64,000 nucleotides of DNA from an uncultured Draconibacterium sp. (GTDB lineage: Bacteria; Bacteroidota; Bacteroidia; Bacteroidales; Prolixibacteraceae), in assembly GCF_963675585.1 (NCBI RefSeq), contig NZ_OY776413.1, positions 248,001-312,000 on the forward strand, in the 5' to 3' direction. The notes beneath the pieces are model-generated. The model made no database searches and had not been told where the DNA came from. It saw nothing but the letters and a program-made list of their open reading frames with translations. Positions 1-64,000 of the stretch are shown here, one piece after another (positions within the stretch are counted from its first letter, which is position 1; the number at the start of each line of letters is the position of its first letter). Made by a program: the position numbers and the translations under genes.

Positions 1-1284
1 GAAGATGAAGGTGAACTAACCAAGTTTTATACTTCGATGTATCACAGCCTTTTTCATCCGCGTTTGTACAGCGATGTAAACGGTGATTATCCTACATTTG
101 CCCAGGACTACAAAATAGAAAACGCAAGTGATTTTGACTACTATGGCGACTTTTCGAACTGGGATATTTTTAGAGCGCAAATGCCTTTGCTTAGTTTAAT
201 TGCACCAAAAGAATACAACGACATGGTAAAATCACTGGTTGTTCAGGCAGAACAAGGCAACTGGCTTCCAATTTTCCCGATGTGGAATAACTATACTTCG
301 GCAATGATTGGCGACCACAGCACTTCAATTCTCACTGATGCAGCCATGAAAGGTTTTGATTTCGACCTTGAGAAAGCATACAAATACATGCGTAAAAATG
401 CTTTTGAAACACCTGAAAATGTGGATGAATACATTGATGGCAAAGGACGACGCGCCCTGACCTCTTACCTCGAGTTTGGTTACATTCCGTTGGAAGATGA
501 AGTTGAAGACGCCTTTCACAAGCAGGAACAGGTATCCAGAACACTGGAATATGCCTACAATGACTGGTGCGTGGCTCAAATGGCAAAAAAACTGGATAAA
601 ACCGATGATTTTTTGGAACTTTCTGCCCGTGCATTAAACTACACAAATGTATTTGACGAAAGCAAAGGATGGATGAACGGCCGTTTTGGCGATGGTACTT
701 TTGTTGAGGATTTTGATCCGACAAAAGAACACAGCTTTATTACCGAAGGTACTTCAAAACAGTATTCTTGGTTTGTTCCGCACGATGTTGAAGGATTAAT
801 GGCCTTAATGGGTGGAGAAGAACAATTTTCGTCTAAACTGAACGATTTAATTGATAAGAAAGAATACTGGCACGGCAACGAACCAAGCCATCAGATTCCA
901 TTTTATTTTAACTACACCGGCCAGTGGGATAAAACACAAAAAACAGTTAAAAATATTCTTCGTACCGAATACGGTCTTGAACCCGGTGGACTTTCGGGAA
1001 ATGATGATGCCGGGCAAATGTCGGCCTGGTACATTTTTGGTGCCATGGGTTTTTACCCAACCTGTCCGGGAAGTAACGAGTACCAGTTGTCTTCTCCCAT
1101 TTTTGAGAAGATTACACTTAATTTGGACAAAGAATATTATCCGGGAGGGAAGTTTGTTATCAGCGGAAAAGAAGCCGGATTACAAACGATCTTTAGTAAA
1201 GTAAAATTAAACGGGAAGGAGAATTCCACTTCTTTCTCTCATTCGGATATTCAAAAAGGAGGCAAATTAGAATTTTTGAAATAA
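1..1284 (+). CDS. GH92 alpha-mannosidase, C-terminal part (5' truncated by window)
   Basis: The reading frame is open from base 1, so this is the C-terminal ~427 residues of a longer protein; full GH92 enzymes are usually 700-800 residues. GH92 enzymes are calcium-dependent exo-alpha-mannosidases, normally periplasmic or surface-exposed in Bacteroidota. Family landmarks seen: FSNWDIFRA, NWLPIFPMWNNY, the GNEPSHQIP block carrying the catalytic acid Glu (codon at 880-882), and the GNDDAGQMSAWY block carrying the catalytic Asp, followed by GFYPTCPGS. The gene ends in a convergent terminator shared with the minus-strand kdu operon. Its own promoter lies outside the window. Whether it serves the same polysaccharide as the downstream locus cannot be told from here. 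Confidence 0.93.
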   Translation, partial: EDEGELTKFYTSMYHSLFHPRLYSDVNGDYPTFAQDYKIENASDFDYYGDFSNWDIFRAQMPLLSLIAPKEYNDMVKSLVVQAEQGNWLPIFPMWNNYTSAMIGDHSTSILTDAAMKGFDFDLEKAYKYMRKNAFETPENVDEYIDGKGRRALTSYLEFGYIPLEDEVEDAFHKQEQVSRTLEYAYNDWCVAQMAKKLDKTDDFLELSARALNYTNVFDESKGWMNGRFGDGTFVEDFDPTKEHSFITEGTSKQYSWFVPHDVEGLMALMGGEEQFSSKLNDLIDKKEYWHGNEPSHQIPFYFNYTGQWDKTQKTVKNILRTEYGLEPGGLSGNDDAGQMSAWYIFGAMGFYPTCPGSNEYQLSSPIFEKITLNLDKEYYPGGKFVISGKEAGLQTIFSKVKLNGKENSTSFSHSDIQKGGKLEFLK

Positions 1285-1286
1285 AA

Positions 1287-1313
1287 AAAGAGACACACCC
1301 GGTGTGTCTCTTT
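1287..1313. terminator. Convergent hairpin terminator between the GH92 gene and the kdu operon
   Basis: A 13-bp inverted repeat (AAAGAGACACACC at 1287-1299, complement at 1301-1313) lies between two convergent stop codons. Read on the minus strand it is followed by a run of seven T, so it is a good intrinsic terminator for the kduI-kduD-DUF4861 operon. On the plus strand the T run is only three long. Confidence 0.8.
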
Positions 1314-1335
1314 CACATATAGAACGCTTGTATTA

Positions 1336-2604
1336 TTACAGTTTTACGATTGGGGCAGAAAGTTTTTCAGCTTCTTCTCCAATGTATTTTTTAAATCCTT
1401 CTTCCGTTTTCCATTGGTCTTTATCCAATCCCCACACCGAAAAGAAATAATGTTTAGCAGGAGTACCACTTGAACATTTTTGTCCAATGTAGTAGGTTTC
1501 CGATATGATATTACTAAAGTTCTTTTCTTTAACAGTCTGGTATCCAAGGTCGAAAAAATTGATATCCGTTGTGCGGCCAATTTTGCCGATTTCGGCTGCC
1601 GGAACAATAACTGCCATTCCCAGTTCGTCGTTGTTCAACGATTGAATACCGTGTGTTCCGATACTCTGGAAATCGGCAGCCTTAAATGCAAAAGGTTCTT
1701 CTTTTAGCATGCTGGTCACAATTCCGGTTACTATCTGATCGTCGTCGGAACAACCGTTTACTGTTACATCCGATTCAAACCAATACTTGCCCGGATAAAT
1801 GGTAATGTGTTCAACAGCTTCCATGTTTTCGCCATCCACATTCCAGCCCGAATAACGCAATTCAAATACAGAACGCACCGGGCCTTCAATCAATTTCTGG
1901 TACTCAAAAACATCGGTTGATCCTACCCTGAACAAGGAATCGTTTTTTAACAACGCAATTCCTCCGGCTCCCAAGGAGCTGCCACAATGCAAAACATCCA
2001 TTCCCCAATCGGCTAATTCGTGGTAACTACCAAAACCGGGAGTATGTACTTTATCTGCAATCAGTTCGGGTTTGCGTTTTGCAAAAAGGTCCTTTACATT
2101 TCGGCAATCAAAATAAACCCTGAAACCAATTTTATCATTTTCCCAGGTTACGCCTTCGCCTTGCGAAATAATTTCAAATGGTTCGGTGTAAGGAATTGCT
2201 TTGTAATTATCCACTTCTTTGTACGAACCATCTTCCTGATGAATTCCCAAACGAAGATTAGTTCTTTTCTCAAATACAGGATAGTCACCGTCTTCTACGA
2301 AATCAACACTTAACTCCTTTTTCTCGCCGGCCTTAAAATCCAGAATAAAAATCAGCTCATCCCAATTTCCATCTCCATTCAAATCATCAAGCTGACTTGG
2401 CACCGATATTCCTTCTGCCGTTTTTAACAGTGGAAGTTTTCCTTCTTCTACATCCATTTTTGCGGCTAATTCGGTTTGGGTTAAAACAATAACCTCATCT
2501 GCCCGGTCAACCGCCAGTGGATTTTCAAAAGTTAATTTCACTTCGTTTTTACATGATAAAAGCACCAGTGAAACCAACAGGACAATGAAAAACTGAAATT
2601 TCAT
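1336..2604 (-). CDS. DUF4861 family lipoprotein
   Basis: A 422-residue protein with a lipoprotein signal (lipobox LLSC, Cys18), so it is predicted to be anchored outside the cytoplasm. The body matches what I know of DUF4861: an early beta-rich part (FENPLAVDRADEVIVL, then a calcium-like DLNGDGNWDE stretch near residues 93-103) and a conserved core with GFRVYFDCRN, HELADWGMDVL and SLGAGG. The family has no established function that I know of, but it is recurrent in loci for uronate-containing glycans. It starts 1 bp after the kduD stop, so it is co-transcribed with kduI and kduD. This suggests it acts on a uronate oligosaccharide before or during import; that part is inference. Confidence 0.78.
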   Translation of the reverse strand: MKFQFFIVLLVSLVLLSCKNEVKLTFENPLAVDRADEVIVLTQTELAAKMDVEEGKLPLLKTAEGISVPSQLDDLNGDGNWDELIFILDFKAGEKKELSVDFVEDGDYPVFEKRTNLRLGIHQEDGSYKEVDNYKAIPYTEPFEIISQGEGVTWENDKIGFRVYFDCRNVKDLFAKRKPELIADKVHTPGFGSYHELADWGMDVLHCGSSLGAGGIALLKNDSLFRVGSTDVFEYQKLIEGPVRSVFELRYSGWNVDGENMEAVEHITIYPGKYWFESDVTVNGCSDDDQIVTGIVTSMLKEEPFAFKAADFQSIGTHGIQSLNNDELGMAVIVPAAEIGKIGRTTDINFFDLGYQTVKEKNFSNIISETYYIGQKCSSGTPAKHYFFSVWGLDKDQWKTEEGFKKYIGEEAEKLSAPIVKL

Positions 2605-2605
2605 A

Positions 2606-3409
2606 TTATTCAGTAATATCGTTTTCGCCTTTTACATAACCAAAATTGGCAAGAATACCGCCATCTACATAAAGTACATGACCGTTTACAAAATCACTCG
2701 CTTTTGAAGCAAGGAAAAGAGCTGCGTTGCCAATATCTTCGGGCTCACCCCAACGGTTTGCAGGAGTACGAGTCATTACAAGGTCGTTAAACGGATGGTT
2801 GCCTTCGCGAATTTCGGCGGTTTGTGAAGTGGCAATGTAACCCGGTCCGATTCCGTTAATCTGCAGGTTGTATTTGGCCCACTCGCAAGTCATGTTGGCA
2901 GTAAGCAGTTTTAAACCACCTTTTGCCGCTGCGTATGCCGAAACTGAATTACGACCGTAAACGCTCATCATAGAACACATGTTGATGATTTTACCCGAAC
3001 GTTTTTCAATCATTTTAGGTGCCACACGTTTTGCAATAATAAGTGGTGCTACCAAATCAACATCAATTACCATTTTGAAATCAGAAATAGGCATATCGAG
3101 AATCGGAATACGTTTAATAATTCCGGCATTGTTTACCAAAATATCAACCGAACCTACTTCTTCCTCAATTTTTGTAATTCCTTTATCCACATCGGCTTCG
3201 TCGGTTACATTAAATTTCAGCGTATAAACATCGATGCCAACTTTTGCATATTCAGCTTTACATTCTTCCAGTTTCTCTTCCGAGATATCGTTTACACAAA
3301 TTTTAGCTCCGGCCTGCCCCAAAACTTTACCGATGGCCATGCCAATTCCGTGAGTTCCTCCGGTAATTAATGCAACTTTTCCTGTTAAATCGAATAGTTC
3401 CTGTATCAT
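2606..3409 (-). CDS. kduD: SDR 2-dehydro-3-deoxy-D-gluconate 5-dehydrogenase (KduD / gluconate 5-dehydrogenase type)
   Basis: A 267-residue classical short-chain dehydrogenase. The Rossmann motif TGGTHGIG lies at 16-23, NNAG at 93-96, catalytic Ser at about 146 and the YxxxK pair at Tyr159/Lys163. KduD reduces 2,5-diketo-3-deoxygluconate, made by KduI, to 2-keto-3-deoxygluconate in the cytoplasm. Proteins of this type are often annotated gluconate 5-dehydrogenase; the adjacent kduI is the main reason to prefer KduD. It lies 38 bp after kduI and 1 bp before the DUF4861 gene, in one operon that the divergent LacI protein probably controls. Substrate specificity rests on context, not on sequence alone. 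Confidence 0.85.
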   Translation of the reverse strand: MIQELFDLTGKVALITGGTHGIGMAIGKVLGQAGAKICVNDISEEKLEECKAEYAKVGIDVYTLKFNVTDEADVDKGITKIEEEVGSVDILVNNAGIIKRIPILDMPISDFKMVIDVDLVAPLIIAKRVAPKMIEKRSGKIINMCSMMSVYGRNSVSAYAAAKGGLKLLTANMTCEWAKYNLQINGIGPGYIATSQTAEIREGNHPFNDLVMTRTPANRWGEPEDIGNAALFLASKASDFVNGHVLYVDGGILANFGYVKGENDITE

Positions 3410-3447
3410 TTTACTTTAATTTCTTGTTTGTTATTTTATTGATTGTT

Positions 3448-4290
3448 CTATCTTAAATCCTGTGGTTTAATTACATCCATATCGGTGTAATCCAGATTTT
3501 CGCCTGCCATTCCCCAAATAAAAATATAGTTTGAAGTACCTGCTGCCGAATGGATCGACCATTCAGGAGAAATTACGGCCTGCTCGTTTTGCATCCATAT
3601 GTGACGTGTTTCCTGTGGTTGTCCCATCAGGTGGCAAATGGCTTGTCCTTCCGGTACGTCGAAATAGAAATAAACTTCGTTGCGGCGATTGTGTTGGTGT
3701 GGAGGCATTGTATTCCAAACACTTCCGGTTTTTAATTCAGTCATTCCCATTTGTAACTGACAGGTTTCAACCACACCATTTATTAGTAACTGATTGATAT
3801 TTCTTTCGTTTGAAGTTTCCAAAGCACCTAAATGCAACACATTTGCATCGCCCATGGTAACATGTTTTGTTGGAAATTCTTTATGTGCAGGAGCCGAGTT
3901 AATGTAATAGTGTGCAGGATTTGCTGCATCATCCGATTTAAACAAAACTTCTTTGCTTCCTTTACCAATGTACAATGCATCTTTGTAGTTCATTTTGTAC
4001 TCGGTTCCGTCAACAACAATCGATCCTGGTCCTGCAACATTAATAACACCCACTTCGCGGCGGTCGCAAAAGTTTGCTGCTTTTAAGGGATCAATGGTTT
4101 CAAGTGGCAGAGCTTCTTCAACAGGCACAGCACCTCCAACTATATAACGTTCGATTGATGAGTAAACCAAACGAACATTTCCTGCTTCCATCAGCTTTTC
4201 AACTAAAAATTCTTTTCTTATTCTTTGTGTATCGTACGATTTAAAATCTTCAGGATGGTATGCATACCTTTCCTCGTAAATTGTTGCCAT
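3448..4290 (-). CDS. kduI: 5-dehydro-4-deoxy-D-glucuronate isomerase (KduI)
   Basis: A 280-residue cupin-fold protein of full family length. The zinc ligands expected from the E. coli enzyme are present: His198 and His200 in [10 protein letters not shown], Glu205 and His247. KduI isomerises 4-deoxy-L-threo-5-hexosulose uronate, the spontaneous product of unsaturated uronates released by polysaccharide lyases and unsaturated glucuronyl hydrolases, to 2,5-diketo-3-deoxygluconate. It is the first gene of the kduI-kduD-DUF4861 operon, with a TACATTTG promoter box 40 bp upstream and a palindromic operator over the -33 box. Its presence implies that the cell receives delta-4,5-unsaturated uronates, although no lyase is visible in this window. 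Confidence 0.95.
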
Positions 4291-4329
4291 AATATTCTAT
4301 TTTAAGTTTTTGTATTCTTTTAATTTTAA

Positions 4330-4359
4330 CAAATGTACAAAGAATTCTGAAAAATGCAA
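4330..4359 (-). promoter_or_regulatory. Promoter of the kduI-kduD operon
   Basis: On the minus strand a TTG (4359-4357) is followed after 19 bp by TACATTTG (4337-4330). This matches the Bacteroidota consensus TTG-N19/20-TAnnTTTG exactly. The leader to the kduI start at 4290 would be about 35 nt. The TTG lies inside the palindrome at 4354-4369. Confidence 0.75.
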
Positions 4360-4369
4360 TCGATTGCAT
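4354..4369. promoter_or_regulatory. LacI-family operator (perfect 16-bp palindrome)
   Basis: ATGCAATCGATTGCAT is a perfect palindrome with the central CG typical of LacI/CcpA-type operators (TGnnAnCGnTnnCA). It lies in the 121-bp gap between divergent kduI and the lacI-type gene. It covers the TTG -33 element of the kdu promoter (4357-4359) and that of the regulator promoter (4364-4366). One bound dimer could therefore block both promoters. The ligand is unknown; a uronate-derived keto sugar is the natural guess. Confidence 0.8.
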
Positions 4370-4394
4370 GAATTAAAAAATATTCTTAACTTTA
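4364..4394 (+). promoter_or_regulatory. Promoter of the lacI-type regulator gene
   Basis: TTG at 4364-4366 is followed after 20 bp by TAACTTTA at 4387-4394, one base off the TAnnTTTG consensus. The start codon at 4412 leaves a leader of only about a dozen bases. The -33 element is inside the palindrome, which implies autoregulation. Confidence 0.6.
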
Positions 4395-4411
4395 CCGTCA
4401 AATTACCGGTA

Positions 4412-5434
4412 ATGAAGCAAAAACCAGAAACGACCATACACGATATCGCAAAAAAGTTAAACATCTCGGCATCTACCGTATCGAGAGCATTAAACGATAA
4501 TCCGTTAATTAGCGAGGCAACCCGAAACAAAATTAAAAAGGCTGCCGAAGAAATGGGATACCGGCCAAATGTGATGGCGGCCAATTTCAGAACAAAACGT
4601 ACCAATACAATTGGCGTAATTGTTCCGCTTATCAACCGGCATTTCTTTTCATCGGTAATTAGTGGTATTGAAGACATTGCCTACCAGCAGGGGTTTGCTG
4701 TTACCATTTCGCAATCGAATGATAATTTTGAGAAGGAAGATAAAATTGCACACACCCTTTTTGCAAACCGCGTGGATGGATTAATTCTTTCGATTGCCAT
4801 GGAAACAAAAACCTACGATCATTTAAGACTTTTTTCCGACAGAAACATTCCCCTTGTTTTTTTCGACAGAGTTGTGGATGAAATAGATGCATATAAAATT
4901 GTTGTTGATGATTTTGGGGCAGCATACAAAGCAACCAAACACCTTATTGATCAAGGGAGAAAACACATTGCAATGATTGGCGGACCGCTTAACCTGGCGA
5001 TTTATAAAAACCGACAGGACGGGTATTGTAAAGCGCTAAAAGATGCGGAATTGGAGTTTGACAATTTGGTAGTGGTAAACAACAGTTTGAACCGCGAAGA
5101 CGGTGTTAAGGCCATTGAAAAGCTGCTAAAATTACCTAACAAACCCGATGCAATATTTTGTGCCAACGATACAACAGCCTTAAGTTCGATCATTCATTTG
5201 CAACAGAAAGGCTACAAAGTTCCGGATGATATTGCGATAGTTGGATTTAGTAACGAACCTTTTTCCGAAGTGGTAACCCCATCGATAAGTACCATAAAAC
5301 AACCCGGTTACGAGATTGGTCAAAAGGCTGCAGAGTTAATTATCAGCCAGATTTTGAAAAAGGAAGTTAAATCCGGCTTTGAAACGATTACCATGCCAAC
5401 CGAACTGGTTGTGAGAAAATCATCGGTGCGATAA
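4412..5434 (+). CDS. LacI family transcriptional regulator
   Basis: I place the start at the ATG at 4412 (340 residues), because the longer frame from 4310 would run through the promoter and operator. Residues 7-53 form the LacI helix-turn-helix (TTIHDIAKKLNISASTVSRAL), followed by a hinge helix and a periplasmic-binding-protein-like effector domain (TNTIGVIVPLINRHFFSSVISGIE through FANDTTALSSI and VGFSNEPFSEVVTPSISTI). It is divergent from kduI with a perfect palindromic operator between them, so it is very likely the local regulator of uronate catabolism. Repression relieved by a KDG-pathway intermediate is the expected mode, but activation cannot be excluded. Confidence 0.92.
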   Translation: MKQKPETTIHDIAKKLNISASTVSRALNDNPLISEATRNKIKKAAEEMGYRPNVMAANFRTKRTNTIGVIVPLINRHFFSSVISGIEDIAYQQGFAVTISQSNDNFEKEDKIAHTLFANRVDGLILSIAMETKTYDHLRLFSDRNIPLVFFDRVVDEIDAYKIVVDDFGAAYKATKHLIDQGRKHIAMIGGPLNLAIYKNRQDGYCKALKDAELEFDNLVVVNNSLNREDGVKAIEKLLKLPNKPDAIFCANDTTALSSIIHLQQKGYKVPDDIAIVGFSNEPFSEVVTPSISTIKQPGYEIGQKAAELIISQILKKEVKSGFETITMPTELVVRKSSVR

Positions 5435-5610
5435 GACATTGTACACTCCCAAACAAAGCAATAACATCCTACCGGTATTGAGCTAAATGTTAGAGATTCT
5501 TAAATAATTTACATTAAAAGCACAAAACATAATTATTTCTATTTTTTTACTCAATTTTACGCCATCAGTTTTGCTTAAACAATGCCTGACTGATTTTGTA
5601 CTTATAAGCA

Positions 5611-8154
5611 ATGAAAAACAGAAAACAGAACCTGAAGGGATCCCGGATCTCGTTAGGTAATTTTATGGTACAACATATTGTCGTAATACTACTTGTATTT
5701 ATCAGCAGTATGTCATTTGCCCAAACTTCGGTACTGAGCGGAAATGTTACCGACAGCGAAACCGGCGAACCCATTCCATATGTAAATATTATTATAAAAA
5801 ATACACTTACCGGAACCACTACCGATACTACCGGGGTGTATAAATTAAACTACCCAAACAGCAACGACACACTTGTTTTTTCGGCGGTTGGTTTTTACCC
5901 GGTCGAGAAAATAATACCACGCACTTTTCTGTCATCTTTGTCGGTTGAGTTACAACCCGAAACTTTTGATATTTCAGAAGTTGAAGTAAAGCCGGATGAC
6001 GGTCCAATGCGCCAGCTTTTTAAGAACATTCAGGACAACAAGAAAAAAAATAATCCGGCACAATTCTCGAAATACTCGTATCGAAAATACACGAAATGGG
6101 AATACCAGATAAATAATGTGAAGGACAAAATGATTCAGGCCAAAGCGTTCAGAAACAATGAAAACGTATTCAAAACCGATGCCGACAGCACCAAATTTCT
6201 CCCCCTCTATTTTTCTGAACAAATAGCATTTAACGAAGTACAAAAAGATCCTGCGCTTCAGAAATCGACTGTTATTGCCGATAAAACAAATGGCGTTGGA
6301 ATACTTAACGATCTGGAAATTTCGGGATACACCAGCGCTCTAGACCTGGAAGTTAACTACTACGACAATTTTATTAACCTGTTTACTCAAAACTTTGTTA
6401 GCCCGATTGCAGAAAATGGCTGGTTCTTTTACAAATACTTTTTGGCCGATAGTATGTTGGTTGACAGTCAGAAAATATACCGGGTAAACTACCAGCCGCG
6501 CCGAAAAGGAGAAAACACCTTAAAAGGATATTTTCTTGTTGAAGACCAGTTTTATTCGATCATGGAAATTGATGGAGATTTGTCGATCACAAGCAACATA
6601 AATTTCTTAAAAAGCCTTCGTTTAAAGAGCAACTACACCTTTGTAAACGATACAACTCCTTTTTATAAACGGGTGCAAATTGATGCTTTGTTTGATTACG
6701 TTCCGTTTAAAACAGGAAAAAAAGATGCCCAACGATTGTCGTTGTTTTATACGCAAACAGCAAATGTCGATCAGGTAACCATTAATCCTCCGGATCCGAT
6801 AAAACTAAGTAGCAAAAATGCCAAATACGAAACAGTAAAACTTCCAAACGCCTACAACCGCGACTCTTTGTTTTGGGAAAATAACCGATTGGAAGCATTA
6901 AACGAAAAAGATTTGCTGGCAACGTCTGTCATTGATTCGATTAGCGAAATAAAAGTGATAAAAGCAGCCAACAACCTTGCCAACATGTCGCTAACAAGTT
7001 ATTACGACATTGGAAAAATTGAGCTCGGTCCTTACACCAGCTTTTTTAACACCAACAAAGTAGAAGGCTACCATCTTTTTATGGGCGCCCGCACCAGCGA
7101 AGAAATAAGCGACCGAATGATGTTTTGGGGCGGTTTGGGATACGGAACCCGCAACAAAAAAGTAAACTTTTCACTGGGATACGGTTATTTGTTTCCAACC
7201 ACAAACCGCCAGGTATTTAAGGTTTACTACGACGATAAAATGATTCGTCACGGTGAAAACGAAAAAATTCTGAACCTCTACGAAAATGCATTTACACCAA
7301 CCGAAAACAACCTGATTTCGCAGTTACTAAAAAATGATGAGTTGGATGAGATATTCAGGGAACAAAAAATTGCAACTCAGTACGAATACGAATGGTATCC
7401 CGGATTGTTGAACAAACTTTCGGTGAATTATACCCGCCACGAATCGCCCGAATTTTACCCGTTTATCAGAAATAACCATCCAATAAAGTCGGTTAGTGCA
7501 TTCGAAGTGGCATTGGACACGCGTTGGTCGCACGAAGAAAAATTAATCGACAAAGGTTTTCTTCGATTGTACATGGACACCTGGTATCCGATCATTCATC
7601 TTACAGTTGGTGCCGGGCGTGCATTTTACGACAACGAATCGAACTACTACGGGAAAGTGGCCACAACTGTAAAACAAGCAGTAAACATAGGCCAAAGCCG
7701 TTTGGATTATGCAATTGAAGCAGGTGCATTTTTTGGCAAACTACCTTATACCATGCTGGATATTCCCCGTGGAAACGAAACCTACGGATTGTACAGATAC
7801 GATTTTAACATGCTGAATTATCTTGAATATGCACACGACCAATACATTCACACTTATGTAGATTATCATATGAACGGATTTCTGATTCGCCGGATTCCGC
7901 TTTTCCGCGAAACAGGTTTCAGAGAAGTATTTTCCTCAAAATTGATGGTTGGCCGGGTAAACGACAAACACCAGGATGTTGTTGCGTTTCCTTCGGCAAT
8001 TACCAAATTGGAAAATCCTTATGTGGAATTGGGAGCGGGTTTGGAAAATATTCTGAGTATGTTTCGTGTGGAAGCCATTTGGCGGGTTACTCCAAAATCA
8101 AATATTGGTGCTCCGTCGTTTGGATTCAGAGCCTTATTTTATATTGGATTGTAA
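5611..8154 (+). CDS. DUF5686 family outer-membrane protein with carboxypeptidase-regulatory-like domain
   Basis: An 847-residue exported protein (signal peptide ending near ISSMSFAQ, residue 38). Residues about 42-125 form a CarboxypepD_reg-like beta-sandwich (LSGNVTDSETGEPIPYVNIIIKNT). The rest is DUF5686, predicted to be an outer-membrane beta-barrel with many aromatic beta strands and a terminal strand ending FGFRALFYIGL. The length is typical of the family. These proteins are widespread in Bacteroidota and have no fixed function. It stands alone between lacI and the convergent uxuA gene and need not belong to the polysaccharide locus. An internal ATG at 5665 would also leave a good signal peptide, so the exact start is uncertain. 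Confidence 0.85.
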   Translation: MKNRKQNLKGSRISLGNFMVQHIVVILLVFISSMSFAQTSVLSGNVTDSETGEPIPYVNIIIKNTLTGTTTDTTGVYKLNYPNSNDTLVFSAVGFYPVEKIIPRTFLSSLSVELQPETFDISEVEVKPDDGPMRQLFKNIQDNKKKNNPAQFSKYSYRKYTKWEYQINNVKDKMIQAKAFRNNENVFKTDADSTKFLPLYFSEQIAFNEVQKDPALQKSTVIADKTNGVGILNDLEISGYTSALDLEVNYYDNFINLFTQNFVSPIAENGWFFYKYFLADSMLVDSQKIYRVNYQPRRKGENTLKGYFLVEDQFYSIMEIDGDLSITSNINFLKSLRLKSNYTFVNDTTPFYKRVQIDALFDYVPFKTGKKDAQRLSLFYTQTANVDQVTINPPDPIKLSSKNAKYETVKLPNAYNRDSLFWENNRLEALNEKDLLATSVIDSISEIKVIKAANNLANMSLTSYYDIGKIELGPYTSFFNTNKVEGYHLFMGARTSEEISDRMMFWGGLGYGTRNKKVNFSLGYGYLFPTTNRQVFKVYYDDKMIRHGENEKILNLYENAFTPTENNLISQLLKNDELDEIFREQKIATQYEYEWYPGLLNKLSVNYTRHESPEFYPFIRNNHPIKSVSAFEVALDTRWSHEEKLIDKGFLRLYMDTWYPIIHLTVGAGRAFYDNESNYYGKVATTVKQAVNIGQSRLDYAIEAGAFFGKLPYTMLDIPRGNETYGLYRYDFNMLNYLEYAHDQYIHTYVDYHMNGFLIRRIPLFRETGFREVFSSKLMVGRVNDKHQDVVAFPSAITKLENPYVELGAGLENILSMFRVEAIWRVTPKSNIGAPSFGFRALFYIGL

Positions 8155-8165
8155 CATTTGAAACG

Positions 8166-8187
8166 GAAAACGTGGTGTTTTCTTTTT
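8166..8187 (+). terminator. Weak hairpin after the DUF5686 gene
   Basis: GAAAAC and GTTTTC (8166-8171, 8177-8182) can pair around a 5-base loop and are followed by five T. It lies 11 bp after the stop codon. The stem is short and AT-rich, so it is a marginal terminator. Confidence 0.4.
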
Positions 8188-8289
8188 ACAATTTCTAAAA
8201 ATAAATCAGAAGTGATTAAACAAAATTATTTTCGAATTACAGCACTGCAAAACAGCTGTCTTCAGCACCATAATCCACTCGGTTAAAAG

Positions 8290-9495
8290 TTACGAAAGCA
8301 TGTATTCAACTGCACGCATTGCACCATCCAGCTCGGCCAATCCTTTTAAACGACCAATCAAAGGATAACCGGGATTGTATCCGTAGTTATAATCATCCAT
8401 TATTTTAATGCCATGATCGGGTCGCACAGGCATTTTATAGTCCTTTCTTCCTGACTCGATTCTTCGTTTTTGCTCCAGTAGCAGAGCATGCACAATTTTT
8501 ATCATATCCTGCGAACCGGATAAATGTCCTGATTCATAAAAACTGCCATCCTCCAGCAACTGTGTATTTCGTAAATGTACAAAATGGATTCTATCGCTGG
8601 TTTTTTCAATAATTTCCGGAAGATTATTTTCTTTTCTGGCCGATAAGGATCCGGCACAAAATGTTACTCCGTTATTGAGGCTGGTATTTGCCTGAAACAG
8701 CCACTCGTAATCGTCCAGTTGACCAATAATACGAGGCAATCCTAAAATCGGGAATGGAGGATCGTCCGGATGAATTGCCAGCTTTACACCCGCTTCTTCA
8801 GCCACCGGAATAACAGCATCGAGAAATGCTTTAAGGTTATTTCGCAACTCCTGTTTTCCGATGTTCTTGTATCGATCTATAAAATCCAGAAACAGCGCTT
8901 TGGGATCAGAAACCGAGCCGTCGATAACACCATCGATAAATCCTTGTGTAACCACAATAATATTGTATGCTAACTCATCCGCTTCCTCACTGCTCATCTT
9001 TTCGAAAACGCGTTTTGCTTTTTCAACAATTTCCTGCGGATAATCGCCTGCAGCTCCTTTCCGTTTTAGTATAAAAACATCAAAGGCTACAAAAGTTGGA
9101 AAATCGAAATACATTGATTCTCCGCCGTTTTCCAATTTAAAGTGCAAATCGGTACGGGCCCAGTCCAAAACCGGCATAAAATTATAACAAATGGTATTGA
9201 TGCCACACGCTCCAAGATTGCGTACCGACTGCTGGTAGTTGGCGATTAAACTGTCGCGGTCATCCGAACAAATTTTAATTCCTTCGGAAACAGGAAGACT
9301 TTCTACAACACTCCACCTCATGCCGTTTTCCTCAATGGAGTTTTTCACCTTCATGATTTCGTCAACCGGCCAAACCTCTCCGTTGGGAATATGATGCAAT
9401 GCCGTTACCACACCTTCCACACCCATCTGGCGCAACTGATTAAGAGTAATCACATCTTTTTCGCCAAACCACCGCCATGTTTTCTCTAAAGCCAT
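8290..9495 (-). CDS. uxuA: D-mannonate dehydratase
   Basis: A 401-residue cytoplasmic protein of the UxuA family (xylose-isomerase-like TIM barrel). It dehydrates D-mannonate to 2-keto-3-deoxygluconate in D-glucuronate catabolism. The expected metal ligands are visible: His242 (IHPDDPP), Cys280 (FCAGS), His307 (VHLRN) and Asp360 (RPDHG). It lies 109 bp downstream of an SDR oxidoreductase that would supply mannonate, so the pair is a uxuB-uxuA equivalent. It complements kduI/kduD: saturated uronates through UxuA, unsaturated uronates through Kdu. The uronate isomerase (uxaC) and KDG kinase/aldolase are not in the window. Confidence 0.96.
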   Translation of the reverse strand: MALEKTWRWFGEKDVITLNQLRQMGVEGVVTALHHIPNGEVWPVDEIMKVKNSIEENGMRWSVVESLPVSEGIKICSDDRDSLIANYQQSVRNLGACGINTICYNFMPVLDWARTDLHFKLENGGESMYFDFPTFVAFDVFILKRKGAAGDYPQEIVEKAKRVFEKMSSEEADELAYNIIVVTQGFIDGVIDGSVSDPKALFLDFIDRYKNIGKQELRNNLKAFLDAVIPVAEEAGVKLAIHPDDPPFPILGLPRIIGQLDDYEWLFQANTSLNNGVTFCAGSLSARKENNLPEIIEKTSDRIHFVHLRNTQLLEDGSFYESGHLSGSQDMIKIVHALLLEQKRRIESGRKDYKMPVRPDHGIKIMDDYNYGYNPGYPLIGRLKGLAELDGAMRAVEYMLS

Positions 9496-9604
9496 TTTTG
9501 TTTTTTATTGCCTGTTTAATACAGAAGAAATTCATTTTTTCAGACTAATAACTCTCCTGTATCTTTTACCAACACAAACAAGTTAATTCGCCATTGTGTT
9601 CAGA

Positions 9605-10411
9605 TTAAACACCACTGTATGAACTAAATCCACCGTCAACCGGAAGAATTACACCCGTTATAAACGAAGCCGCCTCTGAGCAAAGAAACTGTACAGCTCC
9701 GTTTAATTCTTTAATATCTCCAAAGCGTCCCATTGGAGTACGTGCCAATACTTTTTTACTGCGTTCGGTATACGATCCATCCGGATTAATCAACACATTC
9801 CGGTTCTGATCGCCAATGAAAAAACCGGGAGCAATAGCGTTCACGCGTATTTTTTCGCTATACTTTGTTGCCATTTCCATGGCCATCCATTGCGTAAATA
9901 TATTAATGGCAGTTTTGGCAGTTGAATAGCCCAGTACCCTGGAAATAGCCGAATAAGTTGCCATGGAAGAAATAGTGATAATGCTGCCCTCCTTTTGTTC
10001 TGCCATGGCTTCACCAAAAACAAGGCTCGGATAAACTGTCCCATTCATATTCAAGTCGTTGACTTTCTCAAAGTCCTCAATTTTCATATCGAAAATAGTC
10101 TGATCTTCGCTCAATGTTGCTCCGGGGAGGTTACCGCCGGCTGCGTTTACCAGAATATCAACTTTGCCCCACTTGGCAAGAATTTTATCGCGTGTGGATT
10201 TTAATTCGTCCATTTCCAAAACACTCGACACAAATCCTAAAACTTCGCCTCCCATTTCCTGAAGCTCAGCAACACGATTATTTACATTTTCGTCGCGAAT
10301 ATCAAGAAGAGCCACTTTAACACCTGCCTCAATTAAACTTCGGGCAATACTTCCACCTAAAACACCGCCCCCTCCTGTAACTACTGCTACTTTTCCTTTT
10401 AAATCAAACAT
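9605..10411 (-). CDS. SDR family D-mannonate oxidoreductase (fructuronate reductase type)
   Basis: I choose the ATG at 10411 (268 residues, MFDLKGKVAVVTGG) because SDRs begin just before the Rossmann motif; the frame extends 13 residues further upstream. Seen: the glycine-rich TGGGGVLGG at 12-20, NAAGG, and the YxxxK pair Tyr162/Lys166. SDR enzymes of this type act as fructuronate reductase in organisms lacking the long-chain UxuB. Placement directly upstream of uxuA supports that role. A promoter box and an inverted repeat lie about 160 bp upstream. Substrate assignment depends on context; sequence alone supports only SDR. Confidence 0.82.
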   Translation of the reverse strand: MFDLKGKVAVVTGGGGVLGGSIARSLIEAGVKVALLDIRDENVNNRVAELQEMGGEVLGFVSSVLEMDELKSTRDKILAKWGKVDILVNAAGGNLPGATLSEDQTIFDMKIEDFEKVNDLNMNGTVYPSLVFGEAMAEQKEGSIITISSMATYSAISRVLGYSTAKTAINIFTQWMAMEMATKYSEKIRVNAIAPGFFIGDQNRNVLINPDGSYTERSKKVLARTPMGRFGDIKELNGAVQFLCSEAASFITGVILPVDGGFSSYSGV

Positions 10412-10572
10412 TTTCAAATTTTCTTTTCCTTTAAAACCAAGCATCCCCATTTCTATTTAATTCACACTTAACTTTTTACAGTTTGTTTATAGTGAAAAAA
10501 TAAGTGAGGGATTGTTTCCATTAAAACAACAAGAGTTGCTTTAAGTTCGCAACCATTTGTTTTATTGCGTGG

Positions 10573-10617
10573 CAAATATAGAACACAATTGCACTGCAAA
10601 ATGATACTTATTTTGCA
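10573..10617 (-). promoter_or_regulatory. Candidate promoter and operator of the SDR-uxuA operon
   Basis: On the minus strand TATATTTG (10580-10573) matches the Bacteroidota -7 consensus. Just upstream is an inverted repeat, TGCAAAAT (10595-10602), 7-bp spacer, ATTTTGCA (10610-10617), whose inner TTG lies 16 bp from the -7 box, shorter than usual. The repeat resembles a dimeric repressor site but differs from the LacI palindrome at 4354. The leader to the SDR start would be about 155 nt. Confidence 0.45.
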
Positions 10618-10779
10618 TATATATGTACAATATTAGCTCGCGAAAAGTTTGTTGCGACGGTTTGATTCACCGACAGGTACAGGCCAAAGATTTACTCCTG
10701 ACAAAATTTACGCAATCTTACAAATGACGAAGATTCGAAAGACGTGATTTAGGGCTCAAATTCATTCACAAAAAACAGA

Positions 10780-10827
10780 AAAACCAGTCAAGTACCACAA
10801 ATCCGATTTCGGTACTTACCTGGTTTT
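10780..10827 (-). terminator. Intrinsic terminator of the sulfatase/glycosidase operon
   Basis: Arms of 17 bp (10780-10796 and 10811-10827) pair with two adjacent mismatches. On the minus strand the hairpin is followed by two T-rich runs. It lies 85 bp downstream of the last sulfatase stop codon, marking the 3' end of the operon that starts near 25.3 kb. Confidence 0.75.
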
Positions 10828-10911
10828 AACTGGCGAATAGAGTAACGGTAGGTCTACTAACTCATTCCATATTTGCGCCAAATTGTGTTTTAGAAAAATT
10901 GGATTACTATT

Positions 10912-12462
10912 CTATTTTAATTCCAAAGCTTCAATTTGCTGATCCTGATCTCCCACAAATCCTTTATATTCTTTAATCATTTCATTCAGTTTATCCGGAT
11001 TGCTTTTGGCCAGATTCTTTTGTTGGCCGACATCATTATCCAGATCAAAAAGTTGATATTCAGGAGAATTTCCAATTTCGATGTTTACTTCAGTAATTAC
11101 TGCTGGCCCCTGATATGGCGGAATCATTAACCAGTTTTTCTTCCGAAATGCTGTTCGTGTAGAAGCCTCCAAAACAAGGTTTTCCCGTCCGCGATCCGAG
11201 TTCCCCAAAAGAACATCCAACAAATTGTTACCGTCAGTACTCTCCTCTTCAACACCAACCAGTTTTGCAAGTGATGAAAGTATATCAATCTGACTGACTA
11301 AGGCATCCGATTTTTTAGGTTCAATTTTTCCTTTCCAATAAGTAATAAACGGGACACGCGTCCCCGCTTCAAACAAACTATATTTTCCTCCTCTCAGACC
11401 ACCATTCTGATCGTGTTGGCCAATTCGCTCAACCGCATCATCGAAATAACCATCATTCAATACGGGCCCATTGTCACTCGACAGGATAATCAAGGTATTT
11501 TCAAGAATTCCTTCATTTTCAAGTGTCTTCATAAATTCCCCAATGCACCAGTCGGCTTCAACAATTACATCGCCGCGCGGACCAAGATTGGTTTTACCCA
11601 CAAAACGGGGATTTGGAGTTCGCGGAACATGAGGTTGTTGCATTGCATAATACAAAAAGAAAGGCTCGCTTTTGTGTTTTTGCACGTAGTTCTGTGCCTT
11701 TGCCAAAAAATTATCGGCCATGTCCACATCATTCCATTTGGCCTTTTCTCCACCTTTCATAAATCCTATGCGGGGAATGCCGTTTATTATCGAGTTGTTG
11801 TGGCCGTGATGCCATTTCATAGTCAGCAACCCAGGATTGTCTTTCCCGGTAGCTTGTCCATCAAAATTCTTTTCGTAATTCACCTCAATCGGATCATTTG
11901 GATCGAGCCCTTCAACCAAACCGTTTTCAAGATAAACTGTTGGTACACGATCTTGTGTTGCTGCCATAATGTAGGAATAGTCGAAACCAACTTCATTTGG
12001 TCCGGGTGAAACTTGCTCGTTCCAATTTACCCGGCCATTCCCAAGTCCGAGATGCCACTTCCCAACAACTCCGGTATGGTAACCTTGTTCTTTCAGCAGT
12101 TTTGGAATTGTAAGTTGTGCAGTATCGATGATCAACGGCGCTGTTCCCGGTAAAATCTTTGCATCCTTATTTCGCCATGGATAAACCCCGGTTAGCAAAG
12201 CATAACGACTGGGAGTACACGTTGCCGAAGAAGCATGACCATCGGTAAACATTACTCCTTCGTTTGCCAAACGATCGATATTTGGTGTTTGAATTTCAGT
12301 TGCTCCGTAAGCTCCAACATCGCCATAACCTAAATCATCAAGGTAAATAATAACGATATTGGGTTTGTTCTTGCTTGCCACTTGTTTTTCTTTGTTTCCT
12401 GAACAAGAGCTGGTAACACTTATCAATACCAAAAAAATTAAAGAAATGAATGATCTGCTCAT
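10912..12462 (-). CDS. S1 family sulfatase (arylsulfatase A-like lipoprotein)
   Basis: A 516-residue exported protein; the N-terminus resembles a lipoprotein signal (Cys20 in TSSC). The FGly site is CTPSR with Cys82, to be converted to formylglycine by a maturase not in this window. Metal-site motifs: YLDDLGYGDVG near 40-50 and SSDNGP. GKWHLGLG and the histidine of QQPHVPR contribute to the sulfate pocket. Family S1 hydrolyses sulfate esters of sugars, here presumably in the periplasm or on the surface. The stretch WRNKDAKILPG with a following TIPKLL is like exo-acting galactose- or GalNAc-6-sulfatases, but I cannot fix the subfamily. It is the last gene of the operon, 14 bp after the GH43-like gene. 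Confidence 0.93.
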   Translation of the reverse strand: MSRSFISLIFLVLISVTSSCSGNKEKQVASKNKPNIVIIYLDDLGYGDVGAYGATEIQTPNIDRLANEGVMFTDGHASSATCTPSRYALLTGVYPWRNKDAKILPGTAPLIIDTAQLTIPKLLKEQGYHTGVVGKWHLGLGNGRVNWNEQVSPGPNEVGFDYSYIMAATQDRVPTVYLENGLVEGLDPNDPIEVNYEKNFDGQATGKDNPGLLTMKWHHGHNNSIINGIPRIGFMKGGEKAKWNDVDMADNFLAKAQNYVQKHKSEPFFLYYAMQQPHVPRTPNPRFVGKTNLGPRGDVIVEADWCIGEFMKTLENEGILENTLIILSSDNGPVLNDGYFDDAVERIGQHDQNGGLRGGKYSLFEAGTRVPFITYWKGKIEPKKSDALVSQIDILSSLAKLVGVEEESTDGNNLLDVLLGNSDRGRENLVLEASTRTAFRKKNWLMIPPYQGPAVITEVNIEIGNSPEYQLFDLDNDVGQQKNLAKSNPDKLNEMIKEYKGFVGDQDQQIEALELK

Positions 12463-12476
12463 CAGTTGTGGAATTA

Positions 12477-13550
12477 TTATTTTATTTTGAAAGCTCTATT
12501 TCTATCACAATGTAATTTATCATCAAATATTTCCAGCTCTGCCATTTGCAACACACTCTCCCTGTTTTTTAAGGGCTGATCGAAAATACGTTTGCGTCCC
12601 TCCCCCTTGAGTTTTTCCAGATCGTAACGTCGCCAGGGTTCAACATGATAAAAAATGAATGCGTGGCCGTCTCTAACAGCCACACTGCAATGCCGCGCCA
12701 TCGAATTATCCAGATTTCGTGTACCTCCTTCTTTTAAAATGGTACCGTGAAATTTCCAGTTTTCGGCATCATCAGAACTGTATACAAAAAAACCGTTGTG
12801 CGGATCGGTAATCAACCAATATTTCTCTTTCCACCGAAAAATGTAAGGAGCTTCCTCGAAATTCGATCCGGTTGATTCGGCATTAAATACATCACTTTTT
12901 GAGAAACCGGCTTCTTTCCAGTTGGTAAAGTCCGAAGTGGTTAAATGGTAGAGTTCATTTTTCTGTGCTCCTTCTTCTTTCCCTTTAAACCAAACGTGAA
13001 ACTGACTTTTACTCTTGTAAACCGTGGCATCAATAGCATTCAGATCGTCGTCATGCAAGGCACTAACCTTTTGCCAGCCTTCAACCGGATTATCAAGAGG
13101 TGCTTTATAATGTACAATCCATCCCTGCCCGCCCCAGGCTCCCTCTGTTGGGATGGTGTCGGGTTTCCAGGTTACAAACATGTGCAAGGTATCGTTAGTC
13201 GAAATAATTGCCGGCGCCCAAAATGTTGACGATGCATCTTTTTCGCCTCCAACACCGTCAAACTTGCAGTACCCCTTAAATTCCCAGTTCACCATATCTT
13301 TTGAGACAGCCACACCAATTGGTGTTTGCAGCCAGGTATTTTCGAGCATCGGACGACGGGCGGTATAATAAATGTACCACTGCTGCTCGTATTCGTTCCA
13401 AACAATCTCCGGATCGCAGGATCCCTGATAATTCGGATCGACAAAAAGAGGCGCCGGAACTTCATTTTGCTTTCTGTTATTGTTGTGCTCACAAGCGACA
13501 ATACCAACAGAAGTCAGCAAAAAAACCAGGAATTTAAGCGTTATATTCAT
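12477..13550 (-). CDS. GH43-like five-bladed beta-propeller glycosidase (lipoprotein)
   Basis: A 357-residue lipoprotein (Cys20 after GIVA). The pattern fits clan GH-F beta-propeller enzymes: putative base Asp46 (GSCDPEIVW), pKa modulator Asp174 (NAIDATVY) and acid Glu233 (FEEAPYIF). Each blade carries the usual aromatic WYIYYTA-type strand. A GH43 arabinosidase/xylosidase/galactosidase is the leading reading; a GH117-type anhydrogalactosidase is a less likely alternative. Its ATG overlaps the stop codon of the upstream sulfatase by one base (TAATG), so the two are translationally coupled. This suggests sequential desulfation and glycosidic cleavage of the same unit. Confidence 0.78.
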   Translation of the reverse strand: MNITLKFLVFLLTSVGIVACEHNNNRKQNEVPAPLFVDPNYQGSCDPEIVWNEYEQQWYIYYTARRPMLENTWLQTPIGVAVSKDMVNWEFKGYCKFDGVGGEKDASSTFWAPAIISTNDTLHMFVTWKPDTIPTEGAWGGQGWIVHYKAPLDNPVEGWQKVSALHDDDLNAIDATVYKSKSQFHVWFKGKEEGAQKNELYHLTTSDFTNWKEAGFSKSDVFNAESTGSNFEEAPYIFRWKEKYWLITDPHNGFFVYSSDDAENWKFHGTILKEGGTRNLDNSMARHCSVAVRDGHAFIFYHVEPWRRYDLEKLKGEGRKRIFDQPLKNRESVLQMAELEIFDDKLHCDRNRAFKIK

Positions 13551-14989
13551 TATTTTTTAAAGGTGTATTTCGTTAAATCAATGTCTAGCGGATAGCTGTT
13601 AAACCATTCTTCCAGCTCTTTTTTTAACTCAGCAGCTTTAGCTGATTCTTTATCTTTTAAGTTTTGTGTTTCGCCCATATCCTTTTCAAGGTTATACAAT
13701 TGCACATTCGATCCGTCGAAATTCATCAGCAACTTGTAATCTCCTTTACGAACGGCCAAATCCGGCGCCCGGGTTCCATTGTAATCGGGGCGATCGGGAG
13801 GTCGGATCCAAAAAATCGGTTTTGTTCTTTTTTGTTGCTTTTTCCCTGAAATGGCATCCAGCATTAACTCGCCATCGTATGTTACATTTTCATCCGGCGT
13901 AGCTCCGGTAATTTCCATAAATGCCAACGGCAGATCGATTGCGGCCATTACCGTTTTAGTGTTTTTTGTACCCGCCTTTTTTTCTGAAATTCTACCGGGC
14001 CACCAACTAATAAACGGTTCGCGGAATCCGCCTTCGTAAATTACTGTTTTATAGCCACGAAATGGTCCTGCTGTGTTTACAGCTTTGTCGGGACCGTTAT
14101 CGCTGGTAAAAATTATAAGCGTATTATCGCGGAGTTGCGGATTATTTCTGATGTAATCAAAAAGCCGTCCCATGTGTTTATCCATCTCTTGCATCACACC
14201 TAAAAACCGCGCTTTCATTGAAAGATCGCCACGCAGTTCTTTTGGTGGTTCAAGCGGAGTATGTATATCATCGGGCCATAGATTAATGTAAAAAGGCTTG
14301 TCCGCTTTTTGTGCATTTTCTATGGCATCAATGGTTCGGTCAACAAAAATCTGCGTAAAGTTCTCGCGTTTTGCCCAATGTACTTCTCCCCTTCCCAATT
14401 GGGCAGATTGTTTTTCCAATCCCCGCGTGCTGTCCGGAAGATTCAGCGTTTCATAGGTTGCCAGAAAACGCTCGCCTAAACCTTCGAACTGCGTTACCGA
14501 TTCATCAAAACCGTACTCCGTAATAAGCGGAGCTTCTCCCACATCGCGACCGCCACCCATGTGCCATTTGCCAATGTGTGCGGTGTAATAGCCTGCAGCC
14601 TGAATATTCCGGGCTACCGATGGAGCCGACAAATCGAGGTAATTTTTCATTCCCCGGTTTTCATTTGCATTACGGTTGTCGATGTATGAAGTTATTCCCC
14701 AACGCGCCGGATACTGGCCGGTTGTTACCGCAGTTCGCGATGGAGAACAAATAGGCGAGTTCACATAAAACTGGGTAAATAAAATTCCTTCACTTGCCAA
14801 ACGATCGATATTTGGTGTATGAACATCTTTTCGTCCGTAGCATCCTAAATCGGCGAAGCCCATATCGTCGATAAAGACAAAAAGGATGTTTGTTTTTTTA
14901 TCGTTGTTTTGCTGAGAACCATTGCCGGCAAAGGTATTGGTACAGCAAAATGATAAAATTGTTGTAAGAAAAATAATTAAACGATTCAT
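13550..14989 (-). CDS. S1 family sulfatase
   Basis: A 479-residue protein with a cleavable signal peptide (ending near TNTFAG, residue 22). The FGly site is CSPSR with Cys81. Other motifs: FVFIDDMGFADLGCYG (metal aspartates), GKWHMGGG and TSDNGPD. The family hydrolyses sulfate monoesters. GITSYIDNRNANENRGMKNY after the FGly site looks like a substrate-pocket insertion. It sits between two sulfatase/glycosidase genes: 24 bp upstream is another sulfatase, and its own stop overlaps the GH43-like start. I cannot assign the subfamily or the regiochemistry of sulfate removal. Confidence 0.93.
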   Translation of the reverse strand: MNRLIIFLTTILSFCCTNTFAGNGSQQNNDKKTNILFVFIDDMGFADLGCYGRKDVHTPNIDRLASEGILFTQFYVNSPICSPSRTAVTTGQYPARWGITSYIDNRNANENRGMKNYLDLSAPSVARNIQAAGYYTAHIGKWHMGGGRDVGEAPLITEYGFDESVTQFEGLGERFLATYETLNLPDSTRGLEKQSAQLGRGEVHWAKRENFTQIFVDRTIDAIENAQKADKPFYINLWPDDIHTPLEPPKELRGDLSMKARFLGVMQEMDKHMGRLFDYIRNNPQLRDNTLIIFTSDNGPDKAVNTAGPFRGYKTVIYEGGFREPFISWWPGRISEKKAGTKNTKTVMAAIDLPLAFMEITGATPDENVTYDGELMLDAISGKKQQKRTKPIFWIRPPDRPDYNGTRAPDLAVRKGDYKLLMNFDGSNVQLYNLEKDMGETQNLKDKESAKAAELKKELEEWFNSYPLDIDLTKYTFKK

Positions 14990-15013
14990 TTCATTCGATG
15001 ATTAATTGAAATC

Positions 15014-16525
15014 TTAATTCCCTGGTTTTACTTTCGCCTTTGGGTGAGCATTTAGCAATTTTTCTAATTCCGCAACTTTATCCTGTTTTTGTGCTGCCCA
15101 GTTTTGGGTTTCATGCGGATCGTTTACGTAATCGTACAATTCATACAAAACTTCTTTCGAAGCATCTTTCATTGGCGTCCAGCGAACCATGCGGTACTGC
15201 TCTGTTCGTATGGCTTCACCTAAATAGCCACTTTTGTTAAAGGCGTGATATGCGTGATCTTTCACTCGTTTTGTGCCATCTTTTAAAACCGGCACCAGAC
15301 TGGTTCCGTCAATGGGTTGTGGAACATCTGGTTTTTCAAGACCTGCCAGGTCGGCCAATGTGGTGTAAATGTCAACTGTTTCTGCCATTTGGTTCGTTTC
15401 GGTGCCTGCTGTAGTTACACCCGGAGCCACAAAAACAATCGGGATATGTGTTGCTTGTTCAAAATTTGTATGTTTTGTCCATGTACCATGGTCGCCCAAA
15501 TGCCAGCCATGGTCGCCCCATAAAACAATGATGGTGTTTTCGTCCAAGCCCAAACGTTCCAACTCTTCAACTACACGTCCAAGCTGAGCATCCATGTAAC
15601 TCATACTGGCATAGTAACCGTGAATCAGCTTTCGTTTTAAGTCCTCATCGTAAATTCCAGTTTCATGTTCGGGCACCGGAAAAAACTGAACAATTTCTCC
15701 CCTTCGCTTTAAGGCACATTCGGGAGCATCTATTGGTTGTTCTTCGTTAACCGGCATGGGTAGTTCATCGGGATTATACATGTCCCAGTATTTTTTTGGA
15801 GCACAAAATGGCAGGTGCGGACGAGCAAAACCAACGGCCATAAAAAACGGCTGATCAGGATTTTTACTCAGCTTTCGCAAGCGGTTGATCGCATGTGTAG
15901 CCACACGTCCATCCGCATAAGCTTCGTCCAACACATCCGGACTTTCCCATGCTGCACCTCTTGGTAGTTGCCAGTTTTTGGGAAGATCTTCGATAAACAT
16001 AGCCGAGTTCTGAAAATAAGCTTCTTCGCGGGTAAGTTTCCTGTTCGTGCTTTCCGGAACCAGGTATTCAACTACTTTTTCTTTATGGTGAGGAATGCTC
16101 CACGATGCTTCATCATTGTCATTCCCATGACCGATATGAAAGACTTTACCCATCGATTCAACATGATAACCTGCATTCATAAAATACTGAGGCAGAGTAA
16201 CCGCATCGGGGTAAACTTCGCGAAACTGTGTACCAAAATTGTATATTCCGGTACTGGTTGAGCGGGCACCAAGCAACAAATTATAACGCGAAGCCATACA
16301 AACGGCCTGGTTACAATAGGCGTTTTTAAAGGTCATTCCTTTTCCAGCCAGGCGATCGATATTCGGACTGTGCGCTGTTTTATCGCCATAAACCCCAAGA
16401 TTTGGCTTCAAGTCGTCGACCAAAAGCAATAATACATTGGGTTTTTCTGATTTTTGTGCAAAGGTGTATTTTGCGCTGCTTACCAACAACACCAGTGCAA
16501 TGATAAAATAAATTCGATTCTTCAT
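15014..16525 (-). CDS. S1 sulfatase, iduronate-2-sulfatase-like (S1_7 type), FGly motif CMASR
   Basis: The ATG at 16525 (503 residues) is preferred over one seven codons upstream, because it starts directly at the signal peptide (MKNRIYFIIALVLLVSS, cleavage near YTFAQ). The FGly site reads CMASR (Cys76), with Ala in place of the usual Pro; CxASR is a tolerated variant in this group. The motifs LLVDDLKPNLGVYGD, GKVFHIGH, FARPHLPF and WGDHGWHLGDHG match iduronate-2-sulfatase-like enzymes. That suggests 2-O- or 3-O-desulfation of a uronic acid or similar residue, which would fit the uronate catabolic genes. The specificity is inference. Confidence 0.9.
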   Translation of the reverse strand: MKNRIYFIIALVLLVSSAKYTFAQKSEKPNVLLLLVDDLKPNLGVYGDKTAHSPNIDRLAGKGMTFKNAYCNQAVCMASRYNLLLGARSTSTGIYNFGTQFREVYPDAVTLPQYFMNAGYHVESMGKVFHIGHGNDNDEASWSIPHHKEKVVEYLVPESTNRKLTREEAYFQNSAMFIEDLPKNWQLPRGAAWESPDVLDEAYADGRVATHAINRLRKLSKNPDQPFFMAVGFARPHLPFCAPKKYWDMYNPDELPMPVNEEQPIDAPECALKRRGEIVQFFPVPEHETGIYDEDLKRKLIHGYYASMSYMDAQLGRVVEELERLGLDENTIIVLWGDHGWHLGDHGTWTKHTNFEQATHIPIVFVAPGVTTAGTETNQMAETVDIYTTLADLAGLEKPDVPQPIDGTSLVPVLKDGTKRVKDHAYHAFNKSGYLGEAIRTEQYRMVRWTPMKDASKEVLYELYDYVNDPHETQNWAAQKQDKVAELEKLLNAHPKAKVKPGN

Positions 16526-16626
16526 ATAGTAATATTTTTTATACAAAAATTTTTGTTCTTAGTTATCTGTTCTATTTATTCTTCCTCTATAATCCAAATT
16601 TCTGTGTCTTTAAAATCGTCCTGTTT

Positions 16627-18027
16627 TTAATTTTCAGGAAACCATTTCGGCATCACCGGACCTGAAAACCTTTCTTTTTCATCGTATCTGGGAATCTGTG
16701 TTTTAGCTTTCAAATTATAAATCTTATCGATGTCAGCTTTTAGCTGTTCTACAATTTCTTTTTGTGCCTGATTTAAATTTAGTTCTTCGGCTCCATCCTC
16801 ACAAATTCGGTACAACTCGGTTTGTTCTTGTTTTACTGAATTATCAGCTGCATTACGCCGCCAGACTAACTTCCACTCGTTGGTATTTAGAGCAAACTGC
16901 TCCACTTTCTCCCCATTTTGGTCGATATAGGTAAACCATGTACGATCTGTCAATTTCTCTCCTTGAAGTGCCTTTATCATATCTATTCCATCCAATTCAG
17001 CGGGTAATTGATCGTTACCGGCAATACCGGCTATGGTTGGAAAAACATCAATATATCCTACTGTTTCTTCGATTATTTTGCCACCTGAAATATTTCCTGC
17101 CGGCCACCAGGCTGCAGCAACAACATTTATTCCTCCCTGGTAAACAGTAAGTTTTGATCCACGATGAGGTGAATTATCTGCCACCTTTTTAACGCCACCA
17201 TTATCGCTGCAAAACAATATGAAGGTATTATCTAACTGTCCACGATCTTCTAAACTGGCAAGTATTCTGCCAATATTCTGATCCATACAATCAATCATGG
17301 CAGCGTACACTTTTTTATCTCCGTTTCGATTTGGATACTTCTCCATATCTACTTCTTTGGCCTGAAACGGTGAATGAGGAGCGGTAAAAGGTACGTACAA
17401 AAAGAAAGGTTCACTTTTGGGAACGGATTGAATAAACTCTACGGCAGCATCACCAATTAAGTCGGTTGTATATCCTTTCTTTTCGGAAGGTTTAGTCAAC
17501 TCCTGCCAATCCCTTTCTCCATTTCTTTCCTGCGTAAAATAATCGACTGCACCATTGTGACAGCCTTCAAAAAAAGTATAGCCCTGGTTTGCCGGAATCC
17601 ATTTCTTTTGCCGGTGACCAAGGTGCCACTTCCCGGTTATACCGCGGTATTTGTATCCCGCTTCACTCAGCATTTCAGCAATGGTAGTTTCTTCGGGTGG
17701 CAAACCAAATTCACGCTGAGGAGGAACAACAGACCGCATAAGTCCGAAACGAATGGGGTAACGTCCGGTCATTAATCCGGCTCTGGTTGGCGAACACATC
17801 GGGCAGGCATAATACTTTTCAAGTACAACACCTTCGGTTGCAATACGATCGATGTTTGGAGTTTTTATATCGCTGCCATGAAAACCAACATCGGCATAGC
17901 CCAAATCATCAGCAAGTATGATAATGATATTTGGCTTCGTATTCGTTCCGTTTTCCGCAAATGAATCCACCCCTGCAAATGCATGCAGGACAAAAAGTAA
18001 TGTGGTGTATAAAAGTCGACTCTTCAT
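16627..18027 (-). CDS. S1 family sulfatase (arylsulfatase A/B-like)
   Basis: The ATG at 18027 gives 466 residues and begins at the signal peptide (MKSRLLYTTLLFVLHAF); the 15-codon longer frame overlaps the preceding GH gene. The FGly site is CSPTR (Cys78). Metal-site motifs ILADDLGYADVGFHG and CSDNGG and the sulfate-pocket motif GKWHLGH are intact, with FTAPHSPFQAKE typical of arylsulfatase A/B-like exo-sulfatases. Its start lies 1 bp after the stop of the GH5-like/GH43 fusion, so the two are tightly linked. A gap of about 100 bp follows before the next sulfatase, with no terminator visible. Confidence 0.93.
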   Translation of the reverse strand: MKSRLLYTTLLFVLHAFAGVDSFAENGTNTKPNIIIILADDLGYADVGFHGSDIKTPNIDRIATEGVVLEKYYACPMCSPTRAGLMTGRYPIRFGLMRSVVPPQREFGLPPEETTIAEMLSEAGYKYRGITGKWHLGHRQKKWIPANQGYTFFEGCHNGAVDYFTQERNGERDWQELTKPSEKKGYTTDLIGDAAVEFIQSVPKSEPFFLYVPFTAPHSPFQAKEVDMEKYPNRNGDKKVYAAMIDCMDQNIGRILASLEDRGQLDNTFILFCSDNGGVKKVADNSPHRGSKLTVYQGGINVVAAAWWPAGNISGGKIIEETVGYIDVFPTIAGIAGNDQLPAELDGIDMIKALQGEKLTDRTWFTYIDQNGEKVEQFALNTNEWKLVWRRNAADNSVKQEQTELYRICEDGAEELNLNQAQKEIVEQLKADIDKIYNLKAKTQIPRYDEKERFSGPVMPKWFPEN

Positions 18028-18028
18028 T

Positions 18029-20281
18029 TTACTCCTCAAATTTTTGAACTTCGTCCGGTCCCGGAGTTCCATAAACAGAATCTTTTGCCCGGATAATCAG
18101 TTCTCCGCTGTTGTTCGTAAAAACATCCAAAGGAACAATTGTGGTTCCGCGTTGATTTACAGACGCTGCTGTAAATATTAGATTTTCATTCTCAATACCT
18201 TCTTTGTCAAGGGGAGGTACGTTACCGTTATAAAAAGCAGTACACCACCAATTTCCATCTTTTGTTTTAAACGGTGTTCCGTGCCCAAGGAAACGTCCTA
18301 CAAATTTACGTTCGCTGTATGGGCCGGTAATTTTATCGGCAGTTGCGTAATACAGATTGTAGGTTCCTCGACGGCCAATTCCTGTTGACCAGCCCGTACC
18401 AAACAACACGTATTTTCCTTCAATTTTCATTATCAAACAACCTTCGTGTCCCATTTTCGTCATGTCTCCGCCTGGTCCAATCGTAACAGGTTCGGTGGCG
18501 AAATCCGAGAAATCAGGTTTTAATTTCGCAATTTGAGTAGCTCCCCAAACCAGCCACCAGCTTCCGTCATCGTCTTTAAACAACGACGGATCATGACGCC
18601 GGCCAATCTTCTCTCCCATAGGATTTTCCCAGGGGCCAACTGGTTCTGCCCCTGCCGATAGTGATAAGTTGGCTGCATTTACGGGATACGGACTTGTATG
18701 AACCAAAGCCCAGCGCTTACCTGTCCAGTGAATTTCGGGCGCCCACAACAACCAATCTGCAGAATCTGTATTTTCAAAACGTTCCGGTTCGGTTTTAGCC
18801 CAAATTCCGTACTTTAAATCAAAGGCATCCTCAACAGCTTCCCAGTCAATTAAATTCTCACTTCGCCAAATATGTGCCTTCCATCCAACACACGAATGAT
18901 CGCCAAGTCCGATATTATAAGGATCGCTATCTACCCAATCGCTGTCGTTCAACGGTGTTGTGCCTGTTAAATAAAAGCCCCCCTGAGGATTCGCAGTTAT
19001 AAATGGATCACGAATCCAACCGTCCTTAATAAACAAGGCTTTGTCATGCGTAACAAGACCTGCTTCTATGGTTTCCCTGCTATCAGGTTTGGCCACTTCA
19101 GGTACTTTGCTTAGCACGGTTACCGGAACACCTGACAAGCTTTTTATAAGACGAACTTCTGAATTATCGTAAGGAGTACCGTCTTCTCTGAAAACATCGT
19201 GAAACCAGGGCTCCGGCTCGGCTGTATATTCTTTCGTCCAGGAATCCCACGGATAAAGTGTTTGTGATTTCCCCGCAAATAATCCCCAATTGTAGGCGGC
19301 TACCCTGTTTTTATGAAAAATGGGTAATATGCCCTGAAATGTGGAATTGTTTCCACGAGCCATATATTCGGTACAAAACAAAGGGCGGTTGTACTTTCTT
19401 AATCCATCAACTATTTTTTTGGTTGCCTCCGGATTTTCATACGAATGAAATGAAATAACATCCGAATTTTCGAGACTAAACTTTTCAATGGCATCTGGTT
19501 CATCAAGCCAGGTAGGATTTCCCCAAACACCTGCTGTGAGGGGTTGCGACGGATTTACTTCGCGCGCCCAGCTGAAAGTTTTCTGTAACAGTTCCAGTGC
19601 CCGCTGCAGTTTTTCTTCAGGAAACATTTCCTGCTCTGTACTACCACCTCCAAAATTTCCGGCATTCGAATTATCTGGTTCATTAAATAAATCCCAGATC
19701 AAAACGCGTTCGTCATTTTTGTATCTTGAAATAACCGCCTGAACATATTCTTTCAGTTCATCCTGTTTTTTTGAATCCTGCAAAATATCGCGCCCGGGAG
19801 ATTGCACCCAGCCAGAATTGTGCACATGCGGTACCGGTTCCGGTTGTTTTCCCGCTTTCGGATAAGGATTCCAAACGCCATCAAAAAGAACAAACATGGG
19901 CTTTATTCCGTGTTTATCGGCAATGCTAAGAAACTGATCCACCCGGCTGAAAAATCCTTCCTTATCTTGTTTCCATGCTAAATCGTGTAAGAAAACGCGC
20001 ATGGTATTCATGCCAATTTCAGAGGCCCGGCGCAATTCAAAATCAATACGTTCCGCATCAAAAGTCTCTTCCTGCCACATTTCCAACTGGTTAATGGCTG
20101 AGGCAGGGACATAATTTCCTCCTACAAGAAAGGGGTACTGGTCGTACCAGGAATTGGCCTTTTCAACCGACCACCGTTCCGGCGATTCCGGTTGCTCTGT
20201 GTTGGAACAGCCACCGCAAAAAAGTGCTGCGAGCAGAATAATACTTAGATTTAAAAATATCTTATTTCTCATGATGTTCAA
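18029..20281 (-). CDS. Two-domain glycosidase: GH5-like TIM barrel fused to GH43-like propeller (lipoprotein)
   Basis: A 750-residue lipoprotein (lipobox GGC at residues 23-25). Residues about 35-375 read as a clan GH-A retaining glycosidase: acid/base Glu201 in WDLFNEPDN and nucleophile Glu305 in LFCTEYMARGN. Residues about 410-740 read as a GH43-like inverting propeller: Asp425 (IRDPFI), Asp564 (HDPSLF) and Glu613 (GHEGCLI). Both sites look complete, so it could cleave two different linkages of one glycan. It sits between two sulfatase genes, 15 bp after one and 1 bp before the other. The GH5 label is by fold and motifs only; a related GH-A family is possible. A second ATG three codons downstream is an alternative start. 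Confidence 0.82.
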   Translation of the reverse strand: MNIMRNKIFLNLSIILLAALFCGGCSNTEQPESPERWSVEKANSWYDQYPFLVGGNYVPASAINQLEMWQEETFDAERIDFELRRASEIGMNTMRVFLHDLAWKQDKEGFFSRVDQFLSIADKHGIKPMFVLFDGVWNPYPKAGKQPEPVPHVHNSGWVQSPGRDILQDSKKQDELKEYVQAVISRYKNDERVLIWDLFNEPDNSNAGNFGGGSTEQEMFPEEKLQRALELLQKTFSWAREVNPSQPLTAGVWGNPTWLDEPDAIEKFSLENSDVISFHSYENPEATKKIVDGLRKYNRPLFCTEYMARGNNSTFQGILPIFHKNRVAAYNWGLFAGKSQTLYPWDSWTKEYTAEPEPWFHDVFREDGTPYDNSEVRLIKSLSGVPVTVLSKVPEVAKPDSRETIEAGLVTHDKALFIKDGWIRDPFITANPQGGFYLTGTTPLNDSDWVDSDPYNIGLGDHSCVGWKAHIWRSENLIDWEAVEDAFDLKYGIWAKTEPERFENTDSADWLLWAPEIHWTGKRWALVHTSPYPVNAANLSLSAGAEPVGPWENPMGEKIGRRHDPSLFKDDDGSWWLVWGATQIAKLKPDFSDFATEPVTIGPGGDMTKMGHEGCLIMKIEGKYVLFGTGWSTGIGRRGTYNLYYATADKITGPYSERKFVGRFLGHGTPFKTKDGNWWCTAFYNGNVPPLDKEGIENENLIFTAASVNQRGTTIVPLDVFTNNSGELIIRAKDSVYGTPGPDEVQKFEE

Positions 20282-20296
20282 TTACTGATTCTTTTC

Positions 20297-21937
20297 CTAT
20301 TTTCTTTTTTCGCGGTACAGTTCTTCAACCTTGTTCCAAGGAAGAACATGATTTTCGCTGGCCCAGGTATCATACAATGCTGCCATTTCTGTCACTTTTT
20401 CGGTTTCTGTGGAAGCTAAATCGTGCATTTCCGATCGATCGGTTTCCATGTTGTAAAGTTCCCACTGTGTTTCATTCTTTTTGCTCCATTTCGAAACCAG
20501 TTTATATTTACCGAGCCGAACAGCTTTGTTTCCTTCGTGTTCCCAGAAAATAGGTTCGGAATGAACAGGCGTGTTCTCTCCTTCAAAAAGTGGTACCAAA
20601 CTTTTACCGGCAGTTGGAACAATGGCGTTCCCATTGTATTCTTTTGGGTAGTTTGTTTGAGCAACATCAACAAAAGTGGCCATTAAATCGGGTAGAAATC
20701 CGTATTCAGACACAAGCTGTCCGTGTTTTTCTTTAGGAATAACTTTGGGATAGTGCACAATAAAAGGTGTACCAATACCGCCTTCGTGCACCCAGTGTTT
20801 GTACTCGCGATAAGGTGTATTTGACGCGTTGGCCCAGGCGCCGCCATAACTCAGGAAATAACCCTCTTTGGTATCCAGCTGCTCAGCAGGTCCACCTCCA
20901 AGTTCTCCTCCTTCGGCGCAGGCTCCGTTGTCATTTAAAAACACAATCAGCGTATTATCAAGTATGTTTTGTTCTTTTAAATGATCCACAAGTTTCCCGA
21001 TATTCTGGTCCATACGGTCAACCTGGGCCGAATAAACAGCCCGGCGCAAATCCATTTCTTTTTTCTTTTCGTCGGATAACGAATCCCACTCACGCCAATC
21101 CTGTGGCGAAAGGTCCCACTCCTGATCAACAATGCCCATTTCCTGCATTTTTGCATAACGCGTTTCACGAAGTTTAGTCCAGCCTTCCATGTATGTACCT
21201 TTGTATTTTTCTACATCCTCATGCGGGGCATTTAAAGGCCAGTGAGGTGCCGTATACGCCAAATACAAAAAGAATGGTTTTTCCTCATCGGTCTGTTTGG
21301 CTTCATCGATAAACCGGATGGCATAATCTGTAAAAGCATCGGTGGTGTAATAATCTTCGTCGGTTACCGAAATAGTATCGTTCATGTAGGTAATTCCACG
21401 CGGAAATTCGGGTTTAAAAAAGTTGCTCGCACCCGGTATTAGGCCATAAAATTTGTCGAAGCCACGTTGCAAAGGCCATTTTGATTGATCGGAAATTCCA
21501 AGATGCCACTTGCCGGTCATCAGTGTTGAATAGCCGGCATCCTTTAAAACTTCAGCAATGGTTACGCAATTTTTATTCAGAAAACCGCGGTACTCAGGAA
21601 TAGCCAAATCGTGTTGAGTAAGATTATTCGGAGTATTTGTCATGTGCCCGATTCCCGTTTGGTGCGGGTAGCAGCCCGTCATTAAACTTGCACGTGTCGG
21701 GCAACAGCGTGCGCCATTATAAAACTGGGTAAACCGAAGTCCGTTTGCTGCAAGTGCATCCAGATTTGGTGTTTCCACTTCTCCCCCGTAACAACCGAGA
21801 TCGGAGTAGCCCATATCATCCGAAAGAATTAAAATGATATTTGGTCGATTGGGCTCAGGTTTTTCTGTGTTTTGTTTTTCGCCTGTGCAACTGACTAGGA
21901 AATAGCTTGCAATTAAAAGTAGGCTGATTTTTTTCAT
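20297..21937 (-). CDS. S1 family arylsulfatase (S1_4-like lipoprotein)
   Basis: A 546-residue lipoprotein (lipobox LVSC, Cys17). The FGly site is CCPTR with Cys78 as the modified residue. ILSDDMGYSDLGCYGGE, GKWHLG, TAPHWPLNAP and LNDNGACAEGG are intact. The long insert around 265-315 (KLRETRYAKMQEMG, then DWREWDSLSDEKKKEMDLRR) and the DNGACAEGG ending are characteristic of the large S1_4 arylsulfatase group. That group is common in marine Bacteroidota and Planctomycetota and mostly uncharacterised. It is the third gene after GH2 in the operon. The substrate position is unknown. Confidence 0.93.
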   Translation of the reverse strand: MKKISLLLIASYFLVSCTGEKQNTEKPEPNRPNIILILSDDMGYSDLGCYGGEVETPNLDALAANGLRFTQFYNGARCCPTRASLMTGCYPHQTGIGHMTNTPNNLTQHDLAIPEYRGFLNKNCVTIAEVLKDAGYSTLMTGKWHLGISDQSKWPLQRGFDKFYGLIPGASNFFKPEFPRGITYMNDTISVTDEDYYTTDAFTDYAIRFIDEAKQTDEEKPFFLYLAYTAPHWPLNAPHEDVEKYKGTYMEGWTKLRETRYAKMQEMGIVDQEWDLSPQDWREWDSLSDEKKKEMDLRRAVYSAQVDRMDQNIGKLVDHLKEQNILDNTLIVFLNDNGACAEGGELGGGPAEQLDTKEGYFLSYGGAWANASNTPYREYKHWVHEGGIGTPFIVHYPKVIPKEKHGQLVSEYGFLPDLMATFVDVAQTNYPKEYNGNAIVPTAGKSLVPLFEGENTPVHSEPIFWEHEGNKAVRLGKYKLVSKWSKKNETQWELYNMETDRSEMHDLASTETEKVTEMAALYDTWASENHVLPWNKVEELYREKRK

Positions 21938-21977
21938 TCTTCAGTTGGTTTAGATTGGTGCTTTAAGTTTTTATCCG

Positions 21978-23384
21978 TTAGTTATGGCTGCCCGGCATAT
22001 GATCAAAAGCTTCCATTTCGGTTTTTAATCCTTCGTCTCCGCATTCTTCCATCCAATTAATCAATTCGCTCCGAAGCACTTTTTTTATGCTTTCAAATTC
22101 AGGCAATTCGGCCAGGTTTTTTTCACACCATTTATCTGCTATAATATCGTAAAGTTCTTCTTCCGGCCGGCTGCGGTACCTTTTCACGAGGGCTTTGGCA
22201 TTCGCATCGGTTACCGCCTTTTCTTCCCACGACTTGTACCAAATGGTTCCTTTTTCGCCTCTGTTATTTACCACATTTTTGAATTCAACATCGGGTGTAA
22301 TGTTCCAGATATATCGATAACGATCATTTACAACCGCCCGAATCGGGTAGTATTCGCTGCCATCATAAATACCCCGTGTAGTTTGCAGGCTGTAAGCGTA
22401 ATCTTTCCCTTTCTCAGCCTGTCCGAGCATGATCGGAAGCAAACTTTTACCATCCAGCTTTTCGGGAACTTTACCTCCTGCCAGATCAATAAAAGTTGGC
22501 ATCAAATCGGAATATTCAACAATGGCATTTGACGTAGTTCCGGATTGAATTTTTTTCGGCATTTTGGCTATTAATGCCGATTTAACACCGGCCTCGTAAC
22601 AGGTCCACTTGGCAAAAGGAAAACTGTTTCCCTGCTCGCTGGCAAAAACGACCAATGTATTTTCGGTAAAACCGTATTTATCGAGCAAAGTAAGTGCTTG
22701 TTCAACCTGACCGTCGAGGTAATTAATTTCTGCCAGATAACGACAATAAGCTTCGCGGGTTTCTTTTGTATCGACATAATGCGGAGGCAAAACAATTTTC
22801 TCCGGATTAAATTGTGTTGCATCGCCTTTGGTCCAGGGCGTGTGTGGTTCGTTGGAAGTAAGCATCAAAGCAAACGGTTCCTGGCTGTCTTTTACTTCCT
22901 TTAAAAAACCTTCAACCAAATCAAACTCCGGATTATTTTTTGTTCCGAGATATTGGAAAGGGAAAACCGTTTCGGGGCCAATATGTCTTTTGCCCGAAAG
23001 TGCAACCCTGTAACCCAGTGGACTGAGGTATTGCACAATACTTTCGGTTCCCTGAATTGCGTTGGTATGATTTGGATATGCTCCTGTTTTTACGGGGTAC
23101 AATCCGGTAAAAATATTATGCCGCGTTGGCGAGCACATAGGAGCTGCTTCGTAGCACCGCGTAAATAGCATTCCTTCCGAAGCCAGCTTATCAATATTTG
23201 GTGTTTTTGAATCCACACTTCCGTAGCAACCAATATCCCAGTTCGTACAATCATCGGCGAGGATGAAAACGATATTTGGTTTCTGACCGGCTGTTACGGA
23301 AGGTGGGTTACTTGCTGAAACTGTTTGAACAACAAGTAACAAACAAGCGAAATAGATACTAAATATTATAGCTTTCTTTTTCAT
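21978..23384 (-). CDS. S1 sulfatase, sulfamidase-like group (S1_8-like)
   Basis: A 468-residue exported protein (signal peptide to about residue 25). The FGly site is CSPTR (Cys84). The usual GKWH is GKRHIGP and the usual S-D-N/H-G is SEQG. Both variants are shared with N-sulfoglucosamine sulfohydrolase-like enzymes, which supports an S1_8-type assignment. ILADDCTNWDIGCYG supplies the metal aspartates. S1_8-like enzymes of marine bacteria also act on O-sulfated algal glycans, so N-desulfation should not be assumed. It lies 8 bp after the GH2 gene and resembles the sulfatase at 25.5 kb in overall layout. Confidence 0.9.
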   Translation of the reverse strand: MKKKAIIFSIYFACLLLVVQTVSASNPPSVTAGQKPNIVFILADDCTNWDIGCYGSVDSKTPNIDKLASEGMLFTRCYEAAPMCSPTRHNIFTGLYPVKTGAYPNHTNAIQGTESIVQYLSPLGYRVALSGKRHIGPETVFPFQYLGTKNNPEFDLVEGFLKEVKDSQEPFALMLTSNEPHTPWTKGDATQFNPEKIVLPPHYVDTKETREAYCRYLAEINYLDGQVEQALTLLDKYGFTENTLVVFASEQGNSFPFAKWTCYEAGVKSALIAKMPKKIQSGTTSNAIVEYSDLMPTFIDLAGGKVPEKLDGKSLLPIMLGQAEKGKDYAYSLQTTRGIYDGSEYYPIRAVVNDRYRYIWNITPDVEFKNVVNNRGEKGTIWYKSWEEKAVTDANAKALVKRYRSRPEEELYDIIADKWCEKNLAELPEFESIKKVLRSELINWMEECGDEGLKTEMEAFDHMPGSHN

Positions 23385-23392
23385 GAATTAAA

Positions 23393-25276
23393 CTATTCAA
23401 GTAATCCGGCTTTTTTGTGAATTTCATAAAGCTTCTCGGGCGAAATTTTCATCACTTCCCTATCGTAGGTAATCAGTCCGTTAATTTCACCTTCAACATC
23501 AGTAGTTTGCGTATATACACCGGCACTGATTCCTTTTTTTCTTAACTCGCCCAGAATTCTGCAGCTTTCCACATAACGTTCAATGTATTCTTCTTTTGTT
23601 TTTGGAAGTCCGCCATAGCCCCAGTTTCGTTTTGTTTTATCCCAGATATGATCTTGTACAGCCCAACCGTGTCCGCCATATTCGCCAACAACTTTTACGT
23701 AATCATCGTAAAGAGGCACGTCTAAAGGAAAATCAGGATGCGGGTATTGATGCTGATCCGCAATATCACCCACTTCGAAGAAATTACCACCGCTGGCAAT
23801 ATTTAAAAGTCGCGACGGATCGTATGCTTTTACCCAATTACCCACTTCCAAACTGCGGTGTTGTCCCCAGCGTTCATTAAAGGTTGTCCACACCACTACC
23901 GATGGATGATTGTAAAGCACATCAATCATTGTATTCAACTCGTTTTTGTAAAGATCGTGCGCCCAATCCGGCCAGTCTGCATCCAACGCATCGCCTTTAT
24001 GCCATTGATTTGGTTTCTCTCCAACGTAATCCGGACTTTCCATATGTGGCCGTTTCCATTTTGGCCATTCGCTGCCTCCGCTGCCTCCGGATGTCTGGTC
24101 CTGCCAAATTACAAATCCAATGCGGTCGGCATGATAATAATACCTGCGGATTTCGGCCTTTTTATGTTTCCTGATCATGTTAAATCCAGCCTTTTTCAGG
24201 AAATCCATTTCCCAGACAATGGCCTCATCAGTTGGAGGGAGCAGGAAACTTTCGGGCCACCATCCCTGGTCGAGAGGCCCCAGATGAAAGATTTTTTCAC
24301 CGTTTATTGTAAACTGCCAGTTCCCATTTGCGTCACATTCTTTTCCTACCGTTCTAAAACCTGTATATGAAGAAACATTATCCAGTAAATCGCCATTTTC
24401 AGCAAGCAATTCAATCTTTACATCGTACAGATAAGGAGATTTTGGCGACCAGAGTTTTGCATTTTTAACGCTTAACAAAACCTGGTTGGCAGTTCCCGTT
24501 TTTTGGGCTACAACTTTTCCCTCGTTAAGCACAGTCACCTTAAGTTGCGTGTTCAGTTTAAGCCCTCCAATGCATGCTTCTGCTTTTAATCCGCCATGCA
24601 TATCGGCAAGTAACTTTATCGATTTTATGTAAGTTTCAGGAACCAATTCGATCCAAACCGGTGCCCAAATTCCGGAAGATGGCGTATACCAGATTCCACC
24701 GTTATCGCGCTTCTGTTTTCCGCGTAGTTGGTACAAATCAAAATCATCGGTTCCGTCAATCACCCGTAGTTTTACTTCGTTTTCGCCCGATTTAACCAAA
24801 TCAGTTACATCCAACGAAAAAGGCAGGTTGCCGCCAATATGCGATCCGGCCAGAGCACCGTTTACCCAAATCATACATTTGTAATCAACACCTTCAAAAT
24901 TCAATAACTGGCGTTCGTTTGCTTTTGGATCAAGGTTAAACGACTTTTTGTACCAAATTACCTCGTTTGGTTCAATTCTTTTTCCAACACCTGACAGTGG
25001 TGTTTCCAAAGCAAAAGGAACCAGAATATTTTTTTCCCAGGCTTCAGGTTTTACTACATTGTTTAATGTAACAGCGTATTCCCAAAGTCCGTTCAGACTT
25101 TTCCATTCAGGACGCACCATTTGAGGCCGTGGGTATTCTTTCCACACATTTTCGGGAGTTACTTTTTCTGCCCAGCGGGTTTTTATTTTATCACCTGCAG
25201 GTTGCCAATCCTGAGCAAAAACGATTAGGTTGATAAAAAGAATTATCGTAGTCAATTTAAGTTTCATCTTGTTCAT
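23393..25276 (-). CDS. GH2 family glycosidase
   Basis: A 627-residue exported protein (signal peptide ending IVFAQ). Domain order: N-terminal jelly-roll sugar-binding domain (about 50-225, with WKSLNGLWEYAV and WYKKSFNLD), immunoglobulin-like domain (about 225-330), then a TIM barrel. Acid/base Glu468 lies in TFNERWGQH and the putative nucleophile Glu532 in VGEYGGHG. GH2 covers beta-galactosidases, beta-glucuronidases and beta-mannosidases; I cannot choose among them. The gene is shorter than large GH2 beta-galactosidases and ends soon after the barrel. It is the first gene of the long operon running to about 10.8 kb, with a TAATTTTG box just upstream. An ATG three codons in is an equally possible start. 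Confidence 0.9.
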   Translation of the reverse strand: MNKMKLKLTTIILFINLIVFAQDWQPAGDKIKTRWAEKVTPENVWKEYPRPQMVRPEWKSLNGLWEYAVTLNNVVKPEAWEKNILVPFALETPLSGVGKRIEPNEVIWYKKSFNLDPKANERQLLNFEGVDYKCMIWVNGALAGSHIGGNLPFSLDVTDLVKSGENEVKLRVIDGTDDFDLYQLRGKQKRDNGGIWYTPSSGIWAPVWIELVPETYIKSIKLLADMHGGLKAEACIGGLKLNTQLKVTVLNEGKVVAQKTGTANQVLLSVKNAKLWSPKSPYLYDVKIELLAENGDLLDNVSSYTGFRTVGKECDANGNWQFTINGEKIFHLGPLDQGWWPESFLLPPTDEAIVWEMDFLKKAGFNMIRKHKKAEIRRYYYHADRIGFVIWQDQTSGGSGGSEWPKWKRPHMESPDYVGEKPNQWHKGDALDADWPDWAHDLYKNELNTMIDVLYNHPSVVVWTTFNERWGQHRSLEVGNWVKAYDPSRLLNIASGGNFFEVGDIADQHQYPHPDFPLDVPLYDDYVKVVGEYGGHGWAVQDHIWDKTKRNWGYGGLPKTKEEYIERYVESCRILGELRKKGISAGVYTQTTDVEGEINGLITYDREVMKISPEKLYEIHKKAGLLE

Positions 25277-25296
25277 TTTTTAGAATTCGTGTTATG

Positions 25297-25304
25297 CAAA
25301 ATTA
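25297..25304 (-). promoter_or_regulatory. Candidate -7 box for the GH2-sulfatase operon
   Basis: TAATTTTG on the minus strand matches TAnnTTTG and lies 20 bp upstream of the GH2 start. No good TTG is seen at the -33 position. The surrounding 245-bp gap is otherwise featureless AT-rich sequence. Confidence 0.35.
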
Positions 25305-25521
25305 TTAGCCTGCCTGTTTTTTATCTGGATATAGAATTATAGAACAGGTAAAATCAGTTAAAAAGATTAGCAAATCCGTTGATCAATATCGCCTTCAAAA
25401 ACACGTAACAACAACTTAATCTGACAGTTACAATATTCATTTCAATTTTATACTGAACTTTATCGTTGTTAGGTGTTCTGTTTGTCTATCAATACCCGAA
25501 TGCCAATCAAAAAATGTAGGA

Positions 25522-26946
25522 TCAGTCTTTCAAAGCTTTAAAATGCTTGCCGCTTTTTGCATTTTTTAGTTCTTCGTAAGTGTCTATTTCAGCACCCGGA
25601 TCACCTTGTTCCTTTAGCCATTTATCAAGTTCGTTTGACAGTTTTTTCTGAATTTCACTTACTTCTTTCTGATTGCTCAGGTTCGACATTTCATTCGGAT
25701 CATTCACCAGATTGTATAGTTCCTCAGCCGGACGTTTTTGATAACGGCTTACCAAATCCAGTATTTCCGGATCATCGGAAGCATCAAATACCCACGATGG
25801 CCAGTACTTGTTTAAAGGCATGCGTGTCATTAAATGACGTTCAATGTACAAACTTTCGGGGCTTAGATTTCGAATGTAATGATGCGTTCCATCGGTAACT
25901 GAACGAATAGGATACGCCGGACCTTCAGGAACATTGTTGTGCATAAAGTATGCATATTCGCGGTGCTTTTCCTTTTTACCCAGCAATACCGGCAGAAAGC
26001 TTGAACCATCAAATTCAGCTTCTGTTTTGTTGCCAAGCGCATCGAGCAATGTTGGCAAAACATCGTTGTACTGAATAAGTGCATCGCTGCGAGTGCCGCT
26101 TTTTACCTTTCCGGGCCAGCGAACTATAAAACCGGTATGTACGCCATTGTTCCAGTTGGTCCATTTGCAAAAAGGCAACTGTGCGCCTTGTTCCGATGTA
26201 AAAATAACAATGATATTTTCGGCAATATTTAATTCATCGAGCAGGCCCAGTGTTTCTCCAACCTGTTTATCCAGCACTTCAATTTCGGCCAGGTATTTGG
26301 CAAATTCGCGTCGTGTTTCTTTGTTATCAGCCAAATAAGGCGGAAGTTTTAACTCGTCGGGATTAAAATGCGACGGATCACCAACAGTCCACGGAATATG
26401 AGGCACCACAAGTGCAGTTACCAAACAAAAAGGTTGATCATTGTTTCTTTCCATAAATTCCTTTAATCCGGCTTTATCGTATTTGGCAGTTTCCGATACG
26501 CAGTTTCGTTCAACACCTTCCACCATTTCAAAAGGATATACTTCACGCGGATCGGCATGTACTTTTCCGGCAATACCAACTCGGTAATCCAACTCACTCA
26601 GGTACTGAACAATACTTTGCGTTCCGGGACGGGCAATGGCATGGTTCCAGCATACACCGCTACTAACAGGTTGCAATCCGGTGTATAATTCGGCGCGACA
26701 AGGCACGCACATCGACATGGTAACAAAGGCATTATTAAAGGTCATGCCCTGCGATGCCAGTTTATCGATCTGCGGTGTTTGCACATTACTTCCGCCATAA
26801 AGTGGCAAATCGCTGTGGGTACAGTCGTCGGCCATAATTATGAGGACGTTGGGACTGCCCTTATGATTTACTCCACTTACATTATAAGCCAATGCAAAGA
26901 ATAGAACTAACACAAAAAGTAATTCTAATTTTATACCTTTTTTCAT
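25522..26946 (-). CDS. S1 sulfatase, sulfamidase-like group, FGly motif CVPCR
   Basis: The ATG at 26946 (474 residues) starts at the signal peptide (MKKGIKLELLFVLVLFF); the frame begins six codons earlier. The FGly motif reads CVPCR (Cys80), with Cys where Ser or Thr is usual, so the minimal CxPxR core is kept. As in the sulfatase at 22 kb, the DNG/DHG motif is SEQG and GKWH is GKVH. IIMADDCTHSDLPLYGG supplies the metal site. It is separated by 245 bp from the GH2-led operon and by 348 bp from susD, so it may be a single-gene unit or read-through from susD. Activity depends on whether the maturase accepts this motif. Confidence 0.88.
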   Translation of the reverse strand: MKKGIKLELLFVLVLFFALAYNVSGVNHKGSPNVLIIMADDCTHSDLPLYGGSNVQTPQIDKLASQGMTFNNAFVTMSMCVPCRAELYTGLQPVSSGVCWNHAIARPGTQSIVQYLSELDYRVGIAGKVHADPREVYPFEMVEGVERNCVSETAKYDKAGLKEFMERNNDQPFCLVTALVVPHIPWTVGDPSHFNPDELKLPPYLADNKETRREFAKYLAEIEVLDKQVGETLGLLDELNIAENIIVIFTSEQGAQLPFCKWTNWNNGVHTGFIVRWPGKVKSGTRSDALIQYNDVLPTLLDALGNKTEAEFDGSSFLPVLLGKKEKHREYAYFMHNNVPEGPAYPIRSVTDGTHHYIRNLSPESLYIERHLMTRMPLNKYWPSWVFDASDDPEILDLVSRYQKRPAEELYNLVNDPNEMSNLSNQKEVSEIQKKLSNELDKWLKEQGDPGAEIDTYEELKNAKSGKHFKALKD

Positions 26947-27294
26947 CTCATAAAAATTATTCATTTCAGTTGTATTCGATGTTCATCATGATGATTTTTA
27001 ATTCTTTTTGTTTGTGAATTTGAAGAATAAAAATTCATTCGCGTTTCATACCTTGATATTTAAAAAACTCTTTGTTAAGGAAATACCCATACTTAGTTAT
27101 AATTATATGATGCATCCGTCAGTTTTAACCCTATGTTTATTCGAAATAAAATACGGCTCATTCATCAATTCTTCTTTTATATCAATATATTTTCTGTCCG
27201 GATCTGTACTGGCATCTGTAGTTCGGAATTGAAAGCATACCCCTGAAACAGGGATATGCTTTACTAAACTAATCTAATCTAAACTATGTATTTA
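26947..27294. other. Intergenic region between the sulfatase and susD-1
   Basis: About 348 bp without a gene. It holds the hairpin after susD-1 (27232-27262) and a repeat-like CTAATCTAATCTAAACTA stretch (27269-27286) also found after susD-2. I could not identify a promoter for the downstream sulfatase. Confidence 0.5.
27232..27262 (-). terminator. Hairpin after the SusCD-1 operon
   Basis: A 14-bp stem with one mismatch and a 3-base loop, starting 33 bp after the susD-1 stop. It lacks a clear T run on the minus strand, so termination may be partial or need processing. Some read-through into the sulfatase at 25.5 kb would be possible. Confidence 0.55.
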
Positions 27295-28761
27295 CTAATA
27301 ACCCGGATTTTGCTCACACAACGGATTGGCATTTATTTCGGTTTGAGGAATCGGGAAAAGCTTATGATGATCATCAGCAATGGTAATTCCTCGTGCTTTA
27401 GCTGAGCTGATAAATTTGCCGTGACGAAGCAAATCTTGTCTGCGCACTTTTTCAGCGTATAATTCCCAACCTCTTTCGTCCAGAATACGGTCGCGCAAAG
27501 ATTCTTTGGTATAGTCGCCCAACACAAGCGGAGTTGTTAATCCGGCTCTGTCGCGAACTTCCTGTATTAAATCCAAAGCTTCCTGAGTTGGACCGCTTAA
27601 TTCGTTTAATGCTTCGGCGCGCGATAACAAAATATCGGCGTAGCGAATAACGGCAAGGTCGTTTCCATTGCTATTTCCTACTGCATCCGGATCAGGCGTA
27701 TATTTGAATGAACGGGTATTGTTATTGTTCAACAAAGAGACGGTGTTCCCTTTTGTATTGATATATTCCGTAAGAATCAACTTACTGCGTTCGTCGTTCG
27801 GATCAAATGAATTATAGAATGAATCCAAAACACGGTCCTGTCTTGCCCAATTCCGCTGATTCACTTTAAACACAATCGAGCCGTCAACTGTACTTGCGAA
27901 CTGTGGCGGGTAAGCTCCATTCATAAACTCGTTGCCCGGACGTTGTGTACTGCAAGGATAAACCCAAACCAATTCCTTTTGCTTTGTTTCGTTATCAACC
28001 GTGAACAAGGTGGTATAATCAGACCATAATTCGTACTCATTCAGGTCCATCAATTTTTTAGCTGCATCGGCACATTTTTGCCATTGTTTTGTATTCAGGT
28101 AAAATTTTGTAAGATAACCCAGTGCAGCTCCCCGTGTAGCGCGGCCATACTGGTATCCCGGAGTATCCCTGGCCGGAAGTACAGTAGAAACTTCGGTGAA
28201 TTCTGTTTCAAAAAATGCCTGCATTTCAGCATCGGTTGCACGGGCCATTTCCAACTCTCCGGTGGTACTTAACCTCAACGGAACCGGTCCCCACATGGTA
28301 TACAAAATGTAATAGGCAGATGCCCTTACAAATCGGGCTTCGGCTGTTAACCTGGCTTTTGTGGCATCATCAACCGGTGATTGATCAATGTTTTCGAGAA
28401 CAAGATTACAATTTCGGACAGAGTAGTAACAATTGTTCCATAAGCCGGTCCAGTGTGTTGGATACGAAGCATCCCAGGTAAAAGCCAGCATGACGGTTGC
28501 CTGGAGATTAACAGCACCACCGGTTTCCCAAAAATGGTCGCAAGTCCATTCTTCCTGAAACCAAATGTTACCACCAAAGTTATCGGTAATTTGAGCGTCG
28601 CGGTATGCTCCAAACAGAACACGTTCTATTCCATTCGCAGAATTAAATAAAGTAGACGGATCAAGTTGCGAAAATACTTCCTCGTTTAACTGATCCTCAC
28701 AGCTGGTAAACAGCAACGTTACTGCCAGCAAAATAGTTGATAAATAATATTTAAAATTCAT
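27295..28761 (-). CDS. SusD/RagB family glycan-binding lipoprotein (pair 1)
   Basis: A 488-residue lipoprotein (lipobox FTSC, Cys21). The N-terminal SusD-like domain (LDPSTLFNSANGIERVLFGAY, ARFVRASAYYILYTMWGPVPL) and the C-terminal RagB/SusD region (DLAVIRYADILLSRAEALNELSG, ERGWELYAEKVRRQDLLRHG) are complete. SusD proteins sit on the cell surface as the lid of the SusC transporter and capture oligosaccharides. It lies 19 bp after susC-1 and ends with a hairpin. Confidence 0.96.
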   Translation of the reverse strand: MNFKYYLSTILLAVTLLFTSCEDQLNEEVFSQLDPSTLFNSANGIERVLFGAYRDAQITDNFGGNIWFQEEWTCDHFWETGGAVNLQATVMLAFTWDASYPTHWTGLWNNCYYSVRNCNLVLENIDQSPVDDATKARLTAEARFVRASAYYILYTMWGPVPLRLSTTGELEMARATDAEMQAFFETEFTEVSTVLPARDTPGYQYGRATRGAALGYLTKFYLNTKQWQKCADAAKKLMDLNEYELWSDYTTLFTVDNETKQKELVWVYPCSTQRPGNEFMNGAYPPQFASTVDGSIVFKVNQRNWARQDRVLDSFYNSFDPNDERSKLILTEYINTKGNTVSLLNNNNTRSFKYTPDPDAVGNSNGNDLAVIRYADILLSRAEALNELSGPTQEALDLIQEVRDRAGLTTPLVLGDYTKESLRDRILDERGWELYAEKVRRQDLLRHGKFISSAKARGITIADDHHKLFPIPQTEINANPLCEQNPGY

Positions 28762-28780
28762 AGTAATTTCGATTTAAAAG

Positions 28781-31700
28781 TTAAAAACCTATTTCTACTC
28801 CAAAAGTATAAGTCCGGTAAACAGGATACGAGTTGAAATCGATTTTCAAACTACTGTTACCGTTTGAGTTAGTTGTAGGATCTTGTCCGGTGTAATTTGT
28901 TATTGTGTATAAATTTTGTCCACTCACATAAACACTCAGATGATCAAATATCTTTTTGCTCTTTAACGGAACCTGATACGTTAATTGAAGCGACGAAAGT
29001 CTGATATAAGAAGCATCTTCAACGGTTAAATCGCTAACTGCTTTGTTCCCCTGCCCTGCCGGATTTACGAATGATGGCCATTCATTTGAAGGATTTGTTT
29101 CTGTCCAGCGGTTTAAGTAAGGTTCCGCCATTCTGTTTCTGCGGTGACTTACCGGGTAGTAGGTTTCAACCTTTGAGTTGTTTAACATCTCAACATCGGT
29201 TGCAGCATCAATAAATATATTCAGTTGGAAATTTTTGTATTCCAGCTGGTTGGTCAAACCCATTGTGAATGATGGAATTGATTTTCCAAGAATAACACGG
29301 TCATTGGTATTTACCACATGGTCGCCATTCACATCCACAAACTTCACATCTCCTGGTTTTACAGGATCCAATGTACCGGAAGCAGTGATTTCTTCCTGAG
29401 TCTGCCAGATACCGTCAGTTTTATATCCGTAGAACGAATTGAGCGCTTCTCCTTTTCTGATAATAGCAATTTGAGAAGTTGACTGACCTGCACCTGTATG
29501 AATGATTTCGGAAATATCACCGATGTCAGTTACTTTGTTCTTTAGTGTACTAAGATTAAGAACAGTGTTCCACTTCAATTTTCCGGTAAGGTTCCTTGAA
29601 TCAATGGTTAATTCAAATCCACTGTTTTTTATATTACCTATGTTCGACATGATGGATGTATAACCTGTTGAAGCCGGTATCGGCAAGGCAAACAACATAT
29701 CAAAAGTATTCTTTTGGAAATAATCGGTTGATACCACAATCCTGTTATCCAGAAATCCCATATCAAAACCGGCATTGATTTGTTCTGTAGTTTCCCATTT
29801 CAAATCAGGATTTGCAATTCGTGTTGGGGCCAATGTAACATATTGTTCGCCTCCAAGAATCACACTTGCGCCCTGGTTAAATGTAGTAATCGACAAGAAA
29901 TTGCCAATATCCTGGTTCCCGGTGCGTCCCACACTTAATCGCATTTTTAACATACTGAACAAGTTCAGATTTTGAATAAACTCACGTTCGTGCATTTTCC
30001 ACGCAAAAGCTCCTGAAGGGAAATAACCGTATTTGTTGTTCTCTCCAAAACGAGAAGATCCGTCAACCCTTAAAGTGGCTGTAAAAAGGAACTCGTTAAA
30101 CAAGCTGTAATTTACGCGTCCAAAATAGGATAGCAATTTGTTGTTATTCTTGGAGCTATCCATGGAATACAAAGCTGCATCGGCCAGAGACATATTGTTG
30201 GTTTCTGATTCATCAACTGGAAATCCCTTTCCGGTTCCGGAAAAATTGCTATTGATAAATTTCTGGTAGGTTATCCCCCCCATAACCGTGAAACTACTGT
30301 TGTTATCCAAATCGCGGTTGTAGGTAGTTGTAAATTCACCCAGATAGTTATTTCTTGTACCGGTTAATACAGTTCCGATTCCTGAATTTGCGCGTCCGTC
30401 CTTGGTTAAACGGGAAACATAGGTATCTCTGCGGCTGTTTCTGCTGTCAAAACCAAGATTCAATTTTGCTGTCCAGCCTTTCAAAAGGGTGTACTCACCA
30501 AATACAGTTCCAAGTGTTCTGTAGTTATCGGTATTACTGGTTTTTCCGTAAACAAGAGCAAGCGGATTGTCGAGATTCATCCAGGAAACAACCTGATAAT
30601 TTCCATCTTCATCAAAAATACTCAGCGTAGGATCATATCCTCTTGCTGCATACAATGAACTTCCTTCTTCGTTTGTGCTAAAACCAATTGGAACTGTGTT
30701 GTCGTGCGTGTACGAGGTGGAGAAATTAATTCCGAACACCATTTTGTCGTTTCGGTGTTCAAGGTTAAACCTCGAATCATAACGTTCATATCCTGATGTA
30801 ATTAAAACTCCCTCCTGATTAAAATAATTTAATGACGCAAAATACTTGGTTTTCTCAGTTCCTCCGGTAAAAGACAAACTGTGACTTTGAATTACTGCGT
30901 TGCGAAGCAGTTCATTTTGCCAGTCTGTACCTCCATCCTGAATCTCGGTAACACGCTCAGCTTCCGGCACGTTTGAACCGGGAGTATCCAATATTTCGTT
31001 CAATATCCGCATGTAATCATCAGCCTGAAGGACTTCGATCATATCCTTAGGTGTTTGAAGACCTGTATATCCGCTATAATTAATTCGTAATGCCCCACTG
31101 CTACCTTTTTTTGTGGTTACCAGGATAACGCCGTTTGCACCACGGGCACCATAAATAGCTGTTGCAGAAGCATCTTTTAAAATCTCGATAGATTCAATGT
31201 CGGCAGGATTTATATTTGACATAGGACTTCGTGGAACTCTCACCCCGGGTATTGTAGTACCGTTTCCGGAAATAACCTGACTATTTTCAATGGGTAAACC
31301 ATCGATTACATAAAGTGGGCCGGCACCAGCATTTACCGAACCTGCTCCACGAATTTGTACTGTTGTACCACCACCAGGCTCGTTACTTGCTTGTGTAATT
31401 TGAACGCCAGCTGCTTTCCCTTGTAATAAACCAGCAACCGTAGGAGTCACTCCTTTATTCAGATCGTCTTTTCGTAACGATGCTACAGAACCGGTTAAAT
31501 CGCTCTTTTTTACTGTACCATATCCAATTGCAACAACTTCGTCAAGGCCAATTGCATCAACCAAAAGCGTAATATCGAGTTTTGTTTGGCCTTCCAGTTT
31601 TACTTCCTGTGTTTTCATTCCAACAAACGAAAAAACCAGAATCTGCCCTTCGGTTACCGGCAGTGCATAATGGCCATTAATATCTGTAACTGTTCCATTG

Positions 31701-32164
31701 GTAGTTCCTTTAAACAGTACAGTTACTCCTGGCAAAGCTTCCCCGCTTGCATCTGTAACAATTCCTTCTATTGTTGCCTGGTCAATAGCATACACTGCCT
31801 TCTCATCAACGGGAGTTACAGCAATGTAGCGATCAATTATTTTGTAATTGTATTTGTCTGCATCAAAAAGCAGAGTTAGTACATCATGGATATTGGCATC
31901 GTACAAAGCAACATCCACATGTCTGTTCATTAAGTGATCGTCGTACTTCAACATGAAGTAAAATTCGGTTTCACTTTCGATTTGCTCAATCACCTCTTTA
32001 ACAGTAGCCTGTTCCATGTTTAGCGTAATTTTTGCAGATTGCGCATAGGATTCAGCAAATACATTTACAGTTAGTAGTAGGACAAGAAAGGTTGTTAGTT
32101 TCATAATCATTAAAACTTTTTTTAGTTGCCCATATAAAAAAGGGCACTTGTCTGTTTTTTTCAT
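28781..32164 (-). CDS. SusC/RagA TonB-dependent transporter with N-terminal STN domain (pair 1)
   Basis: A 1127-residue outer-membrane protein. Domain order: long cytoplasmic-type leader and signal (MKKTDKCPFLYGQLKK, cleavage near ESYAQ), STN domain (about 45-115), carboxypeptidase-regulatory-like domain (about 130-205), plug with IGYGTVKKSDLTGSV and ILKDASATAIYGARGANGVI, then a barrel ending in an aromatic residue (FGVEIGF). The STN domain is the part that signals through FecR-type anti-sigma factors, and such genes lie directly upstream (FecR and ECF sigma). This transporter therefore probably imports the oligosaccharide and also reports its presence. The long N-terminal leader is usual for this subgroup, so I keep the first ATG. 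Confidence 0.96.
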   Translation of the reverse strand: MKKTDKCPFLYGQLKKVLMIMKLTTFLVLLLTVNVFAESYAQSAKITLNMEQATVKEVIEQIESETEFYFMLKYDDHLMNRHVDVALYDANIHDVLTLLFDADKYNYKIIDRYIAVTPVDEKAVYAIDQATIEGIVTDASGEALPGVTVLFKGTTNGTVTDINGHYALPVTEGQILVFSFVGMKTQEVKLEGQTKLDITLLVDAIGLDEVVAIGYGTVKKSDLTGSVASLRKDDLNKGVTPTVAGLLQGKAAGVQITQASNEPGGGTTVQIRGAGSVNAGAGPLYVIDGLPIENSQVISGNGTTIPGVRVPRSPMSNINPADIESIEILKDASATAIYGARGANGVILVTTKKGSSGALRINYSGYTGLQTPKDMIEVLQADDYMRILNEILDTPGSNVPEAERVTEIQDGGTDWQNELLRNAVIQSHSLSFTGGTEKTKYFASLNYFNQEGVLITSGYERYDSRFNLEHRNDKMVFGINFSTSYTHDNTVPIGFSTNEEGSSLYAARGYDPTLSIFDEDGNYQVVSWMNLDNPLALVYGKTSNTDNYRTLGTVFGEYTLLKGWTAKLNLGFDSRNSRRDTYVSRLTKDGRANSGIGTVLTGTRNNYLGEFTTTYNRDLDNNSSFTVMGGITYQKFINSNFSGTGKGFPVDESETNNMSLADAALYSMDSSKNNNKLLSYFGRVNYSLFNEFLFTATLRVDGSSRFGENNKYGYFPSGAFAWKMHEREFIQNLNLFSMLKMRLSVGRTGNQDIGNFLSITTFNQGASVILGGEQYVTLAPTRIANPDLKWETTEQINAGFDMGFLDNRIVVSTDYFQKNTFDMLFALPIPASTGYTSIMSNIGNIKNSGFELTIDSRNLTGKLKWNTVLNLSTLKNKVTDIGDISEIIHTGAGQSTSQIAIIRKGEALNSFYGYKTDGIWQTQEEITASGTLDPVKPGDVKFVDVNGDHVVNTNDRVILGKSIPSFTMGLTNQLEYKNFQLNIFIDAATDVEMLNNSKVETYYPVSHRRNRMAEPYLNRWTETNPSNEWPSFVNPAGQGNKAVSDLTVEDASYIRLSSLQLTYQVPLKSKKIFDHLSVYVSGQNLYTITNYTGQDPTTNSNGNSSLKIDFNSYPVYRTYTFGVEIGF

Positions 32165-32242
32165 AAATTTGACATGTTATTGGTAAATACTAAGTTTTAT
32201 TTATCAGTGCTTTTCAGGTATTGGCGTACCTGTTAAGCTGAG

Positions 32243-32275
32243 CAGGCTAAAAATATTTCCAGTATTTTTGGCCTG
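32243..32275. other. 13-bp hairpin in the fecR-susC-1 gap
   Basis: CAGGCTAAAAATA (32243-32255) pairs with 32263-32275 over a 7-base loop with one G-U pair. A T run follows only on the plus strand, opposite to transcription of the flanking genes. It may be a structured leader element of the susC mRNA or a stop for antisense transcription. Confidence 0.4.
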
Positions 32276-32341
32276 TCATTTTTTAGGAAGTGTCAGTTCT
32301 ATTCATAAATCGGCTTAAGTTTTATTCGTTTAATCTATATC

Positions 32342-33328
32342 TTATTTCCAGTATATCAGACTAGGTTTATTTGCCCTGGGTACAATCTCGTACTGCAGCG
32401 AAGTTGTTAATTTTAGTACCTCCAGAATTTGATCGATGGGTTTGTTCTTCAAAATAGTACCAAAATAACGCTCATCACCCAAACCTTCTTTTTGTATCAC
32501 TATCTCTACATTATACCAACGTTCAATCTGTTTGGCTATATCCTCCAGCCTTTCGTTTCGGTAAGTTACAAGTCCTTCTTTCCACGAAGTGTACATTGCG
32601 GTATCTACTTGTTTAATTTCTATGTTTGTTCCACTTTCGTCAAAACAGGCTTTTTCACCCGGCACCAGTTTAGTAACTTCTTCACCATTTGCATCCAACA
32701 AACCAATGCTTCCTTCAACAAGTGTTGCGGCAAATGTTCTATCCTCAGGATACGCTTGAATATTAAATGATGTTCCGTAGACTTTTACACCAAGAAATTC
32801 AGAGTTCACAATAAACGGATGATCAACATCTTTTTGTACGTCAAAAAAGGCTTCTCCCTGAAGATAAACCTGTCGATTTCCTGATGTAAAATCACCTGAA
32901 TATGAGATGGTTGTTCCTGAGTTCAACATTACCAATGTTCCATCGGGAAGTTCCAGATTTGTCATTTGTCCCAAAGGAGCTTTAACCAAAAAACTATCGG
33001 CATAAACAGTTTGGTTGTTATCAGCTTTTTGTGAAATATAAAACTGAGCCAGTGCACCAAATCCCACTAAAATGATAAAGATGGCAGCCTGTTTCAGAAT
33101 TCGAATGAAATGTTTATGCGTCTTCTTTTCGGGTTGTGTCACAGGTTTCAAATCGGCCCAGCTAGTGCCCTCTGTATTTTTATACTTTGCCGACAAAGCC
33201 CATATTTTTTTTACGGCTGAAAATTCTTCTTTGTGCTCAGGGCTTTCTTCCAGCCATCGAAAGAAAATTTCCTTTTCTTCTTTGGATGCTTTTCCCTGTA
33301 TATATTTTAAGATGCTATTATTATCCAT
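32342..33328 (-). CDS. FecR-type anti-sigma factor
   Basis: A 328-residue inner-membrane protein. Residues 1-55 form the cytoplasmic anti-sigma part (ILKYIQGKASKEEKEIFFRWLEESPEH), a single membrane span lies at about 75-97, the periplasmic FecR domain at about 105-205 (LPDGTLVMLNSGTTISY, VYLQGEAFFDV), and a DUF4974-like C-terminus at about 255-325 (RYFGTILKNKPIDQILEVL). It should hold the neighbouring ECF sigma factor inactive until the STN domain of SusC-1 signals substrate. It sits 120 bp after the sigma gene and 177 bp before susC-1. Confidence 0.94.
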   Translation of the reverse strand: MDNNSILKYIQGKASKEEKEIFFRWLEESPEHKEEFSAVKKIWALSAKYKNTEGTSWADLKPVTQPEKKTHKHFIRILKQAAIFIILVGFGALAQFYISQKADNNQTVYADSFLVKAPLGQMTNLELPDGTLVMLNSGTTISYSGDFTSGNRQVYLQGEAFFDVQKDVDHPFIVNSEFLGVKVYGTSFNIQAYPEDRTFAATLVEGSIGLLDANGEEVTKLVPGEKACFDESGTNIEIKQVDTAMYTSWKEGLVTYRNERLEDIAKQIERWYNVEIVIQKEGLGDERYFGTILKNKPIDQILEVLKLTTSLQYEIVPRANKPSLIYWK

Positions 33329-33448
33329 TTTTTGCGTTTCTGGATAATGTACACACGAACATTAATCTACCCTGTATAGATTTTTACTTTTTTCTTATTT
33401 TGATTTATTTTTAAATGAAATGGAAAAGAGAAACAAAGCGTAAGTACC

Positions 33449-34033
33449 TTATAATAAAAATAGTACCAAAGGAAGAACATCCTGTAGTTCTTTTCGAAGA
33501 ATTTTGAGTGCCCGCGTAATATTCGACTCCACCGACTTTAAGGCCATATTCAATTCGACAGCAATCTCCTGGTTTTTTTTGCCTTCAAACCGGCTTTTCA
33601 TAAATACAACTTTACATTTTTCCGGAAGTTTATCAATGGCCGACTGAATCATTTCTTCCAGCTCCATGTATTCCAAACGATTAAACTGAAACGATTGCAG
33701 AATGTCCTGATTTAAACGATTCTCCTTCTCAGCAATCGTATGTTTCTGATATTGTATTTTATATTTTTCGTGGCGCAAATAATTTAAGCAACCTGTTTTA
33801 GCAGCTGTATACAAAAAAGCTCTGATTCCGTTAACACGTTCTACTTTATCGCGGTTGAGCCATAAATTTATAAAAGCTTGTTGTGCGGTACTTTTCGAAG
33901 CATCAACATCGGAAATAAACTGGGTACAGAATCCAACAATTGCCTCATAGTTCGCATTAAAGATCACTTCAAAAGTTTTCTCATCGCCACTTTTAAACAA
34001 TAGTAAATCGATTTCATTCTTTTCTGAACCCAC
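33449..34033 (-). CDS. ECF sigma-70 factor (Bacteroidota PUL type)
   Basis: A 194-residue sigma factor. Region 2 lies at about 20-90 (FEVIFNANYEAIVGFCTQFISD, AQQAFINLWLNRDKV, IRAFLYTAAKTGCLNYLRHEK) and region 4 at about 120-180 (IQSAIDKLPEKCKVVFMKSRFEGKKNQEIAVELNMALKSVESNI). The order sigma, FecR, SusC with STN is the standard trans-envelope signalling arrangement. The expected target is the susC-1 promoter. The C-terminus ends in an unusually hydrophobic LPLVLFLL tail. Confidence 0.94.
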   Translation of the reverse strand: MGSEKNEIDLLLFKSGDEKTFEVIFNANYEAIVGFCTQFISDVDASKSTAQQAFINLWLNRDKVERVNGIRAFLYTAAKTGCLNYLRHEKYKIQYQKHTIAEKENRLNQDILQSFQFNRLEYMELEEMIQSAIDKLPEKCKVVFMKSRFEGKKNQEIAVELNMALKSVESNITRALKILRKELQDVLPLVLFLL

Positions 34034-34244
34034 CGTATTTATTCCAATTACATAAGTTTATATGTACAAATAAACTCTTTTTTTTAGAATATATTCATCG
34101 TGGATTCTAATCCTGTTCAATAAAATTAATAGAAGTATAAAATCCTGCCCTTAAAATTCCTGCTTCACTTTACCAACCTTAATCGATGCAAATGTGCGCT
34201 TTCAGTTTGTATTCAGTTTTTAAAACTAACTAATAGCCAATACG

Positions 34245-35183
34245 TTACTTTAAATAGGCATCTAAAAAATCAATCACATTCTCAACCGTTGCAATTTCAG
34301 TAAACAGGCCATTTCCATGTCCGGAATTCTGAAGTAAATTCAATTTAACGTGTTCACTACCTAACACAGGCAATAGTGATTCATATAATAATTGGCCCTG
34401 ACCAAAAGGCACTGTACAATCATTTAAACCATGCTCAATAAGAAATGGTGGGCAAACTTCAGTATTGTAAGTAATTGGATTTGCCAGGGCAACCAAATCC
34501 GAACGGCTTTCAATAGGAAAACCTATTAACTCTGATTCGCCGGAGTTTGCTAAAGAATGATTCGCAGTAGCACACCCCTGAGCAATTGTCATGCTATCCA
34601 TTTTAAGAAAGTCGGTTGGTCCGTACCAATCTACAACAGCCTGAATACTTGAAGAGACATTCTCATTTCCTTGAGCAAAATCTTCCAGCACCTCGATATT
34701 TTCTGAAACACCAGCCAACGCTGCCAAATGTCCTCCGGCTGATTGCCCCCAAACTCCAATCCTCTCTGAATCTATTTTATAATTTTCAGCATTGGCTTTA
34801 ATCCATCTTATCGAAGCTTTTACATCGTAAATTTGTGCAGGAAATTTTGCTTCACCGCTTAGTCGATAGTTGATTGGAACAACAGCATATCCTCGGCTTC
34901 TCAAAGTGTCTACCACCTCGCTCCACCTTGCATTCGTTCTGAAATTTGACTTATCACCAACTCGCCATGCACCTCCATGAATAAGAACAACCACCGGATT
35001 CTTTTCTAAAACCATAACAGGCAGATAAATATCCAACTTCTGCGTATTGCTTTCTGACGCATAAGCCAAATTAAAATATTCCATTCGAAAGGGATTCTCC
35101 TGATCAATTTCAGGGTCTGCTTCCGTGTTACACTGCAGATTTAACAGAGCAAGTATCAAAAGAATTGTATTCATTTTTTTCAT
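34245..35183 (-). CDS. Alpha/beta-hydrolase esterase (lipoprotein, BD-FAE/acetyl-esterase-like)
   Basis: The ATG at 35183 (312 residues) begins the lipoprotein signal (lipobox LNLQC, Cys18). The catalytic machinery is visible: oxyanion HGGAW at 69-73, nucleophile Ser148 in GQSAGG, Asp255 in LNDCTVPF and His289 in SGHGNG. The layout matches small carbohydrate esterases that remove acetyl or feruloyl-type groups, and here it would act outside the cytoplasm. It lies 64 bp after the GH/LamG gene and before the sigma gene. Acetylated or otherwise esterified side groups on the substrate would explain its place. Specificity is not determined. Confidence 0.85.
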   Translation of the reverse strand: MKKMNTILLILALLNLQCNTEADPEIDQENPFRMEYFNLAYASESNTQKLDIYLPVMVLEKNPVVVLIHGGAWRVGDKSNFRTNARWSEVVDTLRSRGYAVVPINYRLSGEAKFPAQIYDVKASIRWIKANAENYKIDSERIGVWGQSAGGHLAALAGVSENIEVLEDFAQGNENVSSSIQAVVDWYGPTDFLKMDSMTIAQGCATANHSLANSGESELIGFPIESRSDLVALANPITYNTEVCPPFLIEHGLNDCTVPFGQGQLLYESLLPVLGSEHVKLNLLQNSGHGNGLFTEIATVENVIDFLDAYLK

Positions 35184-35247
35184 TGATTTTGTTTTGAGAA
35201 CACACAAAAAATTAGTTTTTGTTATATCGAAATCTAAAAATTCACAG

Positions 35248-37323
35248 TTAATTTGTCAACATCAATCGATCGGAATAAGCTCTGTTATCAGCAACTATTT
35301 TCATAAAATACATTCCGTTTGTAAGAGATTCAAGGTTTATTTTTCCGGCACGTACAGTCTGTGGAGCAGTAACTGCACATCCATTTATATCGAACAATTG
35401 AAATTGCCCTTGTTCTTCCAGCATTTCCCGTGTAAATTCGATACTACCCGCTGCCGGATTAGGGTAAAAAAGATTAAAATCTGATTGATTCCATTTCGTA
35501 TTAACAGCCGTTTCCTGATCATCAAAACTTTTGGCAATACCTTCACTCATAATCGATTTTATCTGGCCAGGGCTGAGTATTTCCCTGGTCCAAAAAAGTT
35601 CGTCGAGACTTCCATAAAGAAAGGCTCTATCTTCGGTTTTAAAAGCTCCCATTACAAAAGGCCCCACCGATTGCTCGGTTCCAAAATCGGCAATACCTTT
35701 TAACTCACCGTTGACATAAATGCTTTTCATCGCTCTTGCTGCATCGTGAACAACAGCAATGTGGTACCAAACTCCGGGCTCAATAACATCAGAACTTTGC
35801 GCCCGTAATCCACTTTCGAAAGTGCCGGGATAATCGCCATTTAAAATTTCCATCATGATCCTTCCGGGAGGCGTTCCCCCGGCCGGATCTTTTTGGTGCA
35901 GAATTGTCATCCCGGCATTGGTCACACTGGTTGAGCTATCCATTTTCACCCACACTCCAAGTGTACTGCTTTCCGATCCCACATTTATTAAGGCATCCTG
36001 CGTAGTAACAAAAGCGGTGTTATTAAAACTCAATGCTTTTCCAAATTTACCCTCGGTATACATTTCTGTTCCCTTTGTCAGGCTGAATTCTACATTTTCG
36101 GGAGAAGCATCTGTTAGCTTTTCATCAAATTCGAATTCCATAAATATTTTCGTCGGATCAGGCGGAATAATGGTATTATCTCCGGATGTTTCAATATCCT
36201 GAATTTTGAAGAAATCGTCGATAAAAGCATAGTTAAACTGTTTCTCACCAGTTTCAGGATCATCTTCAACGGTGGTTGCAGCAATTAAATTATTCAGCAG
36301 CCAGGGCACTGTGTTGCCATCGAAATTGGTTCCCCAGCTTATTTCGTATGAATAAGTGGCAATGTGGAATGATTCGTACTGTTTTAAAAGCTCGTAAACT
36401 TCCCGCAAATAATGTTTCCGCTCCTCGAACCACGAACAACTACTTAAAAAATCGTCCCACTCCTGTTTTGGGCGCCGGACATTCAAAGCTTCGTAAATGT
36501 ACTGATGAACCAGCATATCACTTGCATAGCCATACTTTGAAGCAAATTCTGCAGGTATAAGATCGCGGGTGTGATCCTGCCAGCAAAAAACCAGTGAGAA
36601 TTCTGTCATCAGGATTTTCTGATCGTCCCTGATGCGGGCATCTGCATAACTGTACATCGAAACAATATCGTTATTGTTTTTGTGGTGAATGTGTAAATCA
36701 ATCCCTTCAATCCACGGTGTTTTTTTTACAAAATCGAGCATTGTAAGCACACCTTCCGTATCGCGATAGAAATCGTACAAACGGTTAAATGCTCCAAAAT
36801 AAATCGGAGTGGCTTCTTTTCCGGTTCTATATTCGTTAACCCGGTTACACATATATTGATAAAACGGAGCCAAACGTGTGTTTCGTTCTTCGTTATTCAT
36901 CGATTCGATGAATGGTTCGTTGCCCACAACGATAATGTCGATCTTTCCCCAAACGCGATCCAGAAAACGTTGTAGAAATTCATTGTACGCTTCAATTTCT
37001 GTGCTTGTAGTATCGGGATATGATTTGTTATGAAAATTCCATTTAATATTGAGAATCGTTTTGTACCCCGCACTTTTCAGATTTAAAAAATCTTCAAGCT
37101 GATCATCCAGATCGGTCAGGCGATCCTGATCTTCGTAATAGGGGAAGAAATCAAAAAACCCCCTTACCCAGGTGGTTTTAGTTCGGCTGAGTTTTGCAAG
37201 ATCTTCAGCATGAAAAAGCGATTCGTTAAAATTCACGCCCACTTCCTGCGCATCTACTTTTAACGTTAGTATTATCAGGCAAATTGCAATTATTCCTTTT
37301 ATTGCAGATCGTTTTAAATTCAT
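35248..37323 (-). CDS. Secreted clan GH-A-like protein with LamG domain and T9SS sorting signal
   Basis: The ATG at 37323 (691 residues) begins a clear signal peptide (MNLKRSAIKGIIAICLIILTL); one eight codons upstream is possible. Residues about 30-330 look like a TIM-barrel retaining glycosidase: Glu136 in VVGNEPF (end of a beta4-like strand) and Glu241 in ILMTEFSLVF (beta7-like), spaced as in clan GH-A. Residues about 390-590 are a LamG/concanavalin-like domain (TLGVWVKMD, GVWYHIAVVHD, SIYVNGELKG). The last ~75 residues form a type IX sorting domain (FNLFYPNPAAGSIEF, LTNGMYFMKIV). I do not recognise the glycosidase family. Its place between SusCD-2 and the esterase argues for a surface endo-acting enzyme. 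Confidence 0.75.
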   Translation of the reverse strand: MNLKRSAIKGIIAICLIILTLKVDAQEVGVNFNESLFHAEDLAKLSRTKTTWVRGFFDFFPYYEDQDRLTDLDDQLEDFLNLKSAGYKTILNIKWNFHNKSYPDTTSTEIEAYNEFLQRFLDRVWGKIDIIVVGNEPFIESMNNEERNTRLAPFYQYMCNRVNEYRTGKEATPIYFGAFNRLYDFYRDTEGVLTMLDFVKKTPWIEGIDLHIHHKNNNDIVSMYSYADARIRDDQKILMTEFSLVFCWQDHTRDLIPAEFASKYGYASDMLVHQYIYEALNVRRPKQEWDDFLSSCSWFEERKHYLREVYELLKQYESFHIATYSYEISWGTNFDGNTVPWLLNNLIAATTVEDDPETGEKQFNYAFIDDFFKIQDIETSGDNTIIPPDPTKIFMEFEFDEKLTDASPENVEFSLTKGTEMYTEGKFGKALSFNNTAFVTTQDALINVGSESSTLGVWVKMDSSTSVTNAGMTILHQKDPAGGTPPGRIMMEILNGDYPGTFESGLRAQSSDVIEPGVWYHIAVVHDAARAMKSIYVNGELKGIADFGTEQSVGPFVMGAFKTEDRAFLYGSLDELFWTREILSPGQIKSIMSEGIAKSFDDQETAVNTKWNQSDFNLFYPNPAAGSIEFTREMLEEQGQFQLFDINGCAVTAPQTVRAGKINLESLTNGMYFMKIVADNRAYSDRLMLTN

Positions 37324-37402
37324 TCGTCTTGAGTTTATTACTTCCAATTACCTCGGAGAAATGATTGGAAATTTTGGATAAAAAAAATGAAAAGGAAGAA
37401 AA

Positions 37403-37434
37403 AGGGCCGCATACGGTCGATCCAATGCAGCCCT
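37403..37434 (-). terminator. Intrinsic terminator of the SusCD-2 operon
   Basis: Arms at 37403-37412 and 37425-37434 pair with one mismatch, and on the minus strand the stem is followed by a T-rich tract. It lies 24 bp after the susD-2 stop codon and separates susCD-2 from the GH-A-like gene. Confidence 0.8.
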
Positions 37435-37458
37435 CTCTAATCTAATCAAACTAACTAT

Positions 37459-38961
37459 TTAATATCCTTCCCTTTGGTCCAAAGCCGGGTTGGCATCAAC
37501 CTCTGCCAATGGATATGGGAAGTAAACTTGTTCAGGAGATGTAGATAAACCCCGATCAGCAGCATATTCCAGGAATTTTCCGTGGCGAATAAGATCCTCG
37601 CGGCGTTTTCCTTCGGCAAAGAATTCCCAACCACGTTCATCCAAAATCAAATCTCTGAAACTGGCCTTATCGCCAACATCGCCCAGCGTGTAAGCTGTAA
37701 CTTTTGCCCTGATTCTGACTTCATTCACCAAATCAACCGACTCCTGCGTTGGTCCGTTTATTTCATTCAGAGCTTCAGCCCTGCATAGTAAAATATCGGC
37801 GTAGCGGATATACGGAACATCGCAACCACTAAAATTACCTGTTTGCGCGTTGTCGAAATATTTCAAACTACGGCTGTTGTGCGTATTTGCAGTTCTAAGA
37901 TTTACAAGTGCACCACCTGCGTTGTAATACGTTTCTATAATTGCCTGTTTACGGGCGTCGTTCGGATCAAACGAATCAACAAATCCATCGCGAATGCTAA
38001 ATTGTGTTGGCCAGTTTGCCATTCCCACAATCCACTCAAATTCAGGAATATTATCCGATGTTCTGAATCCCGGAGGGAAAGCACCATTTTGATAATCGTT
38101 ATTGTAACCACCGCTTTCATTTTTAAGCGACCAGGTCACGATCATTTCCTTGTTGGCAGGATTTGTTTGCGGTTCATTCTCCACAAAAAAGGCTGCTCTG
38201 TATTCCGGGAACAATTCGTAGTAGTTTAAATCCATAACATCCTGAGTTGCCTCAACTACTTTGCTCCATTGTTTTGTGTTCATTAAAAACTTTGTTAACG
38301 CAGCATAAGCATGTCCCTTTGTGGCTCTTCCAACCTGTGCTTGTTCAGCAGGATCCAACAAATCCTGGGCAGCCGCATTTAGTTCTGTTTCAACAAAACT
38401 CCTGAATTCTTCTTCTGTTGGTAATCCAAGTTCTTTTGGCTGAACAGTAAGATCGCTGGTTGTACGTAACGGAACCGGTCCAAAATATTTATACATGTAG
38501 GCATAACAGTACGCACGAATATAGCGAGCTTCGGCAGTAACCATTTTTTTGAATCCCTCTTCAACTTCCGAATTATCAATGTTATCAAGCAAAGTATTTG
38601 CATTTCGGATTGCCGTGTACGGACGTGTCCAGAATATACCATCGAGGTGGTTTGTTGAAGCATCCCAGTTAAAATTCATAAACGGTTTCATTTCCCGTTC
38701 AACAGCACCAATACGTACCATTCCAACATCGGTAGTAACTTCGTTTATAAGAATATCGGTTCGAACGCCCGAACCCGGCGTATAATTATTATAAGCAGAG
38801 AATAATAATGCTTCTATTCCAGCTTCATTCTGTAATGCATTACCGGGTGCAAACTCAGCCACTGGATACATTTCCAGTTGGTTTTCGCATGAAACAAGTG
38901 CACTTAGTATGAGCAATGTTCCGAATATTTTTTTGAATATATTTTTCTTCATTTTAGCCAT
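37459..38961 (-). CDS. SusD/RagB family glycan-binding lipoprotein (pair 2)
   Basis: A 500-residue lipoprotein (lipobox LVSC, Cys25). The SusD-like N-terminal domain (GNALQNEAGIEALLFSAYNNY, TAEARYIRAYCYAYMYKYFGPVPL) and the RagB/SusD C-terminal region (CDVPYIRYADILLCRAEALNEINGPTQES, DERGWEFFAEGKRREDLIRHGKF) are intact. It starts 2 bp after the susC-2 stop codon. An ATG three codons downstream is an alternative start. It is clearly related to SusD-1 but not a close copy, so the two pairs probably take up different fragments. Confidence 0.96.
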   Translation of the reverse strand: MAKMKKNIFKKIFGTLLILSALVSCENQLEMYPVAEFAPGNALQNEAGIEALLFSAYNNYTPGSGVRTDILINEVTTDVGMVRIGAVEREMKPFMNFNWDASTNHLDGIFWTRPYTAIRNANTLLDNIDNSEVEEGFKKMVTAEARYIRAYCYAYMYKYFGPVPLRTTSDLTVQPKELGLPTEEEFRSFVETELNAAAQDLLDPAEQAQVGRATKGHAYAALTKFLMNTKQWSKVVEATQDVMDLNYYELFPEYRAAFFVENEPQTNPANKEMIVTWSLKNESGGYNNDYQNGAFPPGFRTSDNIPEFEWIVGMANWPTQFSIRDGFVDSFDPNDARKQAIIETYYNAGGALVNLRTANTHNSRSLKYFDNAQTGNFSGCDVPYIRYADILLCRAEALNEINGPTQESVDLVNEVRIRAKVTAYTLGDVGDKASFRDLILDERGWEFFAEGKRREDLIRHGKFLEYAADRGLSTSPEQVYFPYPLAEVDANPALDQREGY

Positions 38962-38963
38962 TT

Positions 38964-41900
38964 TTAGAATTCAACATTTAAACCTATTAAGTAGGTACGT
39001 GGGATAGGATACGCATTAAAATCGACTGCAAGCGTGTTGCTTCCGCTGGCGTTTGATGCCGGATCGGTTCCCATGTAATCGGTAATTGTGAATAGATTTT
39101 GAGCAGTTACATAAACCGAAAGTTTATTCAGGAAACTGATATTTTCAACTGCAACATTGTAAGCTAAGCGTACCGATTGTAAACGAATGTACGACGCATC
39201 TTCAACGGTTATTGAGTTGATCAGTGCTGAGGTACCTCCCGATGCAAGCGGATTTACGTACGATGGATATTGGTTTGATGGATTTTCAGGTGTCCAACGG
39301 TTTAAAAGCGGCTCGGCAATACGGTTTTGTCTGAAGTTATTCGGGAACATCGAATTAGCCAGGTTGCCATTTAGTTTATCCATTCCCTGAACTCCCTGCA
39401 TTACAATATCAAGCGAGAAGTTTTTGTATTGCAGGTTACTTGTCAATCCCCAGGTGAATTCAGGAATTGGATTACCAATGATGGTGCGGTCGTCGCCGTT
39501 AATCGTTCCATCTTCATTTATATCTCTGAATTTTATGTCTCCCGGCTGCACATTATCAGTAGTTACACTAAAATCATCGTCTGTTTGCCAAATACCGTCA
39601 ACAATATATCCGTAGTACGAATTCAAAGCTTCACCCGGTGTAATAATTGCGAAATCAGGAAGTTGCGAAAGACCACCGTGAATAATATCTCCGCGGTCAC
39701 CAATATTTAACACTTCGTTTTTAAGTGTAGAGAAGTTACCTGAAAGGTTCCAGTATAAATCGTTCGAACGAATTACATCGTAACTCAATGTCAATTCAAA
39801 TCCCTGGTTACGCACACCTCCCATATTCTGAACCTGTCCGGTAAAACCGGTATTCATTGGTTGTGGAATACTAACTAAAAGGTCGGTAGTTTCTTTGTTG
39901 AAGTAATCGAACGATCCGGTTAACCTGCCTTCCCATAAACCAAAATCGAATCCGGCATCAATTTGTACTGCTTTCTCCCAGGTCAAATCAGGATTTGAAA
40001 TCCGGGATGGAGCAATTGTACTATAAAAACTGTCGCCAAACAGTACCTGATTACCAGCTGAGAATGTTTGATAAGTCAACTCATTCCCGATTGAGGCATT
40101 ACCCGTGCTACCAATACTGAATCTTGGTTTTAGTTCAGAAATCCAACCGACATTCCCCATAAAATCTTCTTTGTGCATTTTCCATGCAATAGCTGCCGAT
40201 GGGAAATAACCAAATTTATTGTTTTCACCAAATCGCGATGAACCATCAGCCCTAAACGATGCAGTTAAAAGATACTTATCCATTAGCGAATAATTTACCC
40301 TTGCCAGGTACGAAATAAATTTAGCCTGCGTACGGCCACTTCCCAGATTATTTAAAAGCGGGTCGCCTGAGCCAATTGCATTGGTTTCCAAATCAGGTAG
40401 TGCAAATCCACGGGCATCACCTGCAAATGTTTTTGTTTGAAAATATTCGTAGGTAGTACCAAGCACACCGCTTAAATTACTTTGTCCAAGTTTCTTGTTA
40501 AAATTCAAAGTTCCTTCAGCAGAAACATAGTCTTTTCTACCTGTTTGAATAGATGCAATACCACCGGTACCTGCTCCCGATACTGTAAACGGCTGAATGA
40601 AAATATCTCTTCGTACATCCTGTACATCGCCACCAAGTTTTACCTGCGCCGATAGTTCCGGAATAAAAAAGTACTCGAGAAAAGTATTTCCGAAAAAACG
40701 GAAAGTTTCGGCAAATGCATCTTCACCGTCCAAAATTGCCAGCGGATTGTCGCCAACAAAAAAGTCAGATTTCCGGTAACTTCCATCTGCGGTATACGGA
40801 GCAATTACCGGATCGTAATTTACTGCGGTATAAATTGCCCCACCATTTTCGTTAATTCCCAAACCTGTTGATGCAAAATCATCGTAAATATAAGAGGCAT
40901 TCAGATTTACACCTGCTCTCATTTTTCCTTTGTCATCGTAATTCAGGTTAATGCGTGTATTAAAACGCTCCATTCCTGAGCCTTTTACCAAACCTTCCTG
41001 CTCGTAATAGTTTATTGAAGAGAAATAGGTAAGATTTTCAGCACCACCCGACATGGTAACATTGTGATTCTGAATCTTTGCTGTTCTGTAAATCAGATCC
41101 TGCCAATCGGTTCCGCCACCTTCAATTTCATTAATTCGTTGCAGCTCGTCGCCACCACCCAAATCAATAATTGAATTCAGTACTTCTTTGTACTGTGTTG
41201 CAGTTAAAACATCCATCGGTTTGTAAACCTGCTGCATTCCGTAATAGCCATCGTATCCAACTTTGAGTTTACCTTTTGTTCCCTTTTTGGTAGTAATAAT
41301 AACAACACCATTCGATCCTCTCGAACCATAAATTGCAGTTGCCGAAGCATCTTTTAAAACTTCGAGCGAGGCAATGTCCGATGGATTTAACGAGTTCAAC
41401 GGGTTTCTTGGATTCTGGTTTCCGGTAAAACCAACACCACCGGTTCCGGCAACACTACCGTTATTCACAATCACACCGTCAACAACATAAAGTGGTTCGT
41501 TACCTGCCTGGATCGATCCCGATCCACGGATGCTGATACTTAAACCACCACCTGGCTCGTTACTTTTCTGCGAAATCTGAACACCAGCAACACGACCTTG
41601 CAAAGCCTGTTCAACCGATGCATTGGCTCCAGGATTTAAATCTTCAGCTTTTACCGATGTTACAGATCCGGTAAGGTCGCTCTTTTTTACCGTACCATAA
41701 CCAATAACAACAACCTGCTCCAACTCTTCAATATCCTGTTTTAAAACAATATTAACGGTTGACTGCCCGTTTACCGGTACTGTTTGTTTTAAATAACCTA
41801 TAAAACTGAACACCAGGTTTGCATTTGCAGGAGCACTTATTGAGTACTCACCCTCAAAATTCGTTGTAGTTCCCTGGGTAGTTCCCTCAACAACAATAGT

Positions 41901-42017
41901 TACACCGGGAAGTGCTTCGCCGGTATCGCCTTTTACCACACCTGTAACATTATTCTGTGCAAATAACGTAATCGGGAGGATAAACAAGACTAGAAATAAT
42001 AATTTAAGCTTGTTCAT
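38964..42017 (-). CDS. SusC/RagA TonB-dependent transporter (pair 2, no STN domain)
   Basis: A 1017-residue outer-membrane transporter. Signal peptide ends near TLFAQ (21). The carboxypeptidase-regulatory-like domain is at about 23-100, the plug at about 110-230 (IGYGTVKKSDLTGSV, VLKDASATAIYGSRGSNGVV), then the barrel to a terminal FLIGLNVEF-like strand. Unlike SusC-1 it starts directly with the regulatory-like domain and has no STN domain. It therefore should not signal to FecR and is more likely controlled by the nearby HTCS. It is followed immediately by susD-2. Confidence 0.96.
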   Translation of the reverse strand: MNKLKLLFLVLFILPITLFAQNNVTGVVKGDTGEALPGVTIVVEGTTQGTTTNFEGEYSISAPANANLVFSFIGYLKQTVPVNGQSTVNIVLKQDIEELEQVVVIGYGTVKKSDLTGSVTSVKAEDLNPGANASVEQALQGRVAGVQISQKSNEPGGGLSISIRGSGSIQAGNEPLYVVDGVIVNNGSVAGTGGVGFTGNQNPRNPLNSLNPSDIASLEVLKDASATAIYGSRGSNGVVIITTKKGTKGKLKVGYDGYYGMQQVYKPMDVLTATQYKEVLNSIIDLGGGDELQRINEIEGGGTDWQDLIYRTAKIQNHNVTMSGGAENLTYFSSINYYEQEGLVKGSGMERFNTRINLNYDDKGKMRAGVNLNASYIYDDFASTGLGINENGGAIYTAVNYDPVIAPYTADGSYRKSDFFVGDNPLAILDGEDAFAETFRFFGNTFLEYFFIPELSAQVKLGGDVQDVRRDIFIQPFTVSGAGTGGIASIQTGRKDYVSAEGTLNFNKKLGQSNLSGVLGTTYEYFQTKTFAGDARGFALPDLETNAIGSGDPLLNNLGSGRTQAKFISYLARVNYSLMDKYLLTASFRADGSSRFGENNKFGYFPSAAIAWKMHKEDFMGNVGWISELKPRFSIGSTGNASIGNELTYQTFSAGNQVLFGDSFYSTIAPSRISNPDLTWEKAVQIDAGFDFGLWEGRLTGSFDYFNKETTDLLVSIPQPMNTGFTGQVQNMGGVRNQGFELTLSYDVIRSNDLYWNLSGNFSTLKNEVLNIGDRGDIIHGGLSQLPDFAIITPGEALNSYYGYIVDGIWQTDDDFSVTTDNVQPGDIKFRDINEDGTINGDDRTIIGNPIPEFTWGLTSNLQYKNFSLDIVMQGVQGMDKLNGNLANSMFPNNFRQNRIAEPLLNRWTPENPSNQYPSYVNPLASGGTSALINSITVEDASYIRLQSVRLAYNVAVENISFLNKLSVYVTAQNLFTITDYMGTDPASNASGSNTLAVDFNAYPIPRTYLIGLNVEF

Positions 42018-42115
42018 AAATCTGATTAATTTAGTTTATACAATAGTAATTTCTCTCTTATTTTATCTTCTTGAAAATGATTCATAAAAACAGGAATCTG
42101 ATTCAAACAGAATTT

Positions 42116-44446
42116 TCAATCTTTAATAACCACCTGAAATCCAGCATCAATTGTTTTTGTAGTGGTATCGAAGTCCTTAAACCTTCTTTCTCCTGTATAA
42201 TCGATTGGGAAGGCATTTTTCAGTGTCCCCATTCCCCTCGCTTTGGAGGCTTTTTGTATTCTGAAATCGCCTTTGCCGGGATTTACAAAAAGTGGATCGC
42301 CATCCTGGTTCCCTGAAGCCCAGTTTGTGGGATTTATCTCCTTTACCGTCTTAAAATCGTTGGCTTTGTACGAATATCTGCAAAGGCTAAGCGTTCGATT
42401 TTTATAAAAAAGATTGTTTTGAATTTCGGTCCATTGTTGCTTGTGTGCCGAAGTTGGATCGGCACCTTCGAAGGCATCGGCAACAAAAAGTGCTGCACCA
42501 TAATTATTTTCAAAAATTGAATTAATAATGCGACTCTGTGCCGGTACCCGCCCCAACTGGGCAACAGCAGCACCTTTCGACATACCTCGGTTGTTTACTA
42601 CGGTGCATTGGCTCATTAATAAAGTCGCCCCACCGTTCAATACAATGTTACCACCTTCGAGCATGGTAAAGTTGTTGTTTAGCAAACAGTTGATAAAACG
42701 TAGGGTTCCGGTTTGTTTTTGGTCGGTAACAAACCATGCAATTCCACCGTTGGCCTGCGCCTTATTCCGGCTGATGTTGCAATTGTAAAAGCGCGTATGA
42801 TAGCCATTGTCGGCATTACAATCTACGTAAACTGCCCCGCCATTTATATTTGCTTCGTTATTTATTATGTCGCAACCAACAAACAGAGGGCTGGCTCCAT
42901 TCGATACATAAATACCGGCACCGTTGTTCGATGCATAATTATCGGAGATGGTACAGTTTACAAACCGAACCGACTCTCCTCCGTTCTCCAGCCAGATTCC
43001 GGCACCGTTACCATTTGCTTTTTCGCCCGTATTTTTTCCACCGCTAATGTTTAGCCCGTCAATTCGGATGTATTCTGAATTTAATACCGAAAGTACATGC
43101 GGAGTTTTTCGTTCTCCGTCAAGTTTTGTGATTGCTAATGTATTTCTTTCCGAAAGGGCTTTTTCATTGCCTTTGAAACCACCATAAATGTAAAGTGCCG
43201 TTTTTCCATCAATTTGAAGTGAGTTTCCGTAACTGCCTTCGGCCACCCAAATCTGAGTTTCCGGAGTAGCAGCGTCAACCGCCTTTTGCAAGGAAGTAAA
43301 TGCCGATTCCCATGATTTTCCATCTGTGTTATTCCCATTTTCGGCAACATAAATTACGGGCATATTTTCTTTTGCCGACGATGAATACGGAATATGCGGA
43401 ACGAGACGATTCTGTGCATTCATTTTCATTTGAACCAGGGCTGCATTCTCGCGCCACTGGGCAGCGGCCTCATCGTTACCAAACATGGTTGCCCAGGTGT
43501 TTCCGTCAAAATCATCGAAAATCATATTGTGACCACCGTGCGGAATAGCAATGTATGCTTCAGAATATGGGCCGGTAATATTTTCTGCCATGGCAATCAT
43601 ACAATCGTAGCGGCCATCGGCAGTACGTCGGTTAACGTCAGTATTTCCAAAAACATGGCCTTTTTTAGGACTTTCGCAGTTCCATTCTGCAGCCATCAAA
43701 TAGTAAATTCCGTTTTTGTAGTACATGTTCACACCTTCGTAGCCTACTTCTTTACCGCTTGCATCTTTTGGGAAAACCGGTGGTTTGTTATCAGCAAATC
43801 CCATCATATCGGGTTTTAGCTTTTTCATATTCCCGGGTCCCCAGATGTACCAAACCGTACCATTAACATCTTTAAACAGGGTGGCGTCGATACCTTTTAC
43901 CATGGCGCCGTCCTTCTTCACATCTTCGTATGGGCCTTCGGGTTTTCCGCTAACACTTTTTAGCAAACCCGATCCGTAACCGCCACTAACCGAATAAGTA
44001 ATCCAGAAATTATTGTTGATATAATGAATTTCAGGCGCCCAGACTCCCCGGATCATCCGTCCATTATTTATTTTAATTTTTCGCTGAGCTTCGTTGCTGG
44101 CATCTTTATCGAAAGTCCAAACAAAACCGTTTTCACCAATCATTTGCCAGTCTTTTAAATCAGACGATTCCCAAGCACGAATTCCTTCTGCTACTCCCCA
44201 GTTGTCGTCGGTGGTTCCGGTAAGATAATATTTGCCTCCCGGTGCTTTACAAACCGCAACATCGCGCAGGTGATATTTAAAGAGTGGTGAAATATTTGGC
44301 ATGGGCGGCTCAATGCTGTCGATGGCATTTTCGAATAGGGCCGATACTTTAGGATTTAATGTCTGGCTTTTTAATTCTCCGTTTCCAAAAACCAATAAAA
44401 ATAAGATCAGAAATAGGCTTGATTCAATTCGTTGCATAAGTTTCAA
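42116..44446 (-). CDS. GH43-like propeller fused to a right-handed beta-helix domain
   Basis: A 776-residue exported protein (signal peptide to about residue 28). Residues about 55-350 form a GH43-like propeller with Asp62 (LRDVAVC), Asp187 (KGIDATLF) and Glu237 (GYEGVNMYY) in the expected base, modulator and acid positions. Residues about 370-750 form a parallel beta-helix with repeated short rungs (FVNCTISDNYASNNGAGIYV, FVGCDIINNEANINGGAVYV, FYNCNISRNKAQANGG), like pectate-lyase-fold or adhesin domains. Whether the helix is catalytic or only binds the glycan is not clear. It lies between the HTCS gene and susC-2 and is probably one of the first enzymes induced. Confidence 0.8.
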   Translation of the reverse strand: MKLMQRIESSLFLILFLLVFGNGELKSQTLNPKVSALFENAIDSIEPPMPNISPLFKYHLRDVAVCKAPGGKYYLTGTTDDNWGVAEGIRAWESSDLKDWQMIGENGFVWTFDKDASNEAQRKIKINNGRMIRGVWAPEIHYINNNFWITYSVSGGYGSGLLKSVSGKPEGPYEDVKKDGAMVKGIDATLFKDVNGTVWYIWGPGNMKKLKPDMMGFADNKPPVFPKDASGKEVGYEGVNMYYKNGIYYLMAAEWNCESPKKGHVFGNTDVNRRTADGRYDCMIAMAENITGPYSEAYIAIPHGGHNMIFDDFDGNTWATMFGNDEAAAQWRENAALVQMKMNAQNRLVPHIPYSSSAKENMPVIYVAENGNNTDGKSWESAFTSLQKAVDAATPETQIWVAEGSYGNSLQIDGKTALYIYGGFKGNEKALSERNTLAITKLDGERKTPHVLSVLNSEYIRIDGLNISGGKNTGEKANGNGAGIWLENGGESVRFVNCTISDNYASNNGAGIYVSNGASPLFVGCDIINNEANINGGAVYVDCNADNGYHTRFYNCNISRNKAQANGGIAWFVTDQKQTGTLRFINCLLNNNFTMLEGGNIVLNGGATLLMSQCTVVNNRGMSKGAAVAQLGRVPAQSRIINSIFENNYGAALFVADAFEGADPTSAHKQQWTEIQNNLFYKNRTLSLCRYSYKANDFKTVKEINPTNWASGNQDGDPLFVNPGKGDFRIQKASKARGMGTLKNAFPIDYTGERRFKDFDTTTKTIDAGFQVVIKD

Positions 44447-44536
44447 ATGTTTGATGCAAGAATCGGAAATTATGGGTTTGAGATTCTGGAAATTGAGTTA
44501 AAAAACAAGGAAAATGAGAAAGGCCAAATACACGAA

Positions 44537-47500
44537 TCAATTCATATTCAAGCCCTTAATCGTTTCAAGCAATTCTTTTCGATAAACTGTTGGCGTTTTT
44601 TTGTACACCTTTTTGAATACTTTGCTGAAATAATTTGGATCGGTGAAACCAACCTCGTAAGCAATATCGGAAATGTTACGATTGGAATCGGCCATTAATT
44701 CAATTGCCTTTTTAAAACGAAGCGACTGAATATAGTCGGAGCCGGACATGTTGAGTAGTTTTTTCAATTTCAGGTAAACCAGGGTTTTGCTCATGCCCAA
44801 TTGTTTGGCGAGCTCTTCCGTATTCAAGGTTTCACTTTCAATATTCTCATTAATAATCGTTGATACTTTCTCAATAAAGTCTTTGTCTTTATCCTGGAAG
44901 TTCAGTTTTTCGAGGTCGATGTGTGCCCCTGAAACCACCTTCTCTTTTAGCTTTTTACGTATCTCTATAAAATTACGCACATGCAAATCCAGCTCATTTA
45001 AATCGAAAGGTTTACGCACATAAGCTTCAGCGCCTGCCTGCAGACCGGCAATTTTATCTTCGTGGGTAGTTTTTGCGGTTAGTAAAATTACGGCAATGTG
45101 GCTGGTGGCTTCGTCTTCCTTAATCTTTTTACAAAACTCAATGCCATCCATCTCGGGCATCATCACATCGCTTATAATAATATCGGGCTCTTCATCTTTT
45201 ACAATTTTCAATGCTTCTACCCCGTTTTGTGCACAACTCACTTCAAAATTTTTCGAATAATGCTCAATTAAAACTTCTGCCAAATCAATGGTATCCTCCA
45301 CAATCAAAAGCTTAAATTCTCTTTCATCTTCTGTTCTTTCTTTCACTGCCAATGACTTCGAGCTAATTTCCGATATGCTTTCCAAATCGAAATTACGCCT
45401 GATCGTTTCATTGTTATTTTCGAGCTTGATGTTTGAAATTCCTTTGTATTCAAGCGGCAACTGAATAATAAAACGGGTTTCTTCATTCATTATGCTTGAA
45501 ACTTCAATGGTTCCATGAAGGTATTCCACCAAACTTTTCACCAGTGTGAGACCAATTCCTGTGCCACTTTTTTGTTCGTTGTGCTGGTAATTCACATAAA
45601 AAGGCGTAAACAAATTTTGCTTCTCTTGTTCCGAAATACCTTTTCCTGTATTCGAAATACAAATTTCCAAATGCTTTTGTTCCTCGCCTGAAACTTCATC
45701 TGCAATTTTTGCTTCACAAACTATCTTCCCATGAATTGGCGTATGTTTCAGCGCATTGGACATCAGGTTGGCAATAATCTTTTCAATTTTATCAGGATCG
45801 AACCAGTACTCGTATTCTGCACGACTGGCTTTAAATTCAAAATTCACCCTGTACTGATCGAAAAGAGGAGTGAATACCAAACATGTTTCGCGCAGAAAAC
45901 TGATAATATCGCCTTTTTGTACCACAAGTTTGGCATGTTTTGTCTCAATTTTCCGAAAATCCATTAACTGGTTAAACAAAAAAGAAAGTCGCTTCGAACT
46001 TCTGCCCAATCGTTGAAAACGTTGTTGCAGGTCATCAGAAATATCTTTTTCACCAAACAGCTGGTCGATACTCGAAATAATTATGGAAAGCGGGGTTTTA
46101 AACTCGTGCGAAATGTAGGTATAGAAATTCAGACGTTGCTGGTTTAGTTCTTTGATTTTTTCCTTCTCCATTCGCTCCAGATTCAGCGCAGCTTTTTCTT
46201 TTTCTTTGTCGATGGTAATTTTCCGGTACAAAAGAAAAATTCCAACAACTAAAATAAAGTAAAATATAAAAGCCCCGGTTGACAAATAAAATGGCGGATG
46301 AATACGAATGACAAGGCTTTTTGTGTTGGCACTTTCCACACCATCATTGTTTTCGGCTTTTAAATGAAACACGTATTTCCCAGGCAATAAATTGGTATAA
46401 TTCGCACTGGTTTTATTCCCCATTTCATTCCAGTCATTATCAAAACCTTCCAGATAATAGTAAAATTTATTGTTGCCAGCCGAAATGTGATTCACCGCCA
46501 CAAAGTCAATCGAAAATGCTTTTTGCGCATAACTTAAAACAATCTTTTCTGTTTTATCAACCGGTTGGGTCAGTATGCCTTTTTCTGTTACACGAACACT
46601 TTCGTTGGCCAATTTAAAATCGGTAAAAATCAGCTCCGGTTTTATTTTATTATCAATAATTTCGGAAGGATTAAAATAGGTTAATCCATCAACATGTCCG
46701 AAATAAAGCGTACCGTCGGAATCTTTATAATACGATCCAAAATTGAACTGCATTTCCGATAAACCGTCGTTTCTGTTATAGTTTCTGAAATCATGTGTTT
46801 GAGGATTGTATTTCGATAATCCCTGGTTGGTACTCAGCCAAATGTGCTTGCCCGAGTCCTCCAAAATACCATAAACAGTATTGTTTGGCAAACCGTTTGC
46901 CATGCTCAACTGCTCAAAAGCATTTTTCTCCGGATCGTAAATATTTACACCTCCGTCAACCGTTCCAAACCATATTTTTCCGGTACTGACTTCGTTTACT
47001 GCTATTATTTTATTGGTCGATAAAAACTCCGATCCCCGGTAAAAGTTTATCGAATCCGCTTCCTCATTGAGGCGAGCAATGCCACCATGCCGGATACAAA
47101 ACCACATATTTCCGCGGCTATCTTCCAGAATGTTGTAGATAAACAGGTGCCCTAATCCATCTTGTTTTACTGGCGTTAATTGCTCATTTACAGAATCATA
47201 CAAATACACCCCCTGGCGTGTACCTACCCAAATGTTCTTTTTCGAATCCTGATAAATACAATACACTGAATTATCGATTATGCTGTATTTTACATCAGGC
47301 TGAATGGAAATATTTTTAAATTTTCCGGTTTTCGGATTAAAAATATCGATACCGGTCATAAAATGTCCAAACAAAATATTCCCGTTTTCATCCTCACAAA
47401 TGGCATGTATATTATTCGAACTTAAACTGTTATTTTCCTGGTGCTGATAATAATTCAGAATCTCCTTTTTTTCGGTATCAAATGTGCAAACTCCGCCATC

Positions 47501-48607
47501 TTCGGTTGCTATCCAGAGTATTCCCTTTGAATCTTTGTACAATTTATTAACCGCCTTTCCCCGAAGTTCATTTTGTCCGTCGCCCGGATAAATATTAAAA
47601 AAACCTTTAAAATTACTTAGGTTGGTGTAGTTAATTCCGCCAAAATAGGTTCCAATCCACATCATATCTTCTTTGCTTCGGAACACACAATAAGTGGCAT
47701 TGTCGTTTAACGAATATTCCGATTTCTCCAAAGAGTGTTGAATGTTAACACTTTCGTGTGTTATTGGATTCAAAATAAATATTCCCAATTCGCTGCAAAT
47801 CCAGATATTTCCGTCCAAATCTCCTTCAATATCGCGAACAACAGTGGTTTCGGCCTGGTCGGTTTCACCAAGTCTTACCTTCGCAAAAGTTTTCTTTGTT
47901 TTATCAAACAGGTACAGTCCACTGTTTTCTGTTCCTATCCAATAATTGCCTGATTTATCGATAAATATTTTGTTAATAATATTGGTATTCAGTCCAGGCG
48001 AATTGGCTGTGTTATAATACTCGAGCAAAACTCCATCGGCATTTAAAACATAAACACCCGACTGCGTGGCTACGAAAAAAGTATTAACATCACTTTCAAC
48101 TATTGATGTAATTCGTTCGTTCTGAAGCGAAATAAATTTTATTACCGAGTTTTGTTTGGGATGATAAGCATAAATTCCCTGGTAAGAGCCAATAAAAACA
48201 ACACCACCTGAAGTTTCGCAGAAGGTTGTAATACCGGGCAATGTATTCCCTTCAAATAACACCGGTTCAAACTTGTCGAAACGACGGTTGTATTCGATGG
48301 CTCCTCTGTCGGTTCCAACAAAAAGACGATTGTTTTTTGTTACAAAAACAGAAGTAATAAAATTTGAAGGAATACCAACACCGTCTTCTGTGTAGTAGCG
48401 CCTTATGTTGTAGCTGTCGTATTTGTTCAATCCTTGCTTGGTGGCAAACCAGATTATCCCTGACTCTTCCTGAGCAATGTCGTGAACTGTATTGTAGGTA
48501 AGTCCGTCTTCGTTGTTCAGTTTTTTGAATACGTAACGATTATCAATTGCCCTGGCTGAAATGCTCCACAGCAATAAAACAAGAATATATATGGCTCCCC
48601 TTCCCAT
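44537..48607 (-). CDS. Hybrid two-component system regulator (HTCS)
   Basis: A 1356-residue one-protein sensor/regulator. Signal peptide (1-20); two-bladed-repeat Reg_prop periplasmic sensor (about 25-690, many GIIWFATKQGL/IWIGT-type repeats); Y_Y_Y domain (about 700-765); membrane span (about 774-795); HisKA with His834 in ISHEFKTPL; HATPase (about 940-1060, SNTGKGI and GTGIGLTL); receiver with phospho-acceptor Asp1147 in ISDVMMPEMDG; AraC-type HTH at about 1257-1356. HTCS proteins bind an oligosaccharide in the periplasm and activate their adjacent polysaccharide locus. The neighbours suggest it controls the GH43/beta-helix gene and susCD-2. Confidence 0.97.
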   Translation of the reverse strand: MGRGAIYILVLLLWSISARAIDNRYVFKKLNNEDGLTYNTVHDIAQEESGIIWFATKQGLNKYDSYNIRRYYTEDGVGIPSNFITSVFVTKNNRLFVGTDRGAIEYNRRFDKFEPVLFEGNTLPGITTFCETSGGVVFIGSYQGIYAYHPKQNSVIKFISLQNERITSIVESDVNTFFVATQSGVYVLNADGVLLEYYNTANSPGLNTNIINKIFIDKSGNYWIGTENSGLYLFDKTKKTFAKVRLGETDQAETTVVRDIEGDLDGNIWICSELGIFILNPITHESVNIQHSLEKSEYSLNDNATYCVFRSKEDMMWIGTYFGGINYTNLSNFKGFFNIYPGDGQNELRGKAVNKLYKDSKGILWIATEDGGVCTFDTEKKEILNYYQHQENNSLSSNNIHAICEDENGNILFGHFMTGIDIFNPKTGKFKNISIQPDVKYSIIDNSVYCIYQDSKKNIWVGTRQGVYLYDSVNEQLTPVKQDGLGHLFIYNILEDSRGNMWFCIRHGGIARLNEEADSINFYRGSEFLSTNKIIAVNEVSTGKIWFGTVDGGVNIYDPEKNAFEQLSMANGLPNNTVYGILEDSGKHIWLSTNQGLSKYNPQTHDFRNYNRNDGLSEMQFNFGSYYKDSDGTLYFGHVDGLTYFNPSEIIDNKIKPELIFTDFKLANESVRVTEKGILTQPVDKTEKIVLSYAQKAFSIDFVAVNHISAGNNKFYYYLEGFDNDWNEMGNKTSANYTNLLPGKYVFHLKAENNDGVESANTKSLVIRIHPPFYLSTGAFIFYFILVVGIFLLYRKITIDKEKEKAALNLERMEKEKIKELNQQRLNFYTYISHEFKTPLSIIISSIDQLFGEKDISDDLQQRFQRLGRSSKRLSFLFNQLMDFRKIETKHAKLVVQKGDIISFLRETCLVFTPLFDQYRVNFEFKASRAEYEYWFDPDKIEKIIANLMSNALKHTPIHGKIVCEAKIADEVSGEEQKHLEICISNTGKGISEQEKQNLFTPFYVNYQHNEQKSGTGIGLTLVKSLVEYLHGTIEVSSIMNEETRFIIQLPLEYKGISNIKLENNNETIRRNFDLESISEISSKSLAVKERTEDEREFKLLIVEDTIDLAEVLIEHYSKNFEVSCAQNGVEALKIVKDEEPDIIISDVMMPEMDGIEFCKKIKEDEATSHIAVILLTAKTTHEDKIAGLQAGAEAYVRKPFDLNELDLHVRNFIEIRKKLKEKVVSGAHIDLEKLNFQDKDKDFIEKVSTIINENIESETLNTEELAKQLGMSKTLVYLKLKKLLNMSGSDYIQSLRFKKAIELMADSNRNISDIAYEVGFTDPNYFSKVFKKVYKKTPTVYRKELLETIKGLNMN

Positions 48608-49484
48608 TTCGGTTTAAATATACAATTTACCTAAAACGATTCTTTTTTTGGTACAGGTTGAAAAAGAAAAATGATAAACTGTTTCATTCTATTGGCTAAT
48701 TATACGCAGGCAATAAAACAAAACAAAACTTTTTTCACCTGTAATATGATTTAAATTTTCTGGAAAATGGTACAATTTTTAGAAAACAAATGATGCCACT
48801 TCATCTAACCACCTCTTAAAGTATTTTTTGATCACATTGAAATTCTGGTGGACGAATTATCAATTCACTACCTAAACCATTTTTCTCGCTTCGCTGCGAC
48901 TGTCTTTTTTCTTCAGCAAAAAAAGTCAGCACGAAGAAGGCATTTCTGAGCCCGCCGCTGACATGAAAATTGCTAAAATTTTAGGAACTCCGCTAAAAGA
49001 AAAGAACTCCACTGACACTTCATTCTTCCGGTCAGTGTCAAACAGCTTTTCTTTTTTAACGCTGCATTCCCAAAATTTCTTAACGCATTTTCCTGAAGGC
49101 GGACTTGCGGGCTACAAACCATGCAATATTTTATACCATCCGATCGTGAGTCGGCCTCTTTTGGTCGAGTGCTGAATCAAAACAAAGCCTTACGGAGAGC
49201 GGGAAGCTTCGAATGTATGAGAAGATCACCCGTCCGAAGTTAGGTTTTGTAATGATGATGTGCGAAGAGCAAAAGCTGCCTTGATCTTTGTGCATACTAT
49301 TTGGATTAAGCTAAATAGTATGGCCTCCGGCAGGAAAAAACGTATTGTTTTAAACAGTATATTCGATGATGAATCTATATTTTCTTGCCAGAAGAGTAGC
49401 GAAAATATTTGCTTGAAAAAATTAAATCCACCGGACTTTACGGGTGAGCCCAGTTTTGCCTGTTTCAGAATGTATCTAAATGAA
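48608..49484. other. Orphan non-coding region between HTCS and tRNA-Lys
   Basis: About 880 bp without a gene I can support. The first 280 bp are AT-rich HTCS upstream sequence. From about 48,880 the base composition changes, with several structured elements: CACTGAC/GTCAGTG arms near 49012-49040, and a 10-bp inverted repeat at 49293-49302 / 49313-49322 with a 10-base loop. Small open frames here carry no recognisable domain. It may be a decayed gene or a dispersed repeat. Confidence 0.5.
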
Positions 49485-49517
49485 AAAAGCACCTAAATCA
49501 ACGATTTAAGTGCTTTT
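49485..49517 (-). terminator. Intrinsic terminator of tRNA-Lys
   Basis: A 15-bp stem with one mismatch (49485-49499 with 49503-49517, 3-base loop) followed by T residues on the minus strand. It lies 25 bp past the tRNA 3' end. Confidence 0.8.
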
Positions 49518-49541
49518 AGTCTGGAATTAATTCCAATCAAG

Positions 49542-49614
49542 TGACCCAGCTGGGGCTCGAACCCAGGACCCCATCCTTAAAAGGGATGTGCTCTACCAAC
49601 TGAGCTACTGAGTC
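49542..49614 (-). tRNA. tRNA-Lys (anticodon TTT)
   Basis: A 73-nt cloverleaf on the minus strand. The acceptor arms GACTCAG/CTGGGTC pair over 7 bp with one G-U. The D arm, the CATCC/GGATG anticodon stem, the loop CTTTTAA with anticodon TTT, and the T arm CTGGG-TTCGAGC-CCCAG are all standard. The discriminator base is A and CCA is not encoded. A perfect promoter lies 35 bp upstream and an intrinsic terminator downstream. Confidence 0.97.
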
Positions 49615-49648
49615 ATCCTTGTAGTGCCCTTGTTTTTCAAAGGCGATG

Positions 49649-49678
49649 CAAAAGTAGTATTTATTTCTTTTCACACAA
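49649..49678 (-). promoter_or_regulatory. Promoter of tRNA-Lys
   Basis: On the minus strand TTG (49678-49676), 19-bp spacer, TACTTTTG (49656-49649): an exact match to the Bacteroidota housekeeping consensus. The predicted transcript starts about 30 nt before the tRNA. Confidence 0.8.
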
Positions 49679-49833
49679 ACCCAACGCGCATTTTTTCAAA
49701 AAAAAAGTCATTTTTATTCCTCTCTTAACATTAAAAAACCCACTAAAAATGCGGACAACCGACAAAAACCCCCACATAATCAAACACTTGCAACAAGTAC
49801 ATATTACACTCAAATAAATTATGATATTTTATT

Positions 49834-49864
49834 TTGAAGTAAATAAATTTTAATAGTAGTTTTG
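49834..49864 (+). promoter_or_regulatory. Promoter of the SLC13-type permease gene
   Basis: TTG (49834-49836), 20-bp spacer, TAGTTTTG (49857-49864) matches the consensus. Transcription would begin near 49870, so the permease must start downstream. This supports the TTG start codon at 49923. Confidence 0.75.
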
Positions 49865-49922
49865 ATTCATCAAAAAAAAACTAACTTTTCCTGATTGAGG
49901 AGAATAAAATACCAGATCTGCA

Positions 49923-51731
49923 TTGATTAGCACCGAAGGATATATTGTTCTTGCAATTGTTTTTATAACAATTATTGCGCTTGCAAAAGAAATAATGCGG
50001 CCGGGCCTTATTTTCTTTTCAGCTGCGATCATTCTTGTGGCAACCGGAATTATTACCGATAAAGAAGCACTTGCCGGTTTCTCGAATAAAGGAATGATCA
50101 CCATTGGAATTCTGTTTATTGTGAGCGAAGGTGTGCGGCAATCGGGCGTATTAAACCGGCTTGCACAAACCTATCTCCCCCGTAAACGGCGAAAAATGGT
50201 TTCGCTTATTCCGCAAATAATGCTTCCGGTCTCCTTGCTTTCTGCATTTCTGAACAACACTCCCGTTGTAATTATTTTTGCTCCAATCATAAAAAAGTGG
50301 TCAGAAAACCTCAATCTTTCCTCCAAAAAATTTCTGATTCCCCTTTCGTATGCAACCATTTTTGGAGGCATGTGTACACTTATCGGAACATCGACAAACC
50401 TGGTTGTGCATGGTTTAATTATTGAAAATGGCTACGAAGGTTTTAATATGTTTGAACTGGGGAAAGTAGGTGTATTTATTGCCGTTATTGGTACCATTTA
50501 CATGACCATTTTTAGTAACCGATTTCTTCCGGGAGAGAAAATATTTTTTAATTCGAAAAGTTCTACCGAGTACAAAGACTATCACTACGATGTTATTATC
50601 CCGGAAGGCAGTAACCTGATTGGATTGGAAATTAAAAACGGCAGATCAAAAGATTTAAAAGGCCTTTTTATTCAGATCATAAATCGTGAGGGAAACGTAA
50701 TTGAAACCCGGAAAGGGATATTTAAACTTTTGGCAAACGACAGACTGCTGGTAGCCGGAAAATCGGATCGGCTAAATTACATTCTGGCCAATTCAAACTT
50801 AAAATTAAGCGGCATTGATTTAATAAAAGGAGTGCCTAAAAACGATTTAAAACAATACGAAGCGGTATTGGCTCCCCGTTTTCCGGCCATTGGTAAAACA
50901 GTACACGAGTTTAATTTTTACGACCACTACCAGGCCGTTGTTTTGGCCATCCACCGAAATGGAGAACGTATTACCACCAACATGGACAAACTCCATTTAA
51001 AAACCGGAGACAACCTGGTACTGCTCACCACCGAAAAATTTATCGAAAACTGGGGCGATTCAAAAATATTCTATCTCACTTCCTACATACGCGATTACAG
51101 AACAACAGGTACATTCTGGAAAAAATGGATCGCTACCATAATTCTTCTGGCCATGGTTGTGGGTACCACTGTCGGAAAATTTATTTCTTCTCCTGATGGT
51201 ATTAATTTCGATATGTTCTATTTCTCGTCGATTGCAGCCATGTTATTAATCTGGCTAAAAATAATGCCACATCAAAAATATACGAAGGCAGTTAGCTGGG
51301 ACGTTCTGATTACTATTGCCTGTGCTTTTGCCATTAGTAAAGCCATGCAAAGCTCCGGTGCAGCCGAAGCCATTGCACGAACCACAATAAACATGTCGCA
51401 AAGTTTTGGCCCGCTTGGAGTAATGGCAGCCTTGTTTCTGATTACCGCTATTTTTACCGAAATTATAACAAACAATGCGGCAGCGGCGCTGGTATTTCCA
51501 ATTGCTCTGGCAGCGGCACAACAACTAAATGTCGATCCAAAGCCATTTTTTGTAACCATTGCTATTGCTGCATCAGCCAGTTTCTCAACTCCTATTGGCT
51601 ACCAAACAAACCTTATTGTACAAGCCATCGGAAATTACAAATTCAGCGACTACGTAAAAATTGGTTTACCTCTTAATCTTCTTGCCTTTATTTTGTCCAT
51701 GCTTCTTATCCCCTACTTTTGGAGTTTCTAA
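49923..51731 (+). CDS. SLC13/DASS family permease with two RCK_C (TrkA-C) domains, probable sulfate transporter
   Basis: A 602-residue inner-membrane protein. The start is a TTG at 49923: an in-frame stop at 49905 and the promoter box rule out anything upstream, and residues right after it form the first membrane helix. Two membrane halves flank two TrkA-C-type domains (about 205-290 and 300-390). DASS signature elements are NNTPVVIIFAP, TNLVVHG, TNNAAAALVFP and GYQTNLIVQ. This architecture occurs in bacterial sulfate permeases, and the next genes are cysD and cysNC, so sulfate is the likely substrate. Other divalent anions cannot be excluded. A GAGGAG stretch is present but about 20 bp from the start. 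Confidence 0.88.
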   Translation: MISTEGYIVLAIVFITIIALAKEIMRPGLIFFSAAIILVATGIITDKEALAGFSNKGMITIGILFIVSEGVRQSGVLNRLAQTYLPRKRRKMVSLIPQIMLPVSLLSAFLNNTPVVIIFAPIIKKWSENLNLSSKKFLIPLSYATIFGGMCTLIGTSTNLVVHGLIIENGYEGFNMFELGKVGVFIAVIGTIYMTIFSNRFLPGEKIFFNSKSSTEYKDYHYDVIIPEGSNLIGLEIKNGRSKDLKGLFIQIINREGNVIETRKGIFKLLANDRLLVAGKSDRLNYILANSNLKLSGIDLIKGVPKNDLKQYEAVLAPRFPAIGKTVHEFNFYDHYQAVVLAIHRNGERITTNMDKLHLKTGDNLVLLTTEKFIENWGDSKIFYLTSYIRDYRTTGTFWKKWIATIILLAMVVGTTVGKFISSPDGINFDMFYFSSIAAMLLIWLKIMPHQKYTKAVSWDVLITIACAFAISKAMQSSGAAEAIARTTINMSQSFGPLGVMAALFLITAIFTEIITNNAAAALVFPIALAAAQQLNVDPKPFFVTIAIAASASFSTPIGYQTNLIVQAIGNYKFSDYVKIGLPLNLLAFILSMLLIPYFWSF

Positions 51732-51800
51732 TTCAAATCAAGTTCATCTTAATTTTAGACCTTTTAGTCTTAATCTACTATTCAAATAGGAATAAAATTT

Positions 51801-51883
51801 TATCTTTGCATTCCCTTTAAAAGTAGTAATTGAATTAATAAAAATACCCGGACTACGTTTGTATTGAATAAGGCGGGTTCGGG
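51801..51883 (+). promoter_or_regulatory. Promoter box and structured leader of the cysD operon
   Basis: TATCTTTG at 51801-51808 matches the -7 consensus, although the -33 position is poor. The resulting leader is about 100 nt and contains a 7-bp stem, CCCGGAC (51847-51853) with GTTCGGG (51877-51883), one G-U pair, around a 23-base loop. It could be a cis-regulatory element for sulfate assimilation. I do not recognise a known riboswitch. Confidence 0.45.
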
Positions 51884-51913
51884 AACAGTTTTATTAAATA
51901 AAAACAGATACGA

Positions 51914-52822
51914 ATGAATGAATATTCATTAACCAATCTTCGCGAGCTAGAGGCAGAAGCCATTCACATTATCCGCGAAGTGGCAGCCGAATTCGAAAAC
52001 CCGGTAATGCTTTATTCCATTGGAAAAGACTCATCAGTAATGGTGCGTTTGGCCGAAAAAGCATTTTATCCCGGTAAAGTACCTTTCCCTTTGATGCACA
52101 TCGACTCGAAATGGAAATTTAAGGAGATGATCGAATTTCGTGAGCAATATGCCAAAGATAAAGGCTGGGACTTAATTGTTCACCACAACAAAGAAGGTTT
52201 CGAAAGTGGCGTTGGTCCGTTTACACATGGTAGTAAAGTACACACCGACATTATGAAAACTCAGGCTCTGCTTGAAGGTTTAAACATTCATAAATTCGAT
52301 GCAGCTTTTGGTGGTGCCCGTCGTGATGAAGAAAAATCGAGAGCCAAAGAACGCATCTTTTCGTTCCGCGATAAATTTCACCAGTGGGATCCTAAAAATC
52401 AGCGTCCGGAATTGTGGAACATCTACAATTCGCGTGTACAAAAAGGCGAATCAATTCGTGTATTCCCCATTTCAAACTGGACAGAACTCGATATCTGGCA
52501 GTACATTCGTTTGGAGAATATTCCAATTGTGCCACTTTACTACGCCAAAGAACGCCCTGTTGTGAACATGGATGGCAGCCTGATTTTGGTTGACGACGAA
52601 AGGATGCCAAAAGAACTGCGCGACAAAGCAGAAATGAAAATGGTTCGCTTCCGTACTTTAGGGTGTTACCCTTTAACGGGAGCCGTTGAATCGAACGCAA
52701 CTACCATCGAAGAAATTGTGGAAGAAATGATGACCGTAACCGTTTCGGAACGTACTACACGTGTGATCGATTTTGACCAGGAAGCAAGTATGGAACAGAA
52801 AAAACGCGAAGGCTATTTTTAA
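51914..52822 (+). CDS. cysD: Sulfate adenylyltransferase subunit 2
   Basis: A 302-residue cytoplasmic protein of the PAPS-reductase/ATP-sulfurylase (PP-loop) fold. The PP-loop variant [10 protein letters not shown] lies at about 35-44, with [16 protein letters not shown] and [16 protein letters not shown] downstream as in CysD. With CysN it makes adenosine 5'-phosphosulfate from ATP and sulfate, driven by GTP hydrolysis. It is the first gene after a ~100-nt leader. Unusually it is separated from cysNC by a small four-helix-bundle gene inside an inverted repeat that begins 8 bp after the cysD stop. Confidence 0.97.
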
Positions 52823-52829
52823 CTTATAA

Positions 52830-53291
52830 CCGTTCAGCCGTGTTGCTGTAAAATGTGAAGCTGTTTGGCTTTGTAATACAGTAATCCAACAAAACAGTAA
52901 AACAATCAAATATGCTGGTTACTCGATTTGAAGATCTTGAGATTTGGAAATTAGGAAGAATAATTGTAAAAAATGTTTATTCCGATTTTGATTCTTTAAG
53001 TGATTTTGGATTTAAAGGCCAGATTACACGAGCAGGAATATCAATTATGAATACTATTTCTGAAGGTTTTTCAAGAGAATCAAAAAGAGAGTTTCATCAA
53101 TTCCTGAATATTGCGAAAGGTTCTACTGGCGAAGTAAAAAACATGTATTACATTGCTGAAGACCAAAATTATATTTCATCTGAAATTGCAATACAAAGAC
53201 GAGAGGATTGTGAGAAAGTTAAAAACATGATTGCAAAATTCATGAAACATCTAAAACAATAATCCAGCGTTACAGCAACACAGCATAACGG
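52830..53291 (+). mobile_element. IVS-like cassette: S23/four-helix-bundle gene framed by 22-bp inverted repeats
   Basis: A 462-bp unit lies between cysD and cysNC. Its ends (52830-52851 and 53270-53291) are inverted repeats identical at 19 of 22 positions; the inner 12 bp (GTGTTGCTGTAA and complement) are perfect. Inside is one gene of the family known from intervening sequences in 23S rRNA, where flanking repeats also pair and the insert is cut out by RNase III. There is no transposase and no clear target duplication. The mobile-element label is therefore tentative; a structured mRNA insert is the other reading. Confidence 0.55.
52912..53262 (+). CDS. Four-helix-bundle protein (23S rRNA intervening-sequence protein / S23 family)
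   Basis: A 116-residue all-helical protein matching the S23/IVP family. Landmarks are the N-terminal [18 protein letters not shown], the central [26 protein letters not shown] and the later [28 protein letters not shown]. Family members form pentameric four-helix bundles; relatives include the Avd accessory protein of diversity-generating retroelements. The cellular role of most copies is unknown. It lies 89 bp after cysD and 73 bp before cysNC and is unrelated to sulfate metabolism by sequence. Its flanking inverted repeats suggest it came as a unit. No reverse transcriptase or template repeat is present, so it is not part of a DGR here. Confidence 0.9.
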
Positions 53292-53319
53292 CAACACAAT
53301 ACAACGGCAACACAGCAAA
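53272..53319 (+). repeat. Three tandem 16-bp repeats before cysNC
   Basis: Units begin at 53272, 53288 and 53304, each opening with AC(A/G)GCAACACA followed by a more variable 5 bp. The first unit and the start of the second overlap the right inverted repeat of the S23 cassette. The repeats end 17 bp before the cysNC start codon. Confidence 0.8.
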
Positions 53320-53335
53320 ACAAAAGCATCAAAAA

Positions 53336-55255
53336 ATGACAGATAAAAAACTCAACATACAGGAATTCCTCGATCAGGATCAAAAGAAAGACTTACTTCG
53401 CTTGTTAACTGCAGGTTCGGTCGACGATGGAAAATCAACACTTATCGGACGTTTGATGTTCGACAGTAAAATGTTGTACGAAGACCAGTTGGATGCACTC
53501 GAACGCGACAGCAAACGTGTTGGTCATGCCGGCGAAGACATCGATTACGCCCTTTTGCTCGACGGACTAAAAGCCGAACGCGAACAGGGAATTACCATCG
53601 ACGTGGCTTACCGGTATTTTTCAACTGCAAAACGCAAATTTATTATTGCCGATACTCCGGGACACGAGCAGTACACCCGTAACATGATTACCGGTGGATC
53701 AACTGCCAACCTGGCCATTATTTTAATTGATGCACGCTACGGTGTAATTACCCAAACCAAACGCCACACCTACCTGGCCAATCTTTTGGGAATTAAACAT
53801 GTGGTAGTGGCGGTAAATAAAATGGATCTTGCTGATTTTAGCAAAGATCGTTTTGAAGAAATCCGTGCTGACTACAATTCGTTCGTTACCCAACTCGATA
53901 TTCCTGACGTAACTTTTATTCCGCTTTCGGCGCTAAAAGGCGACAATGTTGTGGAACCATCGGAAAACATGACCTGGTACCATGGTCCGTGCCTCCTTGA
54001 GTTTTTAGAAAATGTACAGGTAGCTTCCGACCGCAACTTCACTGATTTGCGTTACCCGGTTCAGTATGTACTTCGCCCGGATATTAAATTCCGCGGATTT
54101 TCAACTTCAGTAGCTTCGGGTATTATTTCCAAAGGCGATGAAGTAATGGTTCTTCCTTCGATGAAAAAATCGAGAGTACAGTCGATTGTAACCTACGACA
54201 AGGAACTGGAACGTGCATTTCCTCCGCAATCGGTAACGGTTACACTGGAAGACGAAATTGATATTTCGCGTGGAGATATGTTGGTACACCCTGACAACCT
54301 GCCCCGTGTGGAGCGTCAGTTTGAGGCCATGTTGGTTTGGATGGATGAAAACGAGATGAACCTTTCAACTCAATTTTACATCAAGCAGGCCAATAACACC
54401 ACAAAAGCCCGCATCGACGAGGTAAAATACAAGGTGGATGTAAACACACTGGAAAAATCAAGCATCGAAAAATTCAAGTTAAACGAAATTGGAAGAGTGG
54501 TTGTAACCACCACCAAACCTTTGTATTTCGACCCTTACAAACAAAATAAACAAACCGGTTCATTTATTTTAATCGACCCGGTAACGCACAATACCTGTGC
54601 GGTGGGGATGATCATCGACCGTTTGGGTAGCAAGAACCTGCCTTCGCGTATTACCGATGTAGACAAAGCGAAAATTGCCAAAGGCGAGCCACTTGTAAAA
54701 ACGGAAGATTACGTAAAACAATACAACCAGAAAGGGGAAACTATCTGGATTACTGGCTTGCATGGTTCGGGTAAAAACGAACTTGCTTTTAGCCTCGAAA
54801 AGAAATTATTTGAAAACGGTGCTACGGTTGTTTTAATCGATGGTAGTTCGGTACGTTCGGGATTAAGTCGCGAGCTTGACTTCACACCTGCCGACAGAGC
54901 CGAAAACCTTCGTCGTGTAGCCCACATTTGCAAACTGTTAAACGACCAGGGAATTATTGCCATTGCATCGTTTATCTCGCGCAACGAATCGCTGAGAAAT
55001 CAGGTGGCCGAAATTATTGGAGCAGATCGCTTCCACTTGTTCCACATGGATGCTCCGCTTGAATATTGCAAACAAAATAAACCGGAATTATACGAATTGC
55101 TTGAGCAAGGAAAAACAAGTAATCTTCCGGGTGTTGATATGGAATACGAAGCTCCAACAAATGCAAAACTGGTTTTCAATCCGAAAGATAACGAGGAAAA
55201 CCTGGATGCAATTATTGATTATCTGGCGGCAAACAAAGTGTTTCCTAATCACTAA
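53336..55255 (+). CDS. cysNC: Bifunctional sulfate adenylyltransferase subunit 1 / adenylylsulfate kinase
   Basis: A 639-residue fusion. Residues 20-440 are the EF-Tu-like GTPase CysN: G1 [10 protein letters not shown] (26-35), [12 protein letters not shown] and NKMDL. Residues about 465-635 are the APS kinase CysC, which phosphorylates APS to PAPS ([26 protein letters not shown], then a LFNP-like C-terminal region). The kinase P-loop is GLHGSGKN at 474-481, so the canonical Ser/Thr after the Lys is Asn481. That may reduce activity or be a Bacteroidota-typical form. It is followed after 11 bp by an epimerase gene. No APS/PAPS reductase or sulfite reductase is in the window. Confidence 0.95.
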
Positions 55256-55266
55256 AATTTTCAGCA

Positions 55267-56361
55267 ATGAAAATATTAATTACCGGAACTGCAGGTTTTA
55301 TTGGTTTCCATTTAGCGAACAAACTGGCTGAACAAGGGATTGAAGTGGTTGGTATTGACAACATCAACAACTACTATTCAAGCGATTTAAAAATGGCACG
55401 TTTGGCCGAGGCAGGAATCTCTGATGAAGCTAAAAACTGGAATCAGAAAATCACCAGCTCAAAATATTCCAACTATTCGTTTATCCGAATGAATCTGGAA
55501 GACCGTGAGCAGCTGAACAAACTGTTCGAAGATGAAAAGTTTGATCGGGTTTGTAACCTGGCGGCACAGGCCGGTGTGCGTTACAGCATTGAAAATCCGC
55601 AGGCTTACATCGACAGCAACATTGTTGGTTTTATAAATATTCTGGAGGCTTGCCGACACAACAACATTCAGCATTTGGTGTATGCCAGCTCGTCGAGTGT
55701 GTATGGCAACAGCGCCAAAATGCCACTTTCGGTTTCCGATCCGGTTGATAATCCGGTTAGTTTGTACGCAGCTACCAAAAAGAGCAACGAATTAATGGCT
55801 CATACCTACAGTCATTTGTTTGGTATTCCTTCAACCGGTTTACGCTTCTTTACGGTTTATGGTCCCTGGGGACGACCCGACATGGCTTATTTTTCGTTCA
55901 CAAAAGATATTCTTTCGGGTACACCCATTAAAGTGTTTAACCATGGCGACCTGTACCGCGATTTTACTTACATTGACGACATTGTTGAGGGAATCATTAA
56001 AATATTAAACGCTCCTCCCAGGAGCACAACTTTCTCCTCCTCTAAGGAGGAGTACCCGACGCAGGAGGGGGAGGTGGTAAAACAAGCACAAGATTCAAGC
56101 CTCAAGCCTCAAGCTCCATACAAAGTTCACAACATTGGAAACGCTTCGCCGGTTCAGTTGATGGCGTTTATTCAAACCATTGAAAAAGCCTTGGGGCAAG
56201 AAGCGAAAAAAGAATTTTACGATATGCAACCCGGCGACGTTTACAAAACCTACGCCGATGTTAGTGAATTGGAAAAAGACTTTGGCTACTCGCCCAATAC
56301 AAGTTTAGAAAAAGGAATTGGCGAATTTGTGGAGTGGTATAAATCCTACTATAAAGATTAA
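55267..56361 (+). CDS. NAD-dependent epimerase, UDP-glucuronate 4-epimerase-like
   Basis: A 364-residue extended SDR. The NAD-binding motif TGTAGFIG lies at 6-13, the Ser-rich YASSSSVYGN follows the first third, and the catalytic pair is Tyr167/Lys171 (YAATKKSNE). The overall pattern (IDNINNYYSSDLKMARL, FFTVYGPWGRPDMA, MQPGDVYKTYADVSELEKDFGY) matches CapI/LpsL-type UDP-glucuronate 4-epimerases, which make UDP-galacturonate for surface polysaccharides. It is 11 bp from cysNC, so probably co-transcribed. Residues about 250-283 are a Ser/Lys/Glu-rich loop encoded by repeat-like, purine/pyrimidine-biased DNA (see the repeat at 56011-56117) that appears inserted in frame. Confidence 0.9.
   Translation: MKILITGTAGFIGFHLANKLAEQGIEVVGIDNINNYYSSDLKMARLAEAGISDEAKNWNQKITSSKYSNYSFIRMNLEDREQLNKLFEDEKFDRVCNLAAQAGVRYSIENPQAYIDSNIVGFINILEACRHNNIQHLVYASSSSVYGNSAKMPLSVSDPVDNPVSLYAATKKSNELMAHTYSHLFGIPSTGLRFFTVYGPWGRPDMAYFSFTKDILSGTPIKVFNHGDLYRDFTYIDDIVEGIIKILNAPPRSTTFSSSKEEYPTQEGEVVKQAQDSSLKPQAPYKVHNIGNASPVQLMAFIQTIEKALGQEAKKEFYDMQPGDVYKTYADVSELEKDFGYSPNTSLEKGIGEFVEWYKSYYKD
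56011..56117 (+). repeat. In-frame repeat-like insert inside the epimerase gene
   Basis: A stretch bounded by GCTCC direct repeats (56011-56015, 56113-56117; spacing 102 bp, exactly 34 codons). It contains short palindromes (GCTCCT-CCC-AGGAGC; CTCCTCC-TCTAA-GGAGGAG), a G-rich GGAGGGGGAGG run and tandem TCAAGCC units. Such CTCCTCC/GGAGGAG sequences look like dispersed intergenic repeats of Bacteroidota. The normal enzyme has a variable loop of some 20 residues here, so the net insertion may be small. Confidence 0.6.
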
Positions 56362-56387
56362 AAGGCAGAATAACGTATTCGCAAAAG

Positions 56388-56426
56388 AAAAGACACGTGA
56401 TTTCTCAATAATCACGTGTCTTTTTT
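56388..56426 (+). terminator. Intrinsic terminator of the cysD-cysNC-epimerase operon
   Basis: A perfect 14-bp stem (56388-56401 with 56411-56424) with a 9-base loop and a six-T run, 27 bp after the epimerase stop. Confidence 0.9.
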
Positions 56427-56495
56427 ATTTCAGCACATAACATTTCATTAACAAGCATTAGCAGCGCGTTAACATCAAGGTTATACAAAGCGCTT

Positions 56496-56503
56496 TACAT
56501 TTG
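56496..56503 (+). promoter_or_regulatory. Promoter -7 box for the phosphatase-like gene
   Basis: TACATTTG, a full match to TAnnTTTG, 26 bp upstream of the start codon. The -33 position has no good TTG. Confidence 0.5.
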
Positions 56504-56529
56504 TAGGTATAACTCAAAATATACCACTT

Positions 56530-57102
56530 ATGAAATCCTTTGTAATCCTTTTAATTGCTTTCGTTCTATACACTTTCGCCATTTCTGAGCCAGCAAGTGC
56601 CCGCACAAAAACCTTAGCAAAAAAGGAAATCCCCGCTGTTGAGAAACTTGACTTTGCACCAAACCTTTTTAAAAGCGACAAGCTGTTTTTTAGCGGGCAA
56701 CCCAGTTTGGAAACACTGGAGTGGCTGGAGAAACAAGGAGTTGATCTGGTCATTAATCTGCGCTCGGATGAAGAAAACGAAGATTTTACAACTTCATCGT
56801 TCAACGAAAAGGAACAGGTTTTAAAGCTGGGTATGAAATACATTTCCATTCCGATTGACGGTTACAACTCGTACACCACTGAAAATGTGGCAAAGTTTGC
56901 AAAAGCACTCGACAGCAAACACAAAAAGGCACTTATACACTGTGCCGGTTGCGGCCGCGTAAGCTATTTTATGATAGCTTATCTGGTTGACTACAAAAAT
57001 TACAAACTGGCCAATGCAGTTGAATTTGGCACACAACTAAAATTTACATTTCCACTGGAGTATTTGTTGAAGGATGAAATAAACTGGCAATTGAAAAAAT
57101 GA
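56530..57102 (+). CDS. Periplasmic DUF442/beta-lactamase-hydrolase-like phosphatase family protein
   Basis: A 190-residue protein with a cleavable signal peptide (ending near PASA, residue 24). The body follows the small tyrosine/dual-specificity phosphatase fold: FFSGQPSLETLEWLEKQGVDLVINLR, then IHCAGCGRVSYF. The catalytic-loop Cys138 and Arg143 are separated by four residues, as in the DUF442 group (CxxGNR-like), not five as in classical phosphatases. The Asn of the usual GNR is replaced. Export of a phosphatase-like protein is uncommon; the substrate is unknown. It is monocistronic, with its own promoter box after the upstream terminator. Confidence 0.75.
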   Translation: MKSFVILLIAFVLYTFAISEPASARTKTLAKKEIPAVEKLDFAPNLFKSDKLFFSGQPSLETLEWLEKQGVDLVINLRSDEENEDFTTSSFNEKEQVLKLGMKYISIPIDGYNSYTTENVAKFAKALDSKHKKALIHCAGCGRVSYFMIAYLVDYKNYKLANAVEFGTQLKFTFPLEYLLKDEINWQLKK

Positions 57103-57218
57103 CAGTTCTAATTCTCTGCATGAGTCTTTAAAAATCCATCCACCGTCATAACTAAAAAATTCGGTTCGGACGACCAGTGAAATGCATGACAAGTCACTTC
57201 ACAAAAATGAATTAGCTT

Positions 57219-59579
57219 TTAAAATTTGACCGAATATTTAATTGTCGGAATAAACGGAAAACCACTTTGTTGATACAGAACAATTGGATTGTCAGAATCC
57301 TGATTCCGATGTTCGTAATAATAAGCAACTGCATTTTGTCGATTGTAAGCATTGTATACACCAACTGTCCAGGTACGTTCACTTGTTTTTCCCTTTTTAT
57401 TTATGTTTTTTCTAAAATTAAAACCTAAATCCAGGCGATGATATGCACTCATTCGCAACCAATTTTTCCCCGGATACAAGTAAGCTTCTCCCGAAGTTTG
57501 AAAAATCGGATCAGAGGGAGAATCAACCGTGTGGTTTATGTTCTCAACAGCTAGATAAACACCATTATGCAAAGTGGTTGGATATCCGGTACCATAAATC
57601 CATGTTGCCGAGAAATCGATATTTTCTTTTAATTTCCGATTAAAGACAATGGAAATATCATGTCGCCGGTCATAGTTAAAAGGGTAAGGTTTTCCGTTGT
57701 TAATATTTTCAAATTCCCGATCCGATTTCGACAAAGTATAACTAATCCAACCCGTATTTTTACCTGTGCTTTTTCGAAGCAAAAATTCAATACCTCTTGA
57801 ATTACCAATGCCATTTTGCTCAACATTTTGTTCCCAGGAATTTGTACTTACTAAAGGTACACCCCCTTTCACCTCAACCAATTGTTTCATTTGTTTATCA
57901 TATACTTCCAAACTAAGTTCGTAGGTGCCCTCGGCAAAAGTTTTTGAATACCCAATTGAGTACTGAGTTGCAATGCCGGGAGGAATTTCAGGCGTTGAAG
58001 GCAGCCAAATATCAATGGGGAAAGTACTGCCCGAATAAGTAAGCATATGCACTGGCTGTACCATTTTTGTATAAGCCAATTTTAGTGCACCCAACTTATT
58101 TAAATTGAATACTGAAAGAAACCGTGGTTCGATGGAAAAGTAATGTTTACTTTCGGTACGATAGTTCGCCAACCGTACACCGGCATTAAAATTCCACCAC
58201 TTAAAAGGTACAATCTCGTGTTCAGAATAAATATAGGCATTCAGTGCCTGGATTTGATTTTGAGTTCCAATTAAAGTATCGGTTTTTATGTTATCGTCGG
58301 TATTTTCAACATTTATCTGCCCCGGTTTAAACCAATTTTTTGAAAAACCGGCACCAAATCGTTGTTTATAATTTTCTGACACATACCAGTTATAATCTGC
58401 TTTAAGCCCCAAATCATGCACTCCTGTAAAATACTTATTGTACCCTTCGGCAGCGCCTGTGGAGTATGAAATATTGTTGGAGTATCGGTACCGGGTATAA
58501 AATAGAGTAACATCGCTATTTACTTTTGGAGTATAAACCCGGTTCCAACGTAGTGTTGATTGAATGTTTCCCCAAATGTATTTCGTTTTGCTATTAATGT
58601 CATCCTCAGTGTCTTTAAAGCTCGTTCCCAATTTATCATCTCCGCCATAAAAACTTATATACAAACGGTTGAAGGCATCAACTTCGTGACTTATTTTTCC
58701 ATAGACGTCGTAAAAGTTATACCCCAAAGTAGCCCCCTGAAAAGCAACTCTTGTAATTGGCCGGCTTAAAATGTCTAACCAAACCCGACGGGCAGAAACA
58801 ATAAACGAAGTTTTGTCGGTTTTAATGGGTCCTTCCAAAGTAATATCGCCTGAAATTAAGCCAATTCCATAACTGCCATGTAATTCTTTTTTGTTTCCTT
58901 CTTTCATTCGTAAGTCAACTACCGACGAAAGCCTTCCTCCAAACCGCGCCGGATACCCACCCTTGTACAACTTTACATTTTTTAAAATATCGGGATGAAA
59001 TACCGAAACAAAACCACCTAAATGATTGACATAATAAAGAGAAGTACCATCGAGCATAAATAAGTTCTGGTCGGGGCTTCCACCACGTACATACAATCCA
59101 CTTCTCCCTTCGCTGCCTGCCTGTACTCCTGGCAATAGCTGCATGGTCTTAAGTACATCTGGTTCGCCAAACATGGGCATGTTTTTAATTTGTTTTACCG
59201 GAATTTCAACAGCTCCTAATTCCAAACGATCTTCAATTTTTTTAAGTGCGCTAACCTGCACCTCTTCCAGTTCAATTCCTGGCTCCAGTAAAATATCAAA
59301 ATGCAAGCTCGTCTTTAGGTCTATTTCTTCTTCAAAAGGTTTGTAGCCAATAAAACTTGCCTTAAGAAGAGTGGATGTTTTTTTAGCTTCGAGGCTGTAA
59401 AATCCATACGAATCAGAACTAATCCCATTGTTTGAACCAAGCAAAATAATATTGGCTCCAATTAATGGCTCTCCAGTTGTTTTGTCTTTTACCAGCCCGC
59501 TAAGCGTAACTCTTTCCTGAGCAAAAGAAAACAAGGAAAAGAAGAGAAATAAGAAAGCTAGTGATCTTTTAATCGTCAT
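57219..59579 (-). CDS. TonB-dependent outer-membrane receptor with carboxypeptidase-regulatory-like domain
   Basis: A 786-residue protein. Signal peptide ends at FSFAQ (21), CarboxypepD_reg-like domain at about 25-100 (LSGLVKDKTTGEPLIGANIILLG), plug at about 120-225 (GEPDVLKTMQLLPGVQAGSEGRSGLYVRGGSPDQNLFMLDG), then the barrel to the C-terminal Phe (IKYSVKF). It is shorter than SusC and has no SusD partner, so it is not a starch-utilisation type transporter. It overlaps the DUF4249 gene by 4 bp (ATGA), so the two are translationally coupled and probably form one complex. The ligand is unknown. Confidence 0.93.
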   Translation of the reverse strand: MTIKRSLAFLFLFFSLFSFAQERVTLSGLVKDKTTGEPLIGANIILLGSNNGISSDSYGFYSLEAKKTSTLLKASFIGYKPFEEEIDLKTSLHFDILLEPGIELEEVQVSALKKIEDRLELGAVEIPVKQIKNMPMFGEPDVLKTMQLLPGVQAGSEGRSGLYVRGGSPDQNLFMLDGTSLYYVNHLGGFVSVFHPDILKNVKLYKGGYPARFGGRLSSVVDLRMKEGNKKELHGSYGIGLISGDITLEGPIKTDKTSFIVSARRVWLDILSRPITRVAFQGATLGYNFYDVYGKISHEVDAFNRLYISFYGGDDKLGTSFKDTEDDINSKTKYIWGNIQSTLRWNRVYTPKVNSDVTLFYTRYRYSNNISYSTGAAEGYNKYFTGVHDLGLKADYNWYVSENYKQRFGAGFSKNWFKPGQINVENTDDNIKTDTLIGTQNQIQALNAYIYSEHEIVPFKWWNFNAGVRLANYRTESKHYFSIEPRFLSVFNLNKLGALKLAYTKMVQPVHMLTYSGSTFPIDIWLPSTPEIPPGIATQYSIGYSKTFAEGTYELSLEVYDKQMKQLVEVKGGVPLVSTNSWEQNVEQNGIGNSRGIEFLLRKSTGKNTGWISYTLSKSDREFENINNGKPYPFNYDRRHDISIVFNRKLKENIDFSATWIYGTGYPTTLHNGVYLAVENINHTVDSPSDPIFQTSGEAYLYPGKNWLRMSAYHRLDLGFNFRKNINKKGKTSERTWTVGVYNAYNRQNAVAYYYEHRNQDSDNPIVLYQQSGFPFIPTIKYSVKF

Positions 59580-60538
59580 TGGTAAGTTTGGGTTGAGTCG
59601 GGGGTAATTTCGTACTGTTGGGTGGTATATCCGGCAAATATTCCATAGCCATTTTCAATGTTCGAATAAAGTGGAAGCGCTTCATATACTTCCCAAAAAT
59701 CGTAATATTTTGTGTAGTCATGAATAATCCATGTATGTACATATTGATACGCTTCGGGAGAAAAAATGAATAAACGCCCCCAGTATTTCGATTTAATTTC
59801 TTTTTTGATATAAAAACGAACCTTATCGATCGAAGATTGAAAACCCACATCGCGAAACAACAATATGGAGGATTCAACATCATAGTTATTAACTCCTTCT
59901 GAAATTACTTTCACATCTTCACTTCGAAAATACCACCCAAAACTGTATTCATCCTCATATTCAATTAACTGCAGTACATCGTTATTGTAATAATGATCTA
60001 CCCGATTTTGTATAAATGAAAAACCAAAAAAATCAGGTTTTTCTTCATCTTCGTTTAATGTTACGGTAATGTCTTCAACAGGTACAGTAGGTTCTTCTCC
60101 TGTTCCGGTTACAGCTTCATACCTGTAGCCCGACTTCGATTGTATCGAAATCACTTTTATGTTATTATCAGGAATAGATCCACTTGCCCGAACCAATTTA
60201 TACCCCGGAATATCAACCGTTAATTGGTAGATCTTTCCTTTTTCAGGAGTAAACTGAGAATTGGAATACAATCCTTTTGATGTTAATGCAAGCTTTGTTA
60301 CCAATTGATTATTGCTAAACACCAACACTTCCGCATTATTTACAAAATTATCTAAAGTGTCGTTCGCGTGTTTTAACAAACTTAGCTGAACAGTCATCGG
60401 TGTTTTATCCGTAAACAAACAATTAACAACGGGCTTTATTTCAAGTTCGGGAAAATCTATTTGTATTTCTTTTCTACAGGAGATAAAAACTACGTTCAAA
60501 ACAATAACAAATAACAATATCAAAAATTTTCGCTTCAT
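59576..60538 (-). CDS. DUF4249 family lipoprotein
   Basis: A 320-residue lipoprotein (lipobox FISC, Cys21). It begins with the DUF4249-type KEIQIDFPELEIKPVVNCLFTD and a beta-sandwich N-terminal region (NNAEVLVFSNNQLVTKLAL, YQLTVDIPGYKLVRASGSIPD). DUF4249 proteins are regularly encoded directly next to a TonB-dependent receptor, as here with a 4-bp overlap. A role as a surface accessory to that receptor is likely, but no function is established. It starts immediately after the stop codon of the small outer-membrane protein gene. Confidence 0.85.
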   Translation of the reverse strand: MKRKFLILLFVIVLNVVFISCRKEIQIDFPELEIKPVVNCLFTDKTPMTVQLSLLKHANDTLDNFVNNAEVLVFSNNQLVTKLALTSKGLYSNSQFTPEKGKIYQLTVDIPGYKLVRASGSIPDNNIKVISIQSKSGYRYEAVTGTGEEPTVPVEDITVTLNEDEEKPDFFGFSFIQNRVDHYYNNDVLQLIEYEDEYSFGWYFRSEDVKVISEGVNNYDVESSILLFRDVGFQSSIDKVRFYIKKEIKSKYWGRLFIFSPEAYQYVHTWIIHDYTKYYDFWEVYEALPLYSNIENGYGIFAGYTTQQYEITPDSTQTYQ

Positions 60539-61045
60539 TTAGAATTTGTATCGGATTCCTAGAAAAACGGCATTCTCATTCCAGAAGTCTATGCTGGCAA
60601 TACCGTATAAATTATTTTTAATCTTTCGGCTTGCTCCCATTTGTGCAAAAACTTTATGTTGCTTCAAACTCCAGTTACCATTCTCCGAATCGCCACTTTG
60701 AACATAATATTTATAACAAAAATTGAGGTCAAATTCCCAATTGTTATTAAAGTTCTCGTTTTTAATAAAAAGTGGCAGTGGCAGAAAACCTGCTTTTACA
60801 ATGTAATCTTGATATGTATTGGTTTGTTTTAAATAACGATAAAATGCACCTACTTTTACATAATTTCCAATGTAACGCGAATATCCAAATTCGGGATGAA
60901 AATCTTTTGCAAATTGAAAATTGGTGGTATTTATAGTATATACTGAAACCTCTGCCGCATTTCGTTTGGGCTCGTTTTGGCTTTGTGCCTGCCCTGAAAA
61001 GGCGAATAAAATTCCTAAAGCTAATAGTGTGATTTTTGTTTTCAT
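60539..61045 (-). CDS. Small outer-membrane beta-barrel-like protein, function unknown
   Basis: A 168-residue exported protein (signal peptide ending GQAQS, about residue 22). The mature part is alternating hydrophobic/aromatic strands (VKVGAFYRYL, WEFDLNFCYKYYV, HKVFAQMGAS, AVFLGIRYKF) ending in Phe, the pattern of a small outer-membrane barrel of about eight strands. I do not recognise a family. It is the first gene of the three-gene operon with the DUF4249 lipoprotein and the TonB receptor and abuts the former without any gap. Confidence 0.7.
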   Translation of the reverse strand: MKTKITLLALGILFAFSGQAQSQNEPKRNAAEVSVYTINTTNFQFAKDFHPEFGYSRYIGNYVKVGAFYRYLKQTNTYQDYIVKAGFLPLPLFIKNENFNNNWEFDLNFCYKYYVQSGDSENGNWSLKQHKVFAQMGASRKIKNNLYGIASIDFWNENAVFLGIRYKF

Positions 61046-61644
61046 TTGTTAATTAAGGATTTGTTCGAAGGCAGTAATTTTTTGAACTACTAAAGAAAGG
61101 TCAATCGTTTATATTACAGGGCCTCATACAGAGAAATCCTTGTTATAATCAATAATGGAGTCATAATTTATATTTTATTGTTATTCTTTATTTGGGGTAC
61201 GATATTTAAGAGTTCTCATTCAATACATTGCAATAATATGCTATTTCGTTTACTTTTCAAAGTAATATGTATGATTAATAATATTTGCAATTGTTAAATA
61301 GTATGAAAAAAGGTGGTTATATCACAATAAGTATGAATTGTGCCCAAAGATCCTATCCATATTTTCAAAAAACATAAGAATCGGATCTTTCATCCCTTTT
61401 AATCGGTTAAATTTTTGCTGTTTTTTAGGTGGAAAACAAAACACAGAAGCAGAAGATTCAGTTAGAACCACTGCCCTGCTGGCAGGGATTGTTGCAGCAG
61501 CTTACAGTAGTATTTGGCGTGCAACGGCCAGAAGCCGGAAGCGACCGGAGGAAGCTACCCGGCTGCTGTTGCCGGAACCACCAAATGCAAAGCAACTACA
61601 GCTAAAAGCCCGGCTGCCAGAAAAAAAGTAAACCATATAAAACA
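61046..61644. other. Intergenic region between the outer-membrane operon and rnpB
   Basis: About 600 bp. The first part (to ~61,430) is AT-rich with no gene visible. The part from about 61,440 to 61,630 is GC-richer, and one frame encodes a Lys/Ala-rich tail (KATTAKSPAARKKV) that resembles histone H1-like or HU-type C-terminal tails. The frame is interrupted, so this could be a gene remnant. I cannot support an intact gene. Confidence 0.35.
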
Positions 61645-61690
61645 ATTCAGCGGGTGAGTTTAAGTTTACACTCAAACTCACCCGCTGAAT
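61645..61690 (-). terminator. Hairpin terminator of rnpB
   Basis: A perfect 17-bp stem (61645-61661 with 61674-61690, 12-base loop) just past the RNase P RNA 3' end. A short T-rich stretch follows on the minus strand. Confidence 0.75.
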
Positions 61691-61694
61691 AAAA

Positions 61695-62110
61695 TTGGCA
61701 GGCGTATAAGCCGGGTCCTGTATCCTCCCGATAAATCGGGAAAACCTTTATCATTTATCTAGTCCCGATATCACTATCGGGATCCTGCAGCCTACCCCTC
61801 CAAAGTCTCTTGTGCGTTGAGAACAAAACGGGCAATTTTGCTGTACCGCAACAGCGGCAAACACTTTGGATATACATGGCCTTGCAACCCGTGAGACGTA
61901 CGGCTAACGATGTTACCATCATCACCGGTGCGCTTTTACCGCACCTTTTCACCCGTTTCCCGATCCGACACGTCGGTTCGGGATGGTTATTTTCTGTTAC
62001 GTTACTGTCCCCTTTCAAAGACCTTCCCGTTAGGAAACACGGCGCCCTGTGTTGCCCGGACTTTCCTCTGCCTCAACTAATCGAAACAGCGATAAAGCGA
62101 CCTGCCGCTG
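61695..62110 (-). ncRNA. rnpB: RNase P RNA
   Basis: On the minus strand the 5' region carries the invariant GAGGAAAGTCCGGGC-type core and the 3' end carries ACAGGACCCGGCTTA. The ends pair as helix P1 (GGCAGG at 62106-62101 with CCTGCC at 61702-61697). A TACTTTTG promoter box at 62118-62111 places transcription start close to the 5' end of P1. Length about 415 nt fits a bacterial class A RNA. Exact ends are accurate to a few bases. Small open frames on either strand here are not genes. Confidence 0.95.
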
Positions 62111-62118
62111 CAAAAGTA
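62111..62118 (-). promoter_or_regulatory. Promoter -7 box of rnpB
   Basis: TACTTTTG on the minus strand matches the consensus and ends about 5 bp before the inferred RNA start. The -33 element is weak. Confidence 0.6.
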
Positions 62119-62160
62119 TAAAATTTGTTTAGAGTTAAGTGTTTATGTTGCCGATGCCAA

Positions 62161-63198
62161 CTACTTTCTTAAAATCACCATGGTTGCACCGTACCCGTAT
62201 TCCTTAAACGAAGCATCCTGGAAATAGTATTTTTTGAATTTGCGTTTTAACAAATTTGCAACTTCTTGTTTTAATACGCCCTGCCCCACTCCATGAATAA
62301 AAACGATACGTTTTACATGACTTTTAATGGCGGCATTCATTTCCGACTCCAGGTTTTCCATCTGAACTTCCAGCATTTCCCGGTTGCTCAGTCCTTCCGG
62401 GTTGTCAAGCAATTCGTTAATGTGCAAATCAATTACCACTTCGTCCTCCGTTCTTTTGCGCAACTTCTGTTTTGCTGGCTGCTGAACCTCTTTCGATTTT
62501 ACTACTTTTTTAAAATCGTCCTGTGTGAGTTTATCGAGCTCGGTTTTTAAAGGGTCAGGCGTAATTTGTAAAACAAGTGCATTTTTGCTGAAATACGAGT
62601 TGGGCTGAAAAGTAGTTTCTTTGTAAAATTTAACCGGGTTTACCCGAAATTTTTTCACCACCGGCTGGTTCCAGTCACTTTCCTCGTTTTTGAAATAAAT
62701 AAGCTGAAATCCAAAATCAGGCAGATCACTTAAATCGTCCTGCAGCAAAGCATCCAGTTTTATTCTTGAATTCGATTTTACAGTTCCGTTTTCTATCGTT
62801 TCAACTTTATCGGTTTTTATATGCGAAAAGCTAAAAAGAACAGTAAAGTTACTGTCGTTAACCAGGTACATTTCAATTTCGGCTGCCAGTGGATTGGCTG
62901 AATTTACCGGAACAAAACAGAAATAAAAGTCGGCCGAATTTTTACCGTTAATAATTTCGCCGGGTGCTTTTACAAAAGCCGGTGCAGAATCCGGTGCCTC
63001 CGGTGCAGTTTTCTCAGCCGTTTTTGTAGTTGCAGCATTTAATTCGGGAGCACTAACATTAACCAACTCTGTAATCAGACAAGGGACTTCAAATCCATCA
63101 TCTCCTTCCACATTCACCGTTTTTTTATTTATAAAACCGGTTACAACACCTCCTCCAACAGCGTTCAAAAATTTTACCTTGTCGCCTACTTTTATCAT
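62161..63198 (-). CDS. DUF2027 domain and Smr domain protein (MutS2-related)
   Basis: The ATG at 63198 (345 residues, MIKVGDKVKFLNAVGGG) is chosen because the promoter box lies just upstream; the frame continues 58 codons through non-coding sequence. The N-terminus is a small SH3-like KOW-type fold (VGGGVVTGFINKKTVNVEGDDGFEVP), followed by DUF2027 beta-sandwich sequence (about 100-245). The C-terminal ~85 residues are an Smr domain with DLHINEL and the HGVGQGVL motif. Smr domains are nucleic-acid endonucleases, recently linked to cleavage of stalled-ribosome mRNA. The role of the DUF2027 combination, common in Bacteroidota, is unknown. Confidence 0.9.
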   Translation of the reverse strand: MIKVGDKVKFLNAVGGGVVTGFINKKTVNVEGDDGFEVPCLITELVNVSAPELNAATTKTAEKTAPEAPDSAPAFVKAPGEIINGKNSADFYFCFVPVNSANPLAAEIEMYLVNDSNFTVLFSFSHIKTDKVETIENGTVKSNSRIKLDALLQDDLSDLPDFGFQLIYFKNEESDWNQPVVKKFRVNPVKFYKETTFQPNSYFSKNALVLQITPDPLKTELDKLTQDDFKKVVKSKEVQQPAKQKLRKRTEDEVVIDLHINELLDNPEGLSNREMLEVQMENLESEMNAAIKSHVKRIVFIHGVGQGVLKQEVANLLKRKFKKYYFQDASFKEYGYGATMVILRK

Positions 63199-63215
63199 CG
63201 TTTCTGAATTTTTGG

Positions 63216-63247
63216 CAAAAGTACACTTTTTATTGGTGCAGAACCAA
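63216..63247 (-). promoter_or_regulatory. Promoter of the DUF2027-Smr gene
   Basis: On the minus strand TTG (63247-63245), 21-bp spacer, TACTTTTG (63223-63216). The start codon at 63198 follows about 17 bp later, which supports that start. Confidence 0.65.
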
Positions 63248-63305
63248 AAGAATAGTGATACACTCACTTTGAGTGAGCGTATCGCTATAAGAAATATAAA
63301 AATAG

Positions 63306-63313
63306 TACTTTTG
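63306..63313 (+). promoter_or_regulatory. Promoter -7 box of queA
   Basis: TACTTTTG, 12 bp upstream of the queA start codon, so the leader would be very short. No clear TTG at -33. A small inverted repeat (CACTCA-CTT-TGAGTG, 63261-63275) lies further upstream. Confidence 0.5.
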
Positions 63314-63325
63314 CAGCCACAAAAC

Positions 63326-64000
63326 ATGAATATTTTGAGCACGTACAAAGAAATTAAAATAGCCGATTTCACCTATGATTTACCCGATGAGCGGATTGCC
63401 AAATATCCACTCACAAAACGCGACACGTCGAAACTTTTAACCTGGACAAATGGTAAAATTGCCGAAAATACTTTTGGAAACTGCATCAGGCATTTACCCG
63501 AAAATGCCCAACTGGTTTTTAACAATACCCGTGTCATTCACGCACGTTTGTTTTTCAGAAAAGAAACCGGAGCAAAAATCGAGATCTTTTGCCTTGAACC
63601 CGTTCATCCGGCCGATTACCAGATATCGTTTCAGGAAACTGAAAAAGTGAGCTGGAAATGTATGGTGGGAAACTCAAAAAAATGGAAAGAGGGCATCTTA
63701 AAAAACGAGTTTCAGATTAATGGACAACCTGTGGTTCTCTCAGCCGAGAAAAAAGGACAGCAGGGCAACTCGTTTGAAATTGAATTGAAGTGGACCGGTG
63801 GATTTCATTTTTCAGAAATTATTGAAAAGGCAGGACAGTTGCCCATTCCGCCGTATTTAAACCGCGATACAGAAGATTCGGATGAAGAAAGCTACCAAAC
63901 AGTTTATGCAAAAATAGACGGCTCGGTGGCCGCTCCAACAGCAGGTTTGCATTTTACCGATACGGTTTTGAATCAGCTTTCAACAAAAAACATTAGCACC
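63326..64000 (+). CDS. queA: S-adenosylmethionine:tRNA ribosyltransferase-isomerase, N-terminal part (3' truncated by window)
   Basis: The frame starts with ATG at 63326 and is open to the end of the window (225 codons). QueA transfers and isomerises the ribosyl group of SAM onto 7-aminomethyl-7-deazaguanine in tRNA to form epoxyqueuosine. Family landmarks: FTYDLPDERIAKYPLTKRDTSKLL, VFNNTRVIHARLFFRKETGAKIEIFCLEP, GQLPIPPYLNRDTEDSDEESYQTVYAKIDGS and VAAPTAGLHFT. It is divergent from the Smr gene. The full protein is usually 340-410 residues, so a little over half is present. Confidence 0.96.
   Translation, partial: MNILSTYKEIKIADFTYDLPDERIAKYPLTKRDTSKLLTWTNGKIAENTFGNCIRHLPENAQLVFNNTRVIHARLFFRKETGAKIEIFCLEPVHPADYQISFQETEKVSWKCMVGNSKKWKEGILKNEFQINGQPVVLSAEKKGQQGNSFEIELKWTGGFHFSEIIEKAGQLPIPPYLNRDTEDSDEESYQTVYAKIDGSVAAPTAGLHFTDTVLNQLSTKNIST

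Follow-up and report, generated by a model that had tools for sequence, protein, structure and literature searches.

A small S23-encoding element with inverted arms, probably mobile, between cysD and cysNC of an uncultured Draconibacterium sp.

Introduction

Intervening sequences (IVS) that encode S23 proteins are found in the 23S rRNA of Coxiella, Leptospira and other bacteria, as inserts of 400-500 nt. S23 proteins have mostly been encountered as rRNA curiosities. The solved member of the family is a pentameric ring related to Avd. As described in PMC4990558, the Coxiella 23S IVS is 428 nt long, has complementary ends and an S23 ORF directly preceded by tandem heptamers, and is cut by RNase III; the paper argues that this ORF is decaying and states that no function is known for S23 proteins. 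According to the accessible text of PMC10053308, PF05635 resembles Avd of diversity-generating retroelements, and PDB 2gsc is the structure compared with Avd.

Small mobile elements offer a second comparison. Like the S23 element proposed here, MITEs and TIR transposons are dispersing units bounded by inverted arms. Unlike them, the S23 element has no transposase inside, and its family has no set arm sequence. REP elements with RAYT (Y1) transposases are palindromic and intergenic, as S23 elements are. Among the open-licence papers listed, no description of non-rRNA S23 genes flanked by inverted arms of short period was found. The term S23 does not occur in the available part of PMC4679880, which deals with TAACTGA heptamer repeats. 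A 23S rRNA IVP domain appears in a figure legend of a CRISPR-discovery paper (PMC10910872). Short-period S23 arms may sometimes be mistaken for CRISPR arrays.

Results and Discussion

The insert between cysD and cysNC

In the window (the whole 64,000-nt stretch analysed, from an uncultured Draconibacterium sp. with a genome of 6.03 Mb on four contigs), the cysD-cysNC junction was 513 nt long and held one gene, encoding an S23/IVP protein. This placement, proposed in the preliminary description, was confirmed by the ORF coordinates and profile matches. The features were as follows:

51914-52822, plus strand: cysD (sulfate adenylyltransferase small subunit), the gene 5' of the insert; TIGR02039, 505 bits, above cut-off
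52830-52851, plus strand: left arm, outer part; 19 of 22 positions complementary to 53270-53291, equalled in 0 of 5000 shuffles
52852-52910, plus strand: remainder of the left flank, 8-nt-period repeats, partly like the right flank in direct orientation
52912-53262, plus strand: S23/IVP four-helix-bundle protein, 116 aa; PF05635, 99.4 bits (cut-off 33.8), and TIGR02436, 91.9 bits (cut-off 24)
53270-53291, plus strand: right arm, inner part, by its complementarity to 52830-52851
53292-53319, plus strand: right arm, extension as 8-nt-period repeats, by a periodicity test
53336-55255, plus strand: cysNC (sulfate adenylyltransferase large subunit/APS kinase), the gene 3' of the insert; NF004035, 875 bits, above cut-off

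The PF05635 match, above the curated cut-off, was full length (profile positions 1-105 of 106), and the protein also matched PDB 2gsc with an E value of 1e-8. Apart from the S23 gene, no ORF of 80 aa or more lay between the arms, and no transposase or recombinase was present inside the element among ORFs of that size. Avd systems comprise a reverse transcriptase with template and variable repeats, whereas the window S23 gene is adjoined by cysD and cysNC, with no reverse transcriptase or template repeat beside it. The element and the 23S IVS both consist of one S23 ORF with complementary ends, but the 23S IVS lies in rRNA and the window element, which is not inside an rRNA gene, lies between protein genes of an operon. 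The insert was therefore classed as IVS-like and not as a 23S IVS, because the anatomy matches but the rRNA site does not. The earlier suggestion of an rRNA intervening-sequence layout, with complementary ends around an S23 ORF within a few hundred bases, was thus borne out. Four 23S motifs were absent from all 334 loci examined. Unlike the 23S IVS, S23 elements here are present more than once in a genome, and arm sequence differs between the copies.

The region 51700-53600 contained no terminator-like site, and its promoter-like sites were no more frequent than expected by chance. The single Rfam match in 51600-53600, mir-223, was below threshold and was rejected as not credible. Elsewhere in the window, two near-perfect palindromes with a short loop were noted, at 61645-61690 (95% over 21 nt) and 56383-56429 (90% over 20 nt), which are perhaps terminators.

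Arms of the window element

Re-alignment of 52830-52851 with 53270-53291 reproduced the inverted repeats reported earlier, with 19 of 22 positions matching and the inner 12 bp perfect. The left arm had been placed 8 bp after the cysD stop; this figure stands if the first base of the arm is counted, and seven bases lie between. Inverted local alignment of the two junction flanks gave a score of 29, which was reached by 0 of 5000 dinucleotide shuffles of these flanks and by 2 of 4486 mismatched flank pairs from control genes. An 8-nt period was evident on both sides; 10 of 2000 shuffles were equally periodic for the right flank and 0 of 2000 for the left. The arms were longer and more regular than first described, the right repeats extending to about 53319. 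A scan of the whole window for inverted pairs of 20 nt or longer within 700 nt gave 16, of which the S23 arm pair was the sixth, so the length of the window arms is by itself unremarkable. The strong evidence for them is comparative.

Inverted arms around S23 genes

S23 genes were collected from the genus, the family, the phylum and named relatives, and control genes were taken from the same loci and from the window. After requiring at least 100 aa and 130-nt flanks and removing duplicates, 288 of 320 hits were retained (106 of 119 in the first sample), with start codons picked by script. Since the best-scoring Pfam matches among those listed and relatives of the window protein (L211-L290) were sampled, the frequencies below should not be read as population estimates. 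Of the 148 genomes sampled in the phylum, 116 carried S23 matches.

Of the 288 S23 genes, 204 had inverted flank similarity with a score of at least 24, a level reached by 16 of the 302 control genes and by 255 of the 6000 mismatched S23 flank pairs. At a score of at least 30, the corresponding counts were 129/288, 3/302 and 81/6000. Similarity in direct orientation was rarer (57/288 S23 genes at score 24), and 29/288 S23 genes were without arms (score below 18). One family member had 17 S23 matches, of which 16 were scorable and 14 reached at least 31. Most arms consist of degenerate repeats of 7-9 nt: of 158 non-redundant arms, 67 had a dominant period of 7 nt, 30 of 8 nt, 18 of 9 nt and 15 of another length, and 28 had none. 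The median element length in the non-redundant set was 497 nt.

Nine S23 matches were found in the genome of the window, namely the window copy and eight others, and the arm sequence varied by locus. Five of the eight intact copies, the window copy included, scored at least 24, and the others scored 22, 19 and 15; further armed S23 genes, for which the preliminary description had suggested a search, are thus present. The ninth match had a broken ORF, yet kept 18-nt arms at 89%. The nearest junction relative of the window copy (L033) had weak arms with an own score of 19; its S23 junction sequence, from a genome of the same family as the window, recurs in L212, a Prolixibacteraceae locus. Another relative of the window S23 gene (L213), which has an extended ORF and lacks the right arm, was rejected as an armed copy.

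In paired arm segments of 159 non-redundant S23 loci, left G with right C was counted 1094 times and the reverse 545 times. The first arrangement is twice as frequent, so that the arms favour one orientation with respect to the S23 gene.

Both neighbours ran in the same direction as the S23 gene in 242 of 289 cases, and in 166 of the 201 loci of the non-redundant set; for control genes the count was 131 of 208. Over 121 loci, the arms started at a median of 4 nt past the upstream stop and ended 11 nt before the next start.

Concerted change of the two arms

When the left and right arms of a locus were compared with arms swapped between related loci, the own pair was better in 250/252 loci at 50-60% protein identity, 173/200 at 60-70%, 110/149 at 70-80%, 45/85 at 80-90% and 34/62 at 90-97%. 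The last value is hardly better than equality, which is expected if the arms have not yet diverged. These counts are unfiltered; requiring an own score of at least 22 gave 194/194, 147/159, 97/118, 35/64 and 30/48, and the unfiltered counts are preferred because this filter favours own pairs.

The same trend was seen in 12 orthologous S23 copies at one ABC-transporter junction, from which L168 was excluded because its flanks indicate another site. Own pairs had a mean score of 28.3 compared with 20.5 for permuted pairs, and 0 of 20000 permutations reached the own mean. Cross-genome identity was 0.62 for the arms (random, 0.55), whereas the S23 gene reached 0.74 and the upstream coding sequence 0.77. 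As arm identity is near random while own pairs still fit, the two arms that flank this conserved gene are rewritten fast and jointly. Substitutions at the three codon positions of these orthologues were 0.23, 0.10 and 0.51, a pattern that indicates purifying selection on the S23 protein. This differs from the Coxiella ORF, for which decay is argued in the available part of PMC4990558.

Arm sequence and S23 subfamily

Arms were also compared between S23 genes with no detected shared neighbour, neighbour sharing being judged on short flanks, so that some of these sites may be orthologous. The share of pairs with alike arms (score of at least 26) fell from 82% at 70-85% protein identity (51 pairs) to 53% at 60-70% (274 pairs), 18.5% at 50-60% (2180 pairs) and 4.8% at 40-50%. 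Below 40% identity the value was 2-3%, and control pairs gave 2.4%. Above 85% identity there were three such pairs, one with alike arms. When 287 arms were compared with the window right arm, five of the top six belonged to proteins 50-66% identical to the window S23 protein; one of these five (L211) adjoins a mazG-like gene and not cysD-cysNC. The sixth (L030) belonged to a protein only 24% identical. The unit, its arms, their co-variation and the link of arms to subfamily at sites without a shared neighbour are supported directly.

The S23 tree was built on 206 of 295 proteins. L211 and L213 part the window copy (L004) from L033 in this tree, with an SH-aLRT value of 93 against a mark of 95. 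The junction genes require five label changes, three of them forced, and fall on three separate branches; these changes may be arrivals or departures. One further S23 gene (L022_1022) lies upstream of cysD, outside the cysD-cysNC junction.

Dispersed copies and empty sites

Many S23 copies are common across the genus by descent. Copies at differing sites with homology ending at the arms were represented by one clear and one partial pair, both in relatives. In the clear pair (L064 and L133 of G007), the copies lie 9.4 kb apart and share 534 nt at 82%, the limits of homology fall inside both arms, and the flanks are otherwise unlike. The second pair (L215 and L225 of one metagenome-assembled genome) also fits dispersal, with an L225 contig too short for the left limit. 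Two L223 copies were not counted towards dispersal, since they share further sequence outside the arms and may have arisen by tandem duplication.

A 473-nt element separates G090 from its sister G089, with flanks 93% and 88% identical. The site lies between HlyD-like and ABC genes (these labels, and those of the mazG-like and hydrolase-like genes, were assigned by eye on the basis of translations). In G089, which is without the element, seven bases lie between the upstream stop and the next start. No target-site duplication was evident at this single filled/empty pair. The absence in G089 is likelier a loss than a gain, because other relatives carry the element at that site. In L332, the element contained no ORF of 90 aa or more besides the S23 gene.

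A clean-boundary empty site therefore exists for a relative, and at the window site only the right limit is readable. The closest relatives of the window (CysD 99% and 97% identical) have an S23-free cysD-cysNC junction, so that the empty junctions sought in related genomes are present. The sequence common to the window and S23-free L070 starts at about 53320. The right limit of the insert was placed there, because the last bases before cysNC are common to the S23-free close relatives.

Junctions were tallied for 30 of the 34 listed places in the genus and for the 25 places in the family nearest to the window, a hairpin being counted when its score exceeded those of all 60 shuffles. In the genus (n = 30), S23 was present in 7, another hairpin in 7 and neither in 16. 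In the rest of the family (n = 25), the counts were 5, 3 and 15, with 2 incomplete junctions.

Several other arrangements were observed at this junction. S23-free hairpins with a short period were found in L071, L082 and L092 (above all 60 shuffles) and, by eye, in L013 and L089-L091; these hairpins, with units such as GGATTCT/AGTATCC, resemble S23-less versions of the element. REP-like or other palindromes unlike S23 arms were seen in L011, L014, L083, L084, L031, L032 and L038. The cysD-cysNC gap thus collects palindromic elements, as several kinds of palindrome sit there in relatives. The junctions of L085 and L087, inspected by eye, have a truncated second cysN start and sequence partly common to both. 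Away from this junction, a Bacteroides locus carries a short-period hairpin without S23 beside a metallo-hydrolase-like gene (L245:192-294), and in the same locus the left flank of the S23 gene is itself a hairpin (L245:3903-3977).

With regard to REP elements, the genome of the window has 11 Y1 matches. Of 10 scorable Y1 genes, six (L353, L355, L356, L357, L359 and L360) had inverted flanks scoring 32-58, not made of short-period repeats, and four had none. A link between RAYT/REP and S23 arms was rejected, since the Y1 flanks, by eye, are of another kind.

Explanations for the insert

The insert (about 52830-53319) is probably a small IVS-like mobile element in which a left arm and a leader precede the S23 gene and a right arm follows it. 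On the best reading, the element settles in the sense direction in gaps between co-directional genes and is probably co-transcribed with the host operon. An overlooked kind of small mobile element is suggested because many relatives have the same layout, each with its own arm sequence. One dispersed pair, one presence/absence pair, junction S23 genes on three branches and purifying selection on the protein support this directly. The small non-autonomous mobile cassette, raised as an alternative in the preliminary description, thus gained support from dispersed copies, empty sites and subfamily-linked arms. In addition, the S23-free hairpins resemble deletion derivatives, as with MITEs. Several points speak against a mobile element: no transposase or recombinase lies inside, no target-site duplication is evident at the one pair, and the sense-orientation bias would be unexpected for a DNA element without selection. 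Moreover, many copies are inherited vertically, some S23 genes are armless, and the arms of L033 are weak.

In the proposed mechanism, the S23 protein would act on the arms of its element and help it to move or persist, and cutting and joining would be done by another enzyme. The complementarity of the arms would be kept mainly by copying between them at the DNA level, possibly through template switching in a hairpin or cruciform, rather than by selection acting on the single bases of an RNA stem. Pairing of the arms in the mRNA, followed by cutting there, is also possible and would make insertion into an operon harmless.

The alternative that the insert is an intervening sequence of the mRNA was also considered. 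In this case, the stalk in the cysD-S23-cysNC transcript would be cut by RNase III, splitting the operon, and selection would keep the stem. This explanation is possible, although we regard it as doubtful. It draws on the strong co-directionality with both neighbours, the co-variation of the left and right arms, and the Coxiella 23S IVS, which in the available part of PMC4990558 has the same anatomy, RNase III cutting and heptamers before S23. The arms are also paired in both the minimum free energy and centroid folds predicted for the sense RNA (z -2.55), but the minus strand is predicted to fold nearly as well (z -1.84). A selected sense-RNA stem should tolerate G.U mismatches and not A.C mismatches. 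In the 159 non-redundant loci (score of at least 24, relatives more than 80% identical dropped), no preference for G.U was seen in a comparison run without a positive control (144 G.U versus 164 A.C, p = 0.28), and the sense strand had no duplex advantage, being better in 85/159 loci (p = 0.25). The lack of a terminator-like site at the junction also counts against this explanation. The earlier idea that mRNA pairing and RNase III cutting keep the arms therefore found no support. Such strand symmetry points to upkeep at the DNA level or to neutral drift of copied arms, and does not imply that the transcript is uncut.

It is unlikely that the arms are 7-9-nt binding sites through which the protein of a domesticated S23 gene regulates its own operon via DNA or RNA. 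Such sites would agree with the tracking of the protein subfamily by the arms, the suitability of repeats for an oligomeric protein, purifying selection on S23 and the vertical stability of its copies, but orthologous arms change faster than the protein gene, which would be odd for a fixed site, and binding alone leaves the inverted symmetry, the dispersed copies and the multi-branch junction S23 genes unexplained. It is quite improbable that the short-period hairpins are neutral, common simple-sequence elements with S23 genes as chance passengers in their loops: similar S23-free hairpins do occur at the junction (L071, L082, L092) and near the hydrolase-like gene of L245, but arms scoring at least 30 are nearly confined to S23 genes (129/288 versus 3/302 controls) and arm sequence follows the S23 subfamily.

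Conclusions

Starting from the small mobile element favoured here, a wider hypothesis may be put forward tentatively, which we consider somewhat improbable. S23 cassettes would form a widespread mobile class with no fixed end sequence, whose copies rewrite their short-period inverted arms in concert; the S23 ring would recognise its own class of arm and guide the cassette into operon junctions, and the rRNA IVS would be a special case. The co-varying arms and dispersed copies give the S23 family a concrete, testable setting. They frame the questions of which enzyme moves the element, whether S23 binds the arms, how arms 400 nt apart change in concert and whether the operon is cut. S23 elements may link the intervening sequences of rRNA, and possibly Avd of retroelements, to one kind of small element.
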